In this document: positions 1 to 64,000 of the stretch, one piece after another
Numbering within the stretch: the first letter of the stretch is position 1
How the letters are laid out: each line of letters opens with the position of its first letter
Source: Branchiostoma lanceolatum
Taxonomy: Eukaryota > Chordata > Leptocardii > Amphioxiformes > Branchiostomatidae
Assembly: GCF_035083965.1 (NCBI RefSeq)
Contig: NC_089735.1
Coordinates: 10,070,001-10,134,000 of the forward strand
Direction: 5' to 3'
Length of the DNA stretch: 64,000 nt
Notes under the pieces: model-generated
What the model saw: the letters and a program-made list of their open reading frames with translations, nothing else
What the model was told of the DNA's origin: nothing
Databases searched by the model: none
Program-made: the position numbers and the translations under genes

Positions 1-166
1 GCATAACGATATGTTGGCATTTCAAAATAATTGCAGAATACTTTTAGTATCTAATTATGTACCAAGTACCAAGTTGGACAATTCCATGTGTATATAATAT
101 TTTTGCAGTGAAAATTTCTCACATTGCATCATGATTGTATATCATTGTTTTATGTTTGTTTTTCAG

Positions 167-3100
167 GATGACATCATTATGGGCACCCTGACAGTCCGTG
201 AAAACCTGGAATTCTCCGCCGCCCTCCGCTTACCCACATCCATCTCACACAAGGAGAAGAAGGAGAGAGTCCGCCAGGTGTTGGTAGAGTTGGGGCTCAC
301 GCAGTGTGCAGAGACCAAGGTATTTAGGGTTAAAGATATGCAATGCAGTGTCATTGACATTTGTCAGTAGTGAGACTATGAAATAGTTTTCATTTAAAAA
401 AGTTTTCCTAACATTCTCTCTCCACGCTTTCCTTCACTATAAACTGTTATTGAACATTCTTGATCTAACATCTACCAACATGATTCCGCCACCCTTAAAA
501 GATACATCCAAACAAATCTCCAATGCAACATCCCCAAGTATCATGCACTCCTGTATATCTAAACTGTGCATACCTGGGGGATGCTGCACTAACTTACTAA
601 GAGATCTCTAAAATCCACAGTTTTCCAAGGTGCAAATTTATGTAACTCGGCAGATTAATGTAAATGGAGGCTACTATATATAATAGGTAGATTAGAATTT
701 CATTTTATCAAAGGTAATTACCAAATGTGTATGAAACTAACTGCATCATGTACAATGTCCCTGAGACTGACACATACAAAAATTGAATTGTTACTGAGGC
801 CTTCTCATAGATGTCTTGAACACCTGGATATGTAAGGTGTATATTTTGTACATGCCTCGGGGATTACTGATGCATAAAGTAGATCTCTTTGAATTCACTG
901 GTTTTTTTTCTGTAATGTGGCGATCCCTATACTATCCCTATATCATTGATATAGCAGTGATGTCAAGTTAGAAGTCCAGGAAGACTAGTGGTGTGCCTTA
1001 GGGCACATCACGTATGGATATTCTAAATAAACAAACAAACAAATACTGGGTAACCTGGTTGGATTAGAGGTTTGTTGTACATGTAGTTACTACATGTATT
1101 TAGCATTATGCATAATTCTTGAGGTATGAAAAATGCAATATCTATAATTTCAATAATTCTTGCTGCAGGTTGGAACAGAAATGATCCGTGGCGTGTCGGG
1201 TGGAGAGCGTAAACGGACCAACATCGGGATGGAGCTGATCACAGCGCCGCCTGTCCTGTTCCTGGACGAACCAACCACAGGCCTGGACGCCAGCACGGCA
1301 AATGTAGTCATGATGCTCTTGCAAAGGTGGGTTGAGAATGTAGGATTCAATTTCACAATGCAACAGTAACCATCATAGGTGGCATTGATGGCTGATGTTT
1401 TAGGCTATTGGACATGTGGATCAAGAGGTTTTGGGTTCCTGGCTAGAAGTTGTCTCCCTATAGTATAGGAAAGGTACTTAACACAACTTTCCTTCCTCCA
1501 CCCAGTAAATTGGTACCTTAATTTGTTTGGAGAGGTAAAAAGACTGTGAAAGGAGAGAGAATCAGATGCAGGGCCCGCCATCCAATAACATACCCCACAC
1601 CGTACTTTTACTGCGCCCATGGCCATACAAGTCTATGGGACGTTGAGTACCTTTTTTACCTTACCTAGAATTAAAAGTGTCATTATTTATTAAAAGTGTC
1701 ATTGAATGTGGTCTAGAACTTCAGAAGTTGCTTTTCGGGGAACAAGTACGAGAGTGAGTGAGTGAGTGAGTGAGTGAGTGAGTGAGTGAGTGAGTGAGTG
1801 AGTGAGTGAGTGAGTGAGTGAGTGAGTGAGTGAGTGAGTGAGTGAGTGAGTGAGTGAAGGAAGGGTTATGTCCAAAGTGCAGTCAATTATCTCTACTATC
1901 CATACCAGATATAGCTTCAGTCATTCACTCACTATCCAGTGTAATGTCTTCTGTTCCCCATCATCTACTAGTAGGGGTTTTACGTGCTTTCACATTGGTT
2001 GGGGGGTGGGGTGGGGGCTAATACATTCAATACATTTTACACCAGCTAGTCTGCCTGGCGCTCCACTGTGGATTGTCTTGTTTCAATTTTTAATAAAGAT
2101 AAAGATTCAATATATTCTGTTACCTTCTCTACACCTTGTTAGTAAACAAACCAAATATTTTTTAGGCTTTCGCAAAGAGGCAAGACCATCATCTTTTCCA
2201 TTCACCAGCCCCGATTCTCCATCTTCCGTCTCTTTGACTCCCTCATGCTGCTGGCCAATGGGGAGGCCGTGTACCATGGCGCAGCTGATCAGGCCTTGGA
2301 TTACTTTAAGTCCATCGGTGAGTCTCATGTGTGTGATCTGTAGAGTTAGGTCTGAACCTACTGTAAGAGTGTGGTTCAAGCGCCTAACTGGTCCAGACCT
2401 TTTAGCCTAGTGGCAAGTGTACACATGTGTTTGAATGGTGCATGACTACCCGGGTTCGAGTTATACAGTCTCTTCACTCCGGGGATCAAACCCAGGCCAA
2501 CCCAGGCCAACTCAGAACAAGGCAAATTGTCCTTTAACCTAAGGAATTGCTAAAATTGTCTTGTCTAATTTGTATTGTCCAGGCCATGAATGTGAACTTC
2601 ACAACAACCCAGCTGACTTCTTCCTGGACGTGATCAACGGTGACTCCACAGCTGTGGCAGCCGTCATGAAAGACATCGAGAAGGAGGAAAAAATGGAAGG
2701 TAAAGAAAAATGTGTCAAAATGATATTTTCCCCTTAACATTTGACCTAGAATAATCTCATATGTCATTGTGGAATATTACAGTACTGTATTCTTCTAAGG
2801 TACAAGAGCCAATTGTTATTACATTTGTACTTGCCAATGATTTGATAACATTTAGCTACCTTTCTCAGGGTTTAATAGACTCTTCAAGTCCTTGCCACAT
2901 TGTGCCCTAGTGGCAAGGTTGCAGGTAGTAGTAGAGTTCCTTAAGCCAGGTAAGGAATTCAAAGATAGCCTTAAGGTAAGAGACAATTGATATTGACATT
3001 GCGAGTGTGATTGTGAGCCAAATGACAAAGAAGAACAGGAATTAAGACAAATAAATCGCATCCTTAAATGCTTGGGAAAAACTTCATTCTATTTTACATC

Positions 3101-6100
3101 CTGTATTTTGCAAACTGTATTTTACATATTTTTCCCCCAGAACTATCAGTTGAAGTCCTGAATGACAACAACAAAAAGGACAGCACCAACAGTGAAAACA
3201 GCAGTGTCATGTTGACCCAACAGTACGCAAAGTCGAGGTTCTACCAAGAAACCATGGCTCAGTTAGAACCTCTGGTGGCAAAACAGGACACTCTGGGAAC
3301 CAAATACACCAAACAGGAAGTCAGTTACAGGACCAGTTTCTTACACCAGGTATGTGGACACCAATGTATACACTGCAGTTTCTGTGTGTTCTGCCAGAGG
3401 GTGCTACTGCCTGTTAGGCATTGCTTGTGAAAATCATTATGGCCACATTTCTTTCTGAAATTCTTCCCTAGATGCATTAACCTAAATGCAGTTCTTGAAG
3501 AGGAACAGATAAGCATTGAGTGTGTGTTAGAATAATCAAATATTGGTTTAACTTACTCCACTAAACTAACAACTAATTGTTTGCAGTGTACTTACTTTTG
3601 GTTCTCTGTATCCTTTTCAGTGCAAAATTGTGATCAAAAGGACAGTGAAGAACTTAGCGCGTAATCCACAAGCATCTGTTGCTCAGGTTTGTCTAGTTTT
3701 TTATTCTAATATAGTCATGATACTCATTGCACAACCGCCACAGTGTCTTTGCATAAAACAGGAGAAATTTGCTTGCCAATGTTTCGATTGACCTTGCTCA
3801 GGGACCTTCCTCAGGGAACTTATGGCTGGTTTTATTTGAACTGCAGCTAGATGGCGCTGCAGTGAGACAACTGTGGTACCAAATGTGACTAAGCTTGTAT
3901 CCCCCCTCATCACGGCTCATGCCTTCAATAAACTTTCAGATCCACACTTAATACAATTTACACTTTGTATTAAGATCTAATTTGAGATTCTACCCTGTTA
4001 CTTTGTTCTCATAAATTGACGGAAAATTGTGAAGATATTAATGTTTAATGTAAGAAACATAATCATTTCAGGTGATGTTGAACATCGTCTTTGCCTTGAT
4101 CATCGGCATCATCTATCTACAAATAGATGACAGTGCATCCACTGGTGTTCAGAACAGGTTAGTAGTGTCTGCATATGATTCATAAGATTTACAATATGTT
4201 GTTCCCTCCCTCTCCCTACCCATTGTTTCAGTTACTTATAAGTTTTGTTGTTGATTTTTTTTTTTTACACCAGGCTTCCATAACTTTAATTTAAAGCTGT
4301 AAGTGTGCAAATTAACTTCTTGTGCATTTTGGTTGTCTTACATGTCTAACATGAAGGTTATTGTTACCCTGCGTCTAAACCAAAAAGTTGGGAGTTTGAT
4401 TCCCAGCTGTTGGCGCTAACCTGACATGCACGCTACTGGAAAAGGGTCACAGTCCTTAGGACGAGCCGCAGTCCACTTTTCGTTTACTTGTCGAAAAGGG
4501 CTAGGGTAATTCCCCTGGTACAATGAATATGTAAATTATACTGTACATAGTGTCTGTCTTCTCTGTCACAACCAATGGAAGTATATCTCTTCCCTCAGGT
4601 GTTTCCCTGAAGAGATATTGTAAGACTTCCATTGGTCGTGACAGCTAAACAGGTTCAAGATCACTAATTCTCCTTTCAATTCCTTCATATCTTCTTATTC
4701 TCATGGTCATGTTTATTTTGCAGTCTGCCCCCATGTATATTTATATTCAACAGCACAGCACATCAGTAGCCCCTAACATAAAAATCTTTTCTCCATATAG
4801 AACTGGTGTGTTCTTTTTTCTGGCCACCAACATGATGTTTGGAAGTTTGTCAGCTGTGGACCTTTTTGCCAGAGAAAGGCAAATCTTTGTGTAAGTTTTT
4901 TTTAAATTTTCTTCTTGAAACAATAGTGGTTTAATTTTTTTTTTTTTTTTTTTTTATGCAGGAGTGGTGTGTTCTTTTTTTTTGCAACAAATCTGACGTT
5001 TGGCAGCGTTTCAGCTGTGGCCATTTTTGCCTACGAAAGGTCCCTTTTTGTGTAAGCTTTTTTTTTCATCTTTTTGCATGATTTTTATTTTTGTTTTCAT
5101 TTTTTCTTTGGTGTTTTTGAATAGTTCTTATTCCCTAGTCTGTAATCAAGTTGATGACATTCTAAAAGTAATTGCTGAAATTGTTTAACTGGTAGTCACA
5201 CTTTAGTTGAGAAACACTTTTTCTAAGTTACAATTTATTCTGAGTACTCTATAAAACTACAATCAATCAAATTGTCTTCATAATGCTGCAAAACAACAAG
5301 AATCAAACTTGAAAAAAAGATAAAAAGGATTTCAAGACTTAAAAAATAATACTGAGCACAGTCAGCATTCCATTTGTCAATCTCATAGTTTTTGATTCGG
5401 GTATCCCACAGGAGTTTTTGGTATCCCACAAGATCTTGGTATCCCACAGGAGTTTTAGGTATCCTACAGGAGATATTGGTATCCCAAAAGAGTTCTGAGA
5501 ATCTCACAAGATCTTACTGTGTGTTTCATGTATAATTCATCAAAATGAAATTGAATCATATTAATTATATTATACTATTATTATATTATCATATTATGAT
5601 AACCTCCTGCCATCCAATGAATACCTGCTTTGTTGCCTAAAAGTTTCTACAGTAGAACATGCATGTTAATGTATATTTTTTTTAAATATGAATGATGTTG
5701 TTTGATTTTTTTTTAATTCCCTTCAGCCATGAGTCAGCCAGTGGTTATTACCGAGTGTCCACCTACTTCTTCTCCAAGATCTTCTGTGATGTCATCCCTA
5801 TGCGTCTCATCCCTGTCACCATCTTTGGTGTCATCGCATACTGGATGATCGGTAGGGACTTATTGCTTTGAAAATCCTTTGACCTTGCCTCTGGACCAAG
5901 AGGTTGGGAGTTTGAATCCCGGCTGTAGATGCTCACACTGGGACAGCCCTATGTTCCTCCAAACTCACAACTTCTTGGTTCAGAGGTTGAAACTTTGAAA
6001 CATGTTTTTTTTCTCCCAGTATTCTACATACTCCACAGTGACATCTTCTATCATCTCTTTTTGAAGATATCATCATGTGTATAGATATTCTGCCATCACT

Positions 6101-9100
6101 ACCAGTGCTCCATGTATCATTAAAGAAGACAGGGTTTATAATTGTTCGGTGGTTACTTTTTTTGGAGTTTTACAAAGGGCAAGTAAACTCTTTTATAGTT
6201 ATGATCCTGACCAATGGTAATTACCTTCGCCGAGAAGGTTATGTTTTGCATCGCCTCCATGTGGTGTGCATCTGTTAACACGGTAAATTAAAAGTATTAG
6301 ATATTGGGCCCCTAGCAACTCTCTATGGTACTGCAGCAGAGCTTCCAGTTTTGATATCTCATGTTCTGAACATGCTATGGTCATGATTTCGGAGTGGTTG
6401 ATAGCACTCGTGAGGGAGAGTAAGTCGTGTGGGTTTGGGCCCCCAAGCGAGTGTTTTGGAACTGCAGGAGCCGATTTTGTTTCAAACACTTTATGTAATA
6501 TTCTCCTCTGATGCATCACCACAGGGTTGCGACCAGAGGTCACTGCCTTCTTCTTCTTCCTCCTGACGTTGTTCAGCACCACCATGGCAGCATCCAGCAT
6601 CGCCTTCGCCATCAGTGCCACCACACCCATCTTCCAAGTCGCACAGATCTTCATCACTCTGGCCTTCATCTTCATGCTGGTAACAGCTTTTTTTATTTGT
6701 TTATTTTGCACAACTTCAAAACCAATTTGTACAGGGAATACATTGAGCTGCGTAAGACCAGACTGTAAAGGCTGTGTTCATTTGTTTATTTTGCACTGTT
6801 AAATCAATTTTGTATAATATTTAAGTACATCGAGCTGCATAGGACCAGACTGTAAAGTTTTATCCACTCATACCATGAAGAACCCTTACTCTTATTGATA
6901 AGTGTGATGGGTTCTTTAACATTTAACAAGATGTGACTCTTTTCACTTTTGGTTTGTGGGGCCTCTTATCTGAGAGGATGCCCCTAACGGAAGCTGTAGT
7001 TTCTCATTTTCAGCCTATAAGGAAATTAAGGTTTAAGTGCTTTTCCCATGGGTGCAATATTGTGACCTGCTACAAAGATTCAAACGCAGAACCTTTACAT
7101 GTAGATGCTAAATGTCAACAACTGTAACCAGATGACCACCTTGCCGCCCATCTAAAGAGGAAATAACTAATACATAGACAGATTATATTTTATAACTATA
7201 TATTACATGTTCACCTCTTTGTTATCCCTGAAAATATCTATATTTTCCTTATCAATCCAGATAAGAATGTGCATGGGAGTTGTTTTCAATGTATGACTGA
7301 CAAATTATTTACCATATTTCCTCAGTTGATGGGAGGTTTCCTGGTCAACCTGAAGTCAGTGGGACCCTGGATCAACTGGCTGAAGTACTTCAGTATCGTC
7401 AGATACTGCCTTAATGTACGTGCACATCATTTGCTTCTCAATAGTTACTGTTACAGTAACTGTAGCTCTCACAGAAATTACAACTGTTATGGAAAACACA
7501 TAACTCCTCTTGAACAAAAACTGTCTACTGAATGATGTTTTTAAACATTTTCTCTGTTATTCTTGAATTTTTCACAAATATCCTTACATACATGTAGTGC
7601 AGTGGGAATCTTTAAATTCTTACATACTACAGGTTGTGTTTACCCTTAAGCACTCTGAAGTAGTCGTTTGGCACCCAATTCGCTATTGGTTACAGAGTCA
7701 GGCAGCAGGAAGAAGGTTAAAGCAGTCTAGAATATTGAGCATGGCCTGTCCTTGGTGCTGAATTGGCAGTTTTTACCCTTGGCTTTGTTGCACAGGAATC
7801 AGAAAAGAATTTACATATCTCTGACATGATCTTATAGGCTGACAATACAAGGCAGATGCCTTGAAACAACAATGTTTTTAGGTTCTAAATATTAATTTTT
7901 AATACAGGTCACATACTGTAGATTCTGACATTTTTGTTGTGTTTTAACTCCTCACACTGCGAACACTCTTATGTTACTATGTACACAGTTGGGTATTCAA
8001 AAGGAATGTTGATGCTTTTTAGCTCCTAGTATTCATTTCAAAAGCAGCAAACAAACTAGATTTTTGAATTTTTTGCTGTATTTTTAACTCCTCACTCTGC
8101 AAAGACTGTCTTCTGTTGCTATGTACACAATTGTCACAACCTTGCATTAAAATAATACTGCAAAATCTCAATTGTAACTGAGCCTTAAAATTTAAGCGCT
8201 GCAAATTTTAATTAATTTCACAGTCCCAACATTTTGTACCATGTTCTAGGGCCTTTCCAGGGCAAATTTAGATTTAATTTAGTTAGAGTCCTGACATTTT
8301 GTATATTTCCCAGGGCCTTTCAAAGGCAAAATTAAATGAAGTAACTGTTACAGTTAGAGTCCTGACATTTTGTACCATTTTTCCACGGGCTTTCCAGGGC
8401 AAATTTAAATGATTTAGAGTCCTGACATTTTGTACCATTTTCCAGGGCCTGACCATCCCAGAGTTCCGTGACCGCCTGTTCTGTGACGCGGGTAACATCA
8501 CCAGTACTGCAGCCCCTGTAGGGGAACCCAACGTAGCCGGGTCTGTATGGTGAGTACCATATAACATCCATGGGTATCTCTCGGCCAGGTTACATTATAT
8601 ATATGCTCCTTTGAAAAATGGTGTATGTGAGTGATCTCTAGTGCAGCACCTCCAGGTATGTACAGTTTAGATATGCATTTATACTGGATAATGTTGCACT
8701 GGAGATATCGGGAGAAATCTTTATTGACACAACAAATTTAAGTACAGCGACTTTTGTAAGGTCTGCTAAATCTTTTCATACAGTCAAGTGGATACAAATG
8801 AATTAACTTAATACACAAATGGATAGTATGAGTAAATCAACATGTTGAGTCCAACGTATCATTTTCCCAATTTGTTCTAAAGTCTCAACATTCTCCTTAG
8901 ATGAGGATGCATTTTCTCATCTCTATATCGACCTGCCAGAACTATGTTTGTAGACATTACTAACAAAATTCAAAAATATGTACTATACAGGACTTTGGCT
9001 TTGAAATTTCTTGCCCTTGAGGAATTTACCTACAGTGCAGTAGCCTGCATGAAAGTGCATGATAGTAGCATACATTGTCAGGCAATGCCTGAAAAGATTT

Positions 9101-9703
9101 GGCATCCATTAGGTTAACTAACATTTAGTAGATTAAATCTTAACTGTCTTCAACATTTGTTTTGAATTCACTTCACAAGTATCATAACACTGTTTGCTGG
9201 CACATGTACACATGTAATCGGCTAATATGTCTTTGTGCCTTTTAGTGGTTTGCTCTACATAATGCTAATATATTATACTTTGGCGATATGACTTCATCCT
9301 AGGTTGCTTTGACAGCATAAAGTCCTTGAATTTGTTGAAACTACACTGTCTTCTGTTTAAATCTTTGCCATGTTATTTTTGGGAATCATGTAATTGCATT
9401 CTCAATATACATTGTTCAATGCTACATTCTTTTCATCCAAAAAAGTTTATTTCACTGTATCAAAATGTTCACACTATAAAGGACAGGTGTAGTAGACAAT
9501 GGAGATTTTACATCGTAGTAATAATCATTGACTTTCCTACTCTTTCCTATTTCAGTGTATCTGGTAACACGTACATGACCGTACAGGAAATCGACTACAC
9601 CCTGTTTGGACAGTGGAGTAATATTCTGGGCCTGTGGGGCATCACCATCATCTGTCTCACCCTCTGTTACATCCAGCTGCGAAGGATCAAGAAACTCAAG
9701 TAG
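167..9703 (+). CDS. ABCG2: ABCG2-like ABC half-transporter, 5' end missing (13 exon positions in window)
   Basis: Exports hydrophobic substrates as a dimer of half-transporters (family knowledge). Coding exons read here: 167-319, 1169-1326, 2166-2317, 2583-2699, 3141-3349, 3621-3686, 4072-4157, 4801-4890 (alternative 4962-5051), 5727-5851, 6525-6679, 7326-7415, 8446-8549, 9556-9703. All have AG/GT borders and matching phases, giving 550 residues that end at the TAG at 9701-9703. The first exon begins just after the expected Q-loop glutamine, so Walker A and the start lie upstream of the window. Seen: signature VSGGERKR and Walker [13 protein letters not shown] (exon 2), H-loop SIHQP (exon 3), [17 protein letters not shown] (exon 4), then six membrane helices, with TM6 in the last exon. 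The order and length match vertebrate ABCG2 from about residue 127 on. In the last extracellular loop, two cysteines (FCDAGN, SVCVSG) and a sequon (NIT) align with human Cys592, Cys608 and Asn596. The interchain Cys603 has no counterpart. Confidence 0.93.
483..675 (+). mobile_element. Short inverted-repeat element, ATTCCGCCACCC family, copy 1
   Basis: Starts attccgccacccttaaaag and ends near ttaatgtaaatggagg. It aligns along its length with copies at 34674-35112 and 42867-43055, in introns of TMEM175 paralogs B and C. The start is complementary to a ttcaaagtggcggat block seen in the better-preserved copies. Confidence 0.65.
1380..1660 (+). mobile_element. SINE-like repeat, probably tRNA-derived
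   Basis: Contains ggatcaagaggttttgggttcc, resembling a tRNA B-box region, followed by ggaaaggtacttaacacaactttcct and a caccc(a)gtaaattggtacc block typical of invertebrate SINE bodies. It lies in an ABCG2-like intron. The family cannot be named without a search. Confidence 0.4.
1753..1857 (+). repeat. (GTGA)n microsatellite
   Basis: About 26 uninterrupted gtga units in an intron of the ABCG2-like gene. Confidence 0.97.
4371..4550 (+). mobile_element. SINE-like repeat with tRNA-like B box
   Basis: Contains aagttgggagtttgattccc, nearly the same as aggttgggagtttgaatccc at about 5900. Two copies of a tRNA-related head within 1.5 kb of introns suggest dispersed SINE relics. Confidence 0.4.
4564..4643. 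other. Compact ~80-nt intronic hairpin
   Basis: Arms TGTCACAACCAATGGAAGT and ACTTCCATTGGTCGTGACA pair with one mismatch. Inside them ATATCTCTTC pairs with GAAGAGATAT, leaving a small loop. It lies in the intron just before the alternative TM2 exons. It could be a miniature foldback element or a pre-miRNA-like hairpin. Confidence 0.6.
4801..4890 (+). CDS. ABCG2: ABCG2-like gene, alternative TM2 exon copy a
   Basis: A 90-bp exon with a ccatatag acceptor and a gtaagt donor. It is entered after two bases of a codon and left after two bases, so it can be swapped or skipped without shifting the frame. It encodes TM2 of the transporter, including [15 protein letters not shown]. By alignment with human ABCG2, its Asn and the Phe three residues later correspond to Asn436 and Phe439 of the substrate cavity. 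Its twin starts only 71 bp downstream. Confidence 0.85.
4962..5051 (+). CDS. ABCG2: ABCG2-like gene, alternative TM2 exon copy b
   Basis: A second 90-bp exon of identical phase and length, with a long poly-T tract, a tgcag acceptor and a gtaagc donor. It encodes a variant TM2 ([15 protein letters not shown]). About 19 of 29 full codons give the same residue as copy a. The aligned cavity residues (Asn436 and Phe439 equivalents) are kept, and no stop or frameshift is present, so it looks like a functional alternative exon. Inclusion of both copies would also be in frame but would duplicate a membrane helix. Transcript data are needed to decide usage. Confidence 0.75.
5398..5515. repeat. Minisatellite, ~19-20-bp unit
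   Basis: About six degenerate units around ggtatcccacaggagttttt in the intron after the alternative TM2 exons. Confidence 0.8.
5878..5950 (+). mobile_element. SINE-like fragment
   Basis: Shares the accaagaggttgggagtttg block with the element at 4371-4550. It is truncated and intronic. Confidence 0.35.
6690..6860. repeat. Tandem duplication, ~85-bp unit
   Basis: Two copies of a unit beginning near tttgtttattttgcac and ending with gagctgc(g/a)taagaccagactgtaaag, directly behind the exon that ends at 6679. Confidence 0.75.
7646..7720. mobile_element. 75-bp TTAA-bounded repeat
   Basis: Begins TTAAGCACTCTGAAGTAG, ends GAAGAAGGTTAA, and contains cgtttggcaccc and ctattggttac. A related copy lies at about 35665-35738 in TMEM175 paralog B, so it is a dispersed short repeat. 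Confidence 0.5.
8221..8450 (+). repeat. Four degenerate tandem units ending at a splice acceptor
   Basis: Units of about 60-67 bp built on gtcctgacattttgtaccat and ttccagggc(ct). The last unit supplies the polypyrimidine tract and AG of the exon at 8446-8549. Confidence 0.8.
8705..8790 (-). mobile_element. LINE 3'-tail relic
   Basis: aatctttattgacac...agtacagcgacttttgtaaggtc matches, in the same orientation, segments at about 36432-36490, 49050-49130 and 50172-50220. It also matches the tail of the LINE remnant at 34797-35080 on the other strand. Confidence 0.55.
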
Positions 9704-11545
9704 ACGAATCTTTCTTAGAAGAAACATTTGTCTGTGTTGAAAAGAAACGTACTGTACTTTTAGTAAGAACAGAGCTGACATCTTTAAGTTTCTCCCAATG
9801 CAAAAAGCTAGCACTTTGAATTTTCAACAGTCCTACTCCAGTCTTTGATCCAAAACAGTGGAAAGTAACCCACTGTCATGACTTTGAATGTTTACAGGTG
9901 AAAATGTGATTTTCAGATCAGTTAAAGTGAATGAAGATTATGCAATAAATGAGAGAAGAATCATGACTTTGATGCAAATTCAATTATCATCTATGCAAGA
10001 AAAACAGGTATTTACCTCTGAGTCTTTTAATCACCTTCCGAGGTTGTTTGTTCTGCATATTTGCATTGGATAGTCACTAGATAAGTTTTTTTTTTTTTTT
10101 CAGATCCTAATTAATGTATTATCTTCTAGATGTATCATATTTATATTATATCGATTCTGGTTATAAAATCATTCAGGGCTAGGATGTTAGTTCCAAAACA
10201 GAACCAAATTTTACTTGAGTCATTCCTTTACTCAAGAACTATGCAAATGTTATCAGGTGTGTTCTTGGTAGAAAATATAACAACATTGCTACTATTGACA
10301 GGGTAAGGCATGTACTAGACAAGTAATTGGTATTTTCTTTCTAATAAATGTGTGTTACTAACATATTCCCAAGCAAAGTATTTAATTGCCTTAACTATGC
10401 TGATAACTTACATGATTAATTTTTCTGGTAAAAGTTGCTATGATTTTACCATATGTATTTAACAAAGATTCGGTTATGTTTTCTTAGTTGTGTATATTAA
10501 GTATTGCAAGTTTTCTTTAGTGACACACTTAAGTTGATTATAATGAGCTACAGCTCAGGCTATTTTATCTTAAATTATTTCTGTGCATGACACTATAAAT
10601 ATCAAATTTGTGTCCAAAACAACAGTAAAATCTGGTGTTGTATTATGACCCTTATGTAAAGCAAAGCTTTTCATTAACAGTTAAGAATAGTTAATAGGTT
10701 GGGTCAAGTGTACTATACTTATCAACAATTCAATTTCTGCTTTATTTGATTGTTTCTGAAGACATGTGTAACACATTGTCTAGGCCAAGTAAAACATCAA
10801 AATGCACAAAGATGCCATCTAAAGAATCGAACATTTTTCTGAAGACATTTTGTTGGACTACAATAAACTAGACATGACTACAATACTTCTCAGGTCCACA
10901 TATGTCATCACGGAATAGTTGTATAGATATCTATAAAGGTTGTGGTATCGTTTGGACTTTAGTGTGTATATTTGCTGTGTAACAAAAAGTGAGAGAAAAA
11001 CACATATTTTTTGAAATTCCAAGTATTTTCTACATCAGTATTGCAGAAATGTCAAAGTCTTCCCTCTATTATAACATTTATACTTGGTAAAACATATCAA
11101 ATTGAATGAGCATCTATGCAGTGAAATGTCAGTGATAATCTATGCAGTAAATGAATGATAAAGAGTCTACAAGAAGACAATGACAGCAATGCTTAAGGAT
11201 TTAGCAAATCAGTGAATGTTAAAGATACAGCAAAAATCGTCCAAAGATGTTTTTTAATTGTGACTTAGTTTTGGGATAATATTGGTACAGCTAGTCCAGT
11301 TTATGTTATATATCTCATTTGAATATCTTATTGTATACTGTGTTTGGACTATAATGAACAAAAATACGTATATTTAGTGTATTTGGAGCTACATTGATAT
11401 TCTAAGGATACGTTTTAAGTTTTAAAGACACTTTAGGAGCTGGATAGGGTGATAACAAAGTTAGAATATATATTTTCTTGGAAGTTCTGGAGTTACTTCA
11501 AATCTTTATGCCCAAGAATGACAAATAAAGACATGTATGTCAAAT
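9704..11545 (+). other. 3' UTR of the ABCG2-like gene with several poly(A) signals
   Basis: AT-rich, without any convincing ORF. AATAAA hexamers at 10342-10347, 10862-10867 and 11524-11529 could give alternative 3' ends. The last fits a transcript end near 11545. The UTR extent is inferred. Confidence 0.5.
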
Positions 11546-12775
11546 TATTCGGATTCTACTTGTTATTTTCTTTGTTGATATATAATTTTATGTTTAACTT
11601 TCGCAAGGAAAAGTGGCGCATTGGTTAAGCTATATAACTTAATATATTATACTCTCTAACATCATTCAAACGCATAATGTCGTCAGAATAGACGTGTAAC
11701 ATTTAGGTTGTTGTGTAAGACATAATGTGATTCCAATGTAGTTATGCATGGTGTAAGATCAATTGTGAGATAAGAATTGCCTGTCTGTAGTAAATAAATA
11801 GCAAATTTCATAGCTGTGACCGAGATTAACAGAACAATACTGAGACAATTATCATTTGGCGGAAGGTACGTGTTTTAGGTCGAGTAATAGAGTGTGGCCA
11901 TGCCTGCATCAACCGCAAATTAAGTCTCATTGCCGATGCAACGCAATCTCAGAAAGATTCACCCTGCTCTGAAATCCAGTCTTTCCAGTCGTTGAACTTT
12001 TCACCCAATACTCAGTGGCACAGGTACAGGACAAGGTTACATGAGGTTAAAGCCACAGGATCTATTGTTGCGTGTGTTGACGTCGACTCTGTTCACATGA
12101 AGCCTGTGTCCCGTATTTCTGTAAGTCTTTCCTGATTGATCAGAACAGAGTCGGTTGCTTCGTTTCTGTTCTGTTCAGATAACAAACAGCGACTGAACAA
12201 GTCGCTGATGACTCAACATTCGATGTTACTGTCACGGTACTCTTACTGTGTTCGTTGGTCGTAAAGGGGTCAATACTACAGCAGGAATGGTGGGTATTTT
12301 CAGGTAAATGAACCATGATACAACTGGTGATCTTTAACCCATGGCATGCATATGAACTTTGTCACCACGCAACACATCCTCAGGCGTGACATGCACAACA
12401 AAAAGGGAATGGTCGATTGTATCGTTTGCTCGTATGGTAAGTGCATACTATTAACTATTCTGTTCTTATAGTAGTAAGTTATGTAGCTATACGTTTTTTA
12501 AAGGTACTTTGATCACAGTACTCATCATTTGCAGAAAGAGCTTAGTATTTAAAGTCACAGAATCAAATGACGTCATTGATCGAGAGACAATTTATTTAAA
12601 ATGGGACTTGCCTAAATAAATACACGGGGGGCGTACAGAAGCTCCCACTGTAATTTATGAGTAAACTGGGGCGTTAGTTCACTTCTACGGACGAACTTGG
12701 GCTCTCTAGTTTGTACGATCGCATTATCAACCGTCACATGAACGTCATTTCTAGTATTTTACAGAATAGGAAAAC
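11546..12775. other. Intergenic stretch between ABCG2-like and CARD/B-box genes
   Basis: No coding exon or RNA gene recognised. It must contain the promoter and any 5' UTR of the CARD/B-box gene, but I see no clear TATA box at a useful distance from its ATG. Confidence 0.5.
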
Positions 12776-14449
12776 ATGGCTGGCGAGGACACAGGCGACC
12801 CACGGAACTTACTCAAGCTCAACAGGCGATTACTTATCAAGGATATCCGTTCAACCGAACCTATATTAGACCACCTCTACCAGCACAGCGATATCACCGA
12901 GGAAGAGCGAGAAGAAATACAGGGAAAGGCGACGCATCAAGAAAGGGCGAGAACGCTGTTGGACATCGTCGCCACGAAGGGTAAGAAGACGTACTATCAC
13001 TTCCGCGAAGCCTTGAAGACACTGTATCCCCACTTGGAAGAAATCTTACACCGATGTCCCTTGCATAACGCGCGACTCAAGCTATACTGTGAAGTGTGCG
13101 AGTGTCTGATATGCATGAACTGTAAAGATCTACACAGGACGCACACGGCAACTTCTGTTCTAGCAGTCGCTGACGAGGTCAGGTCGAACTTTTCCTCTTT
13201 TGTTCGAGAAAATCGCAGAAAGCTGGCGACTAAACATGGCCAGGAAATCAGTGATCTAGAGAAAAAACACCTCGGGGTCTGGGTAGAGGCAAGAGCGGCG
13301 CATCTACAGGCACAGGTCACCAGACGGATCGAACAAGAGAAAGAGTGGTTTATTGGGAAGTTGTACCAACGGCCAGGCTCGGCTATCTCTAGCGTAGCAG
13401 AGTCAACCAACTTCGACCAACCCACGAGTCTAGAAGAACCGCCAGGCGACAAGAAAGAACAGTGTTGGGTGACAGGATATACACTGGTAAGTTGTAACGT
13501 TACATAATTTGTAACGTCTGGCTCGTAAAATGACGGTTTGCTAAACACAAGCGGTATTCAGGCCCTTTTGTTCGCTGCATAGTTTTACTGCAGAATAATG
13601 CACAGTCATGGCACAAAGTCCAGATACCTCGGGCTAACATGTTCCGCCTGAATTCTTGACTATGAACTTGAAATAGACCTACCTAAGCTAGGTGTGTGCC
13701 TTATTTACACAAAGAAATGCTTTTCCAAGAAGTCATGCTTTCGGATCTATGTGTTTGTGCATCCTTGTGCATGTTTATGTGTGAACAGCATGACTGACCA
13801 GAAGTTTTGGATGGATCTTTATTATGATGGTACGTTGGTATATATCGGCAAAAACAAAGGAAAGCTTTGATGATTAGCCTCCTAGCGGAATTTTAAGGTA
13901 CTTCACTAGAACTTCTGTTTGTTGTGCCCAACGATTTTATGGTCACATGCTATATTTGGTCATGGTCTCGATAAGACCTAATATAAGTTCGGGTTACCAA
14001 TAGCTAGGAGCGGGCTTTTTTTGTTACAGACTTTGAAAGAGGACAACTCGTATCCGCATCTTACAGCTGTATCATAATTGAATGCATATAACGGTATGTT
14101 AATATTTTACTTTCAGGGCAAGGTGGTCCATTGTAAGCTGTGTATAAACATCGGTAAGGTGGCGGAGGTTATCCATGAGAACCCGTGGCTTCCCCGAGAC
14201 GATCAGCGGCTCCTTCAGCGGGTGATGACGCTAGTGCTGGAGGAACCACGCCAGGTCGTTTGGTACGACGCCGAAATCACAGTCCACGGTGTGAGAATAT
14301 CTGGTCTCAAGTTCACTGCAGGCGACAAGACCAATAGATTCTTTGTGCATCTAGTAGACGTTGGAAAACCGCGTAATGTATGCGAAAAAAAGAAATGGCG
14401 CAAAACACAATACGGTGACGTTTTGATATGGTCTGAGGTGACAAAATAA
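12776..14449 (+). CDS. CARD / B-box / coiled-coil protein (two coding exons)
   Basis: Exon 1 is 12776-13486 (donor gtaagt) and exon 2 is 14117-14449 (acceptor tttcag), joined in phase 0 to give 347 residues. The start ATG sits in aaaacATGg and opens the reading frame. Residues ~10-92 form a helical CARD-type death fold (LLKLNRRLLIKDI, then a DHLYQHSDITEEEREEI helix pair). Residues 94-123 match a type-2 B-box exactly: C94-x2-H97-x7-C105-x2-C108-x4-C113-x2-C116-x3-H120-x2-H123. Residues ~125-205 are charged and helical, a likely coiled coil. The C-terminal ~110 residues (exon 2) are not a domain I recognise. No RING finger precedes the B-box, so it is not a canonical TRIM ligase. A role as an adaptor in innate-immune or apoptotic signalling is inferred from the CARD. 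Confidence 0.8.
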
Positions 14450-14480
14450 CACTAGTAACTCTATATTTACAACGCAATTA

Positions 14481-14665
14481 AGAATATCTGGTCTCAAATT
14501 CACCGCAGGACAAGACCAATAAATACTTTGTGCATCTAGTAGACGTTGAAAAACCGCGTAGTATATGCGAAGAAAAGAAATGGCGTAAAAAACAATATGG
14601 TGACGTTTTGATATGGTCTGAGGTGACAAAATAGCACTTGTATCTCTATATTTTCAAAGCAATTA
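14481..14665 (+). pseudogene. Decayed tandem copy of the 3' end of the CARD/B-box gene
   Basis: This segment repeats 14291-14478 (end of exon 2 plus its 3' flank) at a period of about 188 bp with scattered substitutions. A 2-bp deletion (gcaggcgacaag to gcaggacaag) breaks the frame, and no splice acceptor was copied. It is therefore probably only 3' UTR of the intact gene. Confidence 0.8.
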
Positions 14666-15740
14666 ACGACCTCCATGACTACGGAGGTTTTGTAATCGGT
14701 GTAATCAGTGTTTGTTTGTTTGTGTTTGTCTTGGGGTGACCTCGCAATTTCGTGAATATTGCAAAGTGGCAAGGCGGAAGTGGTGTAATAGGATACTTGG
14801 AGAATTGGTTTGGCTTGTGTCCAATGTGCCCGATTATGTAATGGGTATATCACTAGTCTTTATTGTCTTTTTCTTTTACTTCAATTTTACCACAAAACAA
14901 GGCTCATAAGAGCCACTCACATATTTTGGGTTACTGTTCTGGACTGTGATGACAAATGTTTGTTCACCTTTGACTGAAAAGTTTAAGCTTGTACCCATCA
15001 TGGGAACTTTATGATCATATTTTTCCGCAGTTGACTATTTCATTTCATCTCGTTTAGATATCATAAACAAAAAAATAACTGATTAATGGAAAACAAAGAA
15101 AATGAGCCAGACTATGCATGTTTTCGTTTACACCTTAAATATAAAATAAATTATAAGAAAGATTCTTTGATACGTCCAAACAGGAATATCTTCAATAAAG
15201 TCAAGCAACCATAACATACACCCAAACAAGAATGATGTAATCAGCGCTATGATAACTATGATGACAATAGATAATGATTATTGTTAGTTTGCAAATTATA
15301 AATCAAACACAAAACATCAACACACTCAGTAGTACTGTCACAAACACAATGATAATAACATAATAACATAATAAAATAGGACCAAGGTAAGCTAGATTTA
15401 GAACATATGGAATGCCCAGTCAGACTGCGCACATTTTTTCTAGTCTCTCTCTATACATACAAATCACCAGGAAAAGACTTTTGCCGCATTCCTTTGTATT
15501 CATAAAAAGTTTCTTTACTCTCTATCAAATACTGTGTGTGCTTCTTTTAGTGTGCTTTATACATAAGAAATTGATAAATCGAAAGATACAATAGAATACT
15601 TATTATCACGAATTGATATAACAATTTTCCCACTTCCACCAAATTTTTTATGTAAAAAAACAAAACAAAGAAAACTGTGCAACTTTTTTCCTTGTGTATC
15701 CATTTCTTTATAACTGTATCGCAAGAGGAATGCAAAAAGG
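14666..15740. other. Intergenic stretch between two convergent genes
   Basis: AT-rich with no supported coding sequence. It lies between the 3' end of the CARD/B-box gene (+) and the 3' end of TMEM175 paralog A (-), so it should hold both terminators. I could not pick a clear poly(A) signal for paralog A. Confidence 0.45.
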
Positions 15741-18700
15741 TCACACGGCTGTGATGTCGTTCTCGTGAACCCTGTTACTCGCTTTTGAGTTGTATTTATT
15801 CGCAGGAAGGTAAGACATCTCAGGGTCTTCTTCTTCTTTCTCTGAGGGTCGTTTTTTGTCCTCTCGCCTCTGAAATAAGTAATTTACTTCAATATCATAT
15901 GTTTTGTATCAACAGAACGTATACGTAGTAAAGAAATATATTGAGCAAAAGCCTATACGATGTACTTGATGGCCAGTGTTAAGCCCCAATCCACTGGACC
16001 CGCGGCACGTTGGCGACCACGCCTCGACGAGCGATTTGACAGAGCACTCAACGAACTTCATCGATAGAAAACGAATCTTTTCACGCTTCGTTTGTTCTGT
16101 TGTCTTTTTAGTCATACTTGTACGTTTTGCATGAAATTCCTATTATAAAGTCAAGGGTATCACACATCTAGTTTATAAGTCGCAGCGACGCCGTCAACGT
16201 ACGTGCCGCGGGTCCATAGAGATAGGTGCTTTACAGTTTCATGCAGGGCCACCTTGCGATCCTTACGAGAAGTGAAGTCTACGGACGCCTCACTACCACC
16301 ATACATAAGGTAGCCTTACCTGCACACAGTTGCGGACAATCTTGATGATGATGAACACACCCGGAGTGGAAATTTGCACCTGCGATAGCAAATAGTAAAA
16401 CTTTAAGACATAATTTTCTTCAAGTGAAATTTAATTTTGAAGCAATCTTTCCCCTTATTATAAAATGATGAAATCATTGATACAGAAAATAGCAAATGAA
16501 GAATGACTATAGCTATTAGATTACTTGTACCAATTACTTTATTACATCAGGACAAGACGACAGCATGCTGTCCCCAAATATGATCATCTTGTGTCAAGAC
16601 CACATCACAGAATAATTTCTATGTATGTATTCATGTATGTATGTATGTATGTATTCATGTAGAAGAAATGTATTTATGTATTTTCTGAACAAAGTTTTTT
16701 AAAATTTTAGAATTTTAGAAAATTAAAAAAAAATCACAGAATGGTAGTAATAAATGCTACTTAGAAATACATACCCAGTTGATGACTTCTGAGTCGAACT
16801 TCCAGGTTGGAACAAAGCACAAAAGAAACAACAGGAGACTAGAAAATAATAATAAAAATGTAAAAAGTTTCCACAACCTAATTCATTATCTAAAATACAG
16901 CTACACCGTTCCGCAATGCAGTGATAATCTTGTACTATCAAATACTTTTCAATCGCATTAGCATTACGTCTGGTATGTAGATTCTAACCGGGATAGACGT
17001 AAAGGCAAATATACGACACCTTACAGTATAAGGGAGTGTAGGTAACCGTAAGGTCAGAGATTAAAGCCCCAAAGACGAAAATAATATCCACGTGGCCAAC
17101 ACGTCTGGACAAAGGACTGTCTACAAATAAGGGACCGTAAACTTTGACCTTACTTCCCAATGCATCATACTCTACATGCGCACTTACAGCTATGATGTGG
17201 CTTATTGCCTTTCCTCATTGGCGTCTAGCATGCGTCTTGCAAAGTACCGGAAAATGTAACATTAGTAACGGAAAATGCTTTATACAGAAGATGCTCACCT
17301 GATGGTGGGGTACACACACAACCTGATAATCATGAACGTGTTCATGTATTTGTCTTCATCGTCATCATCGAAACGCCGGTGAAGCAACTTCGACCTTCGA
17401 AAAGAAAGAGGCAATGTTACATGACCTTGAAGTATAACTCATACACTTAAAGCGTTTGTTGTTCACATGTGTGAGTATTGCGACGTGTATTCGGAATGAA
17501 TCATAGAAGTTTATCTTTGAAATATATTTCCTTCTTCATCTTTATCTTTTACACATTAAGAACGAGCAAGTCATGAATATACCACCCATGTTGTTCGCTC
17601 GTGATGTAAGGTAAACTTCAAATTAAACGGAAATCTTACTTGTTTTTCATGACGATGATCCACATGACCAGGTGCCAGATGCTAGAAAACAGCACCGTGC
17701 CGGCGTTCAGCTGTACAGCTATGGCAGCGTCACCTGCTGACACCTGTGGATAAGACAACGAGAGATAACTGTACATTACGACCTTTTATTACTAAAACCA
17801 GCATCGGATGTACATTTTAGTACCAAGGACAGGGCCAGTTAGGCCATTTAGTACCAAGGGCAGGACAAGATAGGCCTTTTAGAACCAAGAACAGGACCAG
17901 TTAGGCCGTTTAGTACCAAGAACAGGACCAGTTAGGCCGTTTAGTACCAAGAACAGGACCAGTTAGGTCGTTTAGTACCAAGAACAGGACCAGTTAGGTC
18001 GTTTAGTACCAAGAACAGGACCAGTTATGTCGTTTAGTACCAAGGATAGGACCAGATAGGTCATTTAGTACCAAGGACAGGATGAGTTAGGCGGTTTAGT
18101 ACCAAGGGCAGGACCAGTTAGGTCGTTAAGTACCAAGGACAGTTCCAGTCAGGCCTTTAGTACAAAGGACAGGACAGGATAGGCATTTTAGTACCAAGGG
18201 CAGGACCAGTTAGGCCTTTTAGTACCAAGGAAATAGTATCTTATTTTTCTGATGCGTCTCCGCATTCATTGGTATTGTTTATATGTAATGTGTTTATCAC
18301 TAAAATTGTATTCAATTTTTTTATCCTTACATACTAGTATGCCATTTCAATTGCTAATGTATTAATTTCAATTGCTAATGTATTAATGGAACACAACTTG
18401 TAATGCACGCTTGAATTGTCCCATTGACTTAACAACAATTGACTTGTAAAGAATATCTCAGTTACAAGTTGATCTATGCAGCATACCTCTTTTCCGAATT
18501 CTCCGGTAATCTTAAACACGATCGGAAGTAGTCCAGCAAACATAAGGGCCTGTAGATGACAAACATGGAGCTGTTATACCATCTATACAAACTAATACAA
18601 GCTATAAATTATAATGGAACGGATCTCAAATATACATTGTGTCAAATGTGTCCAAAGGAATATTGAGAATCAGGATTTTACTGACCAACTTGTTGAAAAA

Positions 18701-21700
18701 TGCGAGAAGGGGGTTCTCAGCGAAGATGCGCTGTAAGATGGGGAAGGATCTCATTAATAAGATACTTTTTATTCAGTGACCTACCAACTTGATGAAACTA
18801 TTCACTAGAATACACATGCAGTTTGTTTATTATATTCACATTCAAAAGAACCAAAGCAGTTTTTATGGCTGTTGTTAAGACTACCTGTGTAGGGTTGCTT
18901 TTGTAGAATATCAATATTTTGACATTGTATTGAACACAACTCGGAAATTTCCTTCAATTTGAAGCTCTGCAGCACGTGGCTTGTAGTCGTCCGACATTTC
19001 TTTTTTGGGCTAATCTTATAATTTGTTATGGATCAAAGTTAAATCTAGTCCTAACATCGATTATATGTAAATTGCCTCTAGCAGGTAAATGTGGTAAAAT
19101 ATAACACTTACGTAGAAAATCGAGTGGTGGAGATACCACAGCATACCTAACAAGGGCAAAACGTCACCTTGTTTTTTGCATTTGACATAAGTCATTCATG
19201 TCAAGTTATAGCACACACATTATGACTACAGCACGGGGCATAAGGCAGTGACTTGATTTAAGAAATTCCAGACTGGATTAGTATAACTTCCTGCTGTACT
19301 AGATTTTCAGGTATTTTGCAACGTAAGTAGAATAGTTTCTTATAGATGTTGTACAAGCTGGGATGTGTTTTATGACACGATCATGTTGAGCAATAGAATC
19401 ACCATTATAAGCGGCAGCAACATTTTTTTTCAAATCTGACAATAACTGTCAGTCTAAAACTTTCTCTGACCACATAGAACTTTGCTGAGATTCATGATTA
19501 AAGATATATCATTTTTCACTTACAAATGGTGATGAAAGTGCCGGCATATGACATAAAGACGTGTTGGTCGTGTTTCAGGGCTGTGATGAGGTCACCATGC
19601 TTTGCGATGTCATCTTCTTGTGACGGGACGTTCTCCACACTTGTTATGAGTAAAATCAACATTTAATCTTTATCTTGCTTTATGAAATTCCCAATATTTA
19701 ATTTTGGAAATAAATGAAAATAAATTTTGATAGGGCTACAACTCAGCGGGTCATTTAAACATTACACGCAATCATTTCTCTATCATTAAGATTGAGTTAT
19801 TATATGAAGTTGATGAAAGTGAATAAAAATAATGAAACATATGTTATGAATGTTGGCAATATTTACCATATGTCCAAGATGATGAGTGTGGCTATGATCG
19901 CATAGACGCCGTCACTGTAGACTGAAAATTCAAATGAGCAATTATTATTAACATATTTCGTAGTCATTGTAGGCATTTCTGGAAATCAGAGGTAATGCAA
20001 AAAAACTCTACTTCCTGGGAAACACTATGTCAGTTTTTCAACATATGATCTTCTGAGCATTGAAGAGCTGTAAACATAATGTTTATTTACATTCACTTTC
20101 GTTCATATATTTTGTATTTATGTATGTATATTGTTTTAGTATTGTTTTGTGTTTATGTTTTGAGAAGAAGGTGCTATAAAAACAATTGCCCCTGATATTC
20201 GTAAAATGCATGTGAATGAAATGAATAAATATACCCCTGGTTCTAAGTGTGTCAGTCGTTTCCACGAGAAGACGTGAGGGCAGCAGAACTTTACATCCGG
20301 TATCTCCGTCTCCTTTGGAGAACAAAATTGAATAGTTAAATGTTTATCTTTTTTTTTTTATATCTAGCGTATCATTGCAACATACAATCACGGATGTTGA
20401 ACACGACATGGACAAGCAGAGGTTCGGCTTTATTTCTTTTTAGTCTTTTTTGTCGGGCTTCCTATTTTTTCCGTTCTCTTTTTGTCCGCCTAAAATGCAT
20501 TAGAAACAACTATTAATGAAAGACTATCTGATTTTTTAAAACTTATTTATTTTGCAGAGAATGCACACCCATGGCTGCCCAACTAGCCTGTGACTAGTAC
20601 GAATTGTGTGTAACACCTTTTCTATAACGTACTAGATATTCTACACACATTTGAATTGATAGTCATATAACAGATACAGAAGGGACTGATGTGTAAATGA
20701 TTGTATGAAGTACATCATAATGCAAAGATCACACCTTTCCCGAAGTAGTAGAGTGATATGATGACCTGGCGCAGAAGAGGCTCCAGTAGAACCATCACCA
20801 GTAGAGCCCAGGCCTACAGACGATCATCAGAAACAACATGTGAAACAAACAAAATATTAACGAAAAGTAGGAAATATTCCAGCTAAGTAATTGTTCCGGC
20901 TTCTAAAATATGATTTGTATAACAAAAATCTCAAATGTAAAGCCACTTTTTTCTATCTTTTCTAACTTTGCTTTTGGACAGACAAGGACGACGTGGCACT
21001 GCCCTCAGGTTTTTCATAACTTCTTCTAACAGCGCCACGTACAGAGAACAATATTCAAAAAACACTTTTAGATAGAACATTGCCGTAATTTACGGGTTTT
21101 TTTGGTCTTATTTGCCTATCTTCAAGTTGATGTACCAAATTATTTCTATACAATAGTAAGTTCTTACTTTTTTTATTGATAATAGGGGAATTAGTGCTTT
21201 CTTCTTTTATTCTATAGTCTGCTGCAAACGTTAACATTGTTCAAAATATTTTGTATCTTTTCTTATTTCCATTGTCGCAAACTATCCATCTAAACGATTT
21301 TACGTTAACCTATTCTAGGCAATGCTATTATCCAATGAAAATGAGTGCTACAACATGCATATAATAGAACTCACAGCCTCAATTCTGATCCAACCAATTC
21401 CGGCAGCAACCAGGGCGAGAACTGGCTTTCCAAGCACCATCAGCATGGTTCGACATCGTTTAGATTTCTGAAATTAACAGGAACATCTAAAATCAAAACG
21501 ACATTATTTGGATTTCTAAAAAGACAGTACAGATATCTGAAATAAAAATCAAACCCGTCAATAGAAAAACTTTCGAATAGCTTACAATATATCATTGGTC
21601 CAACACCATGCAAATGGGTGAATAATTTTGCTTTTGAATTAACCGTATATGAACATTCCGAAATGTTAACTGCTGTGCAGTTGTTATGTTTTAATTCCAT

Positions 21701-24319
21701 TCAGTGTATGAAGTATAATATATACGATCGATAACAATTAAAAGCAAGAATTGAATATTTTCTAATGAAGTATGTACAGTTAATTGAAATGTAAATACTG
21801 TGTGATAAAAGCAAAATATCAGCGTAATGGTTACTTTGTGTATGATTGATACTCACTATTTCACCATATCTTGCTTCGTCTTCGTTCAGCAGATTTGGCC
21901 TACTATAGGCTTGCCATGCTATACCTGCCTATACGGACGTATAGGGATATCGAATTACAATAATGATTTTAACGATAGATATACTCATGGATAACCCTTG
22001 AAAATGGTACTTTGGAGAGCTAGCATATATTGATTGGTTGTCTTTGCATATTTACAAGGCGAATCAAACTATTGATTAAGGATTAATGACCCGACACCAT
22101 TCGATGTGTTTTCTTTATATAATTTGATGACATAATGCATAATCAGTGGCCTTTGACCACGAATTCGAAGTAACCTCGCTTCGCTCACTTTGTGGTTTAT
22201 TAGCTAATTATGAGTCACTGGTCGTTATATTACTGTTAACACCAGAGGAAACGGATTATTATCGTTATCATTCTGTCGGCCTGCCTACAGAATATGGCCA
22301 TAGTATTAATTTAGACTGACATTGACATCGTTAAGAAGCTAAAATCAAATCATTCCTACGAGCGTGCATATTGGCCGATCAATAATGGCCGTCTTTCCTC
22401 TTCATTTAAACCATGCTTATGACGTAATGGCTGTATGGCCAATAGGAATGGAGGTTTGTGATTGGCCTACTGCCTACTGTGATATGACAATTACCATGAG
22501 AGTCCCGGCTATAACGATGCTGGCACAGAACAACACTACCGCAAGTGGCTCTGTTGGATGTTCCGCAAACATCAAGAACTAGACAAAAATCAAAAACGCT
22601 TTCATCATTTTAGCCCATCTTATCTGAATATTATGTATACATGTGCATGCCGATTACATATTGGTAAAAATCACTTGCAAGCTTCATGTTAGTCTTTTCA
22701 TGTTGCCGGACTGAGTCAAAACAGGCAAAATCTTTGGTTGTAGCTGGTTTTGATTTCAAAATTAATTTCAACGTATAAGGATTGATGTAGGAAACTATCA
22801 ATTGAACACATGGCTAGGTCGACATGCCCACAGAATATGGCAATGGAATGATACAGGGGGTAAATGAGAAAAACATACCGAAAATGGTAGAAATGTCGAC
22901 GCCATTAAAACTCCCTGAAAAGATCACAAGAACATGTTAAAGGCATTCAAACACATGGTGCATGTAAGCAAAGGCGTAAGCATTAAATTTTCACTATGTT
23001 TAGGAATCATCACGAATATCACATACAAATATTTCATACAACGCGGAAGTCCGTAGAAATATTACTTGTAGGATTTCTGTACAAAATGCTAAATCAGTAG
23101 TCTTATCGTTTAAGTTGGCGTAGCTACACAATAATATACTTGTTATGCATTTACTATCCATGAATAAATCGAAATAACAAGTTGGGTTAGTTGTTATCAC
23201 CAGATTTAGAAGTATGATTGACTCGTTGACTTTTTCGATGTATCCGAACAACCTGTAGTATAACATAAAATAATGTAATATATAAAACATATAATATAAT
23301 TCAATACAATAGACTCTATGGAAAAATGAAAATAATAAGTCAACCAATCATTGTAATTTGTCGGTAGCATACACTCCAGTAAACTGAAAATAATGGTACG
23401 TTTTAGGAAGGTCAAACCATCTCTTTAAAAGATATACCACAAAACAAGTCGCGGAAATACAACTGAAAGCGTAGGTCCTATTCCCACTGGACAGTGATCG
23501 CTGAGCCACCGTACAGCGACCAAAATTGGATTTGTGGGACCCTTAATTTTATGATAGAAATAAAATGCGATATATTATGGTTTCAAATACAAGAAGACAC
23601 ACAAAGCGTAAAAAAGTGATTTATCTATGAAATTCACTGAGCAATCTGTGAAATCTTTCGTCGCTCGCGGTTGCAGCCTTTAAGCCGGCGTCACAATTCA
23701 TGCGAGCGTCGGCCGACTTTGTAGATCGCCCGAAGCTCGCCGAATTTCAAAATCGCCCGAGCGTCGACCGTATTTTCCAATGAAAATCTCGGGCGACGTC
23801 CGTCGAACACTAAAAACTAAAAATCCCCCATGAGATGGTACCATCTCTTGGACATGGACGAAGTCAGTGTCGACTAAGCTGGTAAAAGGCCAATATTTGG
23901 ATCAACCTGTATTTCTAAAAATCGCCCGTAGCCCGCGTAATCGACAGGACGTCGGCCGTACTTCGGCCGAAAATGCACATTTGAAGCTCGCCAACACGTC
24001 GGCCGAGCTGAATTTCTTATTTGTGACGCCGGCTTAAGTAATAAGGGGGTGTATGGTAAGCATCTTCTTACGATGTGTGAGTACTCCATGTCGAAGCCAC
24101 TATCACAAACGTCGTGGCGTATACAAGGATCTTGAACCATATGGACTTCACTCCCTCCAGTAGGTCCTAAAGTAGTGAAAAAAGTGAAAGTTTAACTCAG
24201 TAAAGAGCGAATTATCTAACTAGCTAATATTATCCTGGTCGTAATATAGAAGACGTTTTTACATTTTCAACCGAGGACTTGTTAAAACTGTTGTCATCAG
24301 ACGTAGAAGAAACTAAAAG

Positions 24320-24408
<89 letters not shown>

Positions 24409-26480
24409 TGTGTGTGCACCCGGTCGTGTGAGTAGTCTTTCTACCAATTCCTCAACTACCTTGCTCTAAAAATCTTATCTACACAATCTTTTTGGCCTCA
24501 GACGCCCACTTAATAACATAGCTGGAGGCTTTTCCAATTATTTAAAAATCAAAATAGATAAAGGGTCATTTACTTGTTGCCGTCATGTTTTTGCTTGCAT
24601 TTTATTTAGTTTACTAGTTCTGTTTTATGGCTTAGAACAACCTGAAATATGTGTGACAATAAAGCAAAAGTTTAAATTTAAACAGCGTGTGAATATATAA
24701 TTTTATACAGGGGAAGGGACCTAGGGTAGACAACGATTTCGCGCTTGACGGCAATAACTGAAAGGTATTTGTGAAATAGGGTATTAACTAAACAGGTCTT
24801 ACTGCTGCAAGTGAAAGGGGTGGTCACATAAAAGATTGCCAGACCGCATATTACCTAGTCAATGCACAACGTAAATACACAAAATGTATCAAACGCTGGT
24901 ACTTTTTCTTAGGTAGGTTTAAACATACAATATACTTCTGAACTAGCAATGTAAGTCCACATTTTCACTAGAAAGCGACCAAAATTTGATTTGTGTGATG
25001 ATGATTTGATATTTTGAATATGATGCAATTAGATTTAAAGAATTGAAAGTATGATTTAAAAGACAAACATACACAATTGGTCAATCGGTAAAACCTTTGG
25101 TCACTCAACCGACGCCTCCTCTAATGAAAGATGTTTGCTACTATCTTTAAGTTTTTTACATGTATCTAGTCATCATTTTGTCTATATTGTTTTATAATGA
25201 CGATGATACTGTTATTTCATAAGATAACATTTTATAACATACCTCTGTACTCTTTATTTCCTCCACTGTTTCGCCTCCAAGTGGCACAATCTGTAAAGAA
25301 ACATCAGTTGAAAACACGTCTTATTATCACGAATGGACACTTTTTGAAGGGAAACCCTGCTCACTCGGATGAACATCATTACGCAAACCTTAAAGAAGCC
25401 ACATCATCATTATCATCATTCGTCCGGATTTACGTCGGTGAGGTACACTGTACTACAATCTATCTAGAAATGGTTACGCTTGCCTCATCAATATTCAAAA
25501 CAACTGTATGTCCAGGTAGCAAAATGTCATATGATATGTAAATTTGTACATATAAGATTTGAATTTTACATTTAAGTCCATCAACTTTTTATCTTCATGT
25601 TATTATAATTTCACCTCCAGACAAACACACATTTATATTGTACAAAGATATCTTAAGTTACTTGGATTACTTAGATATCTACGGTTTCTTCTTATTTTGA
25701 AAGGATAGATTTTTTAAGTGGACCTTATTATGATATCATTTGTTGCATCATATTATTCTATGTCAGGGTCATTCCCCTGCAATCATTGAAAAAGCCAGTA
25801 GGTGACATGTTTATCCTGGCGAACTAGATAAACTAAACTGAACGGAAAGTTCCCCTTAAGCTATAATCATTACGCACGCGTAAGCACACGGGACATTTTT
25901 CTAAAGGGTTTGGCCTTGGTAAAAGGGGCGTTCATAACGAAGTTCGTGTGTTGTTTACTTGAAGTATACTTAGAAAACACAACAAATCTTTCCCCGTACC
26001 ACAAGTTCTTTGTTATTAGTCTGTATGCGACAACTATTCATGTACAGCAAACCTAACTATTCTTAAATTTCAAACGGTACTAAGAAGGAAGAAGTGTCCA
26101 CAATCTAGATTTAGGACTCGTGTTAGCTTTTATGCATTTCATTCATTTGTAAACGACTATTTTTTATGACCTGTATATAGCCCAATGGAGTGAAAACATA
26201 CAATACAGGTCATTAATTTATATTAGAACACGGAGACTTTCAAAAGTGCTGAAACCGAGGGGACCATATTTCGTGACCTCAATTCATGACCCTTTTGCAT
26301 ACATGTAACGTTAAACGTACAGTAAAGAATGACGTGTAAACTTCACGTTAAATCCATAACGCTATTAACAGACGGACCAATGAAGACATCCCTCACCATG
26401 ATCGTGGTAATGATTGAGAAGACGGCGTCGCTGTAGGACAGCAGTCTCTCCGCCGAGCTGATGTGCTGATCCCGCGCCAT
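15741..26480 (-). CDS. TMEM175: TMEM175-type endolysosomal cation channel, paralog A
   Basis: Twenty coding exons in transcript order: 26480-26397, 25290-25243, 24166-24072, 23252-23201, 22914-22879, 22578-22495, 21928-21857, 21467-21375, 20813-20735, 20312-20235, 19921-19867, 19639-19524, 19146-19112, 18730-18686, 18549-18487, 17743-17640, 17394-17299, 16838-16775, 16379-16320, 15869-15741. They join in frame to 495 residues (human TMEM175 has about 504). Repeat 1 starts with RLLSYSDAVFSIITT (exon 1) and repeat 2 with RVYSDGVYAIIAT (exons 10-11). These are the R-x3-F/Y-S-D helices, each with the isoleucine that aligns with human pore residues Ile46 and Ile271. LLNL, FLPF and LWYLHHS blocks also match. 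Family role: K+ leak and proton conductance of lysosomes. Oddities: an acidic DDDDED insert (exon 17) absent from B and C, and a charged tail. Confidence 0.93.
15979..16233. mobile_element. TTAAGCCCC inverted-repeat element, copy 1
   Basis: Ends ttaagccccaatccactggac and gtccatagagataggtgcttta are inverted copies of each other and continue with gcggcacgttggcgac-type sequence. It sits in the last intron of TMEM175 paralog A. Confidence 0.7.
16621..16666. repeat. (ATGT)n microsatellite
   Basis: Tetranucleotide run of atgtatgt with two attcatgt interruptions, in an intron of paralog A. Confidence 0.85.
17816..18230. repeat. 31-bp minisatellite in TMEM175 paralog A
   Basis: About 13 units of tttagtaccaagaacaggac plus cagttaggccg. 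Central units are nearly identical and the edge units diverge. It occupies intron 15. Confidence 0.9.
23478..23679. mobile_element. TTAAGCCCC-family fragment
   Basis: Degenerate copy (cctattcccactggacag...cacacaaagcgtaaaaaagtg...tatgaaattc) whose right end is cut off by the adjoining GCCGGCGTCAC element. A further related fragment is at about 24955-25115. Confidence 0.5.
23680..24037. mobile_element. 358-bp MITE with GCCGGCGTCACAA ends flanked by TTAA
   Basis: TTAAGCCGGCGTCACAA at the left and TTGTGACGCCGGCTTAA at the right are perfect inverted copies. The interior is rich in cggccga and cgcccga motifs and has no transposase ORF. Intron 3 of paralog A. Confidence 0.8.
24324..24416. repeat. 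(GT)n microsatellite
   Basis: About 46 gt dinucleotides with one ta interruption, in intron 2 of paralog A. Confidence 0.97.
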
Positions 26481-27914
26481 TTTTGTTGTCCTTCGACCTT
26501 CTTGTCAGACGACAAAAGCCGGTTTGATCAAACGTTCTGTCCTGACCTTACGCTATTGGTTAAAGCGCCTCGAACCTTGGCAAGCATTTAATAGGGCAGT
26601 GGATTTAAATCATAGGGGTAAGGGCCTTCTTTTTTGACTGAAACAAACTTGTCCAACCACACTAAACACTAAGAACTGCACGGTGAGGTAGTGAGTGCAT
26701 ATAATCAGCTCAGCTGAACTATGACCCTTGACGCGCCTTTACTTTTGCTGTTGCTAACTTTAGATACCCCAACTGATTATAATATGCATATTGTGTGTGT
26801 GAAAAAAATGAACATATTGAATACAACGTTGACTTTAATCGCTTTATATTCAATCATCAGCCATTGTGTGATAAAAAAAATTAGTACTGCCTAATGTCAC
26901 ATGAAAAACTGACAAGTGAAAGTGAAGATAAAAACAACATGAACATTTTATGTGGTAAGTAAAAATAAGACAGTGTTGTGGCAAAACAATACATAACGTA
27001 AATTTCATGCTTGACCAATCGCTTTGAAAGTTCACACTATCAAATGTATTCGGAACGATCGTACAAATACATGCATGATTTCTATTTTAAAGTATTTGCT
27101 TAGATTGGAAAAAAACTAATTTTGTACAACCAAGTCGGTTACATACAACTGTTAAAAACGACCCATACACCCACCCAATTACCCATCCGATTATCCACCT
27201 ATCTTGATACTACTGTACATATGTTCGGGTATACCATGAATTTGGTCTAGGTGTAGCCTGTTATATTCTCGAAAAAATATTACCTAAGGTGTATTCCTGC
27301 GTTTGGAAGAAAAAGAACTTGAGGTAAGGGCACAGATATGTCTATTCTTTCTGTGCATCAGAAAAAAAGATAATATCGCCGGTAAAACCGCCCTTCGGCT
27401 TAACACAAAAGATTAACAGAGCCCACCATCTTAATGATAATAGATGGCATGGAGAGGACTTAGTTATCATTTAGACCTTTTCCTTGACAATTTAATGTTG
27501 CTAATCATTGCCACCATCTCTTTGCACATCTTGTGTAAGCTCTGATAGAAACAGCCATAATCATCATATCATATTTTTAAAGTCAGTGCCATACCTTCAA
27601 CGACCTATTGTCGAATTTGCTGATTGTCAGAAGCTCGGTCGCCAAATTTCAAAATCGCCAGTGATGATATTTGTTATTGTGTGACACCAGCTTTTCTAAG
27701 GATCAGTACTCACTGCTAGCCCTTATTGTTTTTAGTAATTAGGATGTTACATTTTTATTCTAAACAATAAAGTACTATCATCCGGGATTCGGCAGCCTAC
27801 TATAGTATACTACAACACGTATATTTAGTTACAGAGGTATAATAACATTGTACACATACTAAAGAGAATAAACAGAGGAACATTTTCAAAACAGTAAAAG
27901 GTTCTGTTGGGGGT
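26481..27914. other. Intergenic stretch between TMEM175 paralogs A and B
   Basis: Contains the promoter side of A (high coordinates of A) and the 3' flank of B. A minus-strand AATAAA at 27759-27754, about 156 bp past the stop of B, is a plausible poly(A) signal. A fragment of the GCCGGCGTCAC element family lies at about 27603-27697. No gene is seen. Confidence 0.5.
26543..26560 (-). promoter_or_regulatory. CCAAT-type motif upstream of TMEM175 paralog A
   Basis: Read on the minus strand, ACCAATAGCG lies about 70-80 bp before the ATG at 26480 and runs into CGTAAGGTCA. Unlike paralogs B and C, no TATA box lies 55-60 bp upstream. A functional role is inferred only. Confidence 0.3.
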
Positions 27915-30900
27915 TTACAAGGAAGTGGACTCGACTTCCACTGGGTTGTCGTACCCCTCAAGATCCTCTTTCGTTGGTCCATCCGGTTCCCCCTTGCCGC
28001 TTGAGAGTTCTTCACCAATATCACCGATTTCCGGAGATTCCTTTGGTTCACTTTTCCTCACACACCTCTGTAAAATAGTTTGTATAATTTCTGTGTGATG
28101 AATGTGACCTTTTTGTCCAATATCACTGTAATACATCCAGGAAGTCAAAATAAGAGCTAGGTGAACAAATTATTTTTAAATATTCTATGTCGAAATTAGA
28201 TCCATTTTCAAACACGCGATAGTAATTTCAAACAGCATAGAAATGTTATACATGTACCTGAGTCCAGTTACGCAGAAGTTTCAGAAGTATAAAGACCGCA
28301 ATCAAGGCAATCTGTGCCTACAAGAAGGATCAGAAATAAGATACAAATAAAAATTGTAATCTTATCTATACCACTTGATTATAGTATGATAATTGTAAGC
28401 TGTAATCCAATGATATGAATTGATTCTATTCTTCAATTTCCTGGATGACTAATATTCACAAACTTATAAAAAAGGATAGCAAAGGAAACCAATACACGAG
28501 GTGTGCACAATTTTGTGGCTTAAGTTATGCGAACGATTTCATCGCGCTAACATGTCATATGTTTGAATTCAACTGGTCATTAGCGTATACTAAATGTTGA
28601 ATATTATAACGTTTACGTTTTTAAGAAAATTTGAAATATTGTTCAAGTGAATCATACCCCGTTGATCACAGCAGAGGGTACAGGAATGGCGAAACAGACG
28701 CAGAATATCACCAAACTGCAAAACAAAAATGTGCTGTTTCACTTGCACTGACAGTTACACTGCAGGGTATAAATATTCAAAAATAATTATATATACGTAG
28801 GGATAGTTACACTGCAGGCATAAATATTTTATAATGATTATAGATATGTAGGGGCATTTACACTGCAAGGTATAAATATTTAAAAACAATTATAGATATG
28901 TAGGGACTAATTTCATCATTGATTTGAGAACCAGTAAATTTACCTGACAATGGGATAGATCAGCAAGTTCAGGTACATGAAAATACAGTCATGTATGTCG
29001 TGAGCAGACGGTCGAAGCAGCTCGGACCTAGAGATGACGGTATCAAAAGAAAAAACATAATTTTATTTCATGACGTATTGCTATCACGTTATGGAACTGC
29101 CATACAACTAGTCTCAACATACTACATTGTACACATAATCCATTGGCTATAATGGATGGAAATGATAATCTAAGGCAAATAAACACATTGTGAGGAAAAC
29201 AAAATATAATACAAAACATGAAATATCGTACTCACCAAGTAAACAGTATTACTATGAAATTGAGCTAATGAATTTTACATGTTTGCTTGCAGAATAATGG
29301 TTACATAGCGACGCCATATACATAAATAGAAAAAGATACACTCACTTCTTGCTCATAGCTGTGATCCATATTGCGAGAAGCCAAACACTAGCCATGAACA
29401 CCGTGCCACTGTTTAGTTGTACAGCTACCGATGAATTCTGGTTTCGCACCTGATGTACTCAACGATATCAAAAGCAATCAGATATTTGGCAACTTATAAA
29501 GACTTTAATTTCATGTATACCGTTTTCTCTGCTACTCGATTTTTAGTCAACAATGCTCAAGTTTAAAGACTGCAATTTTAAATGGTTAATTATAAACCTC
29601 TTGTCTATTGTATTGTTTTATAAACGTTTTTATTTTCTATCTTCACAGGATGGCATCAATACTCACCAAATGCCCGAACTCCCCAGTCAGCTTGAAGACG
29701 ATGGGGAGGTATCCAGCAAACAGAAGTGCCTGCCAAAAAGTAAAAAAAATAGTTAAACTATCGATTATCAAGACGTAAAAGACAAACGTATGACATACAT
29801 GTAACTCAAATGATATCAATTGTATCTGTATTGTCTATATTGTACAATCGAAAGTACGCAATAGTTGCAGAGTGGACGTAAAAAATGTATTTCTAATATG
29901 AGTCAAAAGTAGATCAGGAAAAACATCCACGGAACAAAAAAATAAACAAGAAAAAGACAACATATCTCACCAGCTTGTTGAAGGTCAACAACAGCGAGTT
30001 CTGGGCACGTATAAGCTGTGGATTGTGGGATAGAAAATTCAAATTCAATAGTGAAACAGCTATTACCACAGTAATTGTGGTACAAACGTAATTATTAGTG
30101 TAAAATGTAACCTAGAAATCAAAGACGAAAGAATGGTGATAATGATGATAGTAAAAACAGTTCACAATAGATGATAAAGGCAACCTTACGTAGAACATTG
30201 AGTGGTGCAGGTACCACAGGAGACCTGAGGTAGACAAATGGGTATCTTTTAGGCAAAGCCAAAACTTTTGTAAGATTTATCATTAATCTGCCACTGTAAG
30301 GTGTAATATAGCCTTTTAGTTACTGTCAGGTGGTTCCAACTATACGACACGTGATACTGACTGCACTGTCCTTGGTACTGAATCCACCGTCCCTTGTACT
30401 GAATGTACTGCCCTTGGTACTGAATCCACCGTCCTTTGTACTGAATGCACTGCCCTTGGTACTGAATGCACCGTCCTTGGCACTGAATACGCTGCCTATA
30501 TGGTACTGACTACACTGTCCTTCTTACTGATGACAATGCACTTGCACCTGACTACGCCGTTCTTGATTGTGACTACGCTATCTTTGATACTAACTGCGCT
30601 ATCCTTTATACTGAATAAACTTTCCTTGATATCGACAACACCGTCTACAGAATACTGGCTATTTCGTCTTTAACCCTATCCAGACTGGGCTTTTTTGGTA
30701 TATCTGGGACTGGGGGGGGGCTGATTCGGCCCCCCCCTCATAATTTCCGAACGGTATGATGTATCTTCACCAAATTTGCAGGGAGTGATATTCACATCAA
30801 GTTTAATAATTCCTGTAATTTTGGTGACGTTATGACGTAATATGACGTAATTATGACGTCATCGATGTGATTTTATTGGCTAAATAGGGAATTCCAGTAA

Positions 30901-33900
30901 TATCTAAAGGAATTAAACAAAACGGTTTGTATTTTTCATTTTAAGGTATGCAAAGGCATACAACGTCAATGGTAAGTACGTCGACGTCAAAATGACGTCA
31001 TAGAATGACGTCATGTGTTGTTAGCGATCCCTTGGGATCCGCCATCTTGGATCGGCCATTTGGAAATTTTTAAAAATCCTTTTTTTCCACTTATGACCCC
31101 AAAGGACACTGAAAATAGACTAAAAACGTTAATCTAAACGTTTCTGGTAAAGAAAATGTCAGGCCTTGACGATTTTAAGGGCGAAAAAGCCTGCTAATAC
31201 CTGATATAGTGATATAGTCCGCCATCTTGGATTTTGGCTTATTACGTCATCAAATTAGCATAAATTATAGATATTAAATCAGGAAAGTTACATCTAATTA
31301 CATGTTATGTTATACATGTAGGAAAACTAGTGTAGTTGTGCAAGAAAACCCGAGAAATATCATTGTTTTAAAAAAATTAATGATTTTTGCATAAAATTCT
31401 AGTCAAAAACCCGTTGCCATGGCAACTTGAAAAAATGATAAACTTAAAACATTATTATAAAATTGTTGCCAACAAAATTTTAGGAAAAGTCACCAAGTTT
31501 GGTTGTCCTAGCATACATCGTTCGGCAGAAATACGATATCAAAGTTGGCGCGGGCACTTTTAGCCCCCCCCCAGTCTGGATAGGGTTAAAACTGCTTCAC
31601 TGTCTATGTGGTACTGACTGAACTGTATTTGGTAAGTACCTTAACACTGTCCTTTATACCGCGACAATGACTTTGGTACTGAAGACACTGTCCTATATAT
31701 TGCGGCACTGTCTGTATGGCAATGACTGTCCTTGGTATTGACCACGCAGTTTTTGGTAATGCTTACCTGCCAATATGGTAATGACTACACTGTCGTTGGT
31801 ACTGATTTAAATGTCCTTGGTATTAACTACGCTCTCCTTGGCATTGACTACACAATAAAGAAATAAAACGCAGTTCTTGCACTGTTCCACGATGTCGACA
31901 TCAAAAGTTTGTGTACAAAGTAGATAAATAGTAACAAGGTGTCGTCTGGTACGTAGTACAAGTACTTACAAATTGTCACGAAGGTTCCAGCATAAGACAA
32001 GAAGACGTCGGCATCGCGGGCAAGAGTCTCTGCCAAAGTTCCATGGATGTCTAAAAGCCCAGTGGCCGGAACATTGTTTACACTGGAAGATAAAGAAATA
32101 TAGGAAAATCTTAAAAGCAACTAGTTGAAAAAACAGCTTTGAACCCATGTTTTCTGCCAACATTTCGAATAAATCTGTGTCTTGAATCTTAACCACAGAT
32201 GTATGTATACACTGCAAGCTCCTGTATCGAACTTTAGGTGTTCTATTAATATCTATGTATACTAAGTATTATATGATTAAAAACCTGCTTTTGTACGTAC
32301 CAGATGTCTAGGATGATGAGGGTAGCTACGATGGCGTAAACACCGTCACTGTAAGCTGAACCGAATCAAGACAAACATTGTTTTCACCAAAGCAAGGTAC
32401 AAAAACGTTCTGAACTGAATAAAGAAGAGGATTGCCGATACAAAAAATAAACGGATCCGATAAAACGTTTTTAACTTAACGTCCACCGTTAGGCATCAAG
32501 CCCCTATCTCACTGGAACTGCGGCACGTTGGTGGCCTCGCTGCGTCCAAAATTTGATTTATGTTACCCTTGACTTTATGATACGAACATCATGCAAAAAA
32601 CGTAGAAGTATGACCAAAAAGACAACAAAATACACAAAGCCTAAAATGATCGTTTTTCATCGATGAAATTCGTTGTCAAATCGCCCGGCCACAGCGAGGT
32701 CGCCAACGTGTCGGGGGTCCAGTGAGATAGGGGCTTTAGGTAACCATAGTCAAAGCTGTAAAGGCTAATATCAATTTGGATTTGCAATGGCCAATGTTGC
32801 CTGAAGGAAGCCATATGTTCGATGTAGTCTTTATACTGTAGATATGACAACGGTAGGAGTCACGAAAGTGTCGTTGATGCGCTTTATGTTATGATAAGGA
32901 AATTGATAGAAAATCAGGTGATATTTACCATTTGTCCTGACAACATCCGACGTCTCCGAATAAAGACGGGACAGCTTTAGTAGCTTAGTACCGGATTTTA
33001 CGTTACCTGTTAAAACAGAGGATGAGCTGACATGAATATTAAAGACACAACTTATCGTATTTACCAACGTTAAACTCGGTGACGTGTCTCCAACGCTTGA
33101 TCTATGACTATGACAGTCTATTGAACTGGATGTACATTAGATAGTAAAAATATCACCTCACTAAAAAATCAGTACAACTTCATTTGAATGATCAGATTAA
33201 AAGTTCAAACGGTCACGAGTGTTCCTTCTATGGTAGAGTAGGAAATTTGGAACTAAACGTCAACATTAAGTAACGTTAACTTAAGAAACACACCTTCAAT
33301 GCAGCGGTGTTTCTCATTCGATTCTTAGGTTTTTCATAGTGCTTTGCATGTTTTACATAGTATTTTTACGTTTTCAAGTAGTGCCTTGTGCATTTCTTAA
33401 ATAAAATCTGAACTGTTTTCATAAAAGTCGTACGAATGCCTAGGCACCCCTGTTACTACAAATGAAACCAAACCAAACTGCTTACCCCTAGAACATTGTA
33501 CAATTGCGTCCCCAACTGTGTAAAGTACCGGTTTCAGTACTGCCAGGACAAGAAGTGCCCAAGCCTGAAAAAAATTAAGTAAAAATATCTATATCTTAGA
33601 AAGTATAGTATAAACGGTAGTAAGATCCCATACATTGATATACACACTAAATACTTTGTGATGGCAATTTTATTACCTCAACGGAATAATCAAAATAACC
33701 ATCAATTATTTTACCATTTTGCCAACAGAATGAAAATCATATAATCTGAAAGGCTAGCCAGGTTTTTTACTATTTGATCATAATTATACTTACGACTTCG
33801 ACGGATCCGTAACTGACAGGAATAGCGATGAGATAAATGATGGGTCGGATCATCACCCTGATGGTAGCTCTGGTCCGTAGTGATTTCTGCACATCAAAAA

Positions 33901-36900
33901 ATGTTTTAACAAGTAAAAAAAAGCCTTGTCTCTGCCATTGGTAATTCAATTTTTGTGTTCAAGAAGTCGACTACGTCGCCATCAGTTGCTCTAAAATATA
34001 TTCATTATCATTTTAATTATCGATTATTAAGTTAATCATCGGTGGATGCTATCGAAGGGGACGAAACATATACACTACTATTAGATAGTTGACCGTACAC
34101 AATTCTCTTTACCATACTATGACATTAGATGAAAACTTTGCGTAATGATTGCTAGTATTCAATGGGATGACTTTAACTTTATTTGGATCCATCCACAATT
34201 AGCTTGACATTTCTAGGATGTGATCCTTTACATGTAATAGTTATATTTTCCTGCATTTTGCATGCATAAAGCTGATTTAAAATCCTATGTGTTGGACTGA
34301 CCATTTTCTCTGTCCCTTGTTGGGCCAACTCTTTTTTCAGCAGGTTTGGCCTGGAAGAAGCATGCCACAAGATTGCCAGCTAAATACATGGAGAAAAAAT
34401 AACCAGTATACAATATTATACATCATTGTTACGTTATACTTTATGTTCTGTTTCTATATTAATATGGCCTAAGAAGTTGCTGCTACGCTATTTGAACAAT
34501 GGATTTTGACGTATGCCATCTTTTTAGATAAAGATGGCCATTTCGGTAGAATCAAGGCAATGGAAGGCACATAACCGTATTAAGGAAACGAGGGGGTCGT
34601 AGGACGTTGACCACTTTGTCGGGCAAGTTTACAACATGTAATATCTACTAAAATAATTCCACTAGGATACAAAATTCCGCCACCCTAAAAAGATACGTCC
34701 AAACAGATCTCCAACCCAACGTTCCCCAGTATAATGCACTCCTGTATATCTATGGATCTCTCAAACCCGTTGTTTTTCAAAGTGGCAGATTTATGTTCCG
34801 CTTGTTCAACAGAATTTGATACATTCCAGTCTATAGATAAATTCAAATACATTCTAGAAGGAGACAACCCTTACTGTGTACAAATAGGTGAATATATCAA
34901 AGAATGTTTAGATCTTAGAACTAGTAGTGTAAATGATACGTTAAACTCGACATGTTGAAGTATTCATATATACTTGTACTTAGGTTAATCATTTTGTATC
35001 CCAGTGTTTGCTGTTTGCATGTATAGTTGTAGATGACCTTACGAAGGTCGCTCTACTTTTGTCGTGCCAATAAAGATTTCTATGTAACCCGGCGGATCAA
35101 TGTTAATGGAGTTTAATGTTACCATGAAGAAACCTTGAATTGCCACGCAGCCTGAGAACAGCGCAACAGCGAGTGGTTCTCTCGGATGCTCGGCGAACAT
35201 CAGAAACTGGGTGAGAAGAAAATCTTAATATCATCTGATGAGGTCATTGTACATAATGACACTTATTTAATACTTATGCATCACTTACATACAATTATTT
35301 AGTTGCACAACATTCGAATAACATACAGAGTATTACCCTTTACTAGTCCTTGTAGTATGGGGTACATAGATACATGTATGTTCAATTCGTCGAGCGTTAG
35401 CAAATTTCTTTACGCATTGAACACCTTGAGATTTTCAAAGAAACCATGTTGAAGATGATTATGTTATGGGTACCATAAACATGGAACTTACTCACCGCAT
35501 AGGGAAGGAAGGTTGCTAACATCAGAACACCCTAAGAAAACACAAAGATACAAGATACTGGGATTCTGTTCTCAGAAAGATTTGTACGTTTTCCGTACTG
35601 AACACCAGACCTAGCTCTCAATCCATTGGCTCATTAAGGTATGCTAACATTTGAATTTTTAACCTTTAGCACACTAGAGTAGCCGTTTGGCACCCGAATC
35701 TCTATTGGTTACACAGTAGAGGCAGAGGAAGACGGTTAAGAAGTTGTTGATTTTTTTGTTGTTATCTACTTCCTAATACTTAGAAATTGCACGCTCGTAT
35801 TATATCATGCAGATATAAAAGAAGATTATGAATGTTCTTTCAAGTGGATAGAAGCCTTATCAAACAAAAAGGTCGTATATATATATATGAATACATATTG
35901 GCAAGGTAAAGAACGTCCTATCCATAAATAAAACGTTATTGAAAAGACAGTGTATACATTTAAATGCATTCTCACCAAGTTGAGCAGCACAATTGTCTCA
36001 TTGACTTTCTCTATCATCCGGAATACCCTGTGGAACAGACAGGAATTATAGTTTCATAGACTTAAAGCAAAGGCAATACATTCAAAGCATATGGATGTCA
36101 CAAAACCAGCTTGTTTTTGCATCAGCTACAAAGCGTATAGACTGAAGATTTTCCTAACTTTTATATTTTTAGAGCATTGTTTACATGCTCGTATAGCGCC
36201 ACTCGTCGAAGAGCTGTCTTCAGAATTTCTTTCACCTTTTATATGGTTTCTACTCGGACCCCTTTTTTCCCTGTGGTTGTGTATCCATCTCAATGTCAAC
36301 CTAATGCATGTTTTGCTGGTTTGTTTGTCTATTTATCTCACACATATTGTAGATACAATATGATGAAAAAAGAGAAGTAAAAGCTGAAAGGCTTACACTT
36401 TGTCTTTTCCCACCTTAAACAATACAAACAGTACTTAATTGGCAAAACAAAGGTAGAGGAACTTTCGTAAGGTCTTCTGAAACTAAAGACATACAAAAGT
36501 GGGTGCAGTGTCTTCAACATTGTCATCTTTGTCGTCTGTTTGGCGTTTTTTGTCGAAGACTTGAAGGCTAAAAAAGACGTAAAAAATATGCCGTAGCCGA
36601 ACCTCTGCTTGGAGGGAAGGGCGACGGCACGTTATGTGGTAACAACGTATACTTACATGTACAAACAGATATGTTGTTCTGTGTGCTTTTATGTATAATA
36701 TAAACATACCATGCGTGCAGATCCCATGTAGAGGAGACCAGACCAAACGATAAAGCGTAGACCACCAGTTTGAACCAAATCTCTCCTATACCATCCAGCA
36801 GGTTCTGTAAAGTAGCCATCATAGTCAGGGAAGAAAGTGAGAAAAGAGCTGCATTTTAAACTTTAGATATTGAAGGATACGGGTATAGTTTAGAGGAGTT

Positions 36901-38249
36901 AACTGTAGTGGAGTAAGCTTTCGATTATGAATAATACGGGTATTGTTAACAAGAGTAATCTTTAGATATTGAAGGAAACGAATATAGTTTAAGAAAGTAA
37001 ACTGTAGATATGGCATCATATGGGTATAGTTTTATGAACTTTTTAGAGTAAAATAGATATGGGATGGTACCACGGATACAGTTATGGAGAGTATGCTTTA
37101 AATATGGGCTGATACGGGTATATTTAAAAAGAGTAAACGTTAGATATCAGAGGATACTGGCATAGTTTACGTCAGTACTTTAGAAAATATGGATATGACT
37201 TAGGAAAGTTCTGCTACCTCATTTTCAGCAATCTCCCGCACAGCCTCTCCCGAAAGAGGCACGATCTGTGAATAAAACAGTAAGATGAAATGAACAGGCC
37301 GAATACCTCTATGGTCTCACAAATATGTAACTACTAGTATATATCAGCAAACCTAAACAATTGCTTATCTTTCTATTCGTGTAGCAGTTATCTAGGTGCA
37401 CGCCTTACATGTATTCAAGAAATTTCCATTCGCCTGACCATATTTGTCATATTTATATGTACATGTATCTAAACTTTGCAGTTGCCCTGTCTTCCAGCCT
37501 GGTAGAAATATTTAATTGTCTGTAATATAAAATAAAATACAAGAATTCCGGGTAATTGCAGTTTACAGTTGAAGTACGATAGATGTGAGTTTTTGCGGAA
37601 ATACTCGAGTTTAACGTTTTCCCCTCTAAGTCTTTATTCAGAATTCGTTTTTTTTTTGCATATCATTGTGTACAACAAGGATATTCAAACCACCGTCCTT
37701 GATTACACACAAACACACAAACGTCTGAAATGATAAAAGTAGGTCAATTCCCTCACAACAGTGGCATGTCAGACAGCTGCGGTAAACAAAACACCAAGGC
37801 GTGTTTATTTTGACATTAATGATTCACCAATTCCGCCCCTCCTCTCTCTCAACATACTTGCGTTACACAATATTTCTCTGTCAGGGTCTGAATCAGCATG
37901 GGTGCCATCCTCCGTAACCGCTGGCGCAATATTTTCGCTTGATAACAAGGTTAGCAAACGGTTGAGCCATGGGTTACTACGGAGGATGGCATCCAGGATA
38001 TGGATGGATAGTCTCTATACTGCTGTCAAGTCTCTATACTACATATACTACTAGATACGCTGGCTTTAGCGCTATAGGGAGAACAATCTTCCTGGGGGTT
38101 GTGAATAGTAGAATTCGGCAAAATAGGGGAAGTGTAAGCCTGGGTACCATCCTCCGCTTGCTAACCACGATTTTTTGAGCCAGCGTTCACTACGGAGGAT
38201 ACTACTCCAGCTAGGGAAGTTGGTGCTAATACTCTGTATCAGCACTCTC

Positions 38250-38300
<51 letters not shown>

Positions 38301-38301
38301 T

Positions 38302-38338
<37 letters not shown>

Positions 38339-38363
38339 CCTCTCTCTCTCCCCCTCTCTCTCT

Positions 38364-38420
<57 letters not shown>

Positions 38421-39716
38421 ACTGTAAGTAGGACCAATGAGGTTGGTAGGACAATTCATCACCAATTCATCTTCGAATGAAACCCTTTCCAGATTTGCCT
38501 CTACACTACATCATAAAACTATTACCAACACGGTTTCATTGATTTTCGCATCACGCAATCATCATTAATGCATGCAACTATTTATGTCTTTTATAACTTC
38601 TAAATCGCTAATGATGTGCTGTTTAACATATGATTCCACGGGTCAACATTGTCGGGCTGTCTTTTAAGCCCCGTAGTAAAATTACAGTAGCACTAGTAAT
38701 TCACTGTGACCAAGGTCTATTCTAGCCACGACGGTCAGGCTGTAATTGGCATGTACTTGTCAATTGCCCTGATTTGCATAGATCACAGTCGGTGCGCCAG
38801 CGTCCTTCCATTGTCTAGAACGAAAGCCAAATTATGAAAAAAGTGGTGTTGTTTTAAGAAAGCCAGATTATGGATAAGAGTTGTTTTCTTTGTCTTTCTC
38901 TGCTTCCAAAAAAAGACAAGCTATAAACACTCGCTGTTGGATATCAAACCTTCTCGCTACAACAATGTCAATCACGACTTGAAGTCGCCATCGTATGGGC
39001 GCGCTATTGCGCTTTTAAGTCTTAGCAAGGAGTTTAATTTTCGCTATTGCAGCGATTTAGATTTTTTTCAACACCTCGTTTATGCAACTTCAGCTTGGGA
39101 CAGCGCACAGTCGTTCATTTGTGGGACACGGCGCGGATAAAAAAAACACATGGGTATATAGAACCAAGGACATTATATAATGTCCTTGATAGAACACCGC
39201 CATCTCTAGACTAGCCTCCTTCAAAATAATTAAAAACTTGCTTGCTCCTTCGGAGCATCCTAGAAGCACTGACGTTTGTTTTTGGGGAGCGCTGACTCGC
39301 GATTAGAAGGGCACAGATACACGCTTTTCGGCATAAATACCTGGCCCATATGTTGAAACTCGCGAATCAGCGCTCCCTCCAATAATAGAGGATGCCGCCA
39401 TGCAGACATTTTGTCACAACAAATATAGCACTAGATAGCAATGTTTGCTTCACAAACAAAACAACGATCTTTAAGACTGTTCCTAACCGTTACGAAAAAG
39501 CAAATGAAAACAAAGTACAAAATACATCAAAAGAATTTGGTACGTAGTTTCTAATCTCTCTTTCTATTTTCCAAATTTAGTTAACGATCAAAACTACGCT
39601 ACTGAAAACCATTTCCCCACTCCCAAGCTTACCATTATGGTGGCGACGATAGCGAAGATGGCGTCGGCGTAGGCTTGGGAGCGCTCCGACGGCGCGAGGT
39701 GATGTTCTCTCGCCAT
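27915..39716 (-). CDS. TMEM175: TMEM175-type endolysosomal cation channel, paralog B
   Basis: Twenty coding exons: 39716-39633, 37265-37218, 36804-36710, 36027-35976, 35531-35496, 35206-35123, 34379-34302, 33886-33794, 33564-33486, 33006-32929, 32355-32301, 32082-31970, 30224-30190, 30015-29971, 29729-29667, 29449-29346, 29027-28944, 28715-28658, 28317-28258, 28067-27915. They give 498 residues with no internal stop. Repeat 1 opens with RSQAYADAIFAIVAT, where the usual S of the F-S-D motif is Ala. Repeat 2 has AYSDGVYAIVATLIILDI. The Asp and pore Ile are kept in both halves. Exon 7 is 6 bp longer than in A and C. The 50-residue cytosolic-type tail is acidic and contains GYDNPV, unlike the tails of A and C. 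Intron 1 is the longest and holds repeats; intron 12 contains a piggyBac-like insertion. Confidence 0.93.
30356..30650. repeat. ~21-bp minisatellite, left part, in TMEM175 paralog B
   Basis: Degenerate units of tgaatgcactgcccttggtac. The array resumes at 31605 after a 912-bp insertion. Confidence 0.8.
30670..31589. mobile_element. piggyBac-like non-autonomous element with TTAA target duplication
   Basis: TTAA (30670-30673), then CCCTATCCAGACTGGG; at the right CCCAGTCTGGATAGGG followed by TTAA (31586-31589). Terminal CCCT repeats and TTAA duplications are diagnostic of piggyBac-type transposition. The 912-bp interior has no transposase frame and contains many tgacgt(c/a) motifs. It split the minisatellite in intron 12 of paralog B. 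Confidence 0.85.
31605..31855. repeat. ~21-bp minisatellite, right part
   Basis: Continues the degenerate ctgtccttggtactga units beyond the piggyBac-like insertion and ends about 115 bp before exon 12. Confidence 0.7.
32497..32737. mobile_element. TTAAGCCCC inverted-repeat element, copy 2
   Basis: aagcccctatctcactgga at the left and tccagtgagataggggcttt at the right are inverted copies that extend into cggcacgttgg / ccaacgtgtcg. It lies in intron 10 of paralog B. There is no ORF. Confidence 0.8.
34674..35112. mobile_element. ATTCCGCCACCC element, copy 2, split by a LINE insertion
   Basis: The element begins at 34674 and is interrupted at 34797-35080. Its right end (gtaacccggcggatcaatg) finishes about 10 bp from the donor of exon 6 of paralog B. 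Confidence 0.7.
34797..35080 (+). mobile_element. 5'-truncated LINE, extreme C-terminus and 3' tail
   Basis: Flanked by a tatgt duplication (34792-34796 and 35081-35085). The frame encodes FDTFQSIDKFKYIL and a terminal IKECLDLR-type tail that resembles the C-terminal end of LINE reverse transcriptases. An AATAAA then precedes the right junction. It is only 284 bp long. Confidence 0.65.
36432..36490 (-). mobile_element. LINE 3'-tail relic
   Basis: caaaacaaaggtagaggaac followed by tttcgtaaggtcttct matches the tail family listed at 8705-8790. Confidence 0.5.
36855..37210. repeat. Degenerate ~50-bp minisatellite next to exon 2 of paralog B
   Basis: Seven or so units on agatattgaaggatacgggt and atagtttaagaaagtaaac; the array stops about 8 bp short of the exon-2 boundary at 37218. 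Confidence 0.65.
37900..38208. mobile_element. Pair of inverted foldback elements with CCATCCTCCG ends
   Basis: Element 1 is 37900-37994 (gggtgccatcctccgtaacc and its inverse). Element 2 is about 38142-38208 and is an inverted, shorter copy with the same interior (ggttagcaa, gctggc). Both lie in intron 1 of paralog B. Confidence 0.65.
38247..38416. repeat. (CT)n microsatellite
   Basis: About 170 bp of ct repeats with at and cc interruptions, in intron 1 of paralog B. Open frames across it (SLSLSL or ERERER) are artefacts. Confidence 0.97.
39165..39188. repeat. Perfect 24-bp palindrome
   Basis: CAAGGACATTAT followed at once by its exact reverse complement, in intron 1 of paralog B. Confidence 0.9.
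39284..39378. mobile_element. ~95-bp inverted-repeat element
   Basis: Ends ggggagcgctgactcgcga and tcgcgaatcagcgctccct are inverted copies with one or two mismatches. Intron 1 of paralog B. Confidence 0.65.
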
Positions 39717-39770
39717 GGTACCAGTCCGGGTGTCCGCTCTTCTCGATTGTTGTACGTAGAGCCAAGGAGG

Positions 39771-39778
39771 TTATATAG
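39771..39778 (-). promoter_or_regulatory. TATA box of TMEM175 paralog B
   Basis: Minus strand reads GGCTATATAACC; the TATA core lies 55-61 bp upstream of the ATG at 39716. Paralog C has a TATA-like box at the same distance, which supports a real core promoter. Confidence 0.55.
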
Positions 39779-40433
39779 CCTTGTCGTACAGTAATATGTC
39801 AGGCACCGCTATGAGGTAAAAGTGTGACCGCTAACCCTGTCTGTCTGTACCTTGTATTACCTGACACCAACAGAAAACCTTTGGACCAACCGTTTGGCGC
39901 CTAAGATGGGCGTGCTCCCCAGGGACAAGCGACGGATTTTGATTGGCCGTTTGACCAGTGGACAAATAGACTATTTCGCAAGGGATCTGCAAATTGCGTA
40001 AGATGGGAATTCTGATTTTTTTAAATCAATTTCAACAACTTCTGCGCGAATAAATGCTATATTTTGACAAGAAGGCTATATTCAACTGGATCATTTTCAA
40101 GAGAACCTCCATAATTTCAAAGATACTAGTAGTATTGAATCGAAGAATCCAGTCGTAATCAACATTTCTAGAAGATTATTAACGAATTTTTTTCAGTTTT
40201 CGGACGTTTCACAATTAAATGATGACATCGTCTACATAACATGGTATGATTCAGCAAAAAATAAAATAATCCTTGGTACACTTTGTGACGGATTATCATT
40301 ATCAGTTAAGGTGGCGTGGTCAGTGTTTATATTGAGTCACTGGGTATATTCATTCCATTAGTCACCATGTAACGGTAATGGGTGACGTATAGCATATAAT
40401 GATTGGTCAAGGAGAGTAATTGCTTAAGCCCCT

Positions 40434-40691
40434 ATCTCACTGGACCTGCGTCACGTTTGAGGCCTCTCTGCGTCCTAATTTGGATGTTTGCTATCCCTGA
40501 CTTTATAATGGGAATATTATGCAAAACGTACAAGTATGACCAAAAAGACAAGAAAACATACAAAGGGTAATAAAATTCGTTTTTAATGGATGAAATTCAT
40601 TGATCGCGCTGTCAGAACGCTCGGTCTTAGCAAGGATTTAGTCTCAGCGACGTTGCCAACGTGCCGCGGGTCCGATTAGATAAGGGCTTAA
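40434..40691. mobile_element. TTAAGCCCC inverted-repeat element, copy 3, TTAA at both ends
   Basis: TTAAGCCCCTATCTCACTGG at the left; the right end reads gataagggcTTAA preceded by gccgcgggtcc. Best copy for the ends of the family. Downstream of paralog C. Confidence 0.8.
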
Positions 40692-40984
40692 GACTATCTA
40701 TAATAGGCCATACTATATGTCTCTGATTCAGCATAGTAAAGACAAAGATACACAATAATTCTAGTGCACATGTGGCGTTGATTCTACTACACGGCCAAAA
40801 ATAACTGTATTTCCTTTCAAACATGTATACACATTTCTCTGTTACATTTTTGTAATCGAATAGAACAAACTACCGACAATTACACCCCCTCCGGCTCTGT
40901 TTTATACGTCCAATTCATTACGCGGTAAGCAGCGACCCCTAGCGGTGGGAAGTAAAACCACTCAGTATTGTCCTGTGGAAGGTA

Positions 40985-41128
40985 TACGTGTAACAAAAGA
41001 CCTTGGTGGAAATGGCAACAAAACACACAAAGCGTAAAAAGAGTGTTCTTTTTTTTAAATCTATGAAATTCGTAAAGCGCTCTGTTAAATCGCAGCGAGG
41101 CCGCCGCCCTAGCGGAATAGGGGTGCGT
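40985..41128. mobile_element. TTAAGCCCC-family fragment
   Basis: Shares aacaaaacacacaaagcgta and tgaaattcgt blocks and a right end of the family. The left end is missing. Confidence 0.5.
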
Positions 41129-41268
41129 TCGAAGAAACTTATAATCGACCTTTTCTGTATCTAATTCTATTGTCTCATAAGAGAATTAGACATAAGAATG
41201 TGTTGCGGCATTGTGGTATCTATTCTATATGATTTACATGTCTGTAAAAGACTCCCAGCAGTTTGTTT

Positions 41269-44200
41269 TCACACATATGCAGTCGCAGCAGCTCCTTCGT
41301 GCATTGCCCGAAATGACTCCCTATTGGCCGGGATCTCAGACAGTTGTCGGTTCTTGTCCATAGATATCTTTGCCTCACCCTTTTCCAAACATTTCTGGAA
41401 TGTTCAAAACAACCGTCATAAAAAAGAATAACATTCACAGACATACAAAATATCTAAGTAACGAGTTTATCAGCCAAACGAAAATAACGACAACGTTTAC
41501 GGTATCTACGACTTTTTAATCGACGAGACTTCAAGAGTGTCAGCCATTTCGCCGGTTTTCTTTCCGTACGGGTATTTAGATAATTGAGTGTGCCTATGGG
41601 GTTGGGTTGGCAAATGTTTAAATAGTAATCCAAATGTATGCAGTGTACATGTATCTGTACCTGGGCCAAGTTACGTATCAACTTCAAGAGGATGAAAACA
41701 CCGATCATGCCGATCTGAACCTGTTAGAAAATGGAAATAGATTTGAAAAAAAATACCGTTAATCATTAGACGGAAACTGTTTGTACGTAAGGCGTTCAAA
41801 TATCAGGAATAGAATATGGACACTGAAGGTTCGTGTTGCATGAAATACTAGTACGATAAAAGAACAGTTCTCTTTGCGTTAGACTTAGAGTCCGGTTGCA
41901 TTCGTCGTACGAGGGTCGTACGATCGCATACTGAGGGCATTCTTGGCATATTACGTCGTGCATACGTCGCACAGTATCCAGCTGTCTTGTTACAGAAAAC
42001 ACTGTCTTAGATCTTAGTTGGTGGTTGTTTCTGTCACAGCCTTCTTAAAGATACTACGAGATCAAAATCGTACGACGTTCTACAAAGAATGTGACAGCGC
42101 GTCGAAAGTGAGAAGTTCGATATTAATAACGAGTTATGAATCATACCCAGTTGATGACATCTGAGTTAATTGGAACGAAGAAGCACAGGCAGAAGATCAC
42201 CAAGCTGAGGAAAAACACGCAAATATAATATTCCTTTATCCTAAACGAGAAGCGTAACATCTCAAAATCATCATCATGATATTGTGTCCATTTGATTCAT
42301 TTGTTTCAGCTAGGTTGTGCATTCCATATTGTATCTTATTCATCAATCTATAATTTGTGTATCAGTTACTTTGCCTATTCTGAGCTCAATTTCTTGTTCT
42401 ACTCAATCTTATGGTTATGGGTTGTTTCGCAACATTGAAAGTTCGCTACAGTATCTTTCGCTACACGGCAAGTCGTTTCGCTACATGGCACAAAGTTCTT
42501 TCGCTACATGGTACAAGTTGTTTCGCTACATGGTTAGTTCTTTCGCTACATTTGAATGTTATCTTTTGCCTGCTGTTAGACCATTCATTCATTCCTTTCT
42601 TTCTTTCTTTGTTTCCTTTCTTTCTTTATTCATTCATAGCCCTGGTGCATGTAAACATATGTACAAGTGACGAACAACGCCATACAAAATGCATCACTTA
42701 CCTAGTAACAGGATAGGTACACAGATGTGCGACCATAAACATGTTGGCCATTGTCGTGTGAGCCGACGAATGGAGAATTTCGGACCTACGTAAAATGAAG
42801 ACACATCATTTAGCCCATATGTTGACACAGAAGTAACATCTACTAACAAAATCTACCTGGGTACATATTCCGCCACCCTGAAAAGATATTTCCAAAAAAA
42901 CTCTAACCTTACGTCCCCCAGTATAATGCACTCCAGGACCTGTATATTTAAACTGTTCATACCTGTGGGTGTTACACTAGAGATCTCTCAAACCCACTGT
43001 TTTTCAAAGTGGCGGATATATGTAACCCGGCGGGTTAATGTTAATGGAGGTTACTTATTTGAGTACGGTGGTTATACAAAATACATTGCGTAAGAGGATA
43101 AACATGTTTTAATCTAGTTTTAGGGTTTACTATGTATGAGGCTTAAGATCGATCTCTAAAACAATATTAGCTTAACTACAGTTGTTATTGATGAAAGGAG
43201 GAGCAGTTGTTTACTCACTTCTTACAGCTGGCTGTGATCCACATGGCGAGCAGCCAGACACTGGCCAGAAAGACAACAACGCTGTTCACCTGTACCGCCA
43301 GGGATGAGTTACCTGTGCCCACCTGACATATAAACACGGTATAATTCATCAAAAAGGCAAAACACATACATTTTGTACTTTGACTATGGTCCAAATTACA
43401 CACAAGTTTTCGGAGTCAACTCGACACACCAACAATTGTTCAAGAAGTACACATAATATAGGTATTGACCTCTTTTCCGAACTGTCCTGTCAGCTTGAAC
43501 ACGATTGGCAGGTACCCAGCGAACAATAGTGCCTATAAACAAAGAAGAAAACAAAGGAAGCATAAAAAAAAGCACGCAGTCCCATATATAATAATTGATA
43601 GATAAAAGACAACTGCGCTGTAGTTTAAGTGACTAGTTTGGATTCCTCTTATGCTAATACCATTATCATTGCGTTTCGACAAAAGGATCTTTCAAATAAG
43701 TTATTACAGCTTCGCATTTTATTGCATTTAAGTAGCTACTACTCTAATATGCACTGACAGTCTTTAATTAGATTGGATGATTGTAATAGCACGCATTGAG
43801 ACACGTTATAATCAAGCCAAGACATTAGAGATCATCGCATTTGATTGATTGGATGCCATTAAAAAGACAACAACCCGTCTTACCATTTTATTACAGGTCA
43901 AAACGACGGAGTTCTGGGCGCGGATATGCTGGAGTTTGCGAAAAATTGTGAGTTTGTCCATTTAATTAGCACAAAAGTTATGAAAATACATTCTTACTAA
44001 TATGCTGAATACCGATTCATTAAAGTGATTCAACGTATACAATGAAAATAAACACCTGCTATATGCGGTACTTACGCGAAACATCGTGTGGTGTAGGTAC
44101 CATAGAAGACCTGTGTTTTAATGAATAAAATGTTAGACGTTAGATGTGCAAAGGTTAGGTGTAAGAAGTAGTTCAGTGCGAAGTGCGAAGTCATCTATAA

Positions 44201-47200
44201 TACTAATTGTAATAAGTGCGAAGCTGGTGTGTTACGATGGGTGGTTATATCGGCTCTATAGATACAGATACAGAAAATATCAATGAATCAAACAAGCGTT
44301 TTTAAAGATACAATGTCACAACAACAACAACAGATGTAGCAAGGAAAGTTTGCACCGTGTGCGCCATGACACTCACAAACAGTGACGAAGGTTCCGACAT
44401 AAGACAGGAACATTGGTGCATCTTGGGATAGAGCTTTCACCACGCTGCCGTGCATCTGCACATGCGCAGCAGTCGGAACATTGTTCACGCTGCAAAAGTG
44501 ATCAAAACATTCCACAACAAAATCTCAAACAATTTCAAGAATTGTAACGTGAAAAAGACAATTAGCATAGATGATGGACACTTCTCATAATTCTGTTTAT
44601 ACCATATATCCAGGATGATGAGGGTGGCAACTATAGAATAGACGCCGTCACTGAAACCTGAAAATGAAATGTAACCAAGTCAGTAATTAAATTCATCTAA
44701 TACTTGCATGCGTGCAGTCAATGTTATTAGTGCAATGGAAGTCCTAGCAAATCAAAAAAAGGCAATACTATAGTTCTATGTTTTAAAGTACATATCGTCT
44801 CGGTTTACTAATAATATTAGGCTCGCCCCTAAGACGTCGCCAAAAGTAATGGTATATTTCCACCAAGTCAATGATCTGACATTTCTTCCTGCAGGCTGTT
44901 GCGCTGACATAATTTATCAATTCGTTTGCTGTAGATTGTTACTTATGAAATATCAAGTATTACAATTATGAGGTTAAACTTTTTTTTAAGTATAAGACTT
45001 ACAGTAAGTAAATTTGAAACTGACATTAACACTATTAGTACCACAACAATGTGTTAGACTGTGAAGAAAAACTAGTTGGACATTTCAGAACTTACAAGAT
45101 AGTCTGGAAGTTTCCGCTGTTTCAGACACCAAACGAGACGGTCTGATCACCTTCAACCCATATCTCGTCTTTCCTTTGAAGAAAAACATGAATGTCATGT
45201 TACAGTATTAACATTGTGAGTTTCATGTCATTCCTAAGTATGCATTCTTACATCGCAACAACAAAACGTTACTAGCAATAAATACAACTGTTTTGTTTAG
45301 ATGCATAACAAATTTTGTACTAGTTCAATCTTGAAACAGTCACTTGAACGTGCACTGAAAGGAATGATAGCAAACCTCTGACACAGTGGTAGACTGCTTC
45401 TCCAATCTGACGAAGAGCTGGCTCTATCATCATTAGAATAAGAAATGCCCATGCCTGTAAGTATGTATGGACGGAGAAAAAAAGAAACATATAAAATATC
45501 CACAAAACAGATAAATGTAAACAACGTTCAAACTATCATGCACAAAAGAAATGCATGTTTGGAATGTTTAAGTTAACGTTTCTGATGAAATAATATAGTG
45601 TCGCTATGAGGTCAATGGTAGCATCACGTTACTTTACATATCCGTCCAAATCTGGCAATTCGGTTTCAAAATGTTGTATTTACGGTTTCGATGGATCCTA
45701 TGCTGACCAGAGCTGCTATCACGGCTAGGATTGGTTTGATCATCACCATCAGCAAAGCTCGGCGTCGCTTAGAACTCTAATAAAAAACACAAGGCATGTT
45801 GATTAACAAGACAAATAAGATATCTAAGGAGTTTTAGATTTCAGTTTCTATATTTTTGTTTTATTTTCGATGGACTCTAGGTAGAATAGAGAACATTGTA
45901 TCACAAATCGAGATCTGACTAAAACCTAACCTATCCATATAAGTTCTTTATCTTACCACCCAGCTGCCGTATAGTTACAAGTAATATGTAAAATTATTTT
46001 CTCCGAGCAGAGGTTTCGGTCGGGGGGATACTAGTAGTGGTTGCGATTTTCAGAGACGTTAAGAAGCTAGCATTGACTACCCCAACCGAAACTTCTGCTC
46101 GCAGGACAGTATTAGATATACCAGATTTCCAGTTTCGGCCTCTTCTTCCTTTAGTAGGTTGTCCCTGTTGTAAACCTGCCAGACAATAGCAGCCTGAACA
46201 GAAAAAGATCGACACAATGAGACGAATTATCTAGATATTAGTGAGAACCACTTGATAATTCAATAATCAACTAAAAATGCTGTAATGCATGGTCGTTGCA
46301 AGATTTGGCTGTGAAGGAAAGCCTTCATCCTCAACTTCTTGGTAATTGTCGGCTAGGAGAACGAAGCTATTTGTGAAATATACTTTGGAGAAACATACCT
46401 TGAAAATTCCTACAACAGCGATGCAACCGCAGAACATGGATATGGCGACTGGTTCTCGCGGATACTCGGCAATCATCAGGAACTACAGATAGATGGGAAA
46501 TTTAAGAAATGACACCATAGTTGTATTATCTGCAATGAAACTTATAACCAGATGAGGACATGTAACGTTACGTGTTGTGCAAAGAGCAGATATTTCGATT
46601 AGTTTCAGTCTATTCATTTAGCCAGGAAGACATTTCACCTGGAGCGCTTTTCAAAGATTCATGGGGGAAAATATATCTACGGAGCATCATGTATATGTTT
46701 AGCCACTCAATAATACTTTAAATCGTGTAGAAGTAAATAATTCAAGCAAAGAGATAGAATGTACTCACGGCGAATGGCAGGAATGTCACAACCATTAAAA
46801 CTCCCTGTAGAAATGGGTGGTACATGCAAAAGAACAATTATCTTTTACTTAGGCCACAGCAAGTAATTTTTATGGATGACATCAGCGCGCTCATTAATTT
46901 TCGCCTGATTTCGAAATAAAAAACAAGAAATTTCATTGCCCTCCGACGGTGGTCAACATGCCAAAAATGGGCAAATATGTCGTAAACGTTGAGGTGTTTC
47001 ATTGCATATGAATACACAGTGTAGCCCATGATGGTATGACAAGCTGTTTTCTGCGTTTGTTCTAGTTAATTGAGCTGCACATCTTCAAGAACAGTTTAAT
47101 GTTGACAGTCTAAGGTGTTTCATTGCATATGAATACCCAGTGTGGTTCCTGCCCATGATGGTATGATAACAAGCTGTTTTCTGCATTTGTTCTAGCAAGG

Positions 47201-50200
47201 ACATTATATACACAATGGGGGGGGGGGGGGGGGTAGTTAATTGAGCTGTATACACAAGGTGTTTCATCGCATATGAATATCCAGTGTAGTTGCTTCAGAT
47301 GATAGTACAACAAGCTCTTTTCTGCATTTGTTGTAGTTAGTCTATTGAGATGTATACACATCTACAAGGACATGTTTACTGTTGAATCAAGGAGGTTTTA
47401 TATTATATATGAAACCTCATTGGTTGAATACAGGAATAAAAGACCTGTTGGTCATGATATCATACTAGTATTTCGTCGCCTCAATTCTTGTTTAACAATA
47501 TTTATGACCTCAAAATTTGAAAATATAGGAATCTTGTTTTTTTTGCCCGCCTTGTTTTTTTTCGCCCTATCTCATTAATTTTGGAGTCTGCGGAGGATGT
47601 CATCCATAAAATTTACTTGCTGTGGCCTTATGCCTGAAAAATGTTTCCTTTGTTCAATGCCTCTACGTTATAAAATTCCAAAGCCAAACACCCCCCCCCC
47701 CCTGGCGTCACAAAGAAGGGGGAGGGGGGTATACTCGATATCCGTAAACAGAAACACACTGATGATTGTGGTCAAGAATGTTTAACTTTGTACGTACCAA
47801 GTTGAGGAGCACGATCGTTTCGTTGACCTTCTCGATGTGCCGAAACAACCTAAGATGAACAGTACATACATTCTTCTTAAGTGTTGTATGAGCTTGTATC
47901 AGATATTTACAAATAGTAAAAGTAGCACGGCAAAAAACAGTTACTCAAGCAACTGGATAAAATTTTCAAACAGTCAAAATTTCTAACAGTAAAACACTTG
48001 ACTGTTTCAAAATTTTATCCAGTTTCTGGAGTAATTGTTTTGGCGTATCTTATTACCTGGATGTCTAACCTTCATCAACGTGATAAGATTAGTATAGTTC
48101 GTCAAAGTTACGGGTAGAATGCAAAGACGAATGCCTCGAACAAAGCATTCTCCGCAAGTTGCAAACCTGGAAGTAGGAGAGGGTATCAACTACTAGTAGA
48201 TAAAGATTTAACACAACATTTTTTCTGGACTAACCTGGTATGTGTATCCCATGTAGAGCTCACCAGGATAAATGCCAGCGCATAGATCAAAAGTTTGAAC
48301 CAAATCTGTAGTAAACCGGCCAGTAAGTCCTGTAAAGAAAACAATGTCTGTTTTTCTATAGTCTTCTCCAAACTTTCCCTGGTTAGTATAACCAAATGAT
48401 AATGATATGATTGTTTCGTAACGTTGCCTCTCTTCTTTGGTTTAAATACATTCAACATTTATATGTTATTTTTTTACAGAACATTATGTTATATTTAATA
48501 TGTATTTTCAACAGTGGCGATAAAATGATTACCATCTCCAATAGGTCAAAGAGGTTAATATGGAAAATTAGATTATAGCGTTAGTCTCAATGAAGTTAAT
48601 TTGTATTCGTCTGTAAAGTCAATTAGAAAAGATGACAGCTGAAAGCAGCTTAATGAAGTTAGCGGTATTATTCCATATGGCCTGTCGAGCGGCGGTCTTA
48701 CTGATGGAGCAGATAATCACTTAATCGATATTCAAGTCTTCTCCGTTTGTTGGGGATGACAGCGGCAATGAAATTAATCTAATTAGCAATAGCTACCACT
48801 TTATTACCGTTTCCTTCACTTTGTAACTATTAGATTAGGGCAGAGAAACTATGCAGCTAAATTGAAATACACTGTTGTTTTGAAATTGACATGTCCTCCA
48901 ACTCACCGGAAAAAGCTCAGCCCTCGTCCGCTATCTGACTCAATTGCTCTGGACACCGGGACGGGGGGTGATATTGACTTCCACAACCTTTAACCGATTA
49001 CTGACGTCACACGTGGACAAAATCTCACGTCCAGAGCAATGTGTTCATTTAACTAACAACAATCTTTATTGACAGAACAAAAGTACAGCGACTTTCGTAA
49101 GGTCTTCTACAACAATACATGCAAACATAAACAATGGGAATGTAGCTACAGAGGGCCGAGTGATGCAATAAACAAATTTCAGTGCTTCTTTTTTTGAAGG
49201 TGGAGAGCAGTTCAATTCCTTCATAATGTAATTTAACGTTTACGATTAAATTTAGACCTATGCTTGAAAGTGCTGTTCATAGATTCATCACAATTGGTTC
49301 CCTATTCGGGCACATGAATATTTTCAGGAGTTCGGTTCTACATATCGTCTTTGAGTTCAGTTTGAAGAAAGAAATTCCCTTATCTGTATTGCTATGAGCT
49401 GAGGGCAAGCAAAGAAATAGACAGTCCTATGGACTAAAAATTCATGTGAACACATTCCTGTACAATTCCTAGAATTATTTCAGACTGCACACAATACTAT
49501 ACCATTAGGCTCACCCCATGAGGCTTCCACAAAAACAGCTAAATGCAAACACGTACGCAAGAAAGAAAGAGAAGGAGCTCAAAAATCCTTACGATCGCAA
49601 CTTGGCAACCTTTCCCCAAGGGTAATCCTTTCAATAGTATGAGCAGTACTCTCTGAAAATTCAATTTTGTGTTCCAAAGGGGTTTAACTTAGTTCAGATA
49701 AATTATTCACACTTAGACCTAATAGAATTTGCACACATCAATTGTCAAGGATAATCTTAGAGATAAGCCTTGACTCTTGAGCGTAGTTGTAAAGGTAACG
49801 ACACTAGTGTTGTATCTAGCCTTGAACGTAGTTGTAGTGTACTAGCTATAGGCAACCACACCTAGTGTTTCTTTCTGCACTTCTTGAATACACGCATGTA
49901 AGACTTGTATGATGTCTGTAACACCATGTTTTGTCACACTTCAACATTTGTTACAACGTTTATGGTGTCTATTCTTAAAATATAGACATTTCTTCTTGCC
50001 CGTCTTTTTTTTTCTTCTGCCCTCCCGTTAGATGTGAAGTGTGTAGGGAATGTTACATAAGATTAACTTGCTGTTGACTAAGAAAAAAGCCAACTGCTAG
50101 TTATATATTACCGGTACCTTGCTTCCAGCAACCCCTTGCACTGCTTGACCGGACAATGGTAGAATCTGTATTGGCACAACAAAAGTAGTGACTTTCGTAC

Positions 50201-51445
50201 AGTTGAATACAAGTTACAAAATAGAAATACAAAATAGATTTTAAAATTCTACTTATAAACAATATAGGCCAACATACGTGATTCTCTTAAGTCTTGATAC
50301 AATTAGGTGGGACTAGACGTGAGTGTCAATATCTTTTCTGATATAACAAATCAACCGTTATGCACTTACCAACTTTTGCAGTGTAAGAGTTGTCATATCT
50401 TAAGATATAGTCAAATCTGTTTATCGTATCGAGTCTCTTGAAATCTGTTTTACTTAAAAAAGGAATGTGAATGTCTTATCACGTCATCATATCTGGAGCA
50501 ATCTATGACAAAGTGGAATTCCTTTTCAATTTGCTAAGACATGCGAAAGGCAGTTAGCTGTCATCTTTTCCACTCGTCACTAAATCCCTCGTGAACCACT
50601 TACAAATCGCTCGTGTTGAACCATTTTACCGGCACATCGCACGCAAAATTATGACCTACTTAAATAAAACACCGCACGCAATTATGAATCATTTACGAAA
50701 CAGTCATGTTATGAGCCTTTTACTGTCCCTTTTTATTAAATGATACGTTAGTCAGGCTCTGTATTTTATTTTGATCGTAATTTTGCATTAAAGCTAGAGA
50801 AGGCCTAGGGGCATGACCAAAAGAGTCATCGACTGTGAGGTGATATTCAGGCTGTCTAATTATCAGTAAATGAATGATGGGGTGCATTCACGACAATGGC
50901 ACTGGACAGTTGACTGTTGATTGGACCGACTTCATGGATAATAGATAAATAATGCATGTAATGTTGACAATATTTGGCCTACTAAGAGCCACACATTAAT
51001 CAATTTTAATTGTTATTGAATCAAGGGCCATAAAAATATGTATAGCCTTCGTTCATGCTTTCTGTTAGGATTATTGTGTAACGTCTAGCAGGATTCTAAG
51101 TGGAGATACAAATTTTTGCCTGTAGACACGTACATAAATTTTTCACATATGGTGTTGTGCAAAGAATGCAATCGTCGTAACCACCTCTCAAGTCAACAAA
51201 CAGCATACAGAGGTACTCACTTCACCCATTCCACCACTGATAGACAGAGACAAATGTTTAGTCTGGACATTATCCTACTTGGGGGCTGAAATTGCATGTG
51301 AAACACCAAAGGAGTAGGCTCTAGCCTAACAAGGATACCATCTAGACTTGTAACATCTTACCATGATGGTGGCAACGATAGCGAAGATGGCATCGCTGTA
51401 GGCTAGGGACCTCTCAGAAGGGTTGATGTGGTCGTCTCTCGCCAT
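41269..51445 (-). CDS. TMEM175: TMEM175-type endolysosomal cation channel, paralog C
   Basis: Twenty coding exons: 51445-51362, 50165-50118, 48329-48235, 47849-47798, 46804-46769, 46482-46399, 46193-46122, 45776-45684, 45454-45376, 45173-45096, 44657-44603, 44489-44377, 44110-44076, 43928-43884, 43532-43470, 43322-43219, 42785-42702, 42204-42147, 41720-41661, 41394-41269. They give 487 residues. Repeat 1 opens with RSLAYSDAIFAIVAT and repeat 2 with RLSCFSDGVYSIVAT. THTRLFRHIEKVNETIVLLNL and LLWYLHHTMF closely follow human TMEM175. The last exon starts KCLEKGE and ends at a TGA at 41271-41269; its assignment rests on a ttccag acceptor, phase 0 and similar length to the tails of A and B, so it is the least certain exon. 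The donor of exon 15 (gtcaat) is non-consensus but fits the paralogs. Confidence 0.92.
42424..42552. repeat. ~22-bp minisatellite
   Basis: About six units of tttcgctacatggcacaagt in intron 17 of paralog C. Confidence 0.8.
42867..43055. mobile_element. ATTCCGCCACCC element, copy 3
   Basis: attccgccaccctgaaaag at the left; tttttcaaagtggcggat then taacccggcgggttaatg toward the right. It is the most intact copy of the family and lies in intron 16 of paralog C. Confidence 0.7.
46991..47380. repeat. Three-unit tandem repeat, ~130-bp unit
   Basis: Units start near aggtgtttcattgcatatga and contain gatggtatgacaagctgttt. The second unit is interrupted by a run of about 16 G. Intron 4 of paralog C. 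Confidence 0.8.
47929..48045. mobile_element. Foldback hairpin with ~45-bp arms
   Basis: The arms meet at ...caaacagtcaa and ttgactgtttcaa... around a 20-nt loop, and continue through ctggataaaatttt and its inverse to gccaaaac-type ends. Intron 3 of paralog C. Confidence 0.75.
49050..49130 (-). mobile_element. LINE 3'-tail relic
   Basis: caacaatctttattgacag...gcgactttcgtaaggtcttc; inverse of the LINE tail in 35000-35080. Intron 2 of paralog C. Confidence 0.6.
50172..50220 (-). mobile_element. LINE 3'-tail fragment
   Basis: gcacaacaaaagtagtgact followed by ttcgtac matches part of the same tail family, only a few bases from exon 2 of paralog C. Confidence 0.35.
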
Positions 51446-51499
51446 TTTGGTGACCTTACGTCGCTACTTGTGGGGCGAGAATAGCGGCGCTGTCGTCTG

Positions 51500-51511
51500 T
51501 ATATATAAATA
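51500..51511 (-). promoter_or_regulatory. TATA-like box of TMEM175 paralog C
   Basis: Minus strand reads TATTTATATATA, with the core starting 55 bp upstream of the ATG at 51445, the same spacing as in paralog B. Confidence 0.5.
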
Positions 51512-53433
51512 AACTCTAGCCAGCGGGCGTGGTTCTCCCTAGATACAATGGCTAACTTTCAAACGGTCAAAGAATATGGACGCTTGTGACGTAACACAAT
51601 AAGTCAAATCAACATTGGAGAGTAATTGTTTGTCAAGGATCAGACAACTTTAAAGGCAAACGTCCTCGCATCCAATTGGTTGTCTACGCCTGAAATTCTG
51701 CGTGGTTAAATTTCACGCTGAAATGTAGTTAATTGCAAACCAATAGTGTTATACAAGCTACAAGGTGCATATAAATGATATACTATAAAGGTTTATATGG
51801 ATCATAATCACCATACTAGTACATAGAGTTGAAAAAAAAAATCTATTCTACATGTACGTTGTGGGGTGAATAGTGAGGAATTGGACGTCATCAAACAATT
51901 TCATGAAAACGCTTGTCTTTGATCACAGAGCCAACTGCGTCTATCGTGACCTCGCTGCTATTTGCTTACATGTCAATTGTTTATTGTGAATTGATGTGAT
52001 ATTTCTACATTGAATACAGGTAATAAAACCCATTCGCTGACATATCCCACGTGTCTAGCAACTTTAACAATGGCCTACATTCAATTCTACTCATTATGCA
52101 GATGAATCGATTTGTTTTTATCCACAATGAAACACATAAAGATACGGTTTAAATTCATTATCGAAATAGGTACGTTTGCACATTGTGACACTGTATACAT
52201 ATTGGGTACCTGGCACTAACAGGTGAGGGTCACTGATGACGTCAGACAAAGTGGACGGTCGTCCGGTTATTTCGAAACCATAGTAATGACTGTTTTCAGG
52301 GTTAACTTGTGGTGAAATGCTTCATGTATTCTAACTTGTGAGTTGATAATACTCCTAGCAGATCTAAAGCAGACAAGCAAGTTGTCCTCCACATGTACAG
52401 CTTCAGCCCCTTGAGATTTCGTCTATTTGAATAGCACACGATCTTTATAGCCATGCTACACCGTGGAGAGTCCCGTATATTTGTCTGTTGAAAGATGGTA
52501 CCGGTATGGACTATCGTACGATGTATCTAGACATGCTTTGACTACGTTGGAGAAAGGTAACTGTTTTCATGTCACGGTGCAGTTTACAACAGGCCGTCTA
52601 GGGACGCCCTCTTGCGGTTTGATTGTGAAGTCTACCGTCTCTATGGTCTTGTCGGATTATTTTGGAAAGGCGTGTGTTACTAGGAGCCAACAAGTGTAGA
52701 GAAAACGAGTATTTGTCCTTGAAACTAGGAAAACCCTATCCAAATTGAACAAGAGTCCGTAGGACACAATTCTCCGTGAAGTATTTATAGTATGTACAAG
52801 TATTGACCCACACAAATTGCATCTCTGCACAGTCCAAGTAGTGTTCTAGAGCAAGTAAAGAAAAAGTGTTTGTTTATCTTTTTCTTTCAATACAGGAGTG
52901 GTCAACCTGCTGAAAAGTATGTTTTTACAGCATGGCACAGATGGGATCTAGAAATTCCGGGAAAAGTCACAAAGTTAGATCTAGATGGCCACTTTATCAA
53001 CGAACCATTCAGCCTTACAACTAAGATGTATCAGAAATCACAAATATGCAGTAAATCCTCTTTCCACAATTTATTGCAGGCCGGTCTGATCTATAGCTAT
53101 CAAGCTATTTGCAATAAAAAAAGGCTAATTTATATTATCGTAACATTTCACGAAGCTCGAAGGTCAAAGGTCACCGGATCTAACCACCCGGAAGTGACAC
53201 TGGCGCGCGCACTTTTCTGAGAGATATTTCTCAACAATCTTTCATCCCCTGCGTAAACTTTTTACATTGTCACAGCCTCCGTATTATAGACTACAAGTGT
53301 GGTAAGTTTGAAGGTCCAGAGATTTGCCATTTTCACACTGTGCGTAAAAGTGCATCGTCCGTCCCGTGCGCACATACTGTATGCGAGTTTCGAGTGGACA
53401 CGGCATACTTAATACACAGACTGGAGAGCACTT

Positions 53434-53829
53434 TGCACATGTTCGCAGCTAAAACTCACAATTCCCGTTGCCGCATTGGTATGTAACTTGGTATATCGTT
53501 TGCTAGGTTGCGTGTGGTGATGCACGTTGTCTATTTTTCAATGTAACGGTGACTATACGATCACAGCAAGTAAGGAAGATTTATACCCCGTATCTGCCTG
53601 AAGTATTCCAGTCATGCATGACAGATTATAACATGGTCCCTATGGCAGGGTAGTGGGACATAGCATTAATTATAGGGGTGCAATTACGATATTGGATTGA
53701 CGTTTAAAGTAGTTATGGTGTAACAAAGCTATTGTGCATCACCACGCCGAACCAGGCAAACGATATGCCAAGTTACACACCAATGCGACAACGGGATCGT
53801 GAGTTATAGCTGCGAACGCGCAAACAAAT
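53434..53829. mobile_element. Foldback element, ~95-bp inverted arms
   Basis: Left arm 53434-53526 (gttcgcagctaaaactcac ... gtggtgatgcac) is repeated inverted at 53733-53829 with about 85 percent identity judged by eye. The ~200-bp centre has no ORF. Confidence 0.8.
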
Positions 53830-56800
53830 GCATTCCCAATACTCCCAGAAGGAGGTATTCCTCCTTCCCGGAGTAACAATGCAATTGCAAGGTATGAGAG
53901 CCGACCAACTCTAATCAGGCCTAGGACCCTACAAGTTCCAACACAGGGCCACAGATCATTGCACTGCAGTTCTAAATCGCTAGATAGCGCTATTGCTCTA
54001 TTTGTTGCTGAACTCGAAACGCTTCAGGTAGTCGTTTGGTTGCTTACCCCCCTATCCCATGTAAAAAAAAAGAATTGAAAATAAACATCAATACAGCTTT
54101 ATATCTGGCTTTTCTAATATACATTTACTTGTCTAAATTATTTCTCTAAAGCTTTCGCTGCTATTAAAAAGTAGTCAAAGTAGCTGAAGTAGCTAAAGCT
54201 CGAAGGCATTCTTTAGTCTATGTTGTGTCTTTCTTCCGTCCTTTTATTAAAGGAAGAAGGAAAGACATATCAAGAACCACATATTCATGACATTGCCTTG
54301 GCACTGAACTGAAAGGAGAGAAGAACATTTTCAGTTCTGCTGTGTAAAGTTTGTCATCTGTAGTACGGAATTATAGAGAAGAGTATGGGCGACCCAATGT
54401 GCTTCGCTAAAAACTCTTGTATTGCACTAGCACTAGCTACTTTACAAGTATTGTGCGTCACATCAACTGAGGATGACAACCAAAGAAGAAGCATACAGCA
54501 TAGCACGTATATCCATCAATCTATTAGTAACAAAGGCTGTCCCAGATAGTGGTCAGATATCATCTTCCCGTGTGACAGGAGATGTTTCTACACGCTTGTC
54601 TTCCCTCGGGTTTCTTTCTTCCTTTGGTCTTCTTTCTTTGCAGAACGCCTAGTGTACATGTCACAATATTTGTTAACCCCATATCTATGCATTATATGTC
54701 AATCAGTCCCTGTGCCTGAAAAGATCAGCGTTATGTTAGTATTTGCCGATACTAGTTAAAATCATCTTTTTAGTGGTGAATTTAGCTAAAATAGAGTTGT
54801 TGTTGCTGACTACAGTATCTTAGATCTGTAAGCGTAGTATATACGTAAGTCACAGGTTCTTGACAACATTTGTAGACAAATGCTTTCTCCTATACTTTTC
54901 TTTCCTTTTTACATTGTACTGGTCAGTTTCGCTGTAGAACTCACGGATCCCATACTATTTTTCTCTATCTAAAGAGTGACCTAATTGAGTAAGAATGGCT
55001 GAGATTGTCCCTGCCAGTTTTATCAGTGTGTGATCTATACCCCGCGCCACTCGGTACCCCGTACCATCAACCGCGTCTAATGCTATCAGCGATGGGCTCA
55101 CCCCCTCCATTACGAATGCGGATAAGAGCCCAATTTACTCAAAAGACAAGGATTTCCACCATTTTTCCACAATCCCTTGTCTAATCCGTCTCAAAATCCG
55201 ATGCACTTAAGTTATTTTCCTTTCCATCGAGACGTTTGGTGGTCACCAAAGATAAGGGTTATCTCAGAGTGAACGAATTCCGGTATAAGGCCAGAATGAA
55301 TATTGTTCCTTCTTTTTGTTACAATTCTTGTATTCTTTTGAAATCCAGCGTTTGAAATTCGCACGTAGTCGTGCATCAAGCCATGTCAGCTTGCGCCTCG
55401 CCAAAGACACAGGGTCTACTCTGTAGGCTCACCCACCTGTCTAAGGCAATAACACCCGCTCTTCTTCTAAAACAACAGTTTCAAAAGGAAGCGCTGAGTG
55501 ATTGCGTCCTCTAATTCAATCCAGCGTCCATTCTTTCCATCAACTAAGTGTGGTGTACTCATACACCTAGATAAGCGAACCGTGGGCATCTTTTGAACGG
55601 AACCACAACAAAGGAAGGGCAGAACCTGAGGAAGAAAGACGATAAGATTGACAATATGAGCCTCCAAGAGTATGGTATATCAGCGAGGAGGGTAGGGCAG
55701 GGCTTAACGGATTCTACAAAAACAAAGACCGGGGATTATAGAAGCATTAAACGGAGGGAAATTCGGATTAGGGGGCGCTTGATGTCTCTTGAGTTTGTTT
55801 TATCGCATTCATAAAGGAAACGTGAGACATGAGAGGTCTACAAGGCAGGGTTTGGATACAAGAGAGGGTTTAAGAAACATTTCTACGCCATCAGAGAAGG
55901 AGGTATTTTGATACAACTCAAGGAGTTCCCGGTGTCCACTAGCCACTTCTCAGGAGTGTGTGATTTTGTTATGAAGTGGTGCATTCTCCACTTCATGGAC
56001 TCCACGGTTAGTTGAAACATCAATAAGTAGTCGATAGCACGTCTTTCAGAACGATTTGGTTATGAAATTGTTATGATTTCTATATCACAGGTAAAAACGT
56101 CTTACATAATTGCCTTAGCTACTTAACAACATATCATGCTTAATTTTTCTCAGCCCATATAGTGAAAAGCCCACGAAAAGTGAGGAATATTTGCATGTCC
56201 TCGGTCGATGGAATCTAAAAGAAACATGTTAAAATGTTGACACGTATCATTACGAATCGGATTTAACGGCAGATAGATGCCTGTCACTCCAAATCACCTG
56301 GCTACAAAAAAAATGAATTTCCATTAGCAAAATTCCACCGATTTGAGGGAATTAGATAGAAGAAATCCCTTGTTATGATCTGTCTTGTTCCCATGGTTCT
56401 CATCAGATTATCTCTCTCGTTCCCATGGTTTTAGGTTGGTCCATGAAAGGTTGCGATTGTTGTGGGGGATATGATAGGCGTGGTCAATGTTTAGATCAAA
56501 TAACGAAGTTGTAAGTCCCAAACAATCTGGCCACACAACACGAGGAACCAGTTAAACAATCCCACAAACAAGCACACATGTAAGCAAATGAACGGCACTC
56601 GCCCTGTCACTCAAGAACGAAGCCTATAGATCATGACTAAACAAATTACGTGTCCGCTACATCAAATTAAAATCCAGTACATGTATAAGAAAACATATAC
56701 TCTCCTGAAATGTGAATTGTTAGCCTTTTTTTGTACGAACCACCCCGTGAACTCTAGTAAAGAAGAGAAAAAAACAATAACATCGAAATTCTATCGCACG

Positions 56801-59800
56801 CACTTGAAGAAGCTTAACCAGAGAATAAGGAAAAGAAGAGGAGTGGTATTGGGAGGGGTAAATTTGTTTTTTTTAGTCAGATTGACAAATATTTGGATGA
56901 ACAAACAGACATTCCAAGAATTCGGCTGGAATTGTTTGGAGGCGGGTAGGGGTGGGGTTGGGTGTATCTCCCACCATGTATGGAATTAACAAAGGAATTA
57001 GCGTCAGTCTTAACTGGCGTTCTCAAGTTACCACTCATTGGGATAATGTTATGGACTTTGATATTTCAACGACTGAGTTTTAAATTCTTAAAATGAAACG
57101 CCATTCTCATTTTATTGATTGTTTTATAGATTTAATTCGCATACATAAAAGTAACTAAATATAAGATTAGATTCACGAAACATGCACTGGAGCGCCAGCA
57201 GCCTTGTGCTTTTTCTTTATCACTCCCTAATTTGCTATTATTCAAAAATAGGACATTCAAAATACAATATTATCATGTTTCTGGCTTATCAGGAATAGTA
57301 AGAAACCACATTGCCACTGACATATTTGTGCTCTAGATGGCTAAGCCTTTATGGTTCAGTGGCTTTATTATCACAACAGATAATTGAAATCTCTCGATTA
57401 GACGAGGTATGACGAAACTTTATATCATGATATGGTGTGATAAGAATATCAGTCAGATCTATTATCATTAACGCATTGTCTTAGTACATTGACAAATTTA
57501 TTTTTGGCGTACGCAAAATTCTCCATGGTCAACTTCCAATATGAGAAACAGACGACCATTTAGCAATGCACAAGACTAAGTACGCAAGACATTTCATTAA
57601 CGCGATATATTATATGTAGCTGCAGGTTTTCATAAACAGCATTATGAAAAATTGAGTGACAGGCAAATTATTGCCGGAAATGATAGGAATATGAACAAAA
57701 GTCAGTTTTCGATATGATGAGATATTTGTATGTGATTGGACGTTCCTGTCTCTGTAGTGGTTTTCACAGCCCACTGACTCTGTGACTGACAGCAAACACA
57801 ATTCTGGTGGATTCCCAGGCGACATTTCCATTAAACCGTACCTTGGGGCCGATCCCAAAGCGTCAGATAACTGTCAGACGGCCTGAGCTGGCTGTGGGCG
57901 CCTGAAGTCGACACCTCCCAGCCTTTGTATCACTTCCCCGGCGTCCTGTTTGACAAAAGCAGACAAAATGGTGCCCTACCCAGATGGTCTACCGTTCACA
58001 TCGGCCTCCTAACCCCCCTTCAGATCTCTATCATCTGTGCCAATACAAACAGACAGACCTTAACGAAGTGGTAGGGAAGACGCGACTATTTTGTCTTAGA
58101 AGACACTGGTCTCTTCGCACCGACCTTCTAAAACGCGGGAGATCTCTATCGTATGGAGAAGGTCAACAGAGGTCGGCTGGAAAGACGGAAGAGTTGGGTT
58201 CGCTGGATGTTGTGTAAATCTTTGTTGTGATTTGTGTCGCCTCCATCTCCCTGAAAGAGGCTAGTGGTCTAGAGGTTGTTTCTCTGTCGACAATCCCACA
58301 CAGATGTTCGCGATGTTGTAGTTCAATCCGTTAGTTATGTGTCATTGACCTCTTTTGATGTGTAATTTCCCATAGACATCCCATACTTTTTGTAGTATAA
58401 CAAAAGACATCTGAGGCTAGGAAAAGACGCAGGTTTTGGCAAAGATTCCATTAGATGAGTCGTATCATACTGCTTGAATGGTATATCCAATTGATATGCA
58501 TTAATATTTCTAGTCTTAGAATTGAATATTCCAACAGAAACATTCAGTCACCACCACTCGCAATGACAAGTGCAATGTCATCATGTAAATTGAGAATAAA
58601 AATATACGAACATAGACATGAAAACTTCCAAACCCATTTCGTCCTTTCGACGGTCTTGTCAAATTAATCTTGATACATTTTGCATACTTTCTTTAACTGA
58701 TACTGAAACAGAGGTTTCATCCTTTGTAGCACGGGCGTGTTTTAGGATTTTCTCAAAGTGAAATATTGTTAGGTAAAGCATTTCCGAAAGTTGACACATA
58801 CTACTCTGTGTAACTTTGCCTTGAAATGTCTTCTAGGAATGAAAATTATTTGGTATCTAAGTGGCATAATCTACTCAATTTTGTTTACCAATACTGTACT
58901 GTTTACTTTTAACTCCATAAGAAAAATATCAAAGTGATTTTATAATTAAGACATCAACATGCGGTTATGTGAGTTATGATTTATGGTTTTGTATAGTTCA
59001 TAACGATAGTGTAATGTCAAACAAGAAAATCCAAACGAAAAAAAAATTAACTTTCAACTTCGTTTATACATATCATCTATATTTTACATTGTGGGGACCG
59101 ACAGTCACATACACTTCTATTTCACTACTTTGTTGTAAAATACAATTCATATCACGTAAAATCGTACACATGAAACAGGTGCTACATGTTTAAAGATTAG
59201 ACATTGTTGGAAACAAATCTAGTGGAAAGAGTTGTCACACAAACTGAATGTCCTATATTGAATCCCACGCCAGCTGTTTCCCAACACCTACAAAGTTTTC
59301 TATAACCTGGGAGGTGACCCGGATTTAGATAATTATATTGGGGATGATACACAATAAGAGAAACGTCTATCTGATATCATGTAGAAATATGTGGGATAAC
59401 CACATCTAATCTACTTTGCCTTCCAGCAATTTAAGAGTAATACAAAAAGGGCTTTTCAACTTTCGTCCTTTCTTTCTTTTCTTAAACTTTAATACACTAA
59501 GAGTGTGGGTATATTTTGTCTTGTAGATGTCTTTGTTGCGTAGATGTTTTCTATTTATGTTTGACCTTGTCGTCTTTTCTGTCGTCTTAAATTAACGTCT
59601 TCGTGGTTACTTCTCTCTTTCTTAGCGATTTCTATCTTGAGTCGCCGGAGGCTAACGCCGGTTCTGTCATCTCTGATTGGCAGTTGGTTGACCTTTGTGA
59701 CCTCTGGTGACATGACCCCGGACCTCGTTTCAGCTCAGCCGCTCGCCGCTGGCTGGAAATAAGAGAGGGGCAATTATAAACTACCTCACCACCCTGTGTG

Positions 59801-59814
59801 TTCCGGGTCTTCAA

Positions 59815-60122
59815 CGTCTAAGTTATAAGTAGAGAATGGACAAAACAGAAGTAAAGAATATTCCATAAGGTATTCTGCAAGTGTAGATACAAAAAGAGAA
59901 GAATATGGCGATTTTAACAAAGTAATTACAATGTACATGTATATGGGAATCATTGTTTTCAGCTATACGTCTAAGTTATAAGTAGAGAAATGTATTGAAA
60001 AATAAGTAGTACAGGAGATTTTATAAGATATTCTACAACTGTAGTTACAAAAAAACAAAATACGGTGATTTTAACATGATAGCAATTACAAGGTATATAC
60101 ATTTGAGAATATCAGTATATGG
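59815..60122. repeat. Tandem duplication, ~154-bp unit
   Basis: gtctaagttataagtagaga begins both copies (59815 and 59969). The body carries a degenerate form of the LINE-tail sequence (ataaggtattctgcaagtgt). Confidence 0.75.
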
Positions 60123-62038
60123 TTTTTAGGTATAGACAATTTACGCTACAGTTTCTAGTGTCTAAACATTCTGTAGTATATTTATATATTTCCACACTGT
60201 AAGAATTGTCTACTTATAAAAATCTTTAGAAAGACATTTTCCTGGAAAGTCCATGCGCGAAAGCTAACTAGAAGTACATGGTAGAATCACAGGAGACATA
60301 TATGTGACTACGGACAATGATGGACTTTATTACAAGAAGATACTACTCAAATACTAGTGTTGGCCGTGTCTAATTTGTTTTTAGGTTTTTCGTCGTTTAT
60401 TGAAGCACGGAAAGACGAAAGCCCCACGTTTTCTATAACTTACATATAATTGAACTAGTCTATAGAATGAAGTCACGGTATCAAAATCTCCCGAGCAGAT
60501 GGAATTAAGGGTTAATAACTTTGATCGTTCATCCCTGTAGTTTGAATAATCCCTCATGTTTTACGTAAACATGGTAAAGGGATTTCATATTTCGTACGTT
60601 GTAATGTTGGAGAACTATTATGGAATTCTATATAGTTAGAACAATGGTGTCGTCTTGAAAAATGTTGTAAAGATGTATAGATAATAAAGATACATAGAAC
60701 ATTTCACAGTGTATTACTAATTGTTTTTCTGACCATTGACATTAGTCTCAAGAAATGGTCTTAGTTTGTCATGAAAAGCACGATGTATTTTATTTTCTCA
60801 CTCTACCCACTTTGGTTCATGAAAGTGTTTTCAAAAGCGCCACCCTGCGACGGCCACGCATTACATCAGAAACAGGAAGAGGAAGAGGGCCCGTGATACG
60901 GCTTATAGCGGTTATCAAACTTCAGGAAACAAAAGAAATATACTCTTGAATATTCGACATTTTGTAAACATTATAATGAATCATTTCCTGATTCTAGAAG
61001 ATTGCCCTGTCGTTTATTGTATTCAGCAATGTTTGGCAAATTATGTCCACAGAAATATTCCCACAAAATGCCACACAGGCAGGTTTAAAGCAAGCCGAAC
61101 TCAACATATGCTTGGAGAATACATGTACAAGGTCTTAAATCCTGGTGGAAAGTGCATCGAACAAAATCTAGAGGCAAACTCAGAATGCCAATATTTCTAA
61201 GTAAAACAAATGTTAGTCTTTGTTAGTCCAAGAAAGTAATGTAGGTTTATCCTATCTAATGTATATGATGAACAAAAGCTTGAAGATCTACAGTTGTTAT
61301 GTAATGTTTGAAATGCCTGTCGTTCCATGAAAAGACAGAGAGTTTTCATTATTTTTCGAGTCTATTTGTTCTATGGGGCATCTATGTAAAGCTTTTAGAT
61401 ATCTACATCTGTGGAAATCTGGAAAGTATCTAAGATGGTGGTCTATCTTTGTTGGTAAATCTTCATGTCGACTCAGCACCACAAGAAGAGCACAGTTTAC
61501 TTTGAGACCCGCTAAGCTGGTGTTTCACGCCCCTCCAGCGAAACTACACGAACCACCGTGGGTTCTGGGCGCGGGATTTCTCGGGATTTCACGGGATGAT
61601 AGTGATGAACCGCGAGAAAACCCTCCCAAATCAGAACTACACACACAATACTCATCCGCGCCATTCTTGTACCCAGCCCGGACCCTGTCACCGATCCCTA
61701 TGTCAATAAACAGCACCGCCCGGTAAGGACAGACACGGGTTCGATTCCCACTGTGTGTATTTTTCCCATCATCTTCCCTCATACACACCCTGATCTTCAA
61801 AACACATTGAGTGGTACCACAGATAAAGTTTCAAAGTATGCCGAGTATATGTTTGTGTTAGAGTGTTTCTAGCGGATTCCTGACATTTTGCAACAGGAAG
61901 GAGCCATTCTAATACGATACGGTACTGTCGTAACATTCTCACGTACCGTCAAAATATCGGGGGCTAAGATTAACACAGTTACTAAATCTGCGTTGAATCC
62001 TTTTGACTGTCTAAAAACATGGTGTTAACTTCCAGGGA

Positions 62039-62080
62039 GGGAGAGAAAGAGGGAGAGGGAGGGAGAGAGAGGGAGAGAGA

Positions 62081-62164
<84 letters not shown>

Positions 62165-62296
62165 AGAGAGAGAGGGAGTGAGAGAGAGAGAGAGGAGGGC
62201 AAGATAAAGGAGAGAGAAAGAAAGGAGAGAAAAGGAGAGAGAGAGGATGAGACTGAGAGGGAGAGGGGGAATGGGAGAGAGAGGAGAGAGAGAGAT
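62039..62296. repeat. (GA)n microsatellite
   Basis: About 250 bp of ga repeats with gg interruptions. Open frames across it are artefacts. Confidence 0.97.
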
Positions 62297-64000
62297 CAGC
62301 TATTGACATTATGAAACTAATCACTGTTTCCTGAAGAAATAAAATCCGAGGATGTTTTGACTAGAAAGATGTTCAACTATCTACTAGCAACAGTATAACA
62401 AGAAATGATGCACTGCAACCGGAAATTACAAGGGATACTACACATACTGAAAGTGAAACATTCTGTCTATTCTTACTCTTACGAATATCTTTGGAACTTT
62501 CAAACAGAAATAATCTACCCCAGACGTTTCCATTTTGAGGTTTATAAAATTATGTTTGAAAATTACAAAAACAATATGAGACTAACGTTGAAAAAAAGAT
62601 AGGTTTGTATTTTATTTATGGTAGGATAAAGACAAGTCATATGGTACTTTTTGTACCATTCTTAGCTTACATCTTCTATTTCGATGCAATGATTTACATA
62701 TTGAAAGGCAAACCATGTGTTGTACCGTATAGCACACAGCACTTACACATATGCACACTGCTATCTATTACAAACACACTTATCGTCAACCATCATCGTT
62801 CATTTTTCTGGAAAACCAGAATTGTGCGTGCCCGGGCGAATAGCCTTTGCTTGACGGAATGATGACACTTAACTGAGATGTAAGAATACTTTTTGTATTT
62901 TCAACAGAAGTAAAATTTATACTGTCAACTTGTCAACCGCGGACATGTCACACAGAGGTGTACGCGTGCTTTTTCTGGCTTAACCATGTTCGTTGTACAA
63001 CCGTTGTCAATGCAAAGACTTCTGACAATGCGGCCATCTCTTCTATTGTGGTGTACAGAAATAATTAGGTCAGTTTGTGACAGAGAGACAGACACCTAGA
63101 CATTCTATCCGTTCCTGACCCAGCCCTTCTTTTCCACCAACCCCCCCCTGAGAGCCCCCCTGGATCCCCCTCGCTTACCCCCCGGCCTCTAGTAAAGTGT
63201 GTGTTCTCAATGTTGCTTGAGGATTACAACTCACGGGTGACGGTTGTATATCAGTTCAAAGACCCCGTGTTGTTTTGGGGTCGCTTAGAGCCAAGCGTGT
63301 TTTCGTGTCACCATTTTGACGTGTTGAAAGGGGGCTAACAGAGGGGTTCGGTTGTGGTCTGTTTATTTCATATGTCAGGCAAAGACAAGAATGTTTTTAT
63401 CATGATTCTAACCCTTTTTGACTCCCTCATAAACATGTATATGCCAGACTTACAGTAACGTATCTAGTTATATCCCCTAAAATGTCAAATAGCAAACACA
63501 TTTCGAAAACCAACTTTTCCACTCAGTGCGTGATCAATCCTTACGTTTTGGACTCAAAGCTGCGTCTTCTACTAATTATCAGTGTTCTAAAGAGGTTTCT
63601 CAACTTCCTATGTAGACGTGGACATCGTTTCTGACAGGGAACGCATGGCCCCTGTCAAACTGTATCGGTAGACCCCTTAGAATCCGTGTACTATAAACAA
63701 ACCGCGACTAGGTTCCCTCTAGCTTCCCGCCTGTCTTAAACTAAAACCCCGACAAGTTGGCCCCAAAAATTGCTCACGAAGGTCAAAGTTTGCCCTGAGA
63801 GGATACTAGAAGCCTCACAGAAACCTTGACACTTCGACTGTATCATTTTATATCAGCCTCCCCCAATTAAGCTTAGATAAACTCTCAACAAGCCACGCTA
63901 ACGAGTTGGGCGTTGCTAAAGGCGATTAAATTCGCATCCATCTTCGTCACACCTGTCTAAATAGGACGTGTCGAGTTTCTGCACGCCCTCCGCACACAAC

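Follow-up and report, generated by a model that had tools for sequence, protein, structure and literature searches.

Among multidrug pumps, ABCG2 is one of the main ones, and the way in which drugs are selected at its entry gate is a matter of debate. In a 64,000-nucleotide stretch of the Branchiostoma lanceolatum genome (contig NC_089735.1, positions 10,070,001 to 10,134,000, forward strand; hereafter the window), an ABCG2-like gene carries two adjacent exons that both encode the second transmembrane helix (TM2). Does the gene use them as alternatives, and if so, in what would the two proteins differ? Our preferred answer, to which we assign a probability of about 0.6, is that a lancelet-type ABCG2 underwent a tandem duplication of its TM2 exon and kept both copies as mutually exclusive exons. 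A tandem TM2 duplication with signs of coding constraint is supported by the sequence, and two pumps differing mainly at the drug entry gate could probably be produced from this single gene.

The gene lies on the plus strand at 167–9703, with its 5' end beyond the window edge; its first exons, which encode the N-terminus and the Walker A motif, are outside the window. Conceptual splicing at AG/GT borders yielded 13 exons per mRNA within the window (14 if both TM2 exons, termed A and B, are counted). The spliced frame is unbroken for 550 residues from position 167 to the stop codon. The features are as follows.

167–319, 1169–1326, 2166–2317 and 2583–2699, plus strand: upstream exons of the ABCG2-like gene (conceptual splicing, AG/GT borders)
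3141–3349, 3621–3686 and 4072–4157, plus strand: further upstream exons of the same gene (conceptual splicing, AG/GT borders)
4801–4890, plus strand: exon A, TM2 with Asp at human position 446 (open frame, AG/GT)
4891–4961, plus strand: intron between A and B, 71 nt (read from the sequence)
4933–4934, plus strand: branch-point adenines in TTAAT (predicted)
4935–4955, plus strand: polypyrimidine tract of 21 T located 5' of exon B (read from the sequence)
4962–5051, plus strand: exon B, TM2 with Ala at human position 446 (open frame, AG/GT)
5727–5851, 6525–6679, 7326–7415, 8446–8549 and 9556–9703, plus strand: downstream exons (conceptual splicing, alignment to human ABCG2)

The exons from 167 to 4157 encode most of the nucleotide-binding domain, the elbow helix and TM1, and those from 5727 to 9703 encode intracellular loop 1 through TM6, ending with a TAG stop at 9701–9703. 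The gene is ABCG2: the nucleotide-binding domain is followed by the ABC2 membrane domain, and F431, F432, N436 and F439 (human numbering) are all present. Consistently, the Pfam families ABC_tran and ABC2_membrane both exceeded their cut-offs in the spliced protein, and its top PDB match was human ABCG2 at 566 bits, the best non-ABCG2 chain scoring 253. The alignment to the human chain 6eti covers residues 127–653 of 655. The translation also contains VSGGERKR, which we take to be the signature motif, and a stretch that is presumably of Walker B type. No second ABCG copy was found elsewhere in the window by tblastn.

Several other features were seen in the window. Within the introns of the ABCG2-like gene, there is a perfect GAGT microsatellite of 26.5 copies (1752–1857), a 20-nt inverted repeat upstream of exon A (4563–4644; 95% complementary, arms 42 nt apart) that is possibly a small mobile element, and a 20-bp tandem repeat after exon B (5400–5515; unit GGTATCCCACAGGAGTTTTT, about 5 copies). 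A 55-nt repeat, 78% alike, occurs once in the intron before A (4366–4420) and again behind the exon at 5727–5851, in the following intron (5882–5936), and it resembles a dispersed repeat. Just downstream of the gene, an open frame at 12770–13501 encodes a CARD (Pfam, 64.5 bits) and after it a zinc finger of the B-box family (33.1 bits) and perhaps belongs to an innate-immunity gene. At its apparent 3' end lies a 185-bp direct duplication (14294–14666; 2.0 copies, 90% matches), the second copy of which starts right after the stop of the first. Minisatellites are located at 17816–18231 (31-bp unit, 13.5 copies) and 30355–30631 (21-bp unit).

Exons A and B are each 90 nt long, share the same phase, contain no stop and are bounded by AG and GT at all four borders; splicing of the pair to its neighbours would use the donor at 4157 on the upstream side and the acceptor at 5727 on the downstream side. 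They also have their split codons in common, AG|A or AG|G giving Arg on the left and GT|C giving Val on the right. Both encode TM2, corresponding to human residues 427–455 (numbering taken from HMMER alignments to ABCG2), and they share 67 of 90 bases and, in translation, 19 of 29 residues. The differing residues are 427, 433, 437, 438, 442, 446, 447, 450, 453 and 454, and the 23 base differences are distributed as 7, 5 and 11 over codon positions 1, 2 and 3. An earlier note made from the letters alone had described a pair of tandem TM2 exons in an ABCG2-like transporter. Our analysis bears out its gene assignment, its coordinates for A, B, the 71-nt spacer, the 4157 donor and the 5727 acceptor, and its account of equal length and phase, intact splice sites, open frames and 19/29 identity.

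The protein with the B version of TM2 matched human ABCG2 at 563.7 bits and that with the A version at 566.1, and the corresponding Pfam ABC2_membrane scores were 165.7 and 168.7. Scanning both strands of the whole window for TM2 returned A (144), B (143) and a stop-containing next-best segment (40). This gap rules out a chance repeat, and no convincing third TM2 copy exists in the window, as the candidate scoring 40 is interrupted by a stop. At the nucleotide level, the pair was detected as a direct repeat of 117 nt (75% alike) that stops 13–14 nt past the exons, in T-rich borders. With a length of 90 nt, the frame survives any combination of A and B, joint inclusion and joint skipping alike.

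The intron separating A from B is the shortest of 13 in the window part of the gene, the other 12 measuring 265–1030 nt. It contains AG dinucleotides at positions 4, 35 and 70 only, and the only adenines between the AG at 35 and the acceptor AG are at intron positions 43, 44 and 66. Adenine 66 sits 5 nt from exon B, which leaves 43 or 44 as the expected branch point. These two adenines belong to a TTAAT located 27–28 nt before the acceptor and followed by the run of 21 T; adenines preceding position 35 are even nearer to the donor of A. A plausible branch point of exon B is hence predicted to lie at most 43–44 nt from the donor of A. Human mutually exclusive exons are judged against a steric limit of ~50 nt from donor to branch point (PMC5740500 and PMC7969005), and 57 human clusters, 9% of 629, fall under it according to the former source. 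The predicted distance is below this limit, which was derived in vertebrates while the host here is a lancelet. The anatomy of the spacer thus suits mutually exclusive splicing, as had been suggested. In addition, the acceptor of exon B looks strong, with its 21-T tract and CAG|G, and the donor of B (gtaagc) is close to that of A (gtaagt). The local RNA fold around the exons was unremarkable (z +0.45), leaving exclusive splicing guided by RNA structure unsupported; the inverted repeats found comprised a 20-nt hairpin in the intron that precedes A and four pairs of 12–17 nt.

These data suggest how the choice might be made. After tandem duplication of the TM2 exon in an ancestral lancelet-type ABCG2, binding of U1 to A's donor and of U2 to B's branch point would not be possible at the same time, and for this steric reason A would not be joined to B. 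Whether the junctions 4157–4801/4890–5727 or 4157–4962/5051–5727 are made would then depend on factors that bind U tracts, acting on the run of 21 T. Because 90 nt preserves the frame, the product of double inclusion would gain an entire helix and that of double skipping would lose one, probably wrecking the topology of the pump. For the same reason, exclusivity would have to arise from splicing and not from nonsense-mediated decay.

To which part of the pump do the differences between A and B map? The TM2 residues around the central cavity are given in PMC11957596 as 431, 432, 435, 436, 437, 439, 440 and 442. A and B agree at six of these eight positions and show mild changes at two (437 M/L and 442 L/V). 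According to docking in the same source, the entry-gate pocket includes 446, 450 and 451, and only one of these three positions is equal (446 Asp/Ala, 450 Arg/Tyr). Along with 453 Gln/Ser, these belong to the non-conservative changes at the gate and cytosolic end; the remaining one is 438 Met/Thr. F431, F432, N436, F439 and E451 are all retained in B. The retention of Asn436 and Phe439, with differences at 437, 438 and the cytosolic-end positions 446, 447, 450, 453 and 454, matches what the earlier note had reported. Its further proposal that one gene would acquire two substrate cavities is weakly supported. In its favour, E446 faces the central cavity in the homology model described in PMC5653816, which blurs the distinction between gate and cavity; however, most cavity positions are identical and the radical changes occur at the gate, and PMC11957596 positions E446 just beneath the cavity, at the entry gate. 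The swap is therefore more probably one of two entry gates than of two cavities, with B possibly inactive or regulatory. The A and B proteins would have most of the drug cavity in common and differ in the cytosolic entry gate, and the switch would for that reason affect the cavity wall less than the admission of drugs or the coupling to ATPase activity.

Position 446 has been studied in human ABCG2. In PMC5653816, E446K, E446A and E446D all lost mitoxantrone efflux, and rhodamine 123 and Hoechst 33342 were likewise not transported by E446 mutants; the authors state that substrate specificity is unaltered by these changes. Its results report ATPase activity as absent in E446K and E446A and kept in E446D. 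The discussion counts all three as ATPase-retaining, and the source is therefore not fully consistent. Hoechst 33342 was held by a salt bridge to E446 in a simulation (PMC10439158). Exon A encodes Asp at this position (window 4859–4861), and lancelets may compensate elsewhere for Asp446, as E446D is transport-dead in the human protein.

A protein search with the spliced sequence gave 5941 matches, of which the best 120 were examined; the database is clustered at 90%, with one representative for each cluster. Among the matches listed, the closest are two Branchiostoma 'ABCG2-like' entries, identical at 519/550 (94%) and 506/550 (92%) residues, and the remaining 118 of the best 120 share 47–54% identity. 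Position 446 is acidic in all 120, with Glu in 118 and Asp in two, both from Branchiostoma. Ala446 was found in none of them, nor were the B residues at 433, 437, 438 and 450. TM2 in the two Branchiostoma entries is the exon A version (29/29 and 28/29 identical), and B-type TM2 occurs in none of the best 120 of 5941 matches, which represent 90% clusters. One of these representatives, P0001 (Branchiostoma, 'isoform X1'), stands for 6 sequences and another, P0002, for 2; owing to the clustering, B isoforms may hide behind both. A search focused on B retrieved one A-type Branchiostoma protein alone (1 match from 4 candidates). A second such search returned no match among 8 candidates and carries no weight, as A-type fragments were missed too. 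The protein as a whole departs by 6–8% from the Branchiostoma entries, neither of which is therefore probably from the species of the window. Between A and B, 10 of 29 residues have changed, which argues that the duplication predates the species split unless B has evolved far faster. Other lancelets should consequently carry B. We also observed that one match, P0003 from Ophiophagus hannah (886 aa), has two TM2-like segments ~540 residues apart, probably because a pair of tandem ABCG2 genes was merged into a single gene model.

Exon B could instead be a leftover duplicate, never or hardly spliced in and slowly decaying, with A as the sole working TM2 exon. The A-like TM2 of all 120 best relatives, both Branchiostoma entries included, and the lack of Ala446 among them speak for this. 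The comparison of dN and dS between the copies proposed in the earlier note was carried out (dN 0.22, dS 0.64) and does not decide on a neutral B, because a constrained copy paired with a nearly neutral one, with the synonymous changes shared, gives the same values; by itself the ratio is compatible with decay. We therefore consider simulated neutral copies, which started at A and drifted randomly to 23 differences (12 settings, 6000 runs each). Between 54% and 73% of the runs had no stop, and 0.2–26.5% had at most 10 residue changes, each of which taken singly is weak evidence for constraint. Stop-free copies that retained 13 or more of the 14 family positions (B retains 13) made up 0.02–0.55% of runs; this list was compiled with B in view and permits Ile447, found in B and 2 of 120 relatives. 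With a stricter list of 12 positions that excludes Ile447, of which B keeps 10, stop-free copies retaining at least 10 reached 0.75–6.2%. The simulation ignores that the A/B pair was chosen for its intact look. Nevertheless, the frame, both splice borders and 13 of the 14 family positions have outlasted changes at 23 of 90 bases, and the strong-looking acceptor and A-like donor of B also count against a decaying copy. As neutral drift seldom retains so many family-conserved residues, we regard this reading as unlikely.

Doubtful, yet to be taken seriously, is the possibility that B is used without pumping, Ala446 disabling transport and the B protein acting as a regulatory or dominant-negative dimer partner or as an off switch. 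It fits the splicing part of our preferred reading, such that the odds of the two overlap. B could be plain inactive because human E446A lost both transport and ATPase activity (PMC5653816), E446K behaved in the same way, and the position is acidic throughout the best 120 relatives. However, human E446 data do not apply to lancelets in a simple way, as exon A encodes Asp446, with which the human protein is transport-dead; moreover, the source is inconsistent on ATPase activity, and B retains E451, N436, F439, F431 and F432. Rather unlikely in our estimate is the opposite case, a B transporter that is active and serves other substrates although it lacks the acidic gate residue considered essential in ABCG2, in which A/A, A/B and B/B dimers would be three pumps from one gene and B would admit, for example, neutral or anionic substrates rather than cationic ones. 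Non-exclusive use, with A constitutive and B a cassette exon after it, or with either exon skipped, appears improbable. Introns of ~60–70 nt are spliced in some animals, and the frame is kept in all combinations, so that no decay pathway would remove the products. However, with A plus B one TM2 helix would follow another and everything behind them in the pump would be inverted, and a 71-nt intron with a branch point at 43–44 is unfavourable by vertebrate rules in a gene whose other 12 introns are at least 265 nt. An assembly artefact, or haplotypes or paralogues mis-joined, is highly improbable: there are 23 base differences between the 90-nt copies, their similarity ends just beyond the exons, tblastn found no second ABCG copy in the window, and we found no point in support.

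If the mutually exclusive reading is true, a natural exon swap would separate gate from cavity, keeping most of the cavity and removing the acidic gate residue. It would be a ready-made gate/cavity experiment in an animal near the base of the chordates, and a helix of an ABCG pump would be exchangeable by splicing. Vertebrate ABCG2 is not known to carry a tandem TM2 exon pair, and no mutually exclusive TM2 exon pair in ABCG2 was found in the titles and abstract openings of the open-licence literature searched.

The lancelet gene can be set beside three known systems. Human ABCG2 (6eti and others) has both domains and F431, F432, N436 and F439 in common with it; the human protein has Glu446, whereas the lancelet has Asp in A and Ala in B, and the tandem TM2 exons are a feature of the lancelet gene. 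Among insect ABCC genes, those of the CG6214 (Drosophila MRP) type likewise encode ABC multidrug pumps varied by splicing (PMC4234516). They belong to subfamily C, not G, and their origin is unrelated to that of the pair studied here; duplicated exons are the source of their variants. The closest parallel in splicing is exons 4a/4b of OGDH, a different gene with a different function. These form a mutually exclusive pair with a short intron and a branch point near the upstream donor, 25–41 nt away in human and 46 nt in sunfish (PMC7969005), and the branch points, termed distant in that source, together with a large U-rich tract enforce exclusive splicing in human. The long tract before the second OGDH exon, termed mega-polypyrimidine, corresponds to the 21-T tract before exon B. 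In OGDH the branch points were mapped and the splicing was shown in cells, whereas those of A and B are predicted from sequence. Collectively, the comparison suggests that the lancelet pair is likely a new example of a well-known arrangement, in which an exon is duplicated in tandem and steric hindrance makes splicing of the two copies mutually exclusive.
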